40,205 nt of DNA. It comes from Bdellovibrio sp. (GTDB lineage: Bacteria; Bdellovibrionota; Bdellovibrionia; Bdellovibrionales; Bdellovibrionaceae). The stretch is taken from the NCBI GenBank assembly GCA_014376935.1, contig JACMQO010000075.1:1-40205 (forward strand), in the 5' to 3' direction. Numbering within the stretch: the first letter of the stretch is position 1; each line of letters begins with the position of its first letter. Positions 1 through 40,205 of this stretch are shown here, piece after piece. Under the pieces are notes generated by a model. The model was not told where the DNA came from. It worked only from the letters and a program-made list of their open reading frames with translations, and did no database searches. A program made the position numbers and the translations under genes.

Positions 1-2749
1 CAATCCAGACAACGGCTTTTAAATATTGAGTCTCGTTCGAGTTCGATTTGATCTCGATCATCGTCACGTCAACGTTTCCAACCTTAGTGTTTCTTAAAAA
101 AGTGACTTGCGCCGCCTTAGCCGTATTTAAATCTAAGTCTTGCGGGCTAAGTTCAGAGCCCAAGACGCCCTCTTGTTTGTTTTTAGATACAAAACGGCGC
201 ACCTGCTTAGAACTTGGTAAGTAGAGCCACTGTTGTTCAGATCCATCTTCAATCACGCTTAAAAGGCCCGCGCCTTTTTGATCAGATGGTTTTTGAATTT
301 TAACTAGAACTTGATTCTTTTTGTTCGAATATTTTCGTTTGATCGTGATTTGGCGCTCTTTTTTAGAGCCGTTCGCTTCGATGATTTGCATCGAAATTTG
401 TGCCGAATCGTCTTTCGAGACCAATAGTGATTGAGCCTTTTTTAAAAGAACTTCAGCGTCATTCGTTGCCGCGTAAGATTTTGAAACATGAAACGAAAGA
501 CCCACAATCGCTAAGATCGTAAAGTAACGTTTGAACTGTTGTAAAAAACTTGGAAGAAAAATAAGGTCTCCAAACATAGCGGCCACCACAGATAGAATCA
601 TATATTGTCCAAAAACTCGGTTCATTCCAAAATACGAAAATAAAAAAACCGAGAACCCTAGAATAACCAATGTTGTCGCTAACAGACAAGGGTTCGATTC
701 TTCAATCAGGGCTTTTTTCAAAGGAAAATAATTTTTGTATTTGTGCGCGCGCTGCAGCTTTAAAATGCGGCCAACGATATAAACGGTATTTGTAAAAGCT
801 AGACCAATGGCAATCGAAAAAATAATAGCAACACTTGGTTTTAAAGAAATTTGATTCACGTTCAGCCAAATCAATAAAACTAAAGGTGGAATTAAATTTG
901 GTAAACAGGCCATCAAAGCCCAACGCCAAGACTTGAAAACAACAGCTAACAACAATCCGATGGCGACAAGGGCATGCCAAAAACTAAAAACTAAATCTTT
1001 TGAGATCTCTTGGTTGATCGCATGATATTGGGTACCAAAACCAAAAAAAGAAATTTTAGAATTTGGAAATTCTTTTTTAATCACATTTAAAACACTGGCT
1101 TTAGTCCCTTGAATAACATTCGAAGCTTTATCTTTAAAGCGAACTTGAACCAGTAAATTTTTAGTATCTTCAGAGACAAATTTATCAATAGGATTAGACG
1201 CCGAAAGTGAAAACATAAAGTTTTTTTCTGCCAGCTCAGAGTTCGAAGCGGGCAAGCGCTGCTTACTGCTGCCAGATAAGGATTTGTAAAAATCATTCAC
1301 CGAAACAACGGAACCTACGCTAGGTAAGACTTTGATTTTGCTGATCACGTTATCAAGCTTTCGTAAGGCATCTGTCTTTTGCCATCCACCTTTCGTGGTG
1401 ATGACAAAGTTCGCCTCTAATGTTCCACCGAAATTTTTATCAATATATTCAGTCGTCTCACGCGTGTTTTGATGCTCGGGCAGGTCATCTAGAATTTTCG
1501 CGTTCCAATTAATCTTTGTTAAACTATAGAAACCGAAAACAAAAATAAAAGCCGAAGTCGTTAAAACTAATTTGCGATTTCGTAGCGACCACAACGCCCA
1601 GTAGGCGGGCCGATGAATCCAATCTCTGAATTCCACATTCGGAAAAAATCCTAATATCGGAATTGTAACTAAATGAACTAAAACCCAAACCGCCACCGAA
1701 CTAACGGCAACGATCAATCCATAATTTTGAATAAGCGCCGACGGAGACGTTTTTAAAATCAAAAATCCCATACCCGTTGTGGCCGCCGCCAAAAGATTTT
1801 CCCAAAAAAGAGCTTTATATGTCTTAAAGACATTTCCACTTTTTTGAAAATGGGACTGTGTGTGAATCACCAATGAAATCACATCCAGCGTAATCAAAAT
1901 GGGTAGCGTGCTTAGTAAAACGTTAATTGGAACGCCGAAAGCAGATAAAAGCCCCAGCACCACAACGTTCACAAAGATAAGCGTGATGACAACCGGAATA
2001 ACGGCAATGGGTTTTTTATAGATAAGAAGTAAACCGGCTAAAAATATAAAAAAGCCAATCACAACAGAACGAAGCATTTCTTTTTTCAATAAGACACTTA
2101 GATCCGCTTGTACCGCCGGTAAACCACCGTAATCAACGGTAATGGTCGGAAAATTTTTAGAAAAATAGGTTTTTAAACTTTGAGCGTAGTCGTAAATTTC
2201 TAAAGAATTAGCTTCTTTTAAATTTAAAACTAATAAGGTGGCCGACTCATCGTTAACTAATAGGTGTGGTTTGACGAAGGGGTGGGTTGCGGCTAATTTT
2301 TTTCTTTCGTCTAAGCTTAACCCATCAAATAAGTAACCTACAGAGATTTCCTCAGATGACGTTGAAGCCCCTTGAATGGAAGCTAAAGAAACCACTGATT
2401 TTAAATCTGAATTTTTTTGAAAGTTTAATTGTATTGTTTTTAATAATGCGTAGTTGTGATTATCTAACCAGCTAGAACCATTTTTAGTTTTCAAAACTAA
2501 CAAGACCGATAGGTTTTTTTCGGCTTGAAATAGATTTCTTAAGTGATCTTCCTGGACAAGTAGCGGGTGATTTGTCGGATAAAATTGTTTTAAAGAATAT
2601 TCAGTTTTCAAATTGAAAGTTGACACAATAGCGAACAAAAATATGACAAAACAAAACACACCCATCACAGTGTTAAAAAGAAATACATTTTTCAAAGCTT
2701 TGAACCTGAAAAATCTAATCATTAGTTTCGCTTTTCTATTAAGCCGCAT
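1..2749 (-). CDS. MMPL/RND-family exporter fused to a LolA-like domain (partial, runs off left edge)
   Basis: I read this frame by hand from the ATG at 2749 (an in-frame TAG sits directly upstream and an AGGA lies about 5 bases before the ATG). No stop occurs down to base 1, giving at least 916 residues. Residues 21-43 are the first membrane helix, followed by a periplasmic domain to about 215. A membrane bundle starts near 228 and contains ITLDVISLVIH (D289) in the helix that carries the MMPL proton-relay Asp. A second periplasmic domain and bundle follow to about 738. The equivalent second-half motif reads IGLAFTNTVYIVG, without an acidic residue. After residue 740 comes KRYFTILAIVGLSFHVSKSYA, a signal-peptide-like helix. 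Residues 762-916 resemble the outer-membrane lipoprotein-sorting LolA_like family (QKGAGLLSVIEDG, QQWLYLPSSKQVRR, GVLGSELSPQDL). The likely role is export of a lipid or lipoprotein from the inner membrane. The substrate is unknown. Confidence 0.85.
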   Translation of the reverse strand, partial: MRLNRKAKLMIRFFRFKALKNVFLFNTVMGVFCFVIFLFAIVSTFNLKTEYSLKQFYPTNHPLLVQEDHLRNLFQAEKNLSVLLVLKTKNGSSWLDNHNYALLKTIQLNFQKNSDLKSVVSLASIQGASTSSEEISVGYLFDGLSLDERKKLAATHPFVKPHLLVNDESATLLVLNLKEANSLEIYDYAQSLKTYFSKNFPTITVDYGGLPAVQADLSVLLKKEMLRSVVIGFFIFLAGLLLIYKKPIAVIPVVITLIFVNVVVLGLLSAFGVPINVLLSTLPILITLDVISLVIHTQSHFQKSGNVFKTYKALFWENLLAAATTGMGFLILKTSPSALIQNYGLIVAVSSVAVWVLVHLVTIPILGFFPNVEFRDWIHRPAYWALWSLRNRKLVLTTSAFIFVFGFYSLTKINWNAKILDDLPEHQNTRETTEYIDKNFGGTLEANFVITTKGGWQKTDALRKLDNVISKIKVLPSVGSVVSVNDFYKSLSGSSKQRLPASNSELAEKNFMFSLSASNPIDKFVSEDTKNLLVQVRFKDKASNVIQGTKASVLNVIKKEFPNSKISFFGFGTQYHAINQEISKDLVFSFWHALVAIGLLLAVVFKSWRWALMACLPNLIPPLVLLIWLNVNQISLKPSVAIIFSIAIGLAFTNTVYIVGRILKLQRAHKYKNYFPLKKALIEESNPCLLATTLVILGFSVFLFSYFGMNRVFGQYMILSVVAAMFGDLIFLPSFLQQFKRYFTILAIVGLSFHVSKSYAATNDAEVLLKKAQSLLVSKDDSAQISMQIIEANGSKKERQITIKRKYSNKKNQVLVKIQKPSDQKGAGLLSVIEDGSEQQWLYLPSSKQVRRFVSKNKQEGVLGSELSPQDLDLNTAKAAQVTFLRNTKVGNVDVTMIEIKSNSNETQYLKAVVWI

Positions 2750-2778
2750 CTACATCCTACCGAAAGGTCTAGTATCTT

Positions 2779-4131
2779 ATGAAAAATTTCTTAAAACTGA
2801 CAGGTTCTATTTCGGCGTTAATGTTCTTCATTCTGAGTCCAGATCTACGCGCGCAATCTGTGGCGATGGTTCCCGCTGATGCTTGGATTTCTAAATTTAA
2901 TTCTTCGGTGGGCCAAACGACGAATAGCTTTTCGCAAGCCACTTCATTTAACTTCCTAAAAGGCCAAGTTGTCTCAGATCAAGTCAACTTTAGCGGACGG
3001 TTTACGGTATTAAACTTAAAGCCAGATAGCCAGTTGGGTTTATTTAACATGGACGTCTCTTTAAATAGCGCGCAAGCGGTCGCTAAAAATTTGCAAATTC
3101 ATGTAGTCACAGAGCAAGACCTAGGCTTTGGTAGTGCAACCGTGACGTTGAACGCCGTATGTAGTTCATTAACTGTATCTGTCGCCTCCACTCAGGGTGT
3201 TTCGGTTCAGGTTGATAAGAACTTTCAGGTTCTGCACTTAACGACAAATTTCGAAACTTTGAACTTAGATACAAAGCTTGAAGGGTGCGATTCTTCAATC
3301 GCGGGTCTTCAACAAGAAGTTCAAGCCAGAATCTTGGCGATTCTACGCGCGCAATTGTTTGATACCCAGTTAAGACAAATTTTAACGGACCAGATCAGCC
3401 AGCAATTAAGCACAAACATTAAAAATGTCGCAAATTACTTTGTAGAAAGTAAATCAAGCGACGTTAAAGTTAGCCTTTCGATCGACGCCCAAAATAAATT
3501 GTGGATGTATGTCGGTGAAGCGGCCCTAACAGCTTTTTCAGCCAGCGAAATTGCAGAGCTTTCAAAGTCAGACAAACCGGCGGCCCTATTTAAAAAGGCC
3601 GAGCTTGAAAAAACCTTGCTTGTTAACTTAAACGCTCAGATTGCAAAAGCGCCGATTTTATCTGTCGGTAACGAGGCCTTAGAAAAACTAACGTGCTCTC
3701 GGTGGACTCAATTTTTCGTATGGCCAGCTTTAAAAGCATTTCAAAAATGTTTTCAGATGCAATTTGTTTCAGAGATCAAAGAGCTTAAATTAACAGATGT
3801 TACTAAGTTGAGATTTTCAATTAACTCTTACAGCTGGGCACAAGCCAAAGAGCCTCTTAGAAATATAGCGACGTTTAACTTACAAACTGATGTGGGTTTA
3901 AATCCAAGTGCCGTCAAAATTAACTCGATCGTCGGTCAGAATGATCCCGAATTTTTAAAGTGGTCCGGTCGCTCGAAACGCATTTCGACAGGTTTAGTGA
4001 CTTCGACACTGCAGGCTTACTTACAAGAGCAAATCGCCTTGTTGGTAAAAGGTAATGACATGCTGAATCCGGCGAACATCAAAAATATCAAGCTGATTAC
4101 GCCCGAAACACTGTTTGTTCAACTGAAATAG
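2779..4131 (+). CDS. Secreted protein of unknown function
   Basis: I do not recognise this 450-aa protein. Residues 1-25 form a signal peptide (MKNFLK, then a hydrophobic stretch to LRAQ), so it should reach the periplasm or beyond. The mature part alternates short beta-like segments with Ser/Thr/Asn-rich stretches and has no membrane helix. Cysteines are few (near residues 128, 170, 306 and 322) and could form disulfides. The ATG at 2779 is preceded by AAAGG. It is divergent from the MMPL-LolA gene with only 29 bases between start codons, so at least one promoter must lie inside the neighbouring coding sequence. The divergent pairing with an envelope-lipid or lipoprotein exporter suggests an envelope role, but that is inference only. 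Confidence 0.8.
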   Translation: MKNFLKLTGSISALMFFILSPDLRAQSVAMVPADAWISKFNSSVGQTTNSFSQATSFNFLKGQVVSDQVNFSGRFTVLNLKPDSQLGLFNMDVSLNSAQAVAKNLQIHVVTEQDLGFGSATVTLNAVCSSLTVSVASTQGVSVQVDKNFQVLHLTTNFETLNLDTKLEGCDSSIAGLQQEVQARILAILRAQLFDTQLRQILTDQISQQLSTNIKNVANYFVESKSSDVKVSLSIDAQNKLWMYVGEAALTAFSASEIAELSKSDKPAALFKKAELEKTLLVNLNAQIAKAPILSVGNEALEKLTCSRWTQFFVWPALKAFQKCFQMQFVSEIKELKLTDVTKLRFSINSYSWAQAKEPLRNIATFNLQTDVGLNPSAVKINSIVGQNDPEFLKWSGRSKRISTGLVTSTLQAYLQEQIALLVKGNDMLNPANIKNIKLITPETLFVQLK

Positions 4132-4136
4132 GCGAC

Positions 4137-5423
4137 TTAGAAGTTGTAACTTAATTTTAAGCTGACATTGTCGGTGGCATCGTAAGACTTCGTGAGTGGC
4201 TCATTTCCGACAGTTAAAACATTCACCGCTAAATTTGTTTTAAATCGATCGGTCCAATTTATTTCGTAATGAAGTGAGCTTAAAACAGAAGGGCTTTTCT
4301 CATTATATATGACTGCCCCAGATAAATTACTTTCTGAACCCACATCCACTAAAAAACCCAGCGCCGTCGATTTATCAAAGAAACCAAGTAAAGTTTCAAG
4401 CTCTTTACTAACATCATGTTCGCGCCAAAGCCGATTCACCTGTAAGAAATAATGAAAAGTACTTTTGTAAATATTAAATCCACTTTCAACAGCCGCCGTA
4501 CAGCTGGTCGAGGGTGAAGTTTCATCGGCGTAAAAATCTTTTTCGTTTTTACAAAATGATTTTACAATGACCGGACCCAGCGTAGAAGAAAATCCGCCAC
4601 CCAAGTGTTCTGACTTGATCCAAGCTAAATCAATATCGATCGGACCCCTAATATTACCAATTAACGGCGTCAAAGAAATCGTATCCACCGTGATATGCGG
4701 AGAAATTTGTGGAATTTGATTAGCCCCCGAAAAATAGAACAAATGAAAGTCGATAAAACTAAATGAAAGTTTGCCGGTCGCGCCAAAATTATCGGCGAAA
4801 GGTTTTTTAACGTCTGTTTCGTTACGGTAAAGATAAGTGGTGTTGTCTGGTAAATAGAAAGTGCCGCTGTTGCTTTGAATCGGAAAGGTATCTGTACGCG
4901 GCCACCAAGGCGACTGCGTGTCCGGTAAGATCGATTTACGATTTGTTGGAATATAAAACAGACTGTAATCAAAATTAAAGGCGTGTGACTTAATCAAAAT
5001 TCCAGTCGAAGCCAAATTTTCAGAGGCGAACGGTTGGCGGTAATCTTTAGCGTGAACAACATCAAAGATATTATTTAAATCTGTTCCCTCAGGCACAACA
5101 GTCCAAGAACCCAATTGGTAATCAAAAATCCCTAAAGATCCCTTAAAACCTAATTCATTCGGATTAAAAACCGTCTGTTTTTGATCCTGCTTTGAAGAAA
5201 GTTGAACATAATTCACCGACATGTCTGCCTTAAAACTTAAGTTCTTAGTTAAATCGTATTGGCCGAAAGTTTTAAATTCGTATTTAGAAAAAAGATTTGA
5301 AGAATTTTTCGGATTTAAATAAAAACTTTGTAATTCGGTTGATACAGCAAAACGCAAAGGGTCTGCAAAAGCAGACGTCGATACAAATATTAAAATAGAA
5401 AACAGAACGGTGGTGGTTTTCAT
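4137..5423 (-). CDS. Predicted outer-membrane beta-barrel protein
   Basis: The 428-aa product starts with a clear signal peptide (MKTTTVLFSILIFVSTSAFA, cleavage before DPLRF). The rest is a series of alternating polar/hydrophobic strands and ends in KLSYNF. A C-terminal aromatic residue is the usual recognition signal for the BAM machinery, so I predict an outer-membrane barrel of porin or transport type. No specific family motif is recognisable. It lies 8 bases downstream of the lipoprotein subtilase on the same strand and is probably co-transcribed with it. Its stop faces the end of the unknown secreted gene 5 bases away. Substrate and function cannot be read from the sequence. Confidence 0.75.
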   Translation of the reverse strand: MKTTTVLFSILIFVSTSAFADPLRFAVSTELQSFYLNPKNSSNLFSKYEFKTFGQYDLTKNLSFKADMSVNYVQLSSKQDQKQTVFNPNELGFKGSLGIFDYQLGSWTVVPEGTDLNNIFDVVHAKDYRQPFASENLASTGILIKSHAFNFDYSLFYIPTNRKSILPDTQSPWWPRTDTFPIQSNSGTFYLPDNTTYLYRNETDVKKPFADNFGATGKLSFSFIDFHLFYFSGANQIPQISPHITVDTISLTPLIGNIRGPIDIDLAWIKSEHLGGGFSSTLGPVIVKSFCKNEKDFYADETSPSTSCTAAVESGFNIYKSTFHYFLQVNRLWREHDVSKELETLLGFFDKSTALGFLVDVGSESNLSGAVIYNEKSPSVLSSLHYEINWTDRFKTNLAVNVLTVGNEPLTKSYDATDNVSLKLSYNF

Positions 5424-5431
5424 AACACGAA

Positions 5432-6688
5432 CTATAAGCCTAACATTGATTTTAAAATCGTATAGGATTTATTCACATTGATGCGACCGTGTGTTGAAAC
5501 TTGAAATTCGTGACCGGCAGTGACATCAACGCCCTTAAGTAAAGCTTGCTTTACCTGTTGCGCCGTAGCGGTTGGGAAAGCACTCCACAATAAAGCGGCC
5601 GCGCCCGCTGTCATCGGCGATGCCATGCTAGTTCCGCTCATCGATTCAACCTGATTGCCCGGTACCGTCGAATAAATATCGACTCCTGGTGCCGCCACGT
5701 GCACACTTTTTTGACCAAAGTTCGAAAAATAAATCATAAAGTCATCAATCGTCGAAGCCGCCACGTTGATTTGATTATATAAGTTAAAAGCTGAAGGGTA
5801 AGACGGCGTGTAATCAACGTTTTCGCCTTCATTTCCCGAAGCTGTAATTAATAGAACACCTTGGTTCGATAAAGAATTCATCGCGGCCTGTAAATTCGGA
5901 ATACACGGAGACCCACCCCAGCTCATATTCATAATCTTCGCCCCACGTGTGGCTGCGTAGTTCATAGCAATGATTCCATCACCCACTGAGCCGCCACCGT
6001 CATTATCAATAAACTGGGCCGGAATAATTTTAGCTCGCGGAGCAACGCCTTGAACGGGGCCTACGGTTGAATCCGCAGCGATAGTTCCTGCAACGTGCGA
6101 TCCGTGTTTGTTTTTTGTAGGGTCGTTTGTTCCGGCATTAACTTGAATTCCGTAAACATCATCAATGTAACCATTATTATCGTCGTCAATTCCGTTATTT
6201 GGAATTTCGTTCGGATTAATTAAGATGTTGGGTCTTAACTGAGTATTCGTTACGTCAACCATTCCATCAATAACGGCCACAGCAATACCATCGCCCTTAA
6301 TGTTTTTGCTCCATAGCGCTGACGCTTGGATCATCGCCGGACCCCAGTTTAAAGTTCCGGTAGCTAAAGCGCCAACATCAGCCGTTGCATTGACACGTAA
6401 ATCATTTTGATTAGGTAATTGAATTTTTTGATCGGCATCGACGTGCTTAATCAGAGCTAAATTTTGCGTAACAAAGCTGTCGCGAAATTCGTCTTTGCTT
6501 TTTCCGCTTTCAACAGAAAAAGATCCATCTTCCCATTGAACGATGAAACGATTTTCCATCGTCTGGCCGCCGCACTGGCTTGATGCCGAAGTCATCACAG
6601 AGTCGGCCGTTTTGGTGCCGCTACACCCAGATAGTAATAAACCCAATACCATAAGAGGCACGGCTACTGCGGCTTTGACAACATCCAT
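5432..6688 (-). CDS. Subtilisin-like serine protease (S8 family), lipoprotein
   Basis: This is a 418-aa subtilase with a lipoprotein signal: hydrophobic h-region, then LLLSGC with the lipidated Cys at 22. Residues 45-90 look like a short inhibitor-I9-type propeptide. The catalytic triad is intact: D141 in VAVIDGMVD, H195 in KHGSHVAGT and S354 in SGTSMASP, with oxyanion-hole N286 in ITASGNEGE. An Asp/Asn-rich loop (GIDDDNNGYIDD, residues 166-177) looks like a calcium-binding insertion, which is common in calcium-dependent S8 proteases. The ATG is supported by AAGGAAG about 7 bases upstream. The protein is predicted to be anchored in the inner or outer membrane and active in the periplasm or outside the cell. 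It is the first gene of a two-gene unit with the barrel protein downstream. In a predator it could act on prey or in envelope remodelling, which is inference. Confidence 0.93.
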   Translation of the reverse strand: MDVVKAAVAVPLMVLGLLLSGCSGTKTADSVMTSASSQCGGQTMENRFIVQWEDGSFSVESGKSKDEFRDSFVTQNLALIKHVDADQKIQLPNQNDLRVNATADVGALATGTLNWGPAMIQASALWSKNIKGDGIAVAVIDGMVDVTNTQLRPNILINPNEIPNNGIDDDNNGYIDDVYGIQVNAGTNDPTKNKHGSHVAGTIAADSTVGPVQGVAPRAKIIPAQFIDNDGGGSVGDGIIAMNYAATRGAKIMNMSWGGSPCIPNLQAAMNSLSNQGVLLITASGNEGENVDYTPSYPSAFNLYNQINVAASTIDDFMIYFSNFGQKSVHVAAPGVDIYSTVPGNQVESMSGTSMASPMTAGAAALLWSAFPTATAQQVKQALLKGVDVTAGHEFQVSTHGRINVNKSYTILKSMLGL

Positions 6689-6793
6689 GTTGACTTCCTT
6701 GCATGTAATTTGAATCTTTGAATTAAGACTCTTTAGGGGCCATGCATTGGTTAGTACATCGGAGTTTTTTGTATTATTTTGAGTCGGGTTTTA

Positions 6794-6834
6794 GTCTAGA
6801 CGCGCGGACCACCTGAACGATGGTCTAGGCGCGG
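6794..6834. repeat. Imperfect direct repeat with an internal hairpin, GC-rich intergenic patch
   Basis: Two related copies, GTCTAGACGCGCGG (6794-6807) and GTCTAGGCGCGG (6823-6834), flank an inverted repeat GACCACC-TGAAC-GATGGTC (6807-6825). On the minus strand the hairpin pairs over 7 positions with one G-U. There is no T tract, so it is not a classic terminator. It lies between punA and the protease promoter region and is clearly richer in G+C than its surroundings. Confidence 0.45.
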
Positions 6835-6857
6835 TAGATAGGAAGGCATATAGCCGA

Positions 6858-7676
6858 TTAGATCTTCACAACGAATTCGGTTAAAAAATTACAAAACTTT
6901 TGTTCAACTTTTTTGGCCGTTTCAGTCACTTCAACGTGCGTTAATTTTTCTTTTGAAATACCGGCCGCTAAATTTGTAATGCAAGAAATCGCGGCCACGC
7001 GGATACCTAAATGATTAGCCGCAATGACTTCTGGAACGGTCGACATACCGACGGCTTTACCGCCAAGTGCTTTAAACATTTTAATCTCTGAGGGGGTTTC
7101 GTAAGTAGGTCCAGTAACGCCGACATAGATCCCTTTATGAGAGAATGTTTTTTGTGCGCGTAAAATGCGTTCAGCTATTTCAATTAATTTACGGTCGTAA
7201 GCTTCGGTCATATCCGGAAAGCGGGGGCCAAGCTCTTTAATGTTCGGGCCCATTAATGGATTCGTTCCCATCATATTGATATGATCTTCGATCAACATGA
7301 AATCGCCGGCATTCATGCCGTCGCCGTAACCACCTGCAGAGTTTGTAACAACTAAAATTTCAATTCCAAGCAAAGCCATCGTCCGTGCCGGAAACACGAC
7401 GGTTTCCATGGTGTGGCCTTCATAGTAGTGAAGGCGACCTTGAAGGACCACCAATTCGGCATTGCCGATTTTACCAAAAATTAAATTACCTGAGTGACCT
7501 TCAACCGTCGGCGGAATGAAATTTGGTATTTCGTTAAACGGCAAAGTGCATTCGACTTGCATGTGTTGCACGAAGTGACCAAGACCTGAACCTAAAATGA
7601 TACCGATTCTAGGTTTTGATTTTGTTTTCGTTTTAATAAAGTTGACAGTTTCAGTCAGCTTTTGAATTACATTCAT
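6858..7676 (-). CDS. punA: Purine nucleoside phosphorylase (trimeric, PNP-I type)
   Basis: This enzyme cleaves purine (deoxy)nucleosides with phosphate to give the base and (deoxy)ribose-1-phosphate. The 272-aa length is normal for the trimeric inosine/guanosine-type family. Visible motifs are the phosphate loop IILGSGLG (residues 26-33), VEGHSG (59-63), LQGRLHYYEGH (79-88), TNSAGG (111-116), GVTGPTYETPSE (186-197), the MSTVPE methionine region (211-216) and CITNLAAG (232-239) with the base-binding Asn. It is the last gene of a deoC-deoA-punA operon, 25 bases after deoA. Together the three genes feed on nucleosides, which fits a bacterium that degrades foreign DNA and RNA in bulk. The symbol is chosen by family, and deoD (hexameric) is excluded by the motifs. 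Confidence 0.95.
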   Translation of the reverse strand: MNVIQKLTETVNFIKTKTKSKPRIGIILGSGLGHFVQHMQVECTLPFNEIPNFIPPTVEGHSGNLIFGKIGNAELVVLQGRLHYYEGHTMETVVFPARTMALLGIEILVVTNSAGGYGDGMNAGDFMLIEDHINMMGTNPLMGPNIKELGPRFPDMTEAYDRKLIEIAERILRAQKTFSHKGIYVGVTGPTYETPSEIKMFKALGGKAVGMSTVPEVIAANHLGIRVAAISCITNLAAGISKEKLTHVEVTETAKKVEQKFCNFLTEFVVKI

Positions 7677-7701
7677 TTTTTATCCTTTTTGTTCTACGGA
7701 T

Positions 7702-9021
7702 TTACAGTAGGGTTTCTTTTATCAAAACGTGGGGTGCTGGCTTTTGCAATGAAATTTCAAAGCATGTTTGGAGTAAGTCTTCAGCCTCTTTGAAAAGCTG
7801 TGGTTCATCGCCATGAATCGTGAAGATAACATCATTCATATTGATCGGATCGCCGATCTTTTTGTGAAACTCAATGCCCGAGACTAAATTTAAAACGTCA
7901 TCTGTTTTTTGACGGCCGGCACGTAGACAAATGCCAGCTAAACCAATTTTTTCAACGTTGTAAGCTTGTAGAAAACCAGAGGCCTTTGTCTGAACCACGG
8001 CTGATTTATTTTTAGCACTTGGTAATTTATGAATATCGCCACCTTGCGCGGCACACATTTCTTCAAACTTTTTCAAAGCTTTACCTGATACTAACATTTC
8101 GGCCGCTAAATTATAAGCGTCAGCCAAAGATGCCGTTTTGCCAGACATAAAAATCATGTGCGCCGAAAGCTGCAAAGAAAGTTCACGCGTGTCTTCGTAA
8201 AGGTCGATACCGTCAGCAGAAATAAATTTTTTATTCTTCATGATCTCAAGACATTCAAAAACTTCTAAAGAGTTTCCTGAAAATCGACCTAAAGGCTGTT
8301 CCATCGACGTTAACATCGCGACAACTTTTTTACCGTAACCTTGACCGATGGCCATAAGCGCTTGCGCTAACTCTTTGGCTTTGGCCGGGGTTTTCATGAA
8401 CGCGCCCGAACCAAACTTAACGTCAAGCACAAGGCCGTCGATACCTTCAGCCATTTTCTTTGACATAATGCTAGCGCAAATTAACGGAAGACTTTCAACC
8501 GTGGCCGTTACATCACGTAGGGCATAGATTTTTTTATCAGCCGGGCAAATATCTTTTGTTTGACCGATAAAGCAAGTTCCAATTTTTTTAGTCAGTTCAA
8601 TAAATTTTTCTAAACTTTGTTGGGTATTAAAACCAGGAATACTTTCTAATTTATCTAAAGTTCCACCCGTGTGACCTAAACCACGACCCGATATCATCGG
8701 AACGTAAACGCCAGCGGCCGCGACGACCGGGCCTAAAATCAAACTGGTTTTGTCACCCACGCCACCCGTTGAATGCTTATCTGTTTTAAAACCGTCAATC
8801 GATGACGTATCAACAACAACGCCCGAATGAAGCATTGTTTTCGTTAACGTCACCGTTTCAGTTGTGGTCATGCCGTTAAAAAAAATGGCCATCAATAAAG
8901 CTGACATTTGATAGTCAGGAATTTCACCGCGCGTGTAAGACATGATGAAGAATTCAATTTCTTCTGCGGTTAATTCATACTTGTTTCGTTTTTTTTTAAT
9001 AATTTCTGCCGGAAAATACAT
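7702..9021 (-). CDS. deoA: Thymidine phosphorylase
   Basis: This enzyme phosphorolyses thymidine/deoxyuridine to the base and deoxyribose-1-phosphate. The 439-aa protein has the normal length. Residues 81-91 are the phosphate-binding DKHSTGGVGDK, and 111-126 carry the family signature SGRGLGHTGGTLDKLE. KLESIPGF, the RDVTATVESLPLI segment and KFGSGAF are all close to the proteobacterial DeoA pattern. Pyrimidine-nucleoside phosphorylase (Pdp), which also accepts uridine, cannot be fully excluded. It starts 2 bases after the deoC stop codon, so translation is probably coupled, and it is followed by punA. Confidence 0.95.
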   Translation of the reverse strand: MYFPAEIIKKKRNKYELTAEEIEFFIMSYTRGEIPDYQMSALLMAIFFNGMTTTETVTLTKTMLHSGVVVDTSSIDGFKTDKHSTGGVGDKTSLILGPVVAAAGVYVPMISGRGLGHTGGTLDKLESIPGFNTQQSLEKFIELTKKIGTCFIGQTKDICPADKKIYALRDVTATVESLPLICASIMSKKMAEGIDGLVLDVKFGSGAFMKTPAKAKELAQALMAIGQGYGKKVVAMLTSMEQPLGRFSGNSLEVFECLEIMKNKKFISADGIDLYEDTRELSLQLSAHMIFMSGKTASLADAYNLAAEMLVSGKALKKFEEMCAAQGGDIHKLPSAKNKSAVVQTKASGFLQAYNVEKIGLAGICLRAGRQKTDDVLNLVSGIEFHKKIGDPINMNDVIFTIHGDEPQLFKEAEDLLQTCFEISLQKPAPHVLIKETLL

Positions 9022-9023
9022 AA

Positions 9024-9713
9024 TTAGTATCCACCCTTAGCTTCTTGCCCCGAAACAAGTAACACACCCGAACTTGTTCCTAGGCGGGTGGCACCAGCTT
9101 CGATCAAAGCTAATGCTTGTTCGTAATTTTTAATACCACCACTGGCCTTAACCGCGGCTTTCGTTCCTACAATTTTTTTCATCAATAAAATATCTTCAAC
9201 CGTTGCGCCACCGCCGCCAAATCCGGTCGACGTTTTTACAAAGTGAGCTCCGGCCGCTAAAGAAATTTCGCAAGCTTTCATTTTTTCGTCTTGAGTTAAT
9301 AAAGATGTCTCTAGAATAACTTTGACGATGTTGCCTTCAGCCGCACGCACGACTTCGGTAATTTCTTTTTCAACGTAATCAAAGTCGCCACCCTTAAGCG
9401 CGCCGATATTTAAAACCATATCAACTTCGTTTGCACCCAAATTAAACGCCCGGGTCGTTTCGTAAGATTTTACAGATGATTCGCAGGCCCCTAATGGAAA
9501 CCCAACGACGCTGGCAATTTTAACTTTGGTGTTTTTTAAAATTTCACGGCACGTCGATAACATGGCTGAATTCACGCAGACGGCATAAAACTGATGGGCC
9601 ACGGCTTCTTCGCAAAGAACGCGAATATCTTTTTTCGTGGCCTCTGGTTTTAAAAGAGTGTGATCAATAAACGAGGCAATACTTTTTGGTTTAACAATAG
9701 AGATATCTGTCAT
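9024..9713 (-). CDS. deoC: Deoxyribose-phosphate aldolase
   Basis: This class I aldolase splits 2-deoxyribose-5-phosphate to glyceraldehyde-3-phosphate and acetaldehyde, taking the sugar from nucleoside phosphorylases into glycolysis. At 229 aa it has the short bacterial length. D98 in NEVDMVLNIGAL, the Schiff-base K160 in FVKTSTGFG and K189 in AVKASGGI are all present. It is the first gene of deoC-deoA-punA. An AT-rich palindrome (9718-9742) sits immediately before its start and may be a leader hairpin or operator. Phosphopentomutase (deoB), needed to link deoxyribose-1-phosphate to DeoC, is not in this window. Confidence 0.96.
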   Translation of the reverse strand: MTDISIVKPKSIASFIDHTLLKPEATKKDIRVLCEEAVAHQFYAVCVNSAMLSTCREILKNTKVKIASVVGFPLGACESSVKSYETTRAFNLGANEVDMVLNIGALKGGDFDYVEKEITEVVRAAEGNIVKVILETSLLTQDEKMKACEISLAAGAHFVKTSTGFGGGGATVEDILLMKKIVGTKAAVKASGGIKNYEQALALIEAGATRLGTSSGVLLVSGQEAKGGY

Positions 9714-9717
9714 TTAA

Positions 9718-9742
9718 GAAAATTAAAGCCTTTTTAATTTTC
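9718..9742 (-). promoter_or_regulatory. AT-rich palindrome in the deoC leader
   Basis: GAAAATTAAA (9718-9727) and TTTAATTTTC (9733-9742) are perfect 10-base inverted arms around GCCTT. The element ends 5 bases before the deoC start. It may be a leader hairpin or a regulator's operator, for example for a repressor responding to deoxyribose phosphates. Which of these it is cannot be told from sequence. Confidence 0.4.
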
Positions 9743-9772
9743 AATCAATGAAACTATTTAAATTAGCAAGAA

Positions 9773-9792
9773 AGCCGTAAAATTATACGGCT
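9773..9792 (-). terminator. Candidate terminator hairpin of pilT
   Basis: AGCCGTA (9773-9779) and TACGGCT (9786-9792) form a 7-bp stem overlapping the pilT stop codon, followed on the minus strand by TTCTT. The U tract is weak, so termination may be partial, leaving pilT and deoC loosely connected. Confidence 0.4.
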
Positions 9793-10870
9793 AAGATGCC
9801 TTTTTACCGGCCACGTTTTGTGGTGGCCCGCTTTGCGGCTCGTCTTTTCCTAAGAATGTTTTCGCATCCGCAGGCTTAACAAGACCTTTCTTAACAAGAT
9901 CCTCAATGTATTTCTCGAATAGAATCATACCTTGGCTGGCGCTTGTTTGAATAATTGATGGAATTTGATGGATCTTGCCTTCACGAATTAAATTCGAAAT
10001 GGCTTTTGTGCCCTTCATAATTTCAAACGCCGCTGCGCGGCCTTGACCATCCGCCCGAGTAAACAAAGTTTGCGCGACAACGCCGCGTAAAGACTCGGCT
10101 AACATGGCGCGAATTTGTGATTGTTGACCTGACGGAAAAACGTCGATGATACGATCGATAGTTTTCGCCGCTGAATTCGTATGAAGAGTCGCGAAAACTA
10201 AGTGACCTGTTTCGGCCGCAGTTAACGCTAACGAAATAGTTTCTAAGTCACGAAGCTCACCCACCAGAATAATATCTGGATCTTCACGAAGTGCGGCTTT
10301 CAGTGCATTACCGAAAGATTTGGTGTGCGATCCAACTTCACGTTGGTTCACTAAACATTTAAGGTTGGGATGCACGAACTCGATCGGATCTTCAACGGTT
10401 AGAATATGACCCTCACGATTGGCATTAATATGATGAATCATCGCCGCAAGCGTTGTTGATTTACCAGAACCGGTTGGACCCGTTACTAGAATCAAGCCAC
10501 GATCGATATCAACCATATCTAAAATGGATTGAGGTAAATTTAGTTCGGCCGCAGTTTTAATTTTTTCAGGAATCTGACGGAAAACCGCTCCTAAGCCTTT
10601 TCTTTGCATAAAGATATTGCAACGAAAGCGACCTAAACCCTCGACAACGTAGGCAAAATCCAGCTCCCATTTTTCAACGAAGGCTTTCTTTTGTTTTTCA
10701 TTCAGGATTTCAAAGATTAAACCCTGAATATCTTGATTGGATAATTCGCGATAGTTCAACGGATGCATTTCGCCGTGCAGTCGTAAATAGGGCGGAGCGC
10801 CAGATGTCAGATGTAAATCTGACGCTTTTTGCTCTACCATTAATCGAAACAGATCATCTATTGTAGCCAT
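9791..10870 (-). CDS. pilT: Type IV pilus retraction ATPase PilT
   Basis: This is the hexameric cytoplasmic ATPase that depolymerises type IV pili and drives twitching motility. In Bdellovibrio-like predators pili are used for prey entry (family knowledge). The 359-aa product has the PilT N-terminal PAS-like part, Walker A GPTGSGKS (residues 131-138), the Asp box near 161, Walker B DPDIILVGELRD with catalytic E205, and the His box TLHTNSAAKT. The PilT-specific motif reads AISNLIRE (290-297; AIRNLIRE is usual), which separates it from PilB and PilU. The C-terminus has a short Pro/Gly/Lys tail. The gene is divergent from rng, with 120 bases holding both promoters. Confidence 0.95.
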   Translation of the reverse strand: MATIDDLFRLMVEQKASDLHLTSGAPPYLRLHGEMHPLNYRELSNQDIQGLIFEILNEKQKKAFVEKWELDFAYVVEGLGRFRCNIFMQRKGLGAVFRQIPEKIKTAAELNLPQSILDMVDIDRGLILVTGPTGSGKSTTLAAMIHHINANREGHILTVEDPIEFVHPNLKCLVNQREVGSHTKSFGNALKAALREDPDIILVGELRDLETISLALTAAETGHLVFATLHTNSAAKTIDRIIDVFPSGQQSQIRAMLAESLRGVVAQTLFTRADGQGRAAAFEIMKGTKAISNLIREGKIHQIPSIIQTSASQGMILFEKYIEDLVKKGLVKPADAKTFLGKDEPQSGPPQNVAGKKAS

Positions 10871-10990
10871 TTGAATTCTCCAAAATTGCTTATCCTACGT
10901 TTCTTCGGTATGAATGGATCATTATTCAACAAGCCCAAGGTCTAATTGTAGAAATGCACATGACAAGCAGGGTTTTCCGCGAAAGGTTTT

Positions 10991-12514
10991 ATGGCCGCCG
11001 AAATTCTAATTAATGTCAGATCCCACGAGACCCGCGTCGCTTACGTCGAAGCCGGCGTCCTGATGGACCTTAAGATCGAACGCAAAACATCCCCAACCCT
11101 GGTCGGCACAATTCACCGTGGGGTCGTCACGCGCGTTTTACCCGGCATGCAAGCCGCCTTTGTTGATATCGGCTTAGATAAAGCCGCATTCCTGTACGTA
11201 GGAGATATTTTAACAGAAGAAGGCAAAGAATTCTTCGAACACGACGAAAACGACTCAGAATCAAACACTGAAAACGAAGATTCATCTAGGCCGTCACGCG
11301 ACATCAAAACGCCGATCCAAGACCTGATCAAAGAAGGCGATCACCTTATGGTGCAAGTCGCAAAAGATCCACTCGGAACAAAAGGCGCCCGCATCACCAC
11401 GCACATTTCGTTGCCCGGTCGCGGCGTCGTCTACATGCCGTATATCAAACACACCGGCATCTCTAGAAAAATCGAAGACGAAGATGAAAAAGAGCGCTTA
11501 AAAAAGATCATCCAAAAAATAAACCCTAGCGGCGGAGTCATCGTCAGAACAGCCTCCGAAGGCGCGACCGAAGAATCCTTACGGGCCGACATCGAATACT
11601 TAGACCGCTTAGGAAAAGAAATCCAAAAAAGTTACGAGAAAAAGAAAACCGCGGGCAGCGTTCACGCTGAACTGGATGTTGAACTTCGCGCGCTTCGCGA
11701 TCTAATGAGCGAACAAGTCACCACCGTGTGGGTAGATGACGTCGAAGTTTACAAAAAAGTTTCAAAATTCGTCACGCAATTGATGCCGAAGTACCGCCAA
11801 AACATCATCATGTATGAAGAGCGTAAACCACTGTTTGATCTATACGACATCGACTTAGAAATTTCGCGCGCGATGGAAAGAAAAGTTTGGCTTAAATCGG
11901 GCGGCTACATCGTATTCGATGAAGCCGAGGCATTAGTCGTTGTCGACGTAAACACGGGCCGTTTTGTTGGTAAAAAAGATTTAGAAGACACAATTTTAAA
12001 AACAAACTTAGAAGCAGTAAAAGAAATCGCCCACCAACTGCGCGTACGAAACGCGGGCGGCATTATCATTATCGATTTCATCGACATGGAAAAACAAGTT
12101 CACCGCGAACAAGTTTTATCAGCGATGGTTGAAGAGTTAAAAAAAGATCGCAGTCGCACGAACGTCACTTCGATGTCTGAACTAGGTTTAGTTGAAATGA
12201 CTAGAAAACGTATTCGTCCAAGCTTAGTAAAGACCTTGTGCGAACCGTGCAGTTACTGCGACGGCAAAGGCTACATTAAGCGTAAAGGCACGGTCGCGAA
12301 CGAAATTTTCCGCGAATTAGAACGCGAAATCAGTATGGCCGACAACTCAAAGAAAAAAGGCGTAATCATCCATTGCCATTCCGCGATCGTGGACTGGGTT
12401 TATGAAGTTGAGTCTGAAACCCTAGAAATACTTGAAAAGCGTTTGGGTCGAACAATTGCCTTTAAAATAGAGCCTAATTATCACACTGAACAGTACGAAA
12501 TCTTTCAGGAGTAG
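10991..12514 (+). CDS. rng: Ribonuclease G (Rne/Rng family)
   Basis: This single-strand endoribonuclease acts in 16S rRNA 5' maturation and mRNA decay. The 507-aa protein matches RNase G end to end and lacks the long degradosome tail of RNase E. The S1 domain (about residues 35-140) contains GMQAAFVDIGLDKAAFL. The DNase-I-like catalytic domain has D319 (VVVDVNTG) and D362 (IIIIDFIDM), the metal ligands. LVEMTRKR (about 400-407) follows, then the zinc-link cysteines at 417, 420 and 423 (LCEPCSYC). An acidic insert, residues about 75-100, lies in the S1 domain. SD GAAAGG precedes the ATG. The first two thirds use many more C-ending codons than the neighbouring genes. Confidence 0.95.
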   Translation: MAAEILINVRSHETRVAYVEAGVLMDLKIERKTSPTLVGTIHRGVVTRVLPGMQAAFVDIGLDKAAFLYVGDILTEEGKEFFEHDENDSESNTENEDSSRPSRDIKTPIQDLIKEGDHLMVQVAKDPLGTKGARITTHISLPGRGVVYMPYIKHTGISRKIEDEDEKERLKKIIQKINPSGGVIVRTASEGATEESLRADIEYLDRLGKEIQKSYEKKKTAGSVHAELDVELRALRDLMSEQVTTVWVDDVEVYKKVSKFVTQLMPKYRQNIIMYEERKPLFDLYDIDLEISRAMERKVWLKSGGYIVFDEAEALVVVDVNTGRFVGKKDLEDTILKTNLEAVKEIAHQLRVRNAGGIIIIDFIDMEKQVHREQVLSAMVEELKKDRSRTNVTSMSELGLVEMTRKRIRPSLVKTLCEPCSYCDGKGYIKRKGTVANEIFRELEREISMADNSKKKGVIIHCHSAIVDWVYEVESETLEILEKRLGRTIAFKIEPNYHTEQYEIFQE

Positions 12515-12722
12515 TAACTAGCTGATATAACTGACGAAACAGCCGAAAAGGCGGGCAGGTCTAGGTTTTCTGAAAACGAATCTTAAAAATTTGAATCTGG
12601 AAAAACTTGTGGAAGACTGATTTGTCTTAAAAAGTTCGAAATCACATTGACAGGACTGCCTAAGAAATGGCAAAAAAACAAATTCTGTCATCTAGACAAA
12701 AAGAAAATCAAGCGGAGGAAAA

Positions 12723-13322
12723 ATGTACGCTATTATTAAGACCGGCGGTAAGCAATACAAAGTTCAAGCTGGCGATGTATTACAAATTGAAAAATTAGAT
12801 CACGATTTAGGTTCAGAATTTACGATCTCTGAAGTTTTAATGGTTGGTGGCGATAAAGCACATGTTGGAACTCCACTTGTTAAGAACGCACTAGTAACTG
12901 TTGTCGTAACGAAACAAGCACGTACTCGCAAAGTATTCGTTTTCAAAAAGAAACGTCGTCAAGGTTACAGAAAATTCGGAACTCACAAACAAGATTTCAC
13001 CGAAATTTTCGTTAAATCAATCACGTCACCAGATGGTCAAGTTTCTAAAACAGATTCTAAACCACTAGTTAAAGATATGGCGGCTTTACGTATTGAACGC
13101 GTTGATCAAAAAATCTTAGACAGCCGAGCTCGCGCTGAAGCTAACGTTGGATCTTCTCCTGAATCAGTTGAGGCCAACAAGCCAGCAGCAAAAAAAGCTG
13201 TAGCTAAGAAAAAAGTTGCTAAAAAAGCTCCTGCTAAGAAGAAAGTAGCTTCTAAGCGTGCAGTAAAAAAATCTGCGAAAAAAGCGACAAAAAAAGCAAC
13301 GGCTAAAAAAGCTAAAAAGTAA
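12723..13322 (+). CDS. rplU: 50S ribosomal protein L21 with long lysine/alanine-rich C-terminal extension
   Basis: Residues 1-101 are a complete L21 (MYAIIKTGGKQYKV at the start; KKKRRQGYRKFGTHKQ in the rRNA-binding loop), which binds 23S rRNA in the large subunit. The usual protein is about 103 aa, but this frame continues to 199. Residues 102-150 are a mixed linker (SPDGQVSKTDSKPL, ESVEANKPA). Residues 152-199 are almost only K, A, V, T, P and S, with repeated AKK, VAKK and ATKK units like the tail of histone H1. SD GGAGG stands 5-6 bases before the ATG. rpmA follows 44 bases later. The extension is uninterrupted and uses ordinary codons, so it looks genuine. A basic tail could contact rRNA or DNA, which is inference. 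Confidence 0.96.
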   Translation: MYAIIKTGGKQYKVQAGDVLQIEKLDHDLGSEFTISEVLMVGGDKAHVGTPLVKNALVTVVVTKQARTRKVFVFKKKRRQGYRKFGTHKQDFTEIFVKSITSPDGQVSKTDSKPLVKDMAALRIERVDQKILDSRARAEANVGSSPESVEANKPAAKKAVAKKKVAKKAPAKKKVASKRAVKKSAKKATKKATAKKAKK

Positions 13323-13366
13323 TTAATACTTAACTTTAATTAATTTAATTAGAATACGGAGTAAAT

Positions 13367-13651
13367 ATGGCATCGAAGAAAGCAGGCGGTAGTACCAAGA
13401 ATGGACGCGATTCACAGTCGAAAAGATTGGGTGTTAAGCGTTTCGGCGGTCAGTTAGTAAAATCAGGAACAATCATCGTTCGTCAGCGCGGAACTAAGTT
13501 CCACACAGGCTCAAACGTTAAGATTGGTCGGGATTTCACGATCTACGCAGTCATTGAAGGTCACGTTAAGTTTGAAAGATTTTCAAAAGATAAATTCAAA
13601 ATCAGCGTTTACCCAGCGACAACTGCAAACCCAGCAGCAGTAGCAGCATAA
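13367..13651 (+). CDS. rpmA: 50S ribosomal protein L27
   Basis: This 94-aa protein of the large subunit has an N-terminus that reaches towards the peptidyl-transferase centre. The family pattern is clear: [16 protein letters not shown] (usual MAHKKAGGST), [24 protein letters not shown] and VKFERF. There is no N-terminal extension of the kind cleaved in Firmicutes. A short Ala/Pro tail ([10 protein letters not shown]) ends the protein. It is co-transcribed with rplU and followed by a strong terminator at 13685. Confidence 0.97.
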
Positions 13652-13684
13652 TTCAGTAACAATATAAAATTGTTGTTTCTACAT

Positions 13685-13712
13685 AAAGGAGCCATTCGGC
13701 TCCTTTTGTTTT
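13685..13712 (+). terminator. Rho-independent terminator after rpmA
   Basis: AAAGGAGCC (13685-13693), loop ATTC and GGCTCCTTT (13698-13706) form a 9-bp stem followed by a T-rich run (TGTTTTG). It separates rplU-rpmA from obgE. Confidence 0.85.
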
Positions 13713-13749
13713 GTGCAACCTAATCAGCAAGTGCTAAAGAAAAACCATT

Positions 13750-14817
13750 ATGAAATTTGTAGATGAAGTTAAAATAACAATCACATCTGGCCACGGTGGT
13801 CCGGGTGCTGTCAATTTTCGCCGTGAATCAGGAACTCCTCGTGGGGGCCCAGATGGTGGGGATGGTGGACGTGGCGGTAACGTTATTTTCAAAACATCTC
13901 GCCATATTAATACGTTAGGCGATTTCAAAAATAACCGTAAATACAATGCGGGCAATGGCCAAGCGGGTGCTCGTGATAATTGCACGGGTCAAGACGGTGC
14001 AGATTTAGTTTTGATCGTTCCTGAAGGTACCATCATTCGTAATTTAGAAGGCGAAATTCTTTTCGACTTAAATAAAAACACGCAAGAAACAATTCTATTC
14101 GGTGGCCGCGGCGGCAAAGGAAACACTTTCTTTAAGAACAGTGTGAACCAAGCCCCAGAACACGCGCAACCTGGCGAAGAAAGCCATACGCTAGATATTG
14201 CTTTAGAATTAAAACTAATCGCCGACGTCGGAATCATCGGATTTCCAAACGCCGGTAAATCAACTTTGATTTCAAAAATCAGCGCGGCAAAACCAAAAAT
14301 CGCCGATTATCCATTTACAACACTAACACCGCAATTGGGTGTGGTTAACGTTGGGGACTACAGTAACTTCGTTGTTGCCGATATTCCGGGTTTGATTAAA
14401 GGGGCGCATGCCGGCGTTGGTTTGGGGATTCAGTTCTTAAAACATATCGAACGCACACGTTTATTCATTCACATCGTTGACGTGTCAGGCATCAGCGGTC
14501 GTGACCCAATGAATGACTTTGAAGATATCAATTACGAATTAACGATGTACGACGAAATGAATAAAGACAAAGAAGAATTCTTTGCCTTGTCGAATCGCGA
14601 ACAGATTGTAGTTTTAAACAAAATTGATCAGCTTTCGCCTGAACAGGTTGAAAAGTTTAAATCTCAGTTTAAAAAGAAGTACGGCGTTGAAGTTTACGCG
14701 ATCAGCGCCATCACGGGCAAAAACTTGCAAGAGTTTTTGAAAACTGTCGGCAACAAAATTTTAAAATCTAAAGAAGCAGAAGATGAAGACAAAAATTCTC
14801 AAGCTGAGTCTTTATAA
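13750..14817 (+). CDS. obgE: GTPase ObgE/CgtA
   Basis: This essential GTPase acts in 50S subunit maturation and stress response. The 355-aa protein has the Obg fold at residues 1-158 with its glycine-rich loops (GGPDGGDGGRGG, GGRGGKGN), then the G domain: G1 GFPNAGKST (164-172), switch region DYPFTT with G2 Thr, G3 DIPGLI (211-216), G4 NKID and G5 SAITG. A short acidic Lys/Glu tail follows. It heads a long plus-strand series (nadD-rsfS, rlmH, comF) in which the ribosome-assembly genes sit together, the usual arrangement near rplU-rpmA. Confidence 0.97.
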   Translation: MKFVDEVKITITSGHGGPGAVNFRRESGTPRGGPDGGDGGRGGNVIFKTSRHINTLGDFKNNRKYNAGNGQAGARDNCTGQDGADLVLIVPEGTIIRNLEGEILFDLNKNTQETILFGGRGGKGNTFFKNSVNQAPEHAQPGEESHTLDIALELKLIADVGIIGFPNAGKSTLISKISAAKPKIADYPFTTLTPQLGVVNVGDYSNFVVADIPGLIKGAHAGVGLGIQFLKHIERTRLFIHIVDVSGISGRDPMNDFEDINYELTMYDEMNKDKEEFFALSNREQIVVLNKIDQLSPEQVEKFKSQFKKKYGVEVYAISAITGKNLQEFLKTVGNKILKSKEAEDEDKNSQAESL

Positions 14818-14833
14818 AAGGAATTAGAATAAT

Positions 14834-15847
14834 ATGAAAATCGGTATTTTCGGTGGCAGTTTCAATCCTCCACACAATGGTCACGTTAACAGTTTAACTA
14901 CAGTTCAGAAAAAAATGGGTTTTGATAAAATCCATATTATTCCTAACAGTCAAAATCCTTTAAAAATTCCGACTGATGCTCCGGCAGCGGAACACCGCTT
15001 AGGTATGGCAAAAGCGGCTTTTAGTTCTTACGGCGACGCGTTCTTTATCGATGATACGGAACTTAAGCGCGGCGGCAAAAGCTACACAATCGATACGGTT
15101 AATGAACTATTAAAAAAACATAAAAGCAGCGAATTGTTTTTAATCATCGGTGCAGATAATTTTGAAAGTTTCTCTGAATGGAAAGATTATAAAAAATTAT
15201 TAGAACTTGTGAATATCGTGGTCACAACAAGACCCGGTTACCAAATTCCTGAAAACGACAAAGAGTGGCCTGACTATTTAACTTCATTTGTTGCTGATAG
15301 CGATTTTGGTACTTTAGAGTTAAAAACGGGTCGTTCAGTTGAATTCATTACTTTAAATGACTTAGATATTTCTTCGTCTGAATTACGTAAAAAATTACGC
15401 CTTGGCCGACCAACAGAAAAATTCTTACCATTAGCTGTAGAAAGCTATATCAAAGAAAACAAGCTGTACCGTGTATCTAAAGAAAAAGTTTCTGACTTTA
15501 AAGTATTTGCTGAATTTTGCGCTCAAGTTCTTTTTGATAAAAAAGGAATCGCGGTACGTGGTTTCGATCTTAAAGAAATGTCTTCAACGACGGATTATTC
15601 GATCGTGGCTTCGGGTACAAGTACTCGTCACACGTCATCAATGGCTGAAAATTTAGTGAAAGCCGTTAAAGATGAATTCAATATCTATCCATTAGGTATC
15701 GAAGGCGTTGATGAAGGTCGCTGGGTTGTTGTCGATTACGGCGCCTTAATCGTTCACGTATTCTATGATTTCGTTCGTCAAGAGTACCGCTTAGAAGACC
15801 TTTGGAAAAAAGGCACAGAGCTTACTTTAACCGACAAAACGAAATAG
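14834..15847 (+). CDS. nadD-rsfS: Fusion of nicotinate-nucleotide adenylyltransferase (NadD) and ribosomal silencing factor (RsfS)
   Basis: One 337-aa frame carries two proteins that are usually separate neighbours. Residues 1-207 are NadD, which makes deamido-NAD from nicotinate mononucleotide and ATP: GGSFNPPHNGH (7-17), IIGADNFESF (104-113) and ISSSELRKKLR (179-189; the ISSTxIR motif). Residues about 217-328 are RsfS, which binds L14 and blocks subunit joining when nutrients are low: LKEMSSTTDYSIVASG, TRHTSSMAENL and WVVVDYGALIVHVFY, ending in RLEDLW. The short joint (KENKLYRVSKEK) has no stop and no obvious internal ribosome site. SD AAAGGAA precedes the ATG. It sits between obgE and rlmH, the normal position of both genes. 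Confidence 0.93.
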   Translation: MKIGIFGGSFNPPHNGHVNSLTTVQKKMGFDKIHIIPNSQNPLKIPTDAPAAEHRLGMAKAAFSSYGDAFFIDDTELKRGGKSYTIDTVNELLKKHKSSELFLIIGADNFESFSEWKDYKKLLELVNIVVTTRPGYQIPENDKEWPDYLTSFVADSDFGTLELKTGRSVEFITLNDLDISSSELRKKLRLGRPTEKFLPLAVESYIKENKLYRVSKEKVSDFKVFAEFCAQVLFDKKGIAVRGFDLKEMSSTTDYSIVASGTSTRHTSSMAENLVKAVKDEFNIYPLGIEGVDEGRWVVVDYGALIVHVFYDFVRQEYRLEDLWKKGTELTLTDKTK

Positions 15848-15860
15848 GCTTTAGACGTCT

Positions 15861-16331
15861 ATGAAGTGGACATTATACGATTTTAAATCAGCCACCGAAC
15901 CTTGGTTCGACCAGGCCGAACAAACGTATTTTAAAAAGATAAACCATTACGCTAAATTCGAAATCACTCATCTAAAAACAAATAAATCTGATCGCAATCA
16001 AGCCTCTTTGAAAATCAAATTTGAAGAGGACGGTCTTTTGCAAAAAATAACGAACGATGACTTTGTTATTTTGTTTGATGAAAAAGGTCAGAAGCACGAC
16101 TCGATTTCTTTTTCAAAGCTAATCACTAAGGCTCAAGATTCAGGTAAAAAGCGCGGCGTTTTTATTATTGGTGGCGCGTTTGGCGTCAGTGACGTCATCA
16201 AAAAAAGCGCGTCGGTAACGGTCACATTGTCGGACATGGTTATGAATCATTTGGTGGCCGAAACGGTCGTGCTTGAACAGGTTTACCGTGCTTTCACCAT
16301 CATAAACCGAATTCCGTACCACAATATCTAG
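15861..16331 (+). CDS. rlmH: 23S rRNA (pseudouridine1915-N3)-methyltransferase RlmH
   Basis: This small SPOUT methyltransferase modifies helix 69 of 23S rRNA. The product is 156 aa, as usual. The knotted AdoMet site is seen as FIIGGAFGVSD (about residues 100-110) and the C-terminal signature as AETVVLEQVYRAFTIINRIPYHN (the LxEQLYRA...PYH pattern). VILFDEKGQ corresponds to the LDxxG segment. The family normally has GGxxG followed by a hydrophobic stretch, and this copy keeps it. It starts 13 bases after nadD-rsfS, so the two are probably one operon. Confidence 0.93.
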   Translation: MKWTLYDFKSATEPWFDQAEQTYFKKINHYAKFEITHLKTNKSDRNQASLKIKFEEDGLLQKITNDDFVILFDEKGQKHDSISFSKLITKAQDSGKKRGVFIIGGAFGVSDVIKKSASVTVTLSDMVMNHLVAETVVLEQVYRAFTIINRIPYHNI

Positions 16332-16387
16332 TGCCATTAAACTAGTGGCCGATTAAGCAAGACCGCCTTTTGCAACAGCGATTAGCT

Positions 16388-17065
16388 ATGCAAATGCAAA
16401 GTTTAAAACAATACCTGTATAATCCGATCTGTCTTTCTTGCGGTTCATTTTTTGTAAATAATCATCTTTTCTGTAACGACTGTTATCAGAAAAAGATTGC
16501 GCCTATTTCAGAAATGAAAATGAAACAACTGACAGAAAAATTTGAATCGTATTTTCTACTGAATTGGATTCCGTTCGAAAGTGATATGCTTTCAGAAATG
16601 GTTTACAGAATGAAGTCTGATAAATGTTTTGGTGCTTGGATGTACTATGCCGAAAAAGCAGCTGATGAATTGGCGGAAAATTTAAACATCGAACAGATTG
16701 ATTACATCATTCCGATACCTGGTTCAAAAAAGACGTCTGTGCATTCACATATTTTTGCGCAATTGCTTGGCCGCGCGCTTCGAAAGCCCATCTTAGATAT
16801 ACTGGTCAAAACACAAACGATCGGCGAGCAAAAACGAAAAAACAAGACAGAGCGATTAAACAAAACAATACGGCTTCATGAACAATTTACACGTAATTTG
16901 AATCTATTGGGGCTAGCCAGGTCTCACGTCTTAGTCGTCGATGACATTCTAACAACCGGAAGCAGCTTTATCCAATCTGTCGAGGCCTTGGGGCCCGTTA
17001 GAAAAGCGACGTTACTAACACTATTTCATAGAACCGCTAATTCAAATACGGTACTTGTTTCTTAA
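16388..17065 (+). CDS. comF: ComF-family phosphoribosyltransferase-like protein
   Basis: The product is about 225 aa. An N-terminal zinc-ribbon-like module has two CxxC pairs (CLSC and CNDC, within the first 40 residues). The C-terminal phosphoribosyltransferase fold has the PRPP-loop motif VLVVDDILTTGSSF and a flexible-loop region KTQTIGEQKRKNKTERLNK. ComF proteins are needed for DNA uptake in naturally competent bacteria, and their exact reaction is not established. The start is uncertain. An in-frame TTG at 16370 and ATGs at 16388 and 16394 are possible and none has a strong ribosome site. I use the first ATG. Confidence 0.85.
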   Translation: MQMQSLKQYLYNPICLSCGSFFVNNHLFCNDCYQKKIAPISEMKMKQLTEKFESYFLLNWIPFESDMLSEMVYRMKSDKCFGAWMYYAEKAADELAENLNIEQIDYIIPIPGSKKTSVHSHIFAQLLGRALRKPILDILVKTQTIGEQKRKNKTERLNKTIRLHEQFTRNLNLLGLARSHVLVVDDILTTGSSFIQSVEALGPVRKATLLTLFHRTANSNTVLVS

Positions 17066-17082
17066 GCCGCATTTGCTATATT
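17055..17082 (+). promoter_or_regulatory. Candidate sigma70 promoter of lolA
   Basis: TTGTTT (17055-17060), a 16-base spacer and TATATT (17077-17082) with TGC directly before the -10. A start 7 bases downstream would fall at about 17089, beside the lolA ATG at 17090. The mRNA would then be leaderless or nearly so, in line with the lack of a Shine-Dalgarno sequence. The -35 overlaps the end of comF. Confidence 0.45.
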
Positions 17083-17089
17083 GCTGAAC

Positions 17090-17803
17090 ATGAAAATGAT
17101 CCTCGCACTATTTGTTCTATTTACTACTTTTTTAAGTCCTGTTTTTGCCGCGCCAGCAAAAGCCAAAGGGGCAAAACCGGATGCCGAAAAAGTAAAGCTA
17201 ACTGAAAAGAATAAAGAACATAAAAAATTAGCGATCGAAACTTTACAGAAGTATTCAAGCGCTAAGTTTATTTCGGCCGATCTTGAAAAATTAGATAACA
17301 AATTAACGTTAGGCACGAAGACAACAAATAAAGGCACGATCAATTACTCGTCGGGTAAGATTTATTTAAAATTAGAATCAGATAAAAAAACGGAACTGTT
17401 TTTTACGAACAACAAAATTATTTTAGTCGACTACCCAGACCAAGACTTTGATAAAAATGGCCCACGCAAAGTGACAACGATTACAAAAGACAAACCCGCT
17501 TTCTTACAAAGCTTAATCAACTTATTTTCGAATTCTTCAAAATTCTTTAGTGATTTTAAACTTAAAGATTCGAGCTTGAACGGAAGCCAATTGGTTTTAA
17601 CATTAGAGCCAAATATTAAATCCTTAAAAAATTTCATTTTGTCGATCAATACAAAAGATAAAATCATCGAGTCTATTCAGTTTACAGATGACGTTGATAC
17701 ACAAACGACAATCACGTTTAAAAATTTAGACCTTAAAAAGAAATTACCAGAATCAACTTTCAAATTTAAGAGTTTAAAAACCGATCAGGAGATGCACCAA
17801 TGA
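17090..17803 (+). CDS. lolA: Outer-membrane lipoprotein carrier protein LolA-like
   Basis: LolA is the periplasmic chaperone that carries lipoproteins from LolCDE to the outer membrane. The product is about 237 aa with a signal peptide (MKMILALFVLFTTFLSPVFAAP) followed by a Lys-rich stretch. The mature part follows the LolA layout: KGTINYSSGKIYLKLES (the G-x-hydrophobic strand that normally carries KRP.FRW), an ELFFTNNKIILVDYPDQDF strand pair (DGxxxWxYDP in the family), and strands LVLTLEP and FILSINTKDKIIESIQF. Sequence is divergent and the fold is the evidence. A TTG at 17081 would add three residues; I prefer the ATG at 17090. It overlaps rimO by 4 bases (ATGA), so the two are coupled. Confidence 0.75.
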   Translation: MKMILALFVLFTTFLSPVFAAPAKAKGAKPDAEKVKLTEKNKEHKKLAIETLQKYSSAKFISADLEKLDNKLTLGTKTTNKGTINYSSGKIYLKLESDKKTELFFTNNKIILVDYPDQDFDKNGPRKVTTITKDKPAFLQSLINLFSNSSKFFSDFKLKDSSLNGSQLVLTLEPNIKSLKNFILSINTKDKIIESIQFTDDVDTQTTITFKNLDLKKKLPESTFKFKSLKTDQEMHQ

Positions 17804-19176
17804 ATCCAATAGAAACGACGACAACACCACTAAAGAAAGTTCACTTTATTAGTTTAGGTTGTCCTAAAAATTTGGTGGATAGCGAAATTATGGCCGGCAC
17901 TTTAATGAAAGACGGTTACGAAGTTGTTGGCGACGCCGAAGGCGCAGACACCGTGATCGTTAATACGTGTGGGTTCGTTGAAGATTCAAAAAAAGAATCC
18001 GTTCAAAGAATTTTAGACATGGCGCAATTAAAACAAGACGGCAAAATTAAAAAGATCGTTGTCGCGGGTTGTTTAACTCAGCGTTATAAAGATGACCTTG
18101 TTGAAGGTTTGCCAGAGGCTGATCTTTTCGTTGGTTCTGGAGAATTTCAAAACATCGCAAAAATTTTAAAAAACAATGAGGGTGGCGATAAAAAGAGAAC
18201 CTTCTTTAACTTACCTACGTACCTTCAAGAGTCGACGACTCCACGTGTGAATTCTCAACCAAAACACCGTGCTTATTTAAAAATTTCTGAAGGTTGCATG
18301 AAGCGTTGCGCGTTTTGCGCGATTCCATTAATTCGTGGAAATTTACAGTCACGTCACATTACCAACATCGTTAACGAAGCTAAGCTTTTAGTAGCTAGCG
18401 GTGTTGAAGAATTAATCATCATCAGCCATGACTTCACAGATTATGGTTTCGACTTAAGAAGAAAAGATAAAGAAGCTAAAGAAAGCCCGATCGAGCTATT
18501 AAAAGCCTTAGCAGAAGTTGAAGGCGTTCGATGGATTCGCTTACTTTATTTGTATCCAGACGGAATCAGCGACGAAATGATCGAGCTAATTAAAACAAAC
18601 CCTAAGTTTGTTAAGTACTTTGATATGCCGTTACAGCATATTAACAACGATGTTCTAAAAAGCATGAATCGTAAAATGACTCGTGAAGAGATCGTCGAAG
18701 TTCTAACGAAAATCAGAAAAGAAATTCCAGACGCTGTGATTCGCACACAGTTCATCGTGGGATTCCCTGGCGAAACGAACGAACAATTTGAAGAGCTTCT
18801 AAAATTTATCACTGAGCAACGCTTTGACCGTGTTGGCTGTTTTAAATATTCACCGGAAGAAAGTACTCCGGGCGGAAAAATGCCAAACCAAATTGACGAA
18901 GCTATTAAAGACTTCCGTCACGACGCTTTAATGGAAGTTCAGCAAAATATCTCTAGAGAAAAACACAAAGCTTTCGTAGGCAAAACCTTAGAAGTTGTCG
19001 TTGAAGGCTTAAGTGAAGAAAGTGATCTTCTTGTTCAAGGTCGGATGTCGCAGCAAGCGCCTGAAATTGACGGGGTCGTGTTGATTAACGATGGTCACGC
19101 GAACGTGGGCCAATTCGTTAAAGTTCGAATTACCGACAGTATGGAGTACGACTTAATCGGAGAAATCGTTGACTGA
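17800..19176 (+). CDS. rimO: Ribosomal protein S12 methylthiotransferase RimO
   Basis: This radical-SAM enzyme adds a methylthio group to the conserved Asp of ribosomal protein S12. The 458 aa include the UPF0004 domain with its cluster cysteines C21 (FISLGCPKN), C57 (VNTCGF) and C91 (VAGCL), the radical-SAM CxxxCxxC at C166, C170 and C173 (SEGCMKRCAFCAIP), the RimO-like SLGCPKNLVDSE signature, and a C-terminal TRAM domain. MiaB is less likely because of the GCPKNLVDSE motif. It starts within the lolA stop (4-base overlap) and its end overlaps the next gene. Confidence 0.96.
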   Translation: MNPIETTTTPLKKVHFISLGCPKNLVDSEIMAGTLMKDGYEVVGDAEGADTVIVNTCGFVEDSKKESVQRILDMAQLKQDGKIKKIVVAGCLTQRYKDDLVEGLPEADLFVGSGEFQNIAKILKNNEGGDKKRTFFNLPTYLQESTTPRVNSQPKHRAYLKISEGCMKRCAFCAIPLIRGNLQSRHITNIVNEAKLLVASGVEELIIISHDFTDYGFDLRRKDKEAKESPIELLKALAEVEGVRWIRLLYLYPDGISDEMIELIKTNPKFVKYFDMPLQHINNDVLKSMNRKMTREEIVEVLTKIRKEIPDAVIRTQFIVGFPGETNEQFEELLKFITEQRFDRVGCFKYSPEESTPGGKMPNQIDEAIKDFRHDALMEVQQNISREKHKAFVGKTLEVVVEGLSEESDLLVQGRMSQQAPEIDGVVLINDGHANVGQFVKVRITDSMEYDLIGEIVD

Positions 19177-19708
19177 ATTTAAGAACCTACTGGTATTTGA
19201 CTTAACGAAGCTAGGGGCGGCTTATCAGATTATCAACTCGTTCGTTGATGATGAAGTCGTTCATGTATTTGAAGTTAGCCCGTTAGGTACAAGTGCCGTT
19301 TTAATTTTAGCATCTAATGATATAATCACCTTGAAGTTCATCGAAAAAGAATGTCAGGCTTTTTTTAAGTCAGACATTTTGAATATGGCATTTTTAGAAA
19401 ATGTCGATGAAAAGATTATTGAAGCGTATCTAAGTCAAAATCAAACAGCGGTGCAGAAACACTTGGCCATTGTTGAAGAAAATTCTTTTGCCGGAGCTTT
19501 TCAAGTAGCAAATCACGCCTTAAAGCAAGGCATTCATATTGTAGATTTTCGAGTCGTTCGTACTTCAATTCCAAATTTAATTCTAACTTTAACGTCTGAT
19601 TCGATTGAAATATTGAGTCAGCTTGCTCAACCGCAACAGCTGTTAAAGCTAACCGTCATTGAAAATAGTCAGAAACCTTTAAAATCTTACTTTGAAATTC
19701 TAACTTAA
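19169..19708 (+). CDS. Hypothetical protein coupled to rimO
   Basis: I do not recognise this 179-aa protein. It starts at TTG 19169, inside the last codons of rimO, with GGAG 6 bases upstream. The overlap of 8 bases implies translational coupling. The sequence is soluble, with alternating hydrophobic strands and amphipathic helices (LVFDLTKLGAAYQIINSF, TSAVLILASND, FRVVRTSIPNLILTLTSD), and lacks signal peptide, membrane helix or cysteine-rich site (one Cys). Its stop codon overlaps the stop of the convergent TPR gene (TTAA at 19705-19708). A role linked to rimO or lolA is possible, but only by position. Confidence 0.7.
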   Translation: MTEFKNLLVFDLTKLGAAYQIINSFVDDEVVHVFEVSPLGTSAVLILASNDIITLKFIEKECQAFFKSDILNMAFLENVDEKIIEAYLSQNQTAVQKHLAIVEENSFAGAFQVANHALKQGIHIVDFRVVRTSIPNLILTLTSDSIEILSQLAQPQQLLKLTVIENSQKPLKSYFEILT

Positions 19709-20877
19709 TTGTTTAAGCAGCGCTCTGTTTGGGCCGAGTAAGCGCGAATCATATCTGATTTTTCTTGGATTAAAGTTTTAAGGGCCAAGCGTAAATCTGT
19801 AACCGATTTCTTACTTAAGGCACATGCGTTGGTAAACGCCACTAAGGCTTTGTCGCGGTTTTTGTCGTTGAAGTAGGCCCAGGCTAAAGCGACCTGGGCA
19901 CGTAATGATTTCGAACTAATCTCTAAAGCCTTTTTAAAGGATTCTTGGGCGGCTGTATTATTTTTTAAAAGGATAGAAATTTCTCCGCTACAGACGTGGC
20001 CCATTTCGGTTTCTTTTATTTTTAATGAATTTGCGAATTGAGTTTGCGCTTCTTTGTAATTATCTTTTTCGCGCGCCGCGATACCCAGATAAATAGAAAA
20101 ATTTGGATTCTTTTTTTCTAAAGAGCCTTTAACGCAAAATTTTTCAGCCTCTGTATAATGAGAATCTAAAGTTAATGATTCGCAAAGTTGTTCGTCGTAA
20201 TTTTCGCGCGTTAACTTCAGTAAGTCGTAATAGATAGCCGTGTATTCGTAATAATTGGCCTCTGACTTATGAACTTCGGCTAAAAGTTTTAGAGCTTCGA
20301 CGTTTTTAGGTTGGTCTTGTAATATTTTTAACAATAGATCGCGCGCCGCTTTTTTATCAGATTTTCCGAATGAAAAAATAGATTCTGCGTACTGAATATC
20401 GGTTGTTGCAACCTTCATGGCTCGTATTTGCCGAAGGGTTTCTTCGGCCTCTTTCGTTTTTTTCTGGTCGACATATTCTTTTAAAAGGCGTGTTTTTATC
20501 TTGATCGATTCTGGTTCGGCTTTTAGTTTGTCTTGTAATAACTGAAGACGCTTTTCTTTTAAGGTATCACTTAAGTATTGAACTTGTTCGTACTCATGCA
20601 TGCGGCAAAATGATTGATACTCGATGTATTTGGGCGCGGTAACTCCGGGAACGGGTGGGGCCACGGGGTCTGTTGTGACTGTCGGTTTTGCTGCGGGCGG
20701 ATCAATGGCCAAAGGCGGATAGGTTGGCACTCCGGTTGTGGTTCCTGTATTTGTGCTTGTAGGGGTTGTTACGTTATTCAAAGAAGGAAAGCTGGGTACG
20801 CTTATAGGGGTCGAAGATTGAGCATGGCTCAAAATGGGACAGATTAAGAATAAAAAATTTAAAATAAATCGGATCAA
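19705..20877 (-). CDS. Secreted TPR-repeat protein with Pro/Thr-rich N-terminus
   Basis: The 390-aa product has a signal peptide (residues 1-19, ending LSHAQ), then a low-complexity Pro/Thr/Val stretch (about 20-85: TSTNTGTTTG, VAPPVPG). From about residue 100 to the end it is built of helix pairs of tetratricopeptide type (LKAEPESIKIKTRLLKEY, DQPKNVEALKLLAEV, AQESFKKALEI, RAQVALAWAYFNDKNRDKAL). Two to four Cys lie in the last half. It is likely a periplasmic scaffold. It diverges from the pilin-like gene at 20928 with a 50-base gap, so the two may share a control region and perhaps a function in an envelope complex. Confidence 0.8.
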   Translation of the reverse strand: MIRFILNFLFLICPILSHAQSSTPISVPSFPSLNNVTTPTSTNTGTTTGVPTYPPLAIDPPAAKPTVTTDPVAPPVPGVTAPKYIEYQSFCRMHEYEQVQYLSDTLKEKRLQLLQDKLKAEPESIKIKTRLLKEYVDQKKTKEAEETLRQIRAMKVATTDIQYAESIFSFGKSDKKAARDLLLKILQDQPKNVEALKLLAEVHKSEANYYEYTAIYYDLLKLTRENYDEQLCESLTLDSHYTEAEKFCVKGSLEKKNPNFSIYLGIAAREKDNYKEAQTQFANSLKIKETEMGHVCSGEISILLKNNTAAQESFKKALEISSKSLRAQVALAWAYFNDKNRDKALVAFTNACALSKKSVTDLRLALKTLIQEKSDMIRAYSAQTERCLNN

Positions 20878-20927
20878 ATAGCCCCTCAGAATTTGGTTCT
20901 TAAGGTAATCATCCGATAAGTCCTGTA

Positions 20928-21896
20928 GTGAGACAAGTATTGAAATCTAATCCACGCCAACCTTCTTCTTTAGTCTGCTTGAGAAATCAAAGCGGACAGG
21001 CTGCAATTGAATACGTCTTGATGGTGGTCGTCACCGTTTCGCTGATGTTTATGTTAAAAGGTGTTTTTACTGGCGCTGAAACCTTCATGTATAAATACGT
21101 TGGAGAATACACCGCATGTTTAATGGAGTATGGAGAGTTGCCAAGTTTTAACGTGGCTGATAGTGATCTTAAGAATCATACAGGCGGTGGCGGCGGTAAA
21201 GTTTGCAACTCTAAGTTTGATGGCTTTACCGTAGGAAATGGTTGGCAGGAATCAGGGTCTGGTTCTGGTGGTTCGGGATCGACAACAAAAACCTCTTCAA
21301 CTTCAAATGCAGCTTCAACCTCCAGCTCTAAAAATTCTTCACAGAGTGCAAGCACATCTAGCAAATCATCAAGTTCAGTCTCGAGCAGTTCTTCAGGAAA
21401 AAATGGCGGGTCTTCGTCACCTTACAGTTCTGGGAAAATTTCGCGGTCATCGGGTGGCCGTAACGTCAGTACGGCGGATGGTCCTTCTTCAGGAAGCGAT
21501 GATAAGGTGAAAGTAACCGGCGTTGATGAGGGCCAAGATGGTCGTAGACGCGGCGATATGGATTTCTATACGTCATCACGCTCGACGGGCAGTCGCGATC
21601 GCTACAAGGCTATCACAGGCGTGCAGGCCGACGAAATATCGAAGCGAGCAAAGGTTTCTGTGCGGGCTCCGTCATCGAAAATCGTTTCGGTGGCCGAAGA
21701 AGAGGGCCGCATTGGACCTAGAAAAAGTACAATTGAACCGTATGAAAGAAAACCGAACTTTGTCGGACCGCAAGATGATGACAGTTTTACATTCGGCTCG
21801 TTTATGAAATGGCTTATTATTGCCGCAATGTTCATCGCGATTTTCTTGTTCTTCGGAGGACAAGTGATGAATTTCATGAACTCTCAAGAGAAATAG
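20928..21896 (+). CDS. Flp/TadE-like membrane protein with Ser-rich linker
   Basis: The 322-aa protein has a prepilin-like N-terminus: a basic leader, then G23-QAAIEYVLM with Glu28 at position +5 of the presumed mature form and Tyr next to it, as in Flp pilins, followed by a hydrophobic helix (29-47). Residues 86-120 are Gly-rich and 109-180 are almost all Ser, Gly, Thr and Lys. Residues 190-285 are charged (RRRGDMDFY, AEEEGRIGPRKS). A second membrane helix spans about 293-311. Ordinary pilins lack both the Ser-rich linker and the second helix, so this may be a pseudopilin or TadE-like assembly factor rather than a fibre subunit. The GTG start is the best in-frame start I see, with only a weak ribosome site. 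Confidence 0.7.
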   Translation: MRQVLKSNPRQPSSLVCLRNQSGQAAIEYVLMVVVTVSLMFMLKGVFTGAETFMYKYVGEYTACLMEYGELPSFNVADSDLKNHTGGGGGKVCNSKFDGFTVGNGWQESGSGSGGSGSTTKTSSTSNAASTSSSKNSSQSASTSSKSSSSVSSSSSGKNGGSSSPYSSGKISRSSGGRNVSTADGPSSGSDDKVKVTGVDEGQDGRRRGDMDFYTSSRSTGSRDRYKAITGVQADEISKRAKVSVRAPSSKIVSVAEEEGRIGPRKSTIEPYERKPNFVGPQDDDSFTFGSFMKWLIIAAMFIAIFLFFGGQVMNFMNSQEK

Positions 21897-22012
21897 AAAC
21901 ACAGATTTCAATTTAGCCAACGCTTCGCGCGATCTAAATAATATACAATCGCAAAGATGGTGGTTGAATCTTTGTCCGAAATCGAAAATAAAAAGCATTC
22001 ATTGAGGTTATT

Positions 22013-22414
22013 TTGATCGAAATTATAAAACACAATCAGGTCCGCTTTTTCTCGTTATCTCAGGCGCAAGAGCTTTTACCGTTGATCTATCGATTAACAG
22101 AAGAGTCAGCCCGAGAAGTTAAATATTTAATGGCCTGCATTGAAGCACTACCCGACAAGAAGTCGGCGCGTGCCTTTGAATTCCAAGATCAAATCAATCG
22201 CATCATTGAAAAATGGCAAAATAAATTAGAGCGTTTAGGCGCAAAACCTAAAGGGCTTTGGTTGGCCGATTTTGATAAAGGCGATGGTTATTTTTGCTGG
22301 AAATTCCCTGAAGTGGTGATTTCGCACAAACATGGCTACCAAGATGGCTTTACTGGGCGTATCCTGATTTCCTCGAACGAGGAATCAAATGAGAATTGCC
22401 CTAGCACAAATTAA
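22013..22414 (+). CDS. DUF2203 family protein
   Basis: This 133-aa soluble protein is of unknown function. It follows the DUF2203 pattern: an N-terminal FSLSQAQELLPLIYRL helix, a coiled middle (residues about 25-80, EFQDQINRIIEKWQNKLERLG), and the C-terminal LWLADFDKGDGYFCWKFPE with an ISHKHGYQDGFTGR box, the His/Gly pair typical of the family. TTG start at 22013 with GAGG 5 bases upstream. The last 26 bases overlap nadE in another frame, so the two are tightly coupled. No activity has been assigned to the family that I can name. Confidence 0.8.
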   Translation: MIEIIKHNQVRFFSLSQAQELLPLIYRLTEESAREVKYLMACIEALPDKKSARAFEFQDQINRIIEKWQNKLERLGAKPKGLWLADFDKGDGYFCWKFPEVVISHKHGYQDGFTGRILISSNEESNENCPSTN

Positions 22415-24020
22415 TCCAACCCTTGCGGGTTTTGAAGAAAACATACAAAAATCTTTAGATTATGTTTTACGAGCGAAGGAAAAAAAAGCCGAACTGGTTA
22501 TTTTTCCTGAAGCCAGTTTATTCGGTTACCATCCGTTCGATTTGCTTGAGCGCGAATCTTTAGTTGATCAACAAATGCAGGCCTTAAAAACCTTGATAGC
22601 GAAAATTCCGAAAGGCATCTACGTTATTGTGGGCGGGTTCGAGAAAAACAAAAATAAAATCGGGCGACCTTATTACAATGCGGCCTTTTTAATTCAAAAA
22701 AACAAATTAATAAAAACGTTCCATAAAGAATTGCTCCCGACAGGCGACGTTTTCGATGAAGCGCGCTTTATTGAAAAAGGTAACCTTAAAGACAATTTCT
22801 TTTTGATCGGCAAAAAGAAATTTTTCTTAACGATCTGTGAAGACATCTGGGCCTGGAAAGATGGCAAAAAAAGATCAGACTACGTTGTGAACCCAATTCA
22901 AAAGGTAAAAAGACAAAAAGTAGATTTAGTCATAAATTTAAGTGCATCGCCATTTTATACCGATAAATTAAAGTTGCGCGAATTTATGGTTCAACAAACG
23001 GCTAAGTATTTCAAGGCGCCCATGGTGTACGTCAATATCGTTGGCGGGCAAGATGAAATTATTTTCGATGGACAAAGCTTTTTAGTTTCAGCTGATGGTA
23101 AGAAAAAATTAAGTTGTTTAGCATTCGAAGAAGATTTAAATGTTTTCGAGCTGTCTAGTCTTGAAGATTGGAATAAAACCGCCAAAGTAAAACCTGAAAA
23201 TGAAACCGCCATGTTACGCAAAGCCTTGGTTTTAGGAATGCGCGATTTCTTAAAGAAAAGTGGACTTAAAAGAGTTCACTTTGGCTTGTCGGGCGGAATT
23301 GATTCAGCTTTGTTGGCGTGCTTAGCTGCAGACGCTTACGGTCCGCAAAACGTTAGTCTTTTTGCCCTGCCGACTCAATTCAATCACAAAGAAAGTTTTG
23401 AATTAGCAGAAAAATTAGCAAAGAATTTAAATATCAATTTAAAAACAATTTCGATTCAATCGATGTTCGAATTTATCAAAAATATTCTAGACGCAGAGTT
23501 TTCAGTAAAAGAATTTTCTTTAATGCATGAAAATCTGCAGTCGCGGTTACGGGGTCTAATTTTAATGGCCTACTCTAACTTTAGTGGCAGTATGCTTTTA
23601 ACAACGGGTAATAAATCAGAGTATGCGACAGGTTACGCGACTTTGTATGGTGATATGTGTGGTGGATTAGCCCCATTAGGTGATTTAACAAAAAAACAAA
23701 TCGTGGCCCTTTCGAATTTATACAACGAAGAAACTGAGTTAATTCCGAAACGAATTATTACCAGACCACCGTCGGCTGAATTAAAGCCTGATCAGAAAGA
23801 TCAGGACTTTTTACCTGCTTACGACGACTTAGATGCGTCTGTGGTCCGTTTAGTTGAAAAAAAATTGCCTGTTAAAGGTAAAACAGATGAATGGTTGTCG
23901 AAGGTTTTAATGAGAACTGAGTTTAAGCGCTGGCAAGCAGCGCCGATTCTGAAAGTATCCGAACATTCTTTCGGGCGGGGCCGACGTTATCCGTTAGCCC
24001 ATAAAGCCACTAAGATCTAG
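22389..24020 (+). CDS. nadE: Glutamine-dependent NAD+ synthetase
   Basis: The last step of NAD synthesis: deamido-NAD + ATP + glutamine to NAD. The 543 aa combine a nitrilase-fold glutaminase domain (residues 1-265) with catalytic E41, K113 and C150 (FPEASLFGY, FHKELLP, LTICEDIW), and a synthetase domain with the ATP-pyrophosphatase loop SGGIDS (301-306), TTGNKSEYATGYATLYGD and a PPSAELKPDQ stretch. Ammonia passes from the first to the second domain. AGGA stands about 6 bases before the ATG. Together with the nadD half of the gene at 14834 it covers the two final steps of NAD synthesis. Confidence 0.97.
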   Translation: MRIALAQINPTLAGFEENIQKSLDYVLRAKEKKAELVIFPEASLFGYHPFDLLERESLVDQQMQALKTLIAKIPKGIYVIVGGFEKNKNKIGRPYYNAAFLIQKNKLIKTFHKELLPTGDVFDEARFIEKGNLKDNFFLIGKKKFFLTICEDIWAWKDGKKRSDYVVNPIQKVKRQKVDLVINLSASPFYTDKLKLREFMVQQTAKYFKAPMVYVNIVGGQDEIIFDGQSFLVSADGKKKLSCLAFEEDLNVFELSSLEDWNKTAKVKPENETAMLRKALVLGMRDFLKKSGLKRVHFGLSGGIDSALLACLAADAYGPQNVSLFALPTQFNHKESFELAEKLAKNLNINLKTISIQSMFEFIKNILDAEFSVKEFSLMHENLQSRLRGLILMAYSNFSGSMLLTTGNKSEYATGYATLYGDMCGGLAPLGDLTKKQIVALSNLYNEETELIPKRIITRPPSAELKPDQKDQDFLPAYDDLDASVVRLVEKKLPVKGKTDEWLSKVLMRTEFKRWQAAPILKVSEHSFGRGRRYPLAHKATKI

Positions 24021-24033
24021 ACTGCTTTCCGTA

Positions 24034-24645
24034 TTAGAACATGAAGCCCATTTGTTTGGGCTGTCTTTCGATTTGTGGAAAGTAGTGATGTGGTTTTCCG
24101 GTTAACGCGACTAAATTTTCTGGCGCCGGAGCATTTCCGCCCACTGAAATACGCTTAACCATTTCGATAAATACGTGTCCGCAGTAAGTCGCGTCTGCTT
24201 CAGCTCTGTGAAATCCCGCAGTCGGAATTTTTAAATGCTGAACCAAAGTTCCCAATTTATAATTGGGCATCCCCGGAAATACTTTACGGCTGATTGGCAA
24301 GGTATCGAGGATCAAACCGCGCGGAGATGTTGTTTCGTGCTTTTTGATATCTAAAGTTAAAAAATTGGCATCAAACGGAGCGTTGTGGGCGACCATGATA
24401 AGGTCTTCACAGAACTCTGCGAAAGAATGAAGTAATGTGTCGATTGTCGGTTTTCCGCGAACCATGTCGTTCGTGATTCCATTTACAGCGGTTGCGCCAG
24501 GAGCGATTGGTCTTAATGGGTCGACCAAAGTTGAAAAGACACTTTCAACGACACCATTGTTAAAACGTACAGCTCCGATTTCGACGATTTGGTCGACGCC
24601 TGGAACTGTGCCTGTAGTTTCTAAGTCAAAAGCTATGAATCTCAT
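24034..24645 (-). CDS. DnaQ-like 3'-5' exonuclease
   Basis: A single-domain DEDDh exonuclease of the DNA polymerase III epsilon type. The catalytic residues are visible: FDLETTG (Asp, Glu), NAPFDANFL (Asp) and FHRAEADA (His and Asp). Proofreading epsilon itself is longer and has a polymerase-binding tail; this about 203-aa protein ends soon after the domain, so a general exonuclease (repair or RNA/DNA trimming) is also possible. I start at the ATG at 24645 (MRFIAFDLETTG). An ATG at 24681 would overlap the divergent ferredoxin start at 24669. It converges with nadE, with 13 bases between stops. Confidence 0.9.
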   Translation of the reverse strand: MRFIAFDLETTGTVPGVDQIVEIGAVRFNNGVVESVFSTLVDPLRPIAPGATAVNGITNDMVRGKPTIDTLLHSFAEFCEDLIMVAHNAPFDANFLTLDIKKHETTSPRGLILDTLPISRKVFPGMPNYKLGTLVQHLKIPTAGFHRAEADATYCGHVFIEMVKRISVGGNAPAPENLVALTGKPHHYFPQIERQPKQMGFMF

Positions 24646-24668
24646 ATTAAATTTGATACAAACAAAGC

Positions 24669-24977
24669 GTGGCAGATTCAACTAAAACACTTAAAATATA
24701 CGGTCAAAACGCCATAATTTTTTTTAAAGCGAACGAAAACCTTTTAGATGTTTTAAATGACAACAAAATAAGCATCAACCAATCGTGCGGAGCCAACGGT
24801 TCATGCACGACTTGTAGAGTCTTCGTACGCAGCGATGAAAGCTGTTTTTCGGAACGATCTGAAATTGAAATCGAGCGCACCGAAGAACGATCATTCGCTG
24901 AAAATGAAAGATTAGCCTGCCAAACTTACTTACTGGATTCGGCGACGATTGAAATTCCTGAGGACGACATCTTTTAA
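24669..24977 (+). CDS. [2Fe-2S] ferredoxin
   Basis: This 102-aa small soluble electron carrier is of plant-type or related fold. Cluster ligands are C40, C46, C49 and C84 in the spacing C-x5-C-x2-C-x34-C (QSCGANGSCTTC, RLACQTYL). The start is GTG at 24669, with no strong ribosome site. It is divergent from the exonuclease by only 23 bases, and its stop overlaps the 3' end of the PHP-like gene. The partner enzyme is not encoded next to it. Confidence 0.9.
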   Translation: MADSTKTLKIYGQNAIIFFKANENLLDVLNDNKISINQSCGANGSCTTCRVFVRSDESCFSERSEIEIERTEERSFAENERLACQTYLLDSATIEIPEDDIF

Positions 24978-26179
24978 TTTATATAGAAATTATTTGTGTA
25001 AATCCATGTTAGCCATTTGATGGCATCTGGTAATGGTAAACGCGGGCTAATGCGTACTTGAATTCGGTATGTACCAGGGCCGTGCGGACTAAAAACACCT
25101 TGAAAAGTATTTAGCGTGTCGACGCGTTGGCCGTTTTTGAAAAGAACGACTTCGTAAAACGAATTCGGCTCGGCCGGCAATTTAAAATAAAATTTTAGAT
25201 TTTTATTATTCTTGGTTGTCGAACCGATTGAAAATCGCTTTTCGTTGACGTCATCGTATAAGTAGGTTTGAAAACCTTTTGGGTCACCTAAAGCATCAAA
25301 GCATATATAAAACTGTCCTGCTTTTAACGCCGCTAATATGCGGTCTCGATCTTCATGAATGTTTCCGCTTAATTCTGAAGTTAATAATAGATGATTTGAA
25401 ACAATACTAAGACTTCGTTCGTAACTTGGAAATTTAATAAGCCAGTCTGCCAGCGGAATCGCGCGAGCCGATGCCTCTGCACCGGCGGTGGCTACGAAGT
25501 TTCGATGCTGTGAAACCTGATCGAAAAAATTCAACTCTTCAGAAGGTTCCAAAAATAAACGAATCAAAGCCAATTTTGGGTTAAATGGGTATATTAATAA
25601 ACTCCAGATCGTCGATAATTTAGATTCGTCCCAAGCCTTTTGCGAAAGACTTTTTAAGTTAACGACCTCAACCGCGTCTAGCCCCGTAGGTGCATCGCCC
25701 GTCCAATTGTATCCATTTGAAAAGGGGTGGGCCAAAGAAATAAACTGCTTTGAATTTTGGGCGGCTTCACCTGAAAGCAAATCAAAAAGCTGCAGTTGTG
25801 ATTCTCCTGGTTTTAAGCCTAAGTTTTTATCTTGGGTTGAATAATAAAGTAACCGAGAGTCTTTGTAGCTATACTTGACGCCTTGTAGGACACCCATATT
25901 TTGTAAGTAACTGTCATCAGGAATTTTTAATGACGGGTTTAAATCCGTCACCATAATAAAATTATTTTGCGCTTTTTTGGCTTCGTTCAAAATAATACTT
26001 AAAGGCTCTGAACCAATCGATTGGTTCGTATGAATATTCATATTGATACGGTAGTCGTAATAAAAATCGGACGTTTTTACTTTTTTCGGAACGAAATTTA
26101 GTTCGAACTGAGAAACGTAAAATCCGTAAATAAAATAACTAATTAAAATAAAAGCTAATGATGATAGAAATCTATTCAT
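24974..26179 (-). CDS. Membrane-anchored PHP-like (CehA-type) protein with degraded metal site
   Basis: The 401 aa begin with one membrane helix (residues 5-22), so the rest lies on the periplasmic side. The body resembles PHP-fold metallohydrolases of the CehA/McbA type: N48-x-H50 with T-N-Q-S (family: HxHTxxSDG), FIMVTDLN (75-81; family FIAITDHN), LAHPF (149-153), DAVEVVNL (168-175) and GAEAS (233-237; family GSDAH). Thus H48, the H of TDHN and the final H are lost, and only H50 and H151 remain. RILAALKAGQFYICFD fits the C-terminal family segment. A strand-rich domain follows. Hydrolysis is unlikely; ligand binding is possible. It overlaps the GT39-type gene by 8 bases and is the last gene of the unit. 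Confidence 0.7.
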   Translation of the reverse strand: MNRFLSSLAFILISYFIYGFYVSQFELNFVPKKVKTSDFYYDYRINMNIHTNQSIGSEPLSIILNEAKKAQNNFIMVTDLNPSLKIPDDSYLQNMGVLQGVKYSYKDSRLLYYSTQDKNLGLKPGESQLQLFDLLSGEAAQNSKQFISLAHPFSNGYNWTGDAPTGLDAVEVVNLKSLSQKAWDESKLSTIWSLLIYPFNPKLALIRLFLEPSEELNFFDQVSQHRNFVATAGAEASARAIPLADWLIKFPSYERSLSIVSNHLLLTSELSGNIHEDRDRILAALKAGQFYICFDALGDPKGFQTYLYDDVNEKRFSIGSTTKNNKNLKFYFKLPAEPNSFYEVVLFKNGQRVDTLNTFQGVFSPHGPGTYRIQVRISPRLPLPDAIKWLTWIYTNNFYIN

Positions 26180-27485
26180 AGGTGACCCGGAATAACTCTA
26201 GCCCAAGATCATCAAATTGGTCCAACTGTTTTAAGTCAGCTCCTTTTGTTGACTCGGGCCATTCCGTGTCTTTGTACTTTAAAACGTAGATGGTTTTTTC
26301 ATTCGGAACCGATTCAGGCATGTGGTCAAAAAAGTCTAAGCGCGACAGACCTTGTAATTTAGGAATTAGCTTTTGTTGGTCCCATGTCAGTAGCGAAGAA
26401 ATTTGGTACGTCGGCCCATATAAAGGTTGGTATTTATCCGAAAGGCCTCGCAAAACCACGACGTCACTAGACGTGGGTTGATTTTTCAAAGCTTTCAATC
26501 CACCCGGGGTCATTAAAAAAATAAAAAGCCCGATATAAATAAATCCCCAATAGAAAAGAGTATACTTCATGAAACGGCGGCTTGAGCTCTGAACAAAATG
26601 AACGATGCCATGCGCATATGAGGTCACGGCCCAGTTGGCCTCAACGACCGACTTAAAGGTGCTCGTGATAAAGAATAATATTTGCGTCAGTGAAAAGTAG
26701 CGATCAAGGCTGTGGGGTTTTTTAAAAAGTTGAATAAAGATCAACGGACTTAAAATAAAGAACTGACCCAATAAATAGCCGTAGGTCCATTCGGCATTGT
26801 AATAGGTTCGTCCGTAACCGTGTTTTAATTGAAATAAGAATGAAACCCATTCGTTATTGTAATTCCAGATTAACACTGGTGATGAAAATATAAGTCCTGA
26901 AAAGATAGTAATTAAGATGCCTTTGAACCAAAGGTTTTTATATTTTTTATTTATAGTTAGCGCTACGATTCCGGCTAAGACAAATAATACGATCAAATAC
27001 TTCGAGCAGAAACCTAAACCTAAGCTGGCTCCGAAAAGAAAATACCAATGCCATTTTTTTTCTGCAAGTAAGTTTAAGAAAAAAAGGTAAGAAAGACTCC
27101 AGAAGAATATCAAAGGTACATCCGGCGTCGCTAAAATTGAGCCAATACCTAACATGGGATTTAGGCAGTACAAAAGAATAAAGAAGTAAGTTAGCTTTTC
27201 AGAAACATTCAATTTTTTTAAAATTAAAATCCAAACGTACAAGCTTAACGTGCTTAGCGTGATAAACATAAGCCGCACGGTGAAGGGATCTTTGAACGTT
27301 AAAAGATGAGTTCCGATGTAGATTAACCAACTGACCATGCCGGGGTGGTCGTAATAACTAAGCTGCGGCCGCAAAGACCAAACATAATAGTAAGCTTCAT
27401 CGGCAACTAACGGAAAAAAAGTCGCCAGCAAACATTTCGCAGCAACAATCAGCAACAGTAAAGAAGCAATTTTTTTTGGTAACAA
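26172..27485 (-). CDS. GT39-type (ArnT/PMT-like) membrane glycosyltransferase
   Basis: An integral membrane protein of 437 aa with about 10 helices. The N-terminal loop has the catalytic pattern of lipid-linked sugar transferases: ADEAYYYVWSL (D29, E30) and YYDHPGMVSWL (D46, H47, P48). LATPDVPLIFFW and SKYLIVLFVLAG follow, as in the family. A small C-terminal soluble part (residues about 350-437) contains QPLYGPTYQISSLLTWD and DTEWPE. Such enzymes transfer a sugar from polyprenyl phosphate to lipid A, another glycolipid or protein on the periplasmic face. The substrate is unknown. It overlaps the PHP-like gene and lies 1 base from the rodZ-like stop, all on one transcript. Confidence 0.85.
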   Translation of the reverse strand: MLPKKIASLLLLIVAAKCLLATFFPLVADEAYYYVWSLRPQLSYYDHPGMVSWLIYIGTHLLTFKDPFTVRLMFITLSTLSLYVWILILKKLNVSEKLTYFFILLYCLNPMLGIGSILATPDVPLIFFWSLSYLFFLNLLAEKKWHWYFLFGASLGLGFCSKYLIVLFVLAGIVALTINKKYKNLWFKGILITIFSGLIFSSPVLIWNYNNEWVSFLFQLKHGYGRTYYNAEWTYGYLLGQFFILSPLIFIQLFKKPHSLDRYFSLTQILFFITSTFKSVVEANWAVTSYAHGIVHFVQSSSRRFMKYTLFYWGFIYIGLFIFLMTPGGLKALKNQPTSSDVVVLRGLSDKYQPLYGPTYQISSLLTWDQQKLIPKLQGLSRLDFFDHMPESVPNEKTIYVLKYKDTEWPESTKGADLKQLDQFDDLGLELFRVTYE

Positions 27486-27486
27486 A

Positions 27487-28488
27487 CTAGAAAGTTAATC
27501 TGACGGGTTTATTCGAAGTTCCGGGGGCACCTTTTTCAATACCATTAAGAATTAAAGTAAATGCACCACCATCTTCGGCCTTCAAATGAAGACCTGCAGG
27601 AGACCGAATGACTTGAATTTGTTTCGGAGCTAACTTAACGCGTGTGAAAGATTTCGTATTACCTTTAGCGTAATAGAATTCGACTTCTTTTTTTGCTTCC
27701 ACGATAAGTTCAATGGGTTTCCCGGCAGAAAGTTCGAAGTCTTCGGGGTAAATATTTGTATTTTCAACGGCAGCGGCCGAAGCATTTGCGGCCGAACTGA
27801 CAGGTGGTTTTGAAACTGTATTTTCAAGCTTTGGTATTGGTAAGCCTAGCGCGGTTGTTGCTGTTTTTGGCTTTTCGGCCGTCTCGATGGGTGCCGAAGT
27901 CGGTGTTGGTGTCGCAGCCGCTGGTGCGGACGCGGTTGCAACCGATGAAACCGATGGCGTTTCTACGGGATTTGCAGGCGGGTTAATAGGTTGAATTTGT
28001 TCGATTTTATTTTTATCAACGACGGCTTCTTTTTGGTACTTTTCGATCGTGTTGTTAATAATTAAAATAACGCCAACTAGTGCGACGGCAATTGAAATGT
28101 AGATGATTGTTTTTTTACGAGTTTCTTTATCTAAATCTAAAGTTGTCGTGGCTGCTTGAGTCAGCGAGCCTCTTTCTTTCTTAACCGCCGGCTTTTTTTC
28201 AACTTGTAGGGGTTGGTTAGGCATCGGGGGTGGATTTTTAGGTAATGGCTGAGTCGATCCCATTTCTTCTTGAAATTGGCGTAAAATCAAATCGGCATCT
28301 AATTTTAAAAGATTTGCATAACTTTTTACGAATCCGCGAATAAAAGTTTTAGCGGGTAGTTCGTCGATATCACCTGATTCAATCGAAGTGATAATCTTTG
28401 AGCTTAGCTTCAGGGTATTAGCTACTTCAGCGACAGTTAAATTCTTTTTGATACGCTCGGCTTTTAATAGTTCACCAGTAATTTTCAT
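27487..28488 (-). CDS. rodZ: RodZ-like cytoskeletal/HTH membrane protein
   Basis: The 333-aa product has the RodZ layout: an N-terminal helix-turn-helix of XRE type (residues 5-70: GELLKAERIKKNLTVAEVANTLKLSSKIITSIESG, LPAKTFIRGFVKSYANLL), a linker, one membrane helix (127-145), a long Pro/Ala/Thr stretch (160-245) and a C-terminal strand-rich DUF4115-type domain (250-333). RodZ links MreB filaments to the elongasome and rod shape. The start overlaps the pilF-like gene (ATGA), the same neighbour pair as in many proteobacteria. Confidence 0.85.
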   Translation of the reverse strand: MKITGELLKAERIKKNLTVAEVANTLKLSSKIITSIESGDIDELPAKTFIRGFVKSYANLLKLDADLILRQFQEEMGSTQPLPKNPPPMPNQPLQVEKKPAVKKERGSLTQAATTTLDLDKETRKKTIIYISIAVALVGVILIINNTIEKYQKEAVVDKNKIEQIQPINPPANPVETPSVSSVATASAPAAATPTPTSAPIETAEKPKTATTALGLPIPKLENTVSKPPVSSAANASAAAVENTNIYPEDFELSAGKPIELIVEAKKEVEFYYAKGNTKSFTRVKLAPKQIQVIRSPAGLHLKAEDGGAFTLILNGIEKGAPGTSNKPVRLTF

Positions 28489-29249
28489 AGATTACCTTTT
28501 TTTATAAGTTCTAACATTTTTTTAGATTTTTCGACATTTTTGCCAGCAGGATAAAGCTGTATTAATTCTTCAAATCGAACGATCGCGCGGTCACGTTGAC
28601 CGTTACGATAATGGGCAAGCGCCGCGTAGTAGTGAGCTTCGTCTGTTCCGGCAGTTTGACAAAACGAAATTGCTTTTTCCAATTGATCGGCAGCTAAAGA
28701 TGTTTCACCAGAGTCTAAGTAATCGCGACCCAAATATAAATGCCCTTGGCAGTTTTCACGATCAATTGAAAGCCCTTTTTTAATGAATACCTTTGATGCG
28801 TTATAGTTTTTTTTCTTAAATTCTAAGACGCCATAATTAATATTGACCAAGGGATATTCGGTAAATGTTAAATCTTTAAGGGCTTCTTTTAATAGGGGCT
28901 CTGCTTTTTGTAGCTGATCAATTTCGATGTAAACGCGTGCTAAATTATTTTTAGATTCTGTGAAATCTTTTTTTAAAGATATCGATTTTAAATAATGTTT
29001 TTCTGAAAGATCGTAACGTTCTCTTAAAAAGTAAACTAGACCCAAATTGCTTTGAACAGTCGCGTTTGTTGGGGCTAAGTCTTCGGCGACTAAAAGTTCT
29101 TTTAACGCCATTGGGTAATTTTCTTTTTGCAAATATGAAACGCCAATTTCCATGTGCAATGCCGCGGTGTCTTGCCGCTTAGTATTATCCAGGGCAGCGC
29201 AGCCCGAAAGAAAAACTAAAAATAGCGGTAAGATAGCGAAATAGCTCAT
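28485..29249 (-). CDS. pilF: PilF/PilW-like TPR lipoprotein
   Basis: A 254-aa lipoprotein (FLSGC with Cys17 in the lipobox) followed by about five tetratricopeptide repeats (NYPMALKELLVAEDLAPTNATVQSNLGLVYF and so on to residue 245). PilF/PilW helps the PilQ secretin assemble in the outer membrane for type IV pili. That function is inferred from the architecture and the rodZ neighbour, and the TPRs alone would not prove it. A trailing segment (YPAGKNVEKSKKMLELIKKG) closes the protein. It is the gene directly before rodZ and follows the rlmD-like gene with 34 bases between. Confidence 0.75.
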   Translation of the reverse strand: MSYFAILPLFLVFLSGCAALDNTKRQDTAALHMEIGVSYLQKENYPMALKELLVAEDLAPTNATVQSNLGLVYFLRERYDLSEKHYLKSISLKKDFTESKNNLARVYIEIDQLQKAEPLLKEALKDLTFTEYPLVNINYGVLEFKKKNYNASKVFIKKGLSIDRENCQGHLYLGRDYLDSGETSLAADQLEKAISFCQTAGTDEAHYYAALAHYRNGQRDRAIVRFEELIQLYPAGKNVEKSKKMLELIKKGNL

Positions 29250-29283
29250 AAATAAAGCGTATCACTAACAATGATCGAGTCAA

Positions 29284-30540
29284 TCAAGATTGGTTTTTTG
29301 TTAACCAGATGATTGTTTCGAAATGATCAGTCTGCGGGAACATATTAAAAATTTGTAATTTCTGAATTTGGTAATTGTTTCTGCCTAGCCCCAGTTTTTG
29401 TAAATCACGAACCAGACTAACGGGGTGACAACTGATATAGATGATATCTTTTGGTGCTTGTTCGGCCACTTTTTTCAAAACGATATCTGAACACCCTGCA
29501 CGTGGCGGATCTAACAGAATTAGTTCAGTCGATAAAGCTCGACGTTTGACGTAAGAATCGCAGTCAGCAGTGAAGAAAGTTAGTTTTTTTTGTAAATTCA
29601 GTTGCGCCACTTTTTTAGCGCCGTTTGCAGTTAAATCAGAATTCATTTCAACAGCTTCAATAGCCAAAAACGGATTATTTTTAATCAATTCAAAGCTAAA
29701 ATTGCCAGATCCTGCATACAATTCGGTGATATTTTTTGCATTAGTTTTCGAAACCAAATCTAACACGCAAGAAACCAAAAGCTGATTCAGCCCGGTGTTT
29801 ACCTGTGAAAAAGAAAGACCTTCGCCTTTTTGACCGATGCGATTGTGTTCAAACTTATCATTTTGATTTATTTTTAATTCGTATTTCACCAGCTGATCAC
29901 TCGATTTAAGACTAGCTTTCAACACTGGAATGTCATCGCTGATGCGCTTTTCGGCAATTAGACAGTAATTGATATCGACTAAAGTATGCGATTTGTCTTC
30001 GAAATAACCTAATAAACCATTCTGACTTTTTAACTGAATGCGATTTCTGTAGTTAAAAACTGAAGGGGATTGAACGGTTTCTTCTAAGTTATATTTTACA
30101 GTCGGCAAGGACTTGGCAAAAAGCTCTTTTAATAAGATTTCTTTTTGTAAAAGCTGTTCTTCATCCGAAATCTGCTGCCAGCTACAACCACCACAAACAG
30201 GAGCATATTCACAAGGTGGAGTTCTACGGCTTGGTCCAGGAGTAATAATTTCTACGATCGATCCGAACAAAAAACTTTTTTCAGCTTGGGTGATTTTGAT
30301 TTTTAATACGTCTTTAGGGGCTGATTTCGATACAAAAACGACTAGTTTTTTGTCTTTATAAGTGATGCGTGCAACGCCGTCTCCACCCACAGCCATTTTT
30401 TCGATTTCAACGGTGTGTTCAGAATGTAAAAGGGACTCTAATACAGAGTCCCTTTTGGGAGCCGGTTCAGTGATTTTTTGAAATCCCGATGAACCTGCTT
30501 TTTTGTGATTATTTTTTTTGAAATTAGGTTTGTTAGTCAC
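29284..30540 (-). CDS. rlmD: 23S rRNA (uracil-5-)-methyltransferase, RlmD/TrmA family
   Basis: This enzyme methylates uracil C5 in 23S rRNA using AdoMet. The 418 aa include a charged N-tail, a TRAM domain (about 40-100), iron-sulfur ligands C110, C116, C119 and probably C193 (CEYAPVCGGC, DINYCLI), the AdoMet site ELYAGSGNF (273-281), LLDPPRAGCSD, the nucleophile C371 and the late MFPQTDHFET box. In the nucleophile motif the family residue after SC is Asn, but here it reads SCHP. The DPPR and iron-sulfur patterns fit RlmD, although RlmC or another family member cannot be excluded. It sits 8 bases after ndk. Confidence 0.88.
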   Translation of the reverse strand: MTNKPNFKKNNHKKAGSSGFQKITEPAPKRDSVLESLLHSEHTVEIEKMAVGGDGVARITYKDKKLVVFVSKSAPKDVLKIKITQAEKSFLFGSIVEIITPGPSRRTPPCEYAPVCGGCSWQQISDEEQLLQKEILLKELFAKSLPTVKYNLEETVQSPSVFNYRNRIQLKSQNGLLGYFEDKSHTLVDINYCLIAEKRISDDIPVLKASLKSSDQLVKYELKINQNDKFEHNRIGQKGEGLSFSQVNTGLNQLLVSCVLDLVSKTNAKNITELYAGSGNFSFELIKNNPFLAIEAVEMNSDLTANGAKKVAQLNLQKKLTFFTADCDSYVKRRALSTELILLDPPRAGCSDIVLKKVAEQAPKDIIYISCHPVSLVRDLQKLGLGRNNYQIQKLQIFNMFPQTDHFETIIWLTKNQS

Positions 30541-30548
30541 AACCCTGA

Positions 30549-30974
30549 TTACATATTAACTAGTTCGTGCTTGTCAAAAAAGATCGCTAATTCGCGTTCA
30601 GCAGAAGCAACAGAATCAGAACCGTGAACTGCATTTTCACCCATAGAATCCCCGTGCTTAGCGCGGATTGTTCCAGCGTCAGCTTTCTTAGGATCAGTTG
30701 CACCCATGATTTCGCGGTTTTTTAATACTGCGTTTTCGCCGTATAAACACATCATAACAACTGGACCAGAAGTCATGAAAGAAACTAATTCACCGAAGAA
30801 TGGACGAGCGCTGTGCTCAGCGTAGAATAATTCAGTTTTTTCTTTAGACATCATAGTTAATTTCGCTCCAGCGATTTTTAAGTTCGCTTTTTCGAATGTG
30901 TTGATGATATCGCCGATAGCGTTTTTCTTAACAGCGTTTGGTTTGATGATTGAAAATGTTCTTTCGATAGCCAT
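30549..30974 (-). CDS. ndk: Nucleoside diphosphate kinase
   Basis: This enzyme transfers the gamma phosphate from ATP to other NDPs through a phosphohistidine. The product is 141 aa, as expected for a hexameric or tetrameric bacterial Ndk. It starts [15 protein letters not shown] and has the Kpn-loop [14 protein letters not shown] and catalytic H117 in [20 protein letters not shown] precedes the ATG. The 5' leader has a perfect 7-base inverted repeat (AACCCTT-A-AAGGGTT, 30992-31006). It is the first gene of a likely unit running through rlmD, pilF, rodZ, GT39 and the PHP-like gene. Confidence 0.97.
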
Positions 30975-30991
30975 AATTTTTCCTTTTGTTG

Positions 30992-31006
30992 AACCCTTAA
31001 AGGGTT
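30992..31006 (-). promoter_or_regulatory. Inverted repeat in ndk leader
   Basis: AACCCTT-A-AAGGGTT is a perfect odd palindrome located 17 bases before the ndk start codon, just upstream of the ribosome site. It may be an operator or a small leader hairpin. The tight centre makes a stable RNA hairpin of full length unlikely. Confidence 0.35.
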
Positions 31007-31048
31007 TTAATTGATTATTTAATAAGACGTATTTTAAGCAAAAAAATA

Positions 31049-31072
31049 GGTCTTAAGTGTTACCTTAAGACC
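31049..31072 (-). terminator. Terminator after sucD (also hairpin on plus strand)
   Basis: GGTCTTAAG (31049-31057) and CTTAAGACC (31064-31072) form a 9-bp stem with a 6-nt loop. On the minus strand it is followed by a T run, the complement of the A run at 31040-31046. It ends the mdh-sucC-sucD transcript before ndk. A second inverted repeat (31081-31089 with 31103-31111) lies just before it. Confidence 0.8.
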
Positions 31073-31080
31073 CAGTTTTT

Positions 31081-31111
31081 AAAGCGGTTATTAGATTATT
31101 TCAACCGCTTT
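31081..31111 (-). repeat. Second inverted repeat in the sucD 3' region
   Basis: AAAGCGGTT (31081-31089) and AACCGCTTT (31103-31111) are perfect 9-base arms around a 13-base AT-rich loop, starting a few bases after the sucD stop. On the minus strand it is followed by A, not T, so it is not itself a terminator. It may protect the sucD mRNA end. Confidence 0.5.
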
Positions 31112-31116
31112 ATTTG

Positions 31117-31986
31117 CTATTTTAACATCGATTTTAAAGTCGTACCCATATCTGCCGGAGATCTAGAGATTTTACATCCAGCTGCTTCTAAAGCAGCGAA
31201 TTTAGCCTCTGCCGTGCCTTTACCACCACTGATGATGGCTCCGGCATGACCCATACGTTTTCCAGCCGGAGCCGAAGCACCCGCAATGAAAACCGCGATC
31301 GGTTTTTTGAATTCTTTTTTGATGTATTCAGCGGCTTCTTCTTCTGCCGATCCGCCGATTTCACCAATCATGATGACCGCGTCAGTATCTTTGTCTGCGT
31401 TGAATAATTTAAGCATGTCGATGAAGTTTGTTCCATTCACTGGATCTCCACCGATACCGACGCACGTTGATTGACCTAAACCTAGTGCTGATAATTGACC
31501 AACAGCTTCGTAAGTTAAAGTTCCAGAACGTGATAAAACGCCGATGCGCCCTGCTTTGTGAATATGACCTGGCATAATACCGATTTTACATGCATCAGGT
31601 GTAATAACGCCCGGGCAGTTAGGACCGATTAAACGTGTCTTTTTGCCTTCCATGTATCTCTTTACTTTAACCATGTCTAAAACGGGAATTCCTTCAGTGA
31701 TGCAGATCACTAAATCTAAGCCCGCATCAACCGCTTCTAAGATAGAGTCAGCCGCAAACGGAGGTGGTACGAATACCATTGAAACCGTGCAACCTGTTTT
31801 TGCTTTGGCTTCTTTGACCGTGTTGAAAACTGGAAGACCTAAATGAGTTGTGCCACCTTTTCCTGGAGTCACGCCACCTACGAATTTTGATCCGTAAGCG
31901 ATACATTGTTCCGTGTGAAAAGAACCTTGTGCTCCCGTGATACCTTGGCAAATTACTTTTGTATTTTTATCAATTAAAATAGCCAT
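31117..31986 (-). CDS. sucD: Succinyl-CoA synthetase subunit alpha
   Basis: This subunit catalyses succinyl-CoA + ADP/GDP + Pi to succinate + ATP/GTP in the TCA cycle. The 289 aa have the N-terminal CoA-binding domain ([15 protein letters not shown]), IGPNCPGVI, and the phosphohistidine loop at H247 (RMGHAGAI). [13 protein letters not shown] is the power-helix region. It is paired with sucC, 17 bases upstream, and is the last gene of mdh-sucC-sucD. A terminator follows. Confidence 0.97.
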
Positions 31987-32003
31987 CTAAATACTCCTAA
32001 TTA

Positions 32004-33164
32004 CTATTTGATCGCTGCAGTGATTTTTTTCGCTGCATCAGTTAAGTCATTGGCCGGGATGATGTTTAAACCACTTTCAGCAAGAATTTTTTTACCTAAT
32101 TCAACGTTAGTTCCTTCTAAACGAACAACTAACGGAACTTTTAAACCGACTTCTTTCGAAGCGGCGATAACACCTTCAGCGATCACATCACATTTCATGA
32201 TACCACCGAAAATATTAACTAAAATTCCCTTAACGTTTGGATCTTTTAAAATAATTTTGAAAGCGTTTGTTACTTTCTCTTTATTAGCTCCGCCGCCAAC
32301 GTCTAAGAAATTCGCTGGAGATGCGCCGTGAAGTTTAATGATATCTAAAGTTGCCATCGCAAGGCCCGCACCATTTACTAAACAACCGATTGTTCCGTCT
32401 AATTTAATGAAGGCTAAGTCAAACTTAGAAGCTTCGATTTCAGTTGGGTCTTCTTCGTTTAAATCGCGTAATTCAACGATTTGTGGCTGTCTATACAATG
32501 CATTTGAATCGAAATTCATTTTAGCATCTAAACAGATCACGTCGTTTTCTTTAGTAACTACTAAAGGATTGATTTCGGCGATTGAGCAATCAAGTTTAAC
32601 GAAAGCTTCGTATAAACCCATAAAGAATTTAACAGCCTTGTTCACAACTTCAGGAGACATGCCGATCGCAAAAGCTAATTCGCGAGCTTGCCACGCGCCT
32701 AAACCCGTAATTGGATCGATATCAACTTTAACGATCGCTTCCGGTCTGTGTTCAGCGACTTCTTCGATATCAACGCCACCTTCACTAGATGCCATCATCG
32801 CTACGCGACCAGTTACGCGGTCGATTAAACAAGCAACGTAATATTCTTTAGCGATGTTGCAACCTTGTTCGATGAAAACTTTTTGAACGACTTTACCTTC
32901 AGGACCCGTTTGGTGAGTCACTAAAGTCATACCGATCATTTGTTTTGTTAACGTTTCAACTTCTTCAACAGATTTAGCAAGCTTTACGCCGCCACCTTTG
33001 CCGCGTCCACCGGCGTGAATTTGGGCTTTAACAACCCAAATTGGTCCACCAAGCTCTTTTGCAATCGCAACGGCTTCTGCTGGAGTGTTAGCTACTTTAC
33101 CTTTTAAAGTAGCTACATTGAACTTTCTTAAAACTTCTTTGGCCTGATACTCATGAATATTCAT
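32004..33164 (-). CDS. sucC: Succinyl-CoA synthetase subunit beta
   Basis: The ATP-grasp subunit that binds nucleotide and succinate. The length of 386 aa is standard. It starts [15 protein letters not shown]. The [18 protein letters not shown] segment in the ATP-grasp domain, AEINPLVVT near the middle and [17 protein letters not shown] in the C-terminal part are clear signatures. It works as a dimer or tetramer with SucD. It lies 48 bases after mdh on the same strand. Confidence 0.97.
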
Positions 33165-33212
33165 CTATCTATCCTTAATGGGGTGAAACTTTTAACTTAA
33201 AATACGAAAGAG

Positions 33213-34166
33213 CTATTGAACTGCTTTTAAACCAGCAACTAATGCGCGAACCGCATCTACTGATTTATCAAATTCAGCTTTTTCATCAGCGTTCATTTTG
33301 AAGTCGATGATTTTTTCCATGCCGGCTCCGCCTAATACGCAAAGAACGCCAACCATTAAACCATCGTTAACGCCGAATTCGCCGTTTAATTCCACTGCGC
33401 ACGGGATAATTCTTTTTTGATCCTTTAAAATAGCTTCAGCCATTTCAATCGCGCCACGTGAAGGAGCAAAGAAAGCTGATCCTGTTTTTAAGTGTCCACC
33501 GATTTCAGCGCCCGCAGATTTAGTGCGAGTCACGATCGCGTTGATTTTTTCCATTGGTAATAAATCAGTTAACGGAACAGAAGAAACAGCAGCCGTGCGA
33601 ACGACTGGCATCATCGCATCACCATGATTACCAAGAACAACGCCAGTTACGTCTTTAACTGATACATTTAATTCTTCAGCGATGAAAGCGCGGAAACGTG
33701 CTGAATCTAAAGACCCGCCCATTCCGATTACGCGTTCACGTGGAAAGCCTAGTTGTTGTTTAGCGTAAACAGCCATAACGTCCATCGGATTACAAACGAC
33801 GATCACGATTGAATCTGGAGCGTGTTGTTTGATTCCAGCGCAACATTCTTTAACGATTTTAGCATTGATACCGATTAGTTCATCACGGCTCATGCCTGGT
33901 TTACGGGGCATTCCCGCAGTTAAGATAACAACGTCAGCACCCGCGATATCTGCGTAATTTGAAGTTCCTTTAATACGTGTATCAAACTTTTCAATCGGAG
34001 AGGCTTGTTGTAAGTCTAAAGATTTACCGATCGCTGTTCCTTCGTTGATATCAACTAAAAACACATCGCCAAGTTCCTTTTGAGCGGCCCAGTGAGCTGT
34101 TGTAGCTCCAACAAAACCAGCGCCGATAACTGCAATTTTTTTTCTTTTATGAGGGACAAATGCCAT
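33213..34166 (-). CDS. mdh: Malate dehydrogenase (LDH-like type)
   Basis: This enzyme oxidises malate to oxaloacetate with NAD. The product is 317 aa. Visible are the Rossmann motif GAGFVGATTAH (15-25), D39 for NAD over NADP, the substrate loop MPRKPGMSRDEL with R88 and R94 (the pattern typical of malate rather than lactate enzymes), NPMD (126-129) and catalytic H181 in GNHGDAM. SD AAGGAGA stands close before the ATG. It is the first gene of mdh-sucC-sucD, which groups three consecutive TCA-cycle genes; a candidate promoter lies at 34234-34262. Confidence 0.96.
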   Translation of the reverse strand: MAFVPHKRKKIAVIGAGFVGATTAHWAAQKELGDVFLVDINEGTAIGKSLDLQQASPIEKFDTRIKGTSNYADIAGADVVILTAGMPRKPGMSRDELIGINAKIVKECCAGIKQHAPDSIVIVVCNPMDVMAVYAKQQLGFPRERVIGMGGSLDSARFRAFIAEELNVSVKDVTGVVLGNHGDAMMPVVRTAAVSSVPLTDLLPMEKINAIVTRTKSAGAEIGGHLKTGSAFFAPSRGAIEMAEAILKDQKRIIPCAVELNGEFGVNDGLMVGVLCVLGGAGMEKIIDFKMNADEKAEFDKSVDAVRALVAGLKAVQ

Positions 34167-34233
34167 GAGGAATCTCCTTATAATGATGAAGCTTTGATTA
34201 GAAGCTTGAATTTAATGTTTTGTAATCATTAAA

Positions 34234-34262
34234 GTTTTAGAACTTTCGAAGGCAAAGGACAA
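34234..34262 (-). promoter_or_regulatory. Candidate mdh promoter
   Basis: On the minus strand TTGTCC, a 17-base spacer and TAAAAC resemble a sigma70 -35/-10 pair with 4 of 6 matches each. It would give an mdh leader of about 60 bases. Confidence 0.35.
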
Positions 34263-34280
34263 GTCTGATAGAGGTGAGTC

Positions 34281-34406
34281 ATGCGATTAGCGACCAAAGA
34301 CATAAGTGTTTTTTTTGTGCAAAAACGTATAAGTAATCACTACGAACAAAGCTTTAAGATATTATTTGTCACGGTCTTAAATCTAGAAGATGATTTGCGA
34401 AATTAG
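34281..34406 (+). CDS. Possible 41-aa small protein
   Basis: An ATG at 34281 has a strong GAGG ribosome site 6 bases upstream (GAGGTGA) and opens a 41-codon frame ending at TAG 34404-34406 (begins MRLATKDISVFFVQKR, ends NLEDDLRN). It sits in the intergenic region between the divergent mdh and barrel genes, on the barrel's strand. No family is recognisable. The frame could be chance, since the region also must hold promoters. Confidence 0.3.
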   Translation: MRLATKDISVFFVQKRISNHYEQSFKILFVTVLNLEDDLRN

Positions 34407-34440
34407 CTCTATGAATTAACTAAGCTTACAAAGGGTGTTT

Positions 34441-35067
34441 ATGAAAAAATTAATACTATTCGCAGCCGTCGCACTTATCCAGACGGTGTCTTTCGCACAA
34501 AATTCTTCTTCGGGTCAGTTATCTTTTAGCGAAAACCAATCTGTTTTCGCTAAAAACCAAAAATTTGATACTGATGGAACTGAACTATACAATTCAAACT
34601 TAGATTTAAAAGCACACAAACGCCTTGGTTTAGGGGTCATGATCGGCGGCGCGGCTGGTTTGATCGGATTAAACGGCGAAATCAACGTTGTTCCGGAAGA
34701 TGCGGCGATTGCCGGATTAGGTTTCGGTACGGGATACACATCATTCAACTTAGGATGGAAGCACAACTTTGAAGGATATTACTTATCGCCCTACACAAAA
34801 GTCGGGTACTCGAAGTGGTTTAATACTTCTAGCGGATCAAATTCGGCAGACGGATCTGATGTTTTGAAACGTGTATTAACGGATGAAGAGTTAAGAACGA
34901 ATCGTTTTAATGCGGATTTTATCGTTGGAAGTTTCGGTCTTGAGTACAACCAACTTGAAGGCGAACTATCAGGAATGAATTTATTTGGTGAAGTGGCGAT
35001 GATGGCCGAAATCAAACGCGGAGTGTTCGTTCCGACGGGCGCAGTAGGCATTACATACTATTACTAA
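34441..35067 (+). CDS. Small outer-membrane/secreted beta-strand protein
   Basis: I choose the ATG at 34441, which has AAGGG about 6 bases upstream; an in-frame GTG at 34435 lies inside that site. The 208-aa product has a signal peptide (MKKLILFAAVALIQTVSFAQ) and about eight alternating beta-like strands with glycine turns (GLGVMIGGAAGLIGLNGEINV, FNLGWKHNFEGYYLSPYTKVGYSKWF, VGSFGLEYNQ). It ends VGITYYY, an aromatic C-terminus typical of outer-membrane barrels. An eight-strand barrel of OmpA-like size is likely. No specific family is recognised. It is monocistronic, followed by two hairpins. Confidence 0.75.
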   Translation: MKKLILFAAVALIQTVSFAQNSSSGQLSFSENQSVFAKNQKFDTDGTELYNSNLDLKAHKRLGLGVMIGGAAGLIGLNGEINVVPEDAAIAGLGFGTGYTSFNLGWKHNFEGYYLSPYTKVGYSKWFNTSSGSNSADGSDVLKRVLTDEELRTNRFNADFIVGSFGLEYNQLEGELSGMNLFGEVAMMAEIKRGVFVPTGAVGITYYY

Positions 35068-35105
35068 GTTTTATTTTTTACTTTTATATTTTTTTGGATT
35101 CTTCG

Positions 35106-35126
35106 TTGCGCTTATCATAAGCGCAA
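35106..35126. repeat. Perfect hairpin downstream of the barrel gene
   Basis: TTGCGCTTA (35106-35114), loop TCA and TAAGCGCAA (35118-35126) form a 9-bp stem 39 bases after the stop codon. No T run follows on the plus strand, so it is not a clear terminator. Confidence 0.55.
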
Positions 35127-35184
35127 TCATTTCAATGACTTATCTGTCGCGCACAAAAGCATAAAGACAAATTTTAGATAATAA

Positions 35185-35214
35185 AAAACCCTTGGTTTTA
35201 AGACCAAGGGTTTT
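35185..35214. terminator. Strong bidirectional terminator
   Basis: AAAACCCTTGGT (35185-35196) and ACCAAGGGTTTT (35203-35214) give a 12-bp stem with A on one side and T on the other. It serves the barrel gene from the left and the Lys/Ala peptide gene from the right. Confidence 0.85.
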
Positions 35215-35245
35215 AAAAGCATTCAAACTGCTTTTACTGAACTAA

Positions 35246-35332
35246 CTACTTTTTTTTCTTTTTAGTAGCTTTTTTAGTAACTTTTTTTGCAGCTTTTTTA
35301 GTAGCTTTTTTTGCAGCTTTCTTTTTTGCCAT
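35246..35332 (-). CDS. 28-aa lysine/alanine-rich basic peptide
   Basis: A short frame read by hand from ATG 35332 to TAG 35246. Its 28 residues begin MAKKKAAKKATKK and end in KKKKK; all residues are K, A, T and V apart from the start Met. AGGAG stands about 6 bases before the ATG, a strong ribosome site. The sequence is histone-H1-like and matches the L21 tail in style. A tentative -35 TTGACG lies at 35434-35439 on the minus strand. It ends next to the bidirectional terminator. Such peptides bind nucleic acids non-specifically, so a DNA-compaction role is plausible, by inference. It is not related to the divergent TadB-like gene by sequence. Confidence 0.7.
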   Translation of the reverse strand: MAKKKAAKKATKKAAKKVTKKATKKKKK

Positions 35333-35496
35333 TGGATGCTCCTCTTGGTGCGATAACATTTCTGTCTTCGCAGTTGTTGTTGTTTAGACTTTTCAGTCTT
35401 CCTTAATAATATTTTTAATAAATTGATGAGGTTCGTCAACAAAAATATTTCTTGCATCAATTTTGCGTTCACTAAACTTCGAAATGGAGGTGAAAG

Positions 35497-36231
35497 ATGT
35501 ATGAACTCTTGGTTTCGATGTTCGGATTCATAATTATTTTTCGGATTTTGTCTCTTCTTGAGAAGTTTGAAGTGATCAATCGAAGAAAAATGATTTTCTA
35601 TTTCATTCTTTTTCAGATTCCGCCGTACTTTTTTATTTTTTTCAAAGAACTATTCATCTTCACTTGGTTCTATATCGGTATTTTTCTGCTGAGCTTGATA
35701 TTTTTTAACAAAATATTAAGTTTTTACGCGAAACGAACGTTCAATCTTCGTTATATTCAGGTGATTGATGAATTAATTCTGATGATGAAGACAGGAAAAT
35801 CGGCGCAATCCAGTTTGAAGGTATCGTATTTGCAACTGTCTAATTGGGAAAAAACTGTCTTCAAACCCTTTTTATTTTGTTTTGATCAAGAAAATCAATC
35901 AAACGATTCCATTTTGAAAGCTCATCAATTTTATTTTGAAGAGATGAAACACATCTTGAGATCATCAACGAAAGTGATCGATCAATTAAATTCTTTTCGT
36001 GATGGTTTGAAGGTGCAGCGCAATCTGAGACATAGGTCCGGACAAGTGACGAAGCAAATTCGCGCACAAGCGATCGTCGCCGTCTTTATATATGTCGGAA
36101 TGTTCGCTTTAAGTTGGATGAACTTTGATTTATCGAAGCAAGTGGGCCTCATTATTCTTTCGGTTTCGCTGTTTTTAGCAGGGGAATTCTTAGTTTTCTT
36201 TATCGGAGGACAAATTAAATGGAAAACGTAA
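35497..36231 (+). CDS. TadB-like pilus/secretion platform membrane protein
   Basis: A 244-aa integral membrane protein, SD GGAGG before the ATG. Two or more helices at the N-terminus (residues 4-70), a cytoplasmic part (75-185: VIDELILMMKTGKSAQSSLKVS, QRNLRHRSGQVTKQIRAQAI) and two C-terminal helices (about 187-240). The cytoplasmic domain and the RxR...KQIRAQAI...FALSW ending match the T2SSF domain of TadB-type inner-membrane platform proteins. TadB is normally about 300 aa, so this is short. It overlaps the next gene by 13 bases. No secretion ATPase or secretin is encoded nearby, so the partners must lie elsewhere. Confidence 0.6.
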   Translation: MYELLVSMFGFIIIFRILSLLEKFEVINRRKMIFYFILFQIPPYFFIFFKELFIFTWFYIGIFLLSLIFFNKILSFYAKRTFNLRYIQVIDELILMMKTGKSAQSSLKVSYLQLSNWEKTVFKPFLFCFDQENQSNDSILKAHQFYFEEMKHILRSSTKVIDQLNSFRDGLKVQRNLRHRSGQVTKQIRAQAIVAVFIYVGMFALSWMNFDLSKQVGLIILSVSLFLAGEFLVFFIGGQIKWKT

Positions 36232-36638
36232 CTCCGACTTTAATATTACTATGGGATGTGAAAAGGGCGTTAGAAAAAGGGCTATCTGTATCAAATGGGA
36301 TCCAATCTTTTGTTAAAAGAGATATCCGGCATGAATTTGCGCAGTTTGTGCGAGCTTGGCTTAGCCACTTTCAAACCGATAAAGAAGGACTAAGCACAAA
36401 ACATCTAAATCCAACGCGTAGACACCTTTTATCGCTGCTTGAGCATGGATTAAAAGGGCAAGCCATCTTAGATGCGCTGAAATCTTACGAATTAGAATTA
36501 ATCATGAGCTGCGAAGACGAAATTCAATCACATATCGCAAAGCTGCCGCTGATTTTACTAATTCCATTAATGGGACTGATTTTTCCTTCTTTGATGATGT
36601 TATTGGTCTTTCCGGCGCTTAAGATGTTTCAATTCTAA
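36219..36638 (+). CDS. TadC-like platform membrane protein
   Basis: The 139-aa product has a soluble N-terminal half with a T2SSF-like pattern (LLWDVKRALEKGLSVSNGIQSF, RHLLSLLEHGLKGQAILDALKSYE), and then a hydrophobic C-terminal hairpin (LPLILLIPLMGLIFPSLMMLLVFPAL) with the conserved Pro and Leu pattern of TadC. The typical TadC is about 290 aa, so only the second half is represented. The start overlaps the TadB-like gene, so they are surely coupled and probably form one heterodimeric platform in the inner membrane. Confidence 0.6.
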   Translation: MENVTPTLILLWDVKRALEKGLSVSNGIQSFVKRDIRHEFAQFVRAWLSHFQTDKEGLSTKHLNPTRRHLLSLLEHGLKGQAILDALKSYELELIMSCEDEIQSHIAKLPLILLIPLMGLIFPSLMMLLVFPALKMFQF

Positions 36639-36700
36639 GAATTTGTGTTGAGAAAAACCCAGTCCAAAGATATTTTTAAGGGATAAAGGGGTGATTCAGC

Positions 36701-36904
36701 ATGATAAGTTACGACAACGAACATTTAAATGTCCTGGTTCTAGAATTATCAAAAAACAATCCTAATGCCGAGGTTCTGAAATCAAAATCAGAAGTACTTG
36801 GTATTCCGTACAGCCCAGACATGATCATATTAATGTCTGACGTCCTGGTTTATTTATCTAAAAATCCACAAAAACCAAATATAATGAAAGAAACACCAGC
36901 ATGA
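36701..36904 (+). CDS. Hypothetical 67-aa protein, coupled to the cysteine synthase-like gene
   Basis: This small soluble protein is not recognised. An ATG at 36701 with GGGGTG about 9 bases upstream. Residues 1-67 contain LVLELSKNNPNAEVLKSKSEVLGIPYSPDMI, a helical-looking stretch, and no cysteine. Its ATGA stop overlaps the start codon of the next gene at 36901, so translation is coupled. The role may lie in the same pathway, by inference. Confidence 0.55.
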   Translation: MISYDNEHLNVLVLELSKNNPNAEVLKSKSEVLGIPYSPDMIILMSDVLVYLSKNPQKPNIMKETPA

Positions 36905-37962
36905 GTTTAACCGTATCTAGCAGTATCTTAGACACCATTGGCGCGACGCCAATGGTTCAGTTGCAAAAAATTACTAAAGGCTCAAAACACAAATTTTTTG
37001 CCAAGATGGAGTATTTTAATCCGGGTGGTTCGGTCAAAGACCGAATCGCATTATCCATCATTGAAGGTGCTGAGAAGCGCGGAGAATTAAAACCGGGCGG
37101 AACATTAGTTGAAGCCACTTCGGGTAATACCGGTATCGGACTTGCGCTCGTGGCGGCTATTAAAGGATATAAATGTATCTTTGTTCTGCCTGCAAAAATG
37201 TCTGAGGAAAAACGCGCGGTTCTTCGCGCCTATGGCGCTCGAGTTATAATTACACCTATTGGATTAGAGCCTGAAGATCCAATGAGTCACTATTCGGTTG
37301 CAAAAAAAATCGCCGACACAATTAAAGCTAAAACAGGAAACTGTTTTTATACAAATCAATATCATAATCCTGATAATTTCAGCGCACATTATAATGTAAC
37401 GGGTCCAGAAATTTGGAATCAAATGAGCGGAAAAATCGACGCCTATATTGCCGGTGTCGGAACGGGCGGAACGCTTTCTGGTGTAGCGAAGTATTTAAAA
37501 GAGAAAAATCCAGCCATCAAAGTGATGTGTATGGATCCAATCGGTAGTATTTTATCAGACCTTTATTATCACGGAAAAGTGGTAACTCCACCAGCATCAT
37601 ATCAAGTTGAAGGTATCGGTGAAGATATGCTTCCAGATAATTGTAAATTAAACCTTTACGATGGATTTTTAAATGTAAACGACAAAGATGCGTTTGCGAT
37701 GACTCGTAGATTAATCGCTGAAGAAGGCCTTTGTGTTGGCCCATCGGGCGGATTAATTCTAGCCGGCGCTATGAAGTATGCTGAAACACTAGAAAAACCA
37801 TCAAATATAGTCCTTATTATGCCCGATTCTGGAAAAGCGTATTTAACAAAAGTATTTAATGATAAATGGATGATTGAAAAGGGCTTTTTAAGCCCAGAAG
37901 AATCAAAAACCGCCTTCAATGTTGAAGTGATGGCCGCAGAGGAAATGAAAAATTATGTCTAA
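36901..37962 (+). CDS. Cystathionine beta-synthase-like / cysteine synthase family PLP enzyme
   Basis: A beta-family PLP enzyme of 353 aa. PLP lysine K46 in NPGGSVKDRIALSII, the phosphate loop GVGTGGTLSG, and EATSGNTGIGLAL. The YQVEGIGEDMLPD segment and the C-terminal RLIAEEGLCVGPSGGL follow the cystathionine beta-synthase pattern rather than O-acetylserine sulfhydrylase. No CBS regulatory domains are attached. With the next gene it forms a reverse transsulfuration pair (homocysteine + serine to cystathionine, then cysteine). Activity as cysteine synthase cannot be excluded. It overlaps the next gene by 8 bases. Confidence 0.88.
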   Translation: MSLTVSSSILDTIGATPMVQLQKITKGSKHKFFAKMEYFNPGGSVKDRIALSIIEGAEKRGELKPGGTLVEATSGNTGIGLALVAAIKGYKCIFVLPAKMSEEKRAVLRAYGARVIITPIGLEPEDPMSHYSVAKKIADTIKAKTGNCFYTNQYHNPDNFSAHYNVTGPEIWNQMSGKIDAYIAGVGTGGTLSGVAKYLKEKNPAIKVMCMDPIGSILSDLYYHGKVVTPPASYQVEGIGEDMLPDNCKLNLYDGFLNVNDKDAFAMTRRLIAEEGLCVGPSGGLILAGAMKYAETLEKPSNIVLIMPDSGKAYLTKVFNDKWMIEKGFLSPEESKTAFNVEVMAAEEMKNYV

Positions 37963-39130
37963 AGAATCAGTAATCAATAAAGCCAAGTTTGCAACGCGTT
38001 CAATTCATGCGGGGCAATCTCCGGATCCTACAACTGGCGCGATCATGACGCCAATTTATTTAACTTCGACTTACGTACAGAAATCACCGGGCGTTCATCA
38101 GGGGTGGGAGTATTCTAGAACTCATAATCCAACCAGACGTGCATACGAAGATTGCTTAGCGAATCTTGAAGGTGGAAAATTTGGTTTTGCTTTTGCTTCA
38201 GGTTGTGCGGCAGCCACGACAGTTCTTCATATTTTAAAACAAGGTGATCATGTCGTTGCGATGGATGATATGTACGGCGGAACGTATCGATTATTCGATA
38301 AAGTTTTACGCAATGATGGTTTTGAATTTAGTTATGTTGATTTAACTGCCGTTGAAAATTTCACGAAGGCATTGAAACCAAATACAAAAATGGTTTGGTT
38401 AGAAACTCCGACCAATCCGACTTTAAAGTTAACTGACATTGCGGCGATCGCGGCAATTGCTAAACAAAAAAACATCTTAATTGTCGTTGATAACACGTTT
38501 ATGTCTCCGTATTTTCAACGTCCGTTAGAATTAGGTGCCGATATCGTTGTTCATTCGGCGACAAAATATATCGGTGGGCACAGTGACGTGGTTGGCGGAA
38601 TCGCGGTTACTTCAAACCCAACGCTGGCAGAGAAAATGGCGTTCTTAAGTAATTCGATGGGCGGCGTTCAGGGGGCTTTTGATTCTTTCTTAGCATTACG
38701 CAGTTTAAAAACCTTACCTTTGCGTATGAAAGCTCATGCTGAAAATGCAATGAAGGTCGCAAACTATTTAGAGACTCATCCGCTTGTGGAAAAAGTTGTG
38801 TATCCCGGGTTAAAGTCGCATCCACAACATGATTTAGCGAAAAAACAAATGACCGGCTTTGGCGGTATGATCACTTTCTTTATTAAAGGTGGAATCGACG
38901 CTTCAAGAAAGTTCTTAGAATCAGTTCAAGTCTTTGCGTTGGCCGAATCTTTGGGTGGAGTTGAATCTTTAGTTGAACACCCGGCGATTATGACTCATGC
39001 ATCGGTGCCTGCAGAACAGCGCGCGAAACTTGGGATTGATGATTCCTTAATCAGATTGTCGATTGGAGTTGAAGATATCGATGATTTAATCGCCGATTTG
39101 AAGCATGCATTCGATCAGGTTAGCCGTTAA
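37955..39130 (+). CDS. Cystathionine gamma-synthase/gamma-lyase
   Basis: A gamma-family PLP enzyme of 391 aa of the Cys/Met metabolism group. The PLP lysine is K204 in VVHSATKYIGGHSD. ATRSIHAGQSPDPTTGAIMTPIYLTSTY at the N-terminus and GGTYRLFDKV (loop Tyr) are typical, and SLGGVESLVEHPAIMTHASVP near the C-terminus is family-diagnostic. With the CBS-like gene upstream a gamma-lyase role (cystathionine to cysteine, ammonia, 2-oxobutyrate) is most likely. Gamma-synthase (MetB) cannot be separated by sequence here. It starts inside the previous gene (8-base overlap). Confidence 0.93.
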   Translation: MSKESVINKAKFATRSIHAGQSPDPTTGAIMTPIYLTSTYVQKSPGVHQGWEYSRTHNPTRRAYEDCLANLEGGKFGFAFASGCAAATTVLHILKQGDHVVAMDDMYGGTYRLFDKVLRNDGFEFSYVDLTAVENFTKALKPNTKMVWLETPTNPTLKLTDIAAIAAIAKQKNILIVVDNTFMSPYFQRPLELGADIVVHSATKYIGGHSDVVGGIAVTSNPTLAEKMAFLSNSMGGVQGAFDSFLALRSLKTLPLRMKAHAENAMKVANYLETHPLVEKVVYPGLKSHPQHDLAKKQMTGFGGMITFFIKGGIDASRKFLESVQVFALAESLGGVESLVEHPAIMTHASVPAEQRAKLGIDDSLIRLSIGVEDIDDLIADLKHAFDQVSR

Positions 39131-39149
39131 AATTTTTAGCGACTTCTGG

Positions 39150-39178
39150 TTGACTTAAATACCCGTAATCGTTAATTT
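39150..39178 (+). promoter_or_regulatory. Candidate promoter of tRNA-Phe
   Basis: TTGACT (39150-39155), a 17-base spacer and TAATTT (39173-39178), a weak -10. The start would fall about 20 bases before the tRNA. Confidence 0.35.
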
Positions 39179-39204
39179 TCTTGTTCACGTTATTTATTAA
39201 GAGT

Positions 39205-39280
39205 GGCTCGGTAGCTCAGTTGGTAGAGCAGAGGATTGAAAATCCTTGTGTCGGCGGTTCAATTCCGTCCCGAGCCACCA
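39205..39280 (+). tRNA. tRNA-Phe (anticodon GAA)
   Basis: A full cloverleaf: acceptor GGCTCGG (39205-39211) with CCGAGCC (39270-39276), D arm GCTC-AGTTGGTA-GAGC, anticodon arm GAGGA-TTGAAAA-TCCTT with anticodon GAA, T arm GGCGG-TTCAATT-CCGTC (one G-U), discriminator A and an encoded CCA (39278-39280). 76 nt. It lies just before a large inverted repeat. Confidence 0.97.
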
Positions 39281-39364
39281 TTTCTTCCCCCATGACAAAT
39301 CCTCAGACAGCCGAAAAATTCCAGTAGGAATTTTTCGGAACTCGTTTTGTCATGGGGGAAGAAA
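39281..39364. repeat. 84-nt nested perfect inverted repeat abutting tRNA-Phe
   Basis: Outer arms TTTCTTCCCCCATGACAAA (39281-39299) and its exact complement (39346-39364) make a 19-bp stem. Inside, after asymmetric loops of 11 and 7 nt, a 12-bp stem CCGAAAAATTCC (39311-39322) / GGAATTTTTCGG (39327-39338) closes on AGTA. It begins at the base after the CCA end. It may be a terminator or processing signal for the tRNA, a small structured RNA, or a miniature mobile element inserted at a tRNA site. Confidence 0.8.
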
Positions 39365-39545
39365 TGGGAACTTAGTAAATTCTTTTTCTCTCGCGCGATT
39401 CATTTTTAAAGACTTACTCTTCGAAAGCCACGGACAGCAGAATGCTTTGAATTCGGAACTCCGTTTCGAAGGTTTAAATAAATTGGAAAACATCTGGATG
39501 ATTCGGTTTCTTCGAATTTTTCGGAATGCGGTTCTGGAGTGAAAA
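39365..39545. other. Short stretch without a recognised gene
   Basis: About 180 bases between the large hairpin and the lipoprotein gene. A plus-strand frame stays open to 39542 (for example ALNSELRFEGLNKLENIW), but it runs through the tRNA and hairpin and has no credible start, so I treat it as non-coding or a worn gene remnant. Confidence 0.3.
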
Positions 39546-39971
39546 CTATTTTGTCAGGAAGATATCTTCTAATTTTAAATTATCTTCGGTCCATACTGCT
39601 ATTGTCGTATGTGATCCGCATTTGGCTTTAATACTTAAATTGTATTTCGTATTTTTTGAAATTTTTGCGGATAGTACGTAGTGGCCAGTTGAATCGGATG
39701 ATGTTTCGCCTATTAATTTTTGGTTCAGCGACAACTCAACTTTTGCTAGTTTTGCTGGAACTAAGTCTAAATCTTTTCCGCAATACAGGCCGCCGCTTAG
39801 TTTTCTAAGAAGTGGAAGTTCGGTGACGATGCCTAACGAGTTTGATGATTCGTAGGAATCACCGTTTAATTTTTGCAGGGGTGTTCTGTCTGCATTTGTT
39901 GGGTTCGAGCTGATGCAGCCGGTGAATAATGCTAGATAAGAAAAACAGCCAAGAAGTAAAATATTTTTCAT
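39546..39971 (-). CDS. Small lipoprotein
   Basis: The 141-aa protein has a signal peptide ending in a lipobox (ALFTGC, Cys19), so it is predicted to be anchored by a lipid in the inner or outer membrane. The mature part is short and strand-rich. Residues about 75-125 (VELSLNQKLIGETSSDSTGHYVLSAKI, NTKYNLSIKAKCG) resemble the carboxypeptidase-regulatory-like/transthyretin-type beta fold used for binding or stability. Two further Cys could pair. No specific function is recognised. It lies downstream of the slyX-like gene on the same strand with a gap of 53 bases. Confidence 0.75.
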   Translation of the reverse strand: MKNILLLGCFSYLALFTGCISSNPTNADRTPLQKLNGDSYESSNSLGIVTELPLLRKLSGGLYCGKDLDLVPAKLAKVELSLNQKLIGETSSDSTGHYVLSAKISKNTKYNLSIKAKCGSHTTIAVWTEDNLKLEDIFLTK

Positions 39972-40024
39972 ATAAAAATCCTATCAGAGTTACTTTTTAA
40001 GTGTATGTGTGAAGCGATCGGCAA

Positions 40025-40205
40025 CTAGTAATGCGGTGGTTTTTCGTTACCGCGGATTTCAATTCCCGTGGTTCCTGTTTCTTCAAAATGTTTTGATAGG
40101 GCCATGATTTTCTTTTCTAATAGATCGATTGTTAATTGCTGCTTATAAATCACTTGGTGAAGTTCTTCTAATAGAAAATCTTGGTGCGAAATTTTGGTTT
40201 CTAGG
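40025..40205 (-). CDS. slyX: SlyX-like protein (partial, start beyond right edge)
   Basis: Read by hand on the minus strand: the frame is open from the right edge to TAG at 40025-40027, giving the last 59 residues. It is one long heptad-like helix (LETKISHQDFLLEELHQV, KQQLTIDLLEKKIMALSKHF) followed by a short loop and the ending PPHY. The coiled coil plus the terminal PPHY are the signature of SlyX, a small protein of unknown function. The N-terminus is outside the window. Confidence 0.8.
   Translation of the reverse strand, partial: LETKISHQDFLLEELHQVIYKQQLTIDLLEKKIMALSKHFEETGTTGIEIRGNEKPPHY

Follow-up and report, generated by a model that had tools for sequence, protein, structure and literature searches.

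A dispersed hairpin family of Bdellovibrionales with a conserved internal loop and near-perfect, locus-specific arms

What is the long, perfect palindrome that directly follows a tRNA-Phe gene in Bdellovibrio sp., and how did it arise? The window analysed here is the whole 40,205-nt stretch of contig JACMQO010000075.1 (assembly GCA_014376935.1), and a first-pass annotation of its sequence had described a nested inverted repeat at the tRNA-Phe 3′ end. We re-derived the arms and the inner stem and found the palindrome to be real. The 19-bp outer stem described earlier (39281-39299/39346-39364) was indeed perfect, but the true arms were longer, with 22 perfectly paired bp (39278-39299/39346-39367) and 46 nt between them. 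The stem had been placed from the first base after the CCA onwards; in fact the arms include the CCA, which forms the outermost part of the left arm. The inner stem was a perfect 12-bp stem, as described (39311-39322/39327-39338, loop AGTA). Between the outer arms and the inner stem sits an asymmetric internal loop, which the earlier description lacked and which is the conserved part of the hairpin family reported below. The stretch at 39365-39545, formerly called unexplained, was found to hold a second, partly degraded copy of the core (39419-39471) and a possible fragment of a third (39514-39533). The features are as follows:

39205-39280, + strand: tRNA-Phe (GAA) gene (ARAGORN; Rfam tRNA, 71.3 bits)
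39278-39299, + strand: upstream (left) outer arm, 22 nt, native sequence (CCATTT..., common to relatives)
39284-39361, + strand: hairpin 1 of the element (covariance-model hit R1, 73.1 bits, from a model that has hairpin 1 itself among the copies used to build it)
39302-39310, + strand: 5′ side of the internal loop, conserved, CTCAGACAG, recurring elsewhere as CTCRGACA
39311-39338, + strand: inner stem-loop CCGAAAAATTCC-AGTA-GGAATTTTTCGG, with compensated stem variation among copies
39338-39344, + strand: 3′ side of the internal loop, conserved, GAACTCG, recurring in other copies
39346-39367, + strand: downstream (right) outer arm, 22 nt, matching the left arm as a perfect inverted copy
39419-39471, + strand: hairpin 2, a weaker second copy with outer stem CTTCGAAA/TTTCGAAG and core CACGGACAG...GAACTCC
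39514-39533, + strand: possible relic of a third core, GAATTTTTCGGAATGCGGTT, a weak match (85% direct repeat of 39328-39347)

Hairpin 2 was placed 127 nt after hairpin 1 and gave a covariance-model hit at 39411-39479 (60.5 bits); its relative on contig C114 of the same genome showed a compensated inner stem. The 273-nt stretch had a folding energy of -92.4 kcal/mol, with a z-score of -5.64 against shuffled sequences. By simple arithmetic, chance would produce approximately 4e-7 perfect inverted repeats of 22 bp (spacer at most 160 nt) per 40 kb. Apart from the window palindrome, 131 kb of unselected DNA from the genus contained no perfect inverted repeat of 18 bp or longer. The downstream neighbour of the palindrome is a lipoprotein-like gene.

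The placement directly after a tRNA gene would suit an ordinary intrinsic terminator of tRNA-Phe, and the inner stem followed by AACTCGTTTT scored as terminator-like (0.7 expected by chance). In an intrinsic terminator, a GC-rich hairpin is followed immediately by a U tract. At the window palindrome, the T run lay 6 nt from the inner stem (AACTCG before TTTT), and no T run followed the outer stem, as the first-pass annotation had observed. A terminator would explain neither the internal loop conserved in other copies nor arms of 20-90 bp, and further copies with the conserved core had no U tract after the stem; we consider this reading very improbable. The earlier proviso that the structure might act only as a terminator and lack other copies did not hold, as further core-bearing copies were found in the genome and in the order.

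The window palindrome is one copy of a dispersed intergenic hairpin family across Bdellovibrionales. The feature that defines the family is the asymmetric internal loop 5′-CTCRGACA...GAACTCG-3′, which lies between the inner stem-loop and the outer stem. We found the exact core pattern twice in the window, on contigs C114, C129 and C170 of the same genome and in other species of the genus, with each of these copies capping a mostly long, perfect hairpin of differing sequence; the genome holds approximately five copies. A search with the arms as the query, as the first-pass annotation had proposed, did reveal one other place, the end of C114 (right half and hairpin 2 at 81%, right arm at 100% over 22 nt), where the contig stops within the hairpin, but missed the dispersed family, since almost every site has arms of its own. 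The first covariance model, built from seven copies, gave approximately 87 hits in 28 of 119 relatives, and the second, built from 47 copies, matched 64 of 141 genomes of the order. When the phylum was searched, matches with E <= 1e-5 were present in 54 of 369 genomes, all but two of them within the order. Against 85,000 prokaryote species, the strict pattern was found only in Bdellovibrionales MAGs and in one MAG titled only 'bacterium', with Pseudobdellovibrio sp. among the matches. The core was kept across about 31 genera. Comparison with Rfam 15 gave no match above the gathering score and only sub-threshold, microRNA-shaped matches; searches of the open-access literature gave no description of the family, which is apparently undescribed.

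Assembly error is not the cause of these repeats, because the complete single-contig genome of the genus (G002) holds 12 copies. Some genomes, including G109 and G125, contained 40-70 copies, and those of G125 included tandem arrays with a period of 127-129 bp, the window hairpins also being 127 bp apart. G110 and G136 were copy-rich as well. The genome from which the window comes (G000) is a draft assembly in which contigs C129 and C20 each carry a cmk gene, the two being 71% identical. A second related organism may be present in the bin, from which the C129 and C114 copies may derive; the window copy and the other genomes are unaffected by such mixing. Genes that we take to be ORF6N-like lie near the C114 and C129 copies (L109:8105-8458 and L101:190-711), and the C114 gene has a separate inverted repeat in front of it, ACTAACTTGAGGT...ACCTCAAGTTAGT. 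At L106:4956-5144 (G009), two cores were nested in one long hairpin with 33-bp outer arms and 29-bp inner arms. A perfect 100-bp palindrome without a spacer at a contig end (L109:1-100) is probably an assembly artefact.

The first-pass annotation had suggested that the palindrome may be a tRNA-linked mobile or attachment element, a stable structured RNA or a cruciform-forming site. A repeated element or stable structure was borne out by the copies elsewhere in the genome and order, whereas an attachment site was not. The palindrome abuts the tRNA 3′ end, as the tRNA-linked attachment site of an integrative element would, but among approximately 100 copies only the window site and its G002 ortholog were seen behind a tRNA gene; almost all of the rest come after protein genes, and tens of genomes have copies downstream of such genes. 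No second tRNA-Phe end was found in the genome search, no att-like direct duplication was seen at the site, and no integrase gene stood out in the inspected 28-40 kb part of the window. We rejected an att site or tRNA island, since the CCA is duplicated in inverted form only and copies lie at protein genes, and we give this reading almost no weight. Extra partial tRNA-Phe 3′ ends, possibly traces of integrative elements, were seen in relatives at G055:C3:1776-1800 and G025:C10:187455-187484.

The outer arms, 20-90 bp in length, were locus-specific and nearly perfect. Within copies, 97.6% of 3921 bp were paired (107 copies), and in the first set of 94 copies the median arm was 29 bp and the maximum 90 bp, with 49 copies perfect. 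In G109, the core and inner loop were identical in many copies (pairwise median 100%), whereas the arms at bp 16-50 matched between copies at 47-55%, compared with 40% for shuffled arms; this comparison used raw sequences. Arms were likewise unshared between copies in G129, in G102 and in the genus. In 306 kb of DNA from the genus, from loci partly chosen for the element, 26 perfect inverted repeats of at least 18 bp enclosed the core, five lay within such elements and two were unrelated; among loci of the order, 51 such repeats had the core versus one without it.

Arms that pair this well could belong to a functional RNA, namely a 3′-UTR hairpin with a role in transcript termination, protection or processing, or in protein binding via its conserved internal loop, with its pairing kept by compensatory mutation. 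The gene contexts obtained by simple ORF calling agree with this reading: 40 of 51 copies followed a gene that points the same way, and convergent contexts outnumbered divergent ones (25 vs 4). The copies mostly lay just past stop codons, with the arm starting near the stop, and upstream stops were inside the arm in only 6 of 65 cases, by at most 6 nt. The arms thus almost never enter coding sequence, which would not be predicted if upstream DNA were simply copied. In five copies (L149, L151, L152, L153 and L155), the inner stem was a canonical terminator, and two convergent gene pairs of G002 (L103 and L104) had one hairpin per gene, each in the orientation of its own gene. Additionally, the unpaired core was conserved and the paired parts covaried; 22 of 24 pairs changed on both sides in 47 copies, with a covariation score of 0.828 versus 0.177 for shuffled sequences, although the alignment was fitted to the structure and these counts lean towards it.

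The substitutions in the arms argue against RNA-level selection. Selection for RNA pairing should leave many G-U pairs, with compensatory change passing through G-U intermediates, but these were nearly absent: we counted approximately seven G-U cells within 13 outer-arm pairs, among some 600 arm cells (about 1%), and the double changes ran from Watson-Crick to Watson-Crick. More than 10 bp from the core, the mismatches were A.C (14), G.T (12) and transversions (18), a balance expected for neutral mutation after copying and not for RNA pairing with wobble tolerance. Selection on a reverse-strand RNA (A.C 43 vs G.T 12, p = 3e-5) was rejected, as the bias was confined to the first 10 bp beside the core (38 vs 2) and was absent at greater distances. 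A terminator or protein site needs far less than the perfect stems of 50-90 bp, identical cores carry unrelated arms, and two orthologous copies between cmk and rpsA are antisense to the operon. The pattern of changes is better explained by one arm being copied from the other in DNA than by stepwise selection on RNA. We regard a functional RNA as a rather unlikely explanation of the family, and a 3′-end role of the hairpins is plausible, either as the leading rival or as an additional function.

Comparison with relatives indicated which arm is native. Downstream of tRNA-Phe, a region that the first-pass annotation had proposed for comparison, relatives share CCACCATTT without a palindrome. Only G000 and G002 have the palindrome there, with different arms that are each perfect, and their sites are orthologous (neighbouring protein 83% identical). 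At the cmk-rpsA site, nearly every species that has this gene order carries the rpsA -35 region TTGACC as native sequence. On C129, the native arm is the one on the promoter side, and its partner, GGGTCAATCCC, repeats the -35 region in inverted form; G004 shares this native flank and has no palindrome, and the elements of C129 and G003 at this site have unrelated arms. One arm therefore corresponds to an inverted copy of native adjacent DNA at two sites, as in template switching. At both sites compared (n=2), the upstream arm (in core orientation) is native and the downstream arm its inverted copy.

We propose, at a probability of roughly one half, that in most genomes the long arms do not travel with the conserved core but are locus-specific inverted copies of upstream DNA, written by fold-back synthesis (template switching). 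The core would fold in a replicating strand, its new 3′ end (...GAACTCGTTTT) would pair back onto the AAAG adjoining the core, and extension of this end on its own strand would place the upstream sequence, inverted, in the downstream flank. Recurrent template switching would then preserve perfect pairing even as the arm sequence drifts. There is a known precedent: template switching both generates and maintains perfect hairpin stems, and its intrastrand form corrects them to the 5′ base (PMC8794818). The finished hairpin would form the 3′ end of the upstream transcript, at the window presumably the tRNA-Phe trailer. We infer the fold-back synthesis, its enzyme and the role of the hairpin as a transcript 3′ end. 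Further observations count against fold-back copying: the first ~15 bp of the arms were conserved within a genome, and the arms were common to copies in G125 and G040, as they would be in an ordinary transposable element. The family therefore spreads in more than one way. The conservation of the core in about 31 genera counts against a mere mutation hotspot, which does not explain it.

The core appears to be mobile, because of the copy numbers and the identical subfamilies. A non-autonomous transposable element (MITE- or REPIN-like) moving whole would account for these subfamilies of 40-70 copies in G109 and G125, for the tandem arrays of G125 and for the inverted hairpin pairs of G002 (four, two of which lie between convergent genes). 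It would also suit G040, where copies lie within a ~210-bp element that has terminal inverted repeats and, as judged by eye, ~10-bp direct repeats at its ends. It does not account for arms that are unshared in G109, G129, G102 and the genus, and no core lay near either of the two Y1-transposase matches of this genome. Alternatively, a small element may insert into the loops of existing palindromes such as terminators, but the core-free tRNA-Phe and cmk-rpsA sites of relatives offer no palindrome, and core-free long palindromes were almost absent. We consider either form of transposition unlikely. In the G040 repeat (L237-L242), the terminal inverted repeats were AACTGGCCTACA...GTGTTGGTC, and the core occurred in either orientation relative to the flanks.

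Returning to fold-back synthesis, we tentatively suggest, with less confidence than even odds, a mobile core of ~40-60 nt that spreads among intergenic sites of Bdellovibrionales and, by self-primed fold-back synthesis, builds a long, perfect palindrome from the flank upstream of it; such an element would be selfish or host-used, with the arms remade at each site. In bacteria, dispersed palindromes are usually identified through their conserved stems. In this family conservation lies in the loop and the stem varies, so repeat searches based on the arms would overlook it. Should the arms indeed be products of fold-back synthesis, every copy would preserve a natural trace of template switching, and each genome would offer many independent cases in which the direction, length and fidelity of template switches could be studied. 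The family also cautions that strong covariation by itself is no proof of RNA-level function.

Finally, we compared the family with known systems. To our knowledge, the conserved letters of internal-loop ribozymes, K-turns and attC sites show no match to the core. TIGR arrays (PMC12045711) resemble the family in having repeats around variable segments and occur in parasitic bacteria and phages. They are short-guide arrays beside a tas gene, whereas the 20-90 bp arms here pair with each other and mostly stand alone, and TIGR arrays were set aside. The mitochondrial palindromes of Nematomorpha (PMC6649704) are similar in being many long, perfect inverted repeats (up to 284 bp). They lie inside animal mitochondrial coding genes, and the abstract does not mention a conserved core. 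MITEs are likewise palindromic, multi-copy and non-coding, and the G040 copies also have terminal inverted repeats and apparent ~10-bp direct repeats; MITE arms are common to copies, whereas here shared terminal inverted repeats were found in G040 and G125 and not in G109, G129, G102 or the genus. REP/REPIN sequences with RAYT (PMC3733652, PMC12306157) are also short dispersed palindromes, mostly between genes and also in inverted pairs. REP stems are conserved and end in GTAG or CGTC; in contrast, the stems here differ between copies and the internal loop is conserved. The genome had two Y1_Tnp matches, one over the cut-off, with no core beside either; no link to a RAYT was seen, and REP/RAYT was considered unlikely. 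Quasipalindrome or template-switch mutations are known in E. coli, yeast and RNA genes (PMC7202029, PMC3820800, PMC8794818), and the family shares with them stems that are perfect, an inverted copy of neighbouring DNA, compensatory changes of several bases and 5′-arm correction by intrastrand switches. Whereas those mutations reflect a general process at existing imperfect repeats, in the family described here a conserved core tips arms of 20-90 bp at dozens of sites and in dozens of genera.
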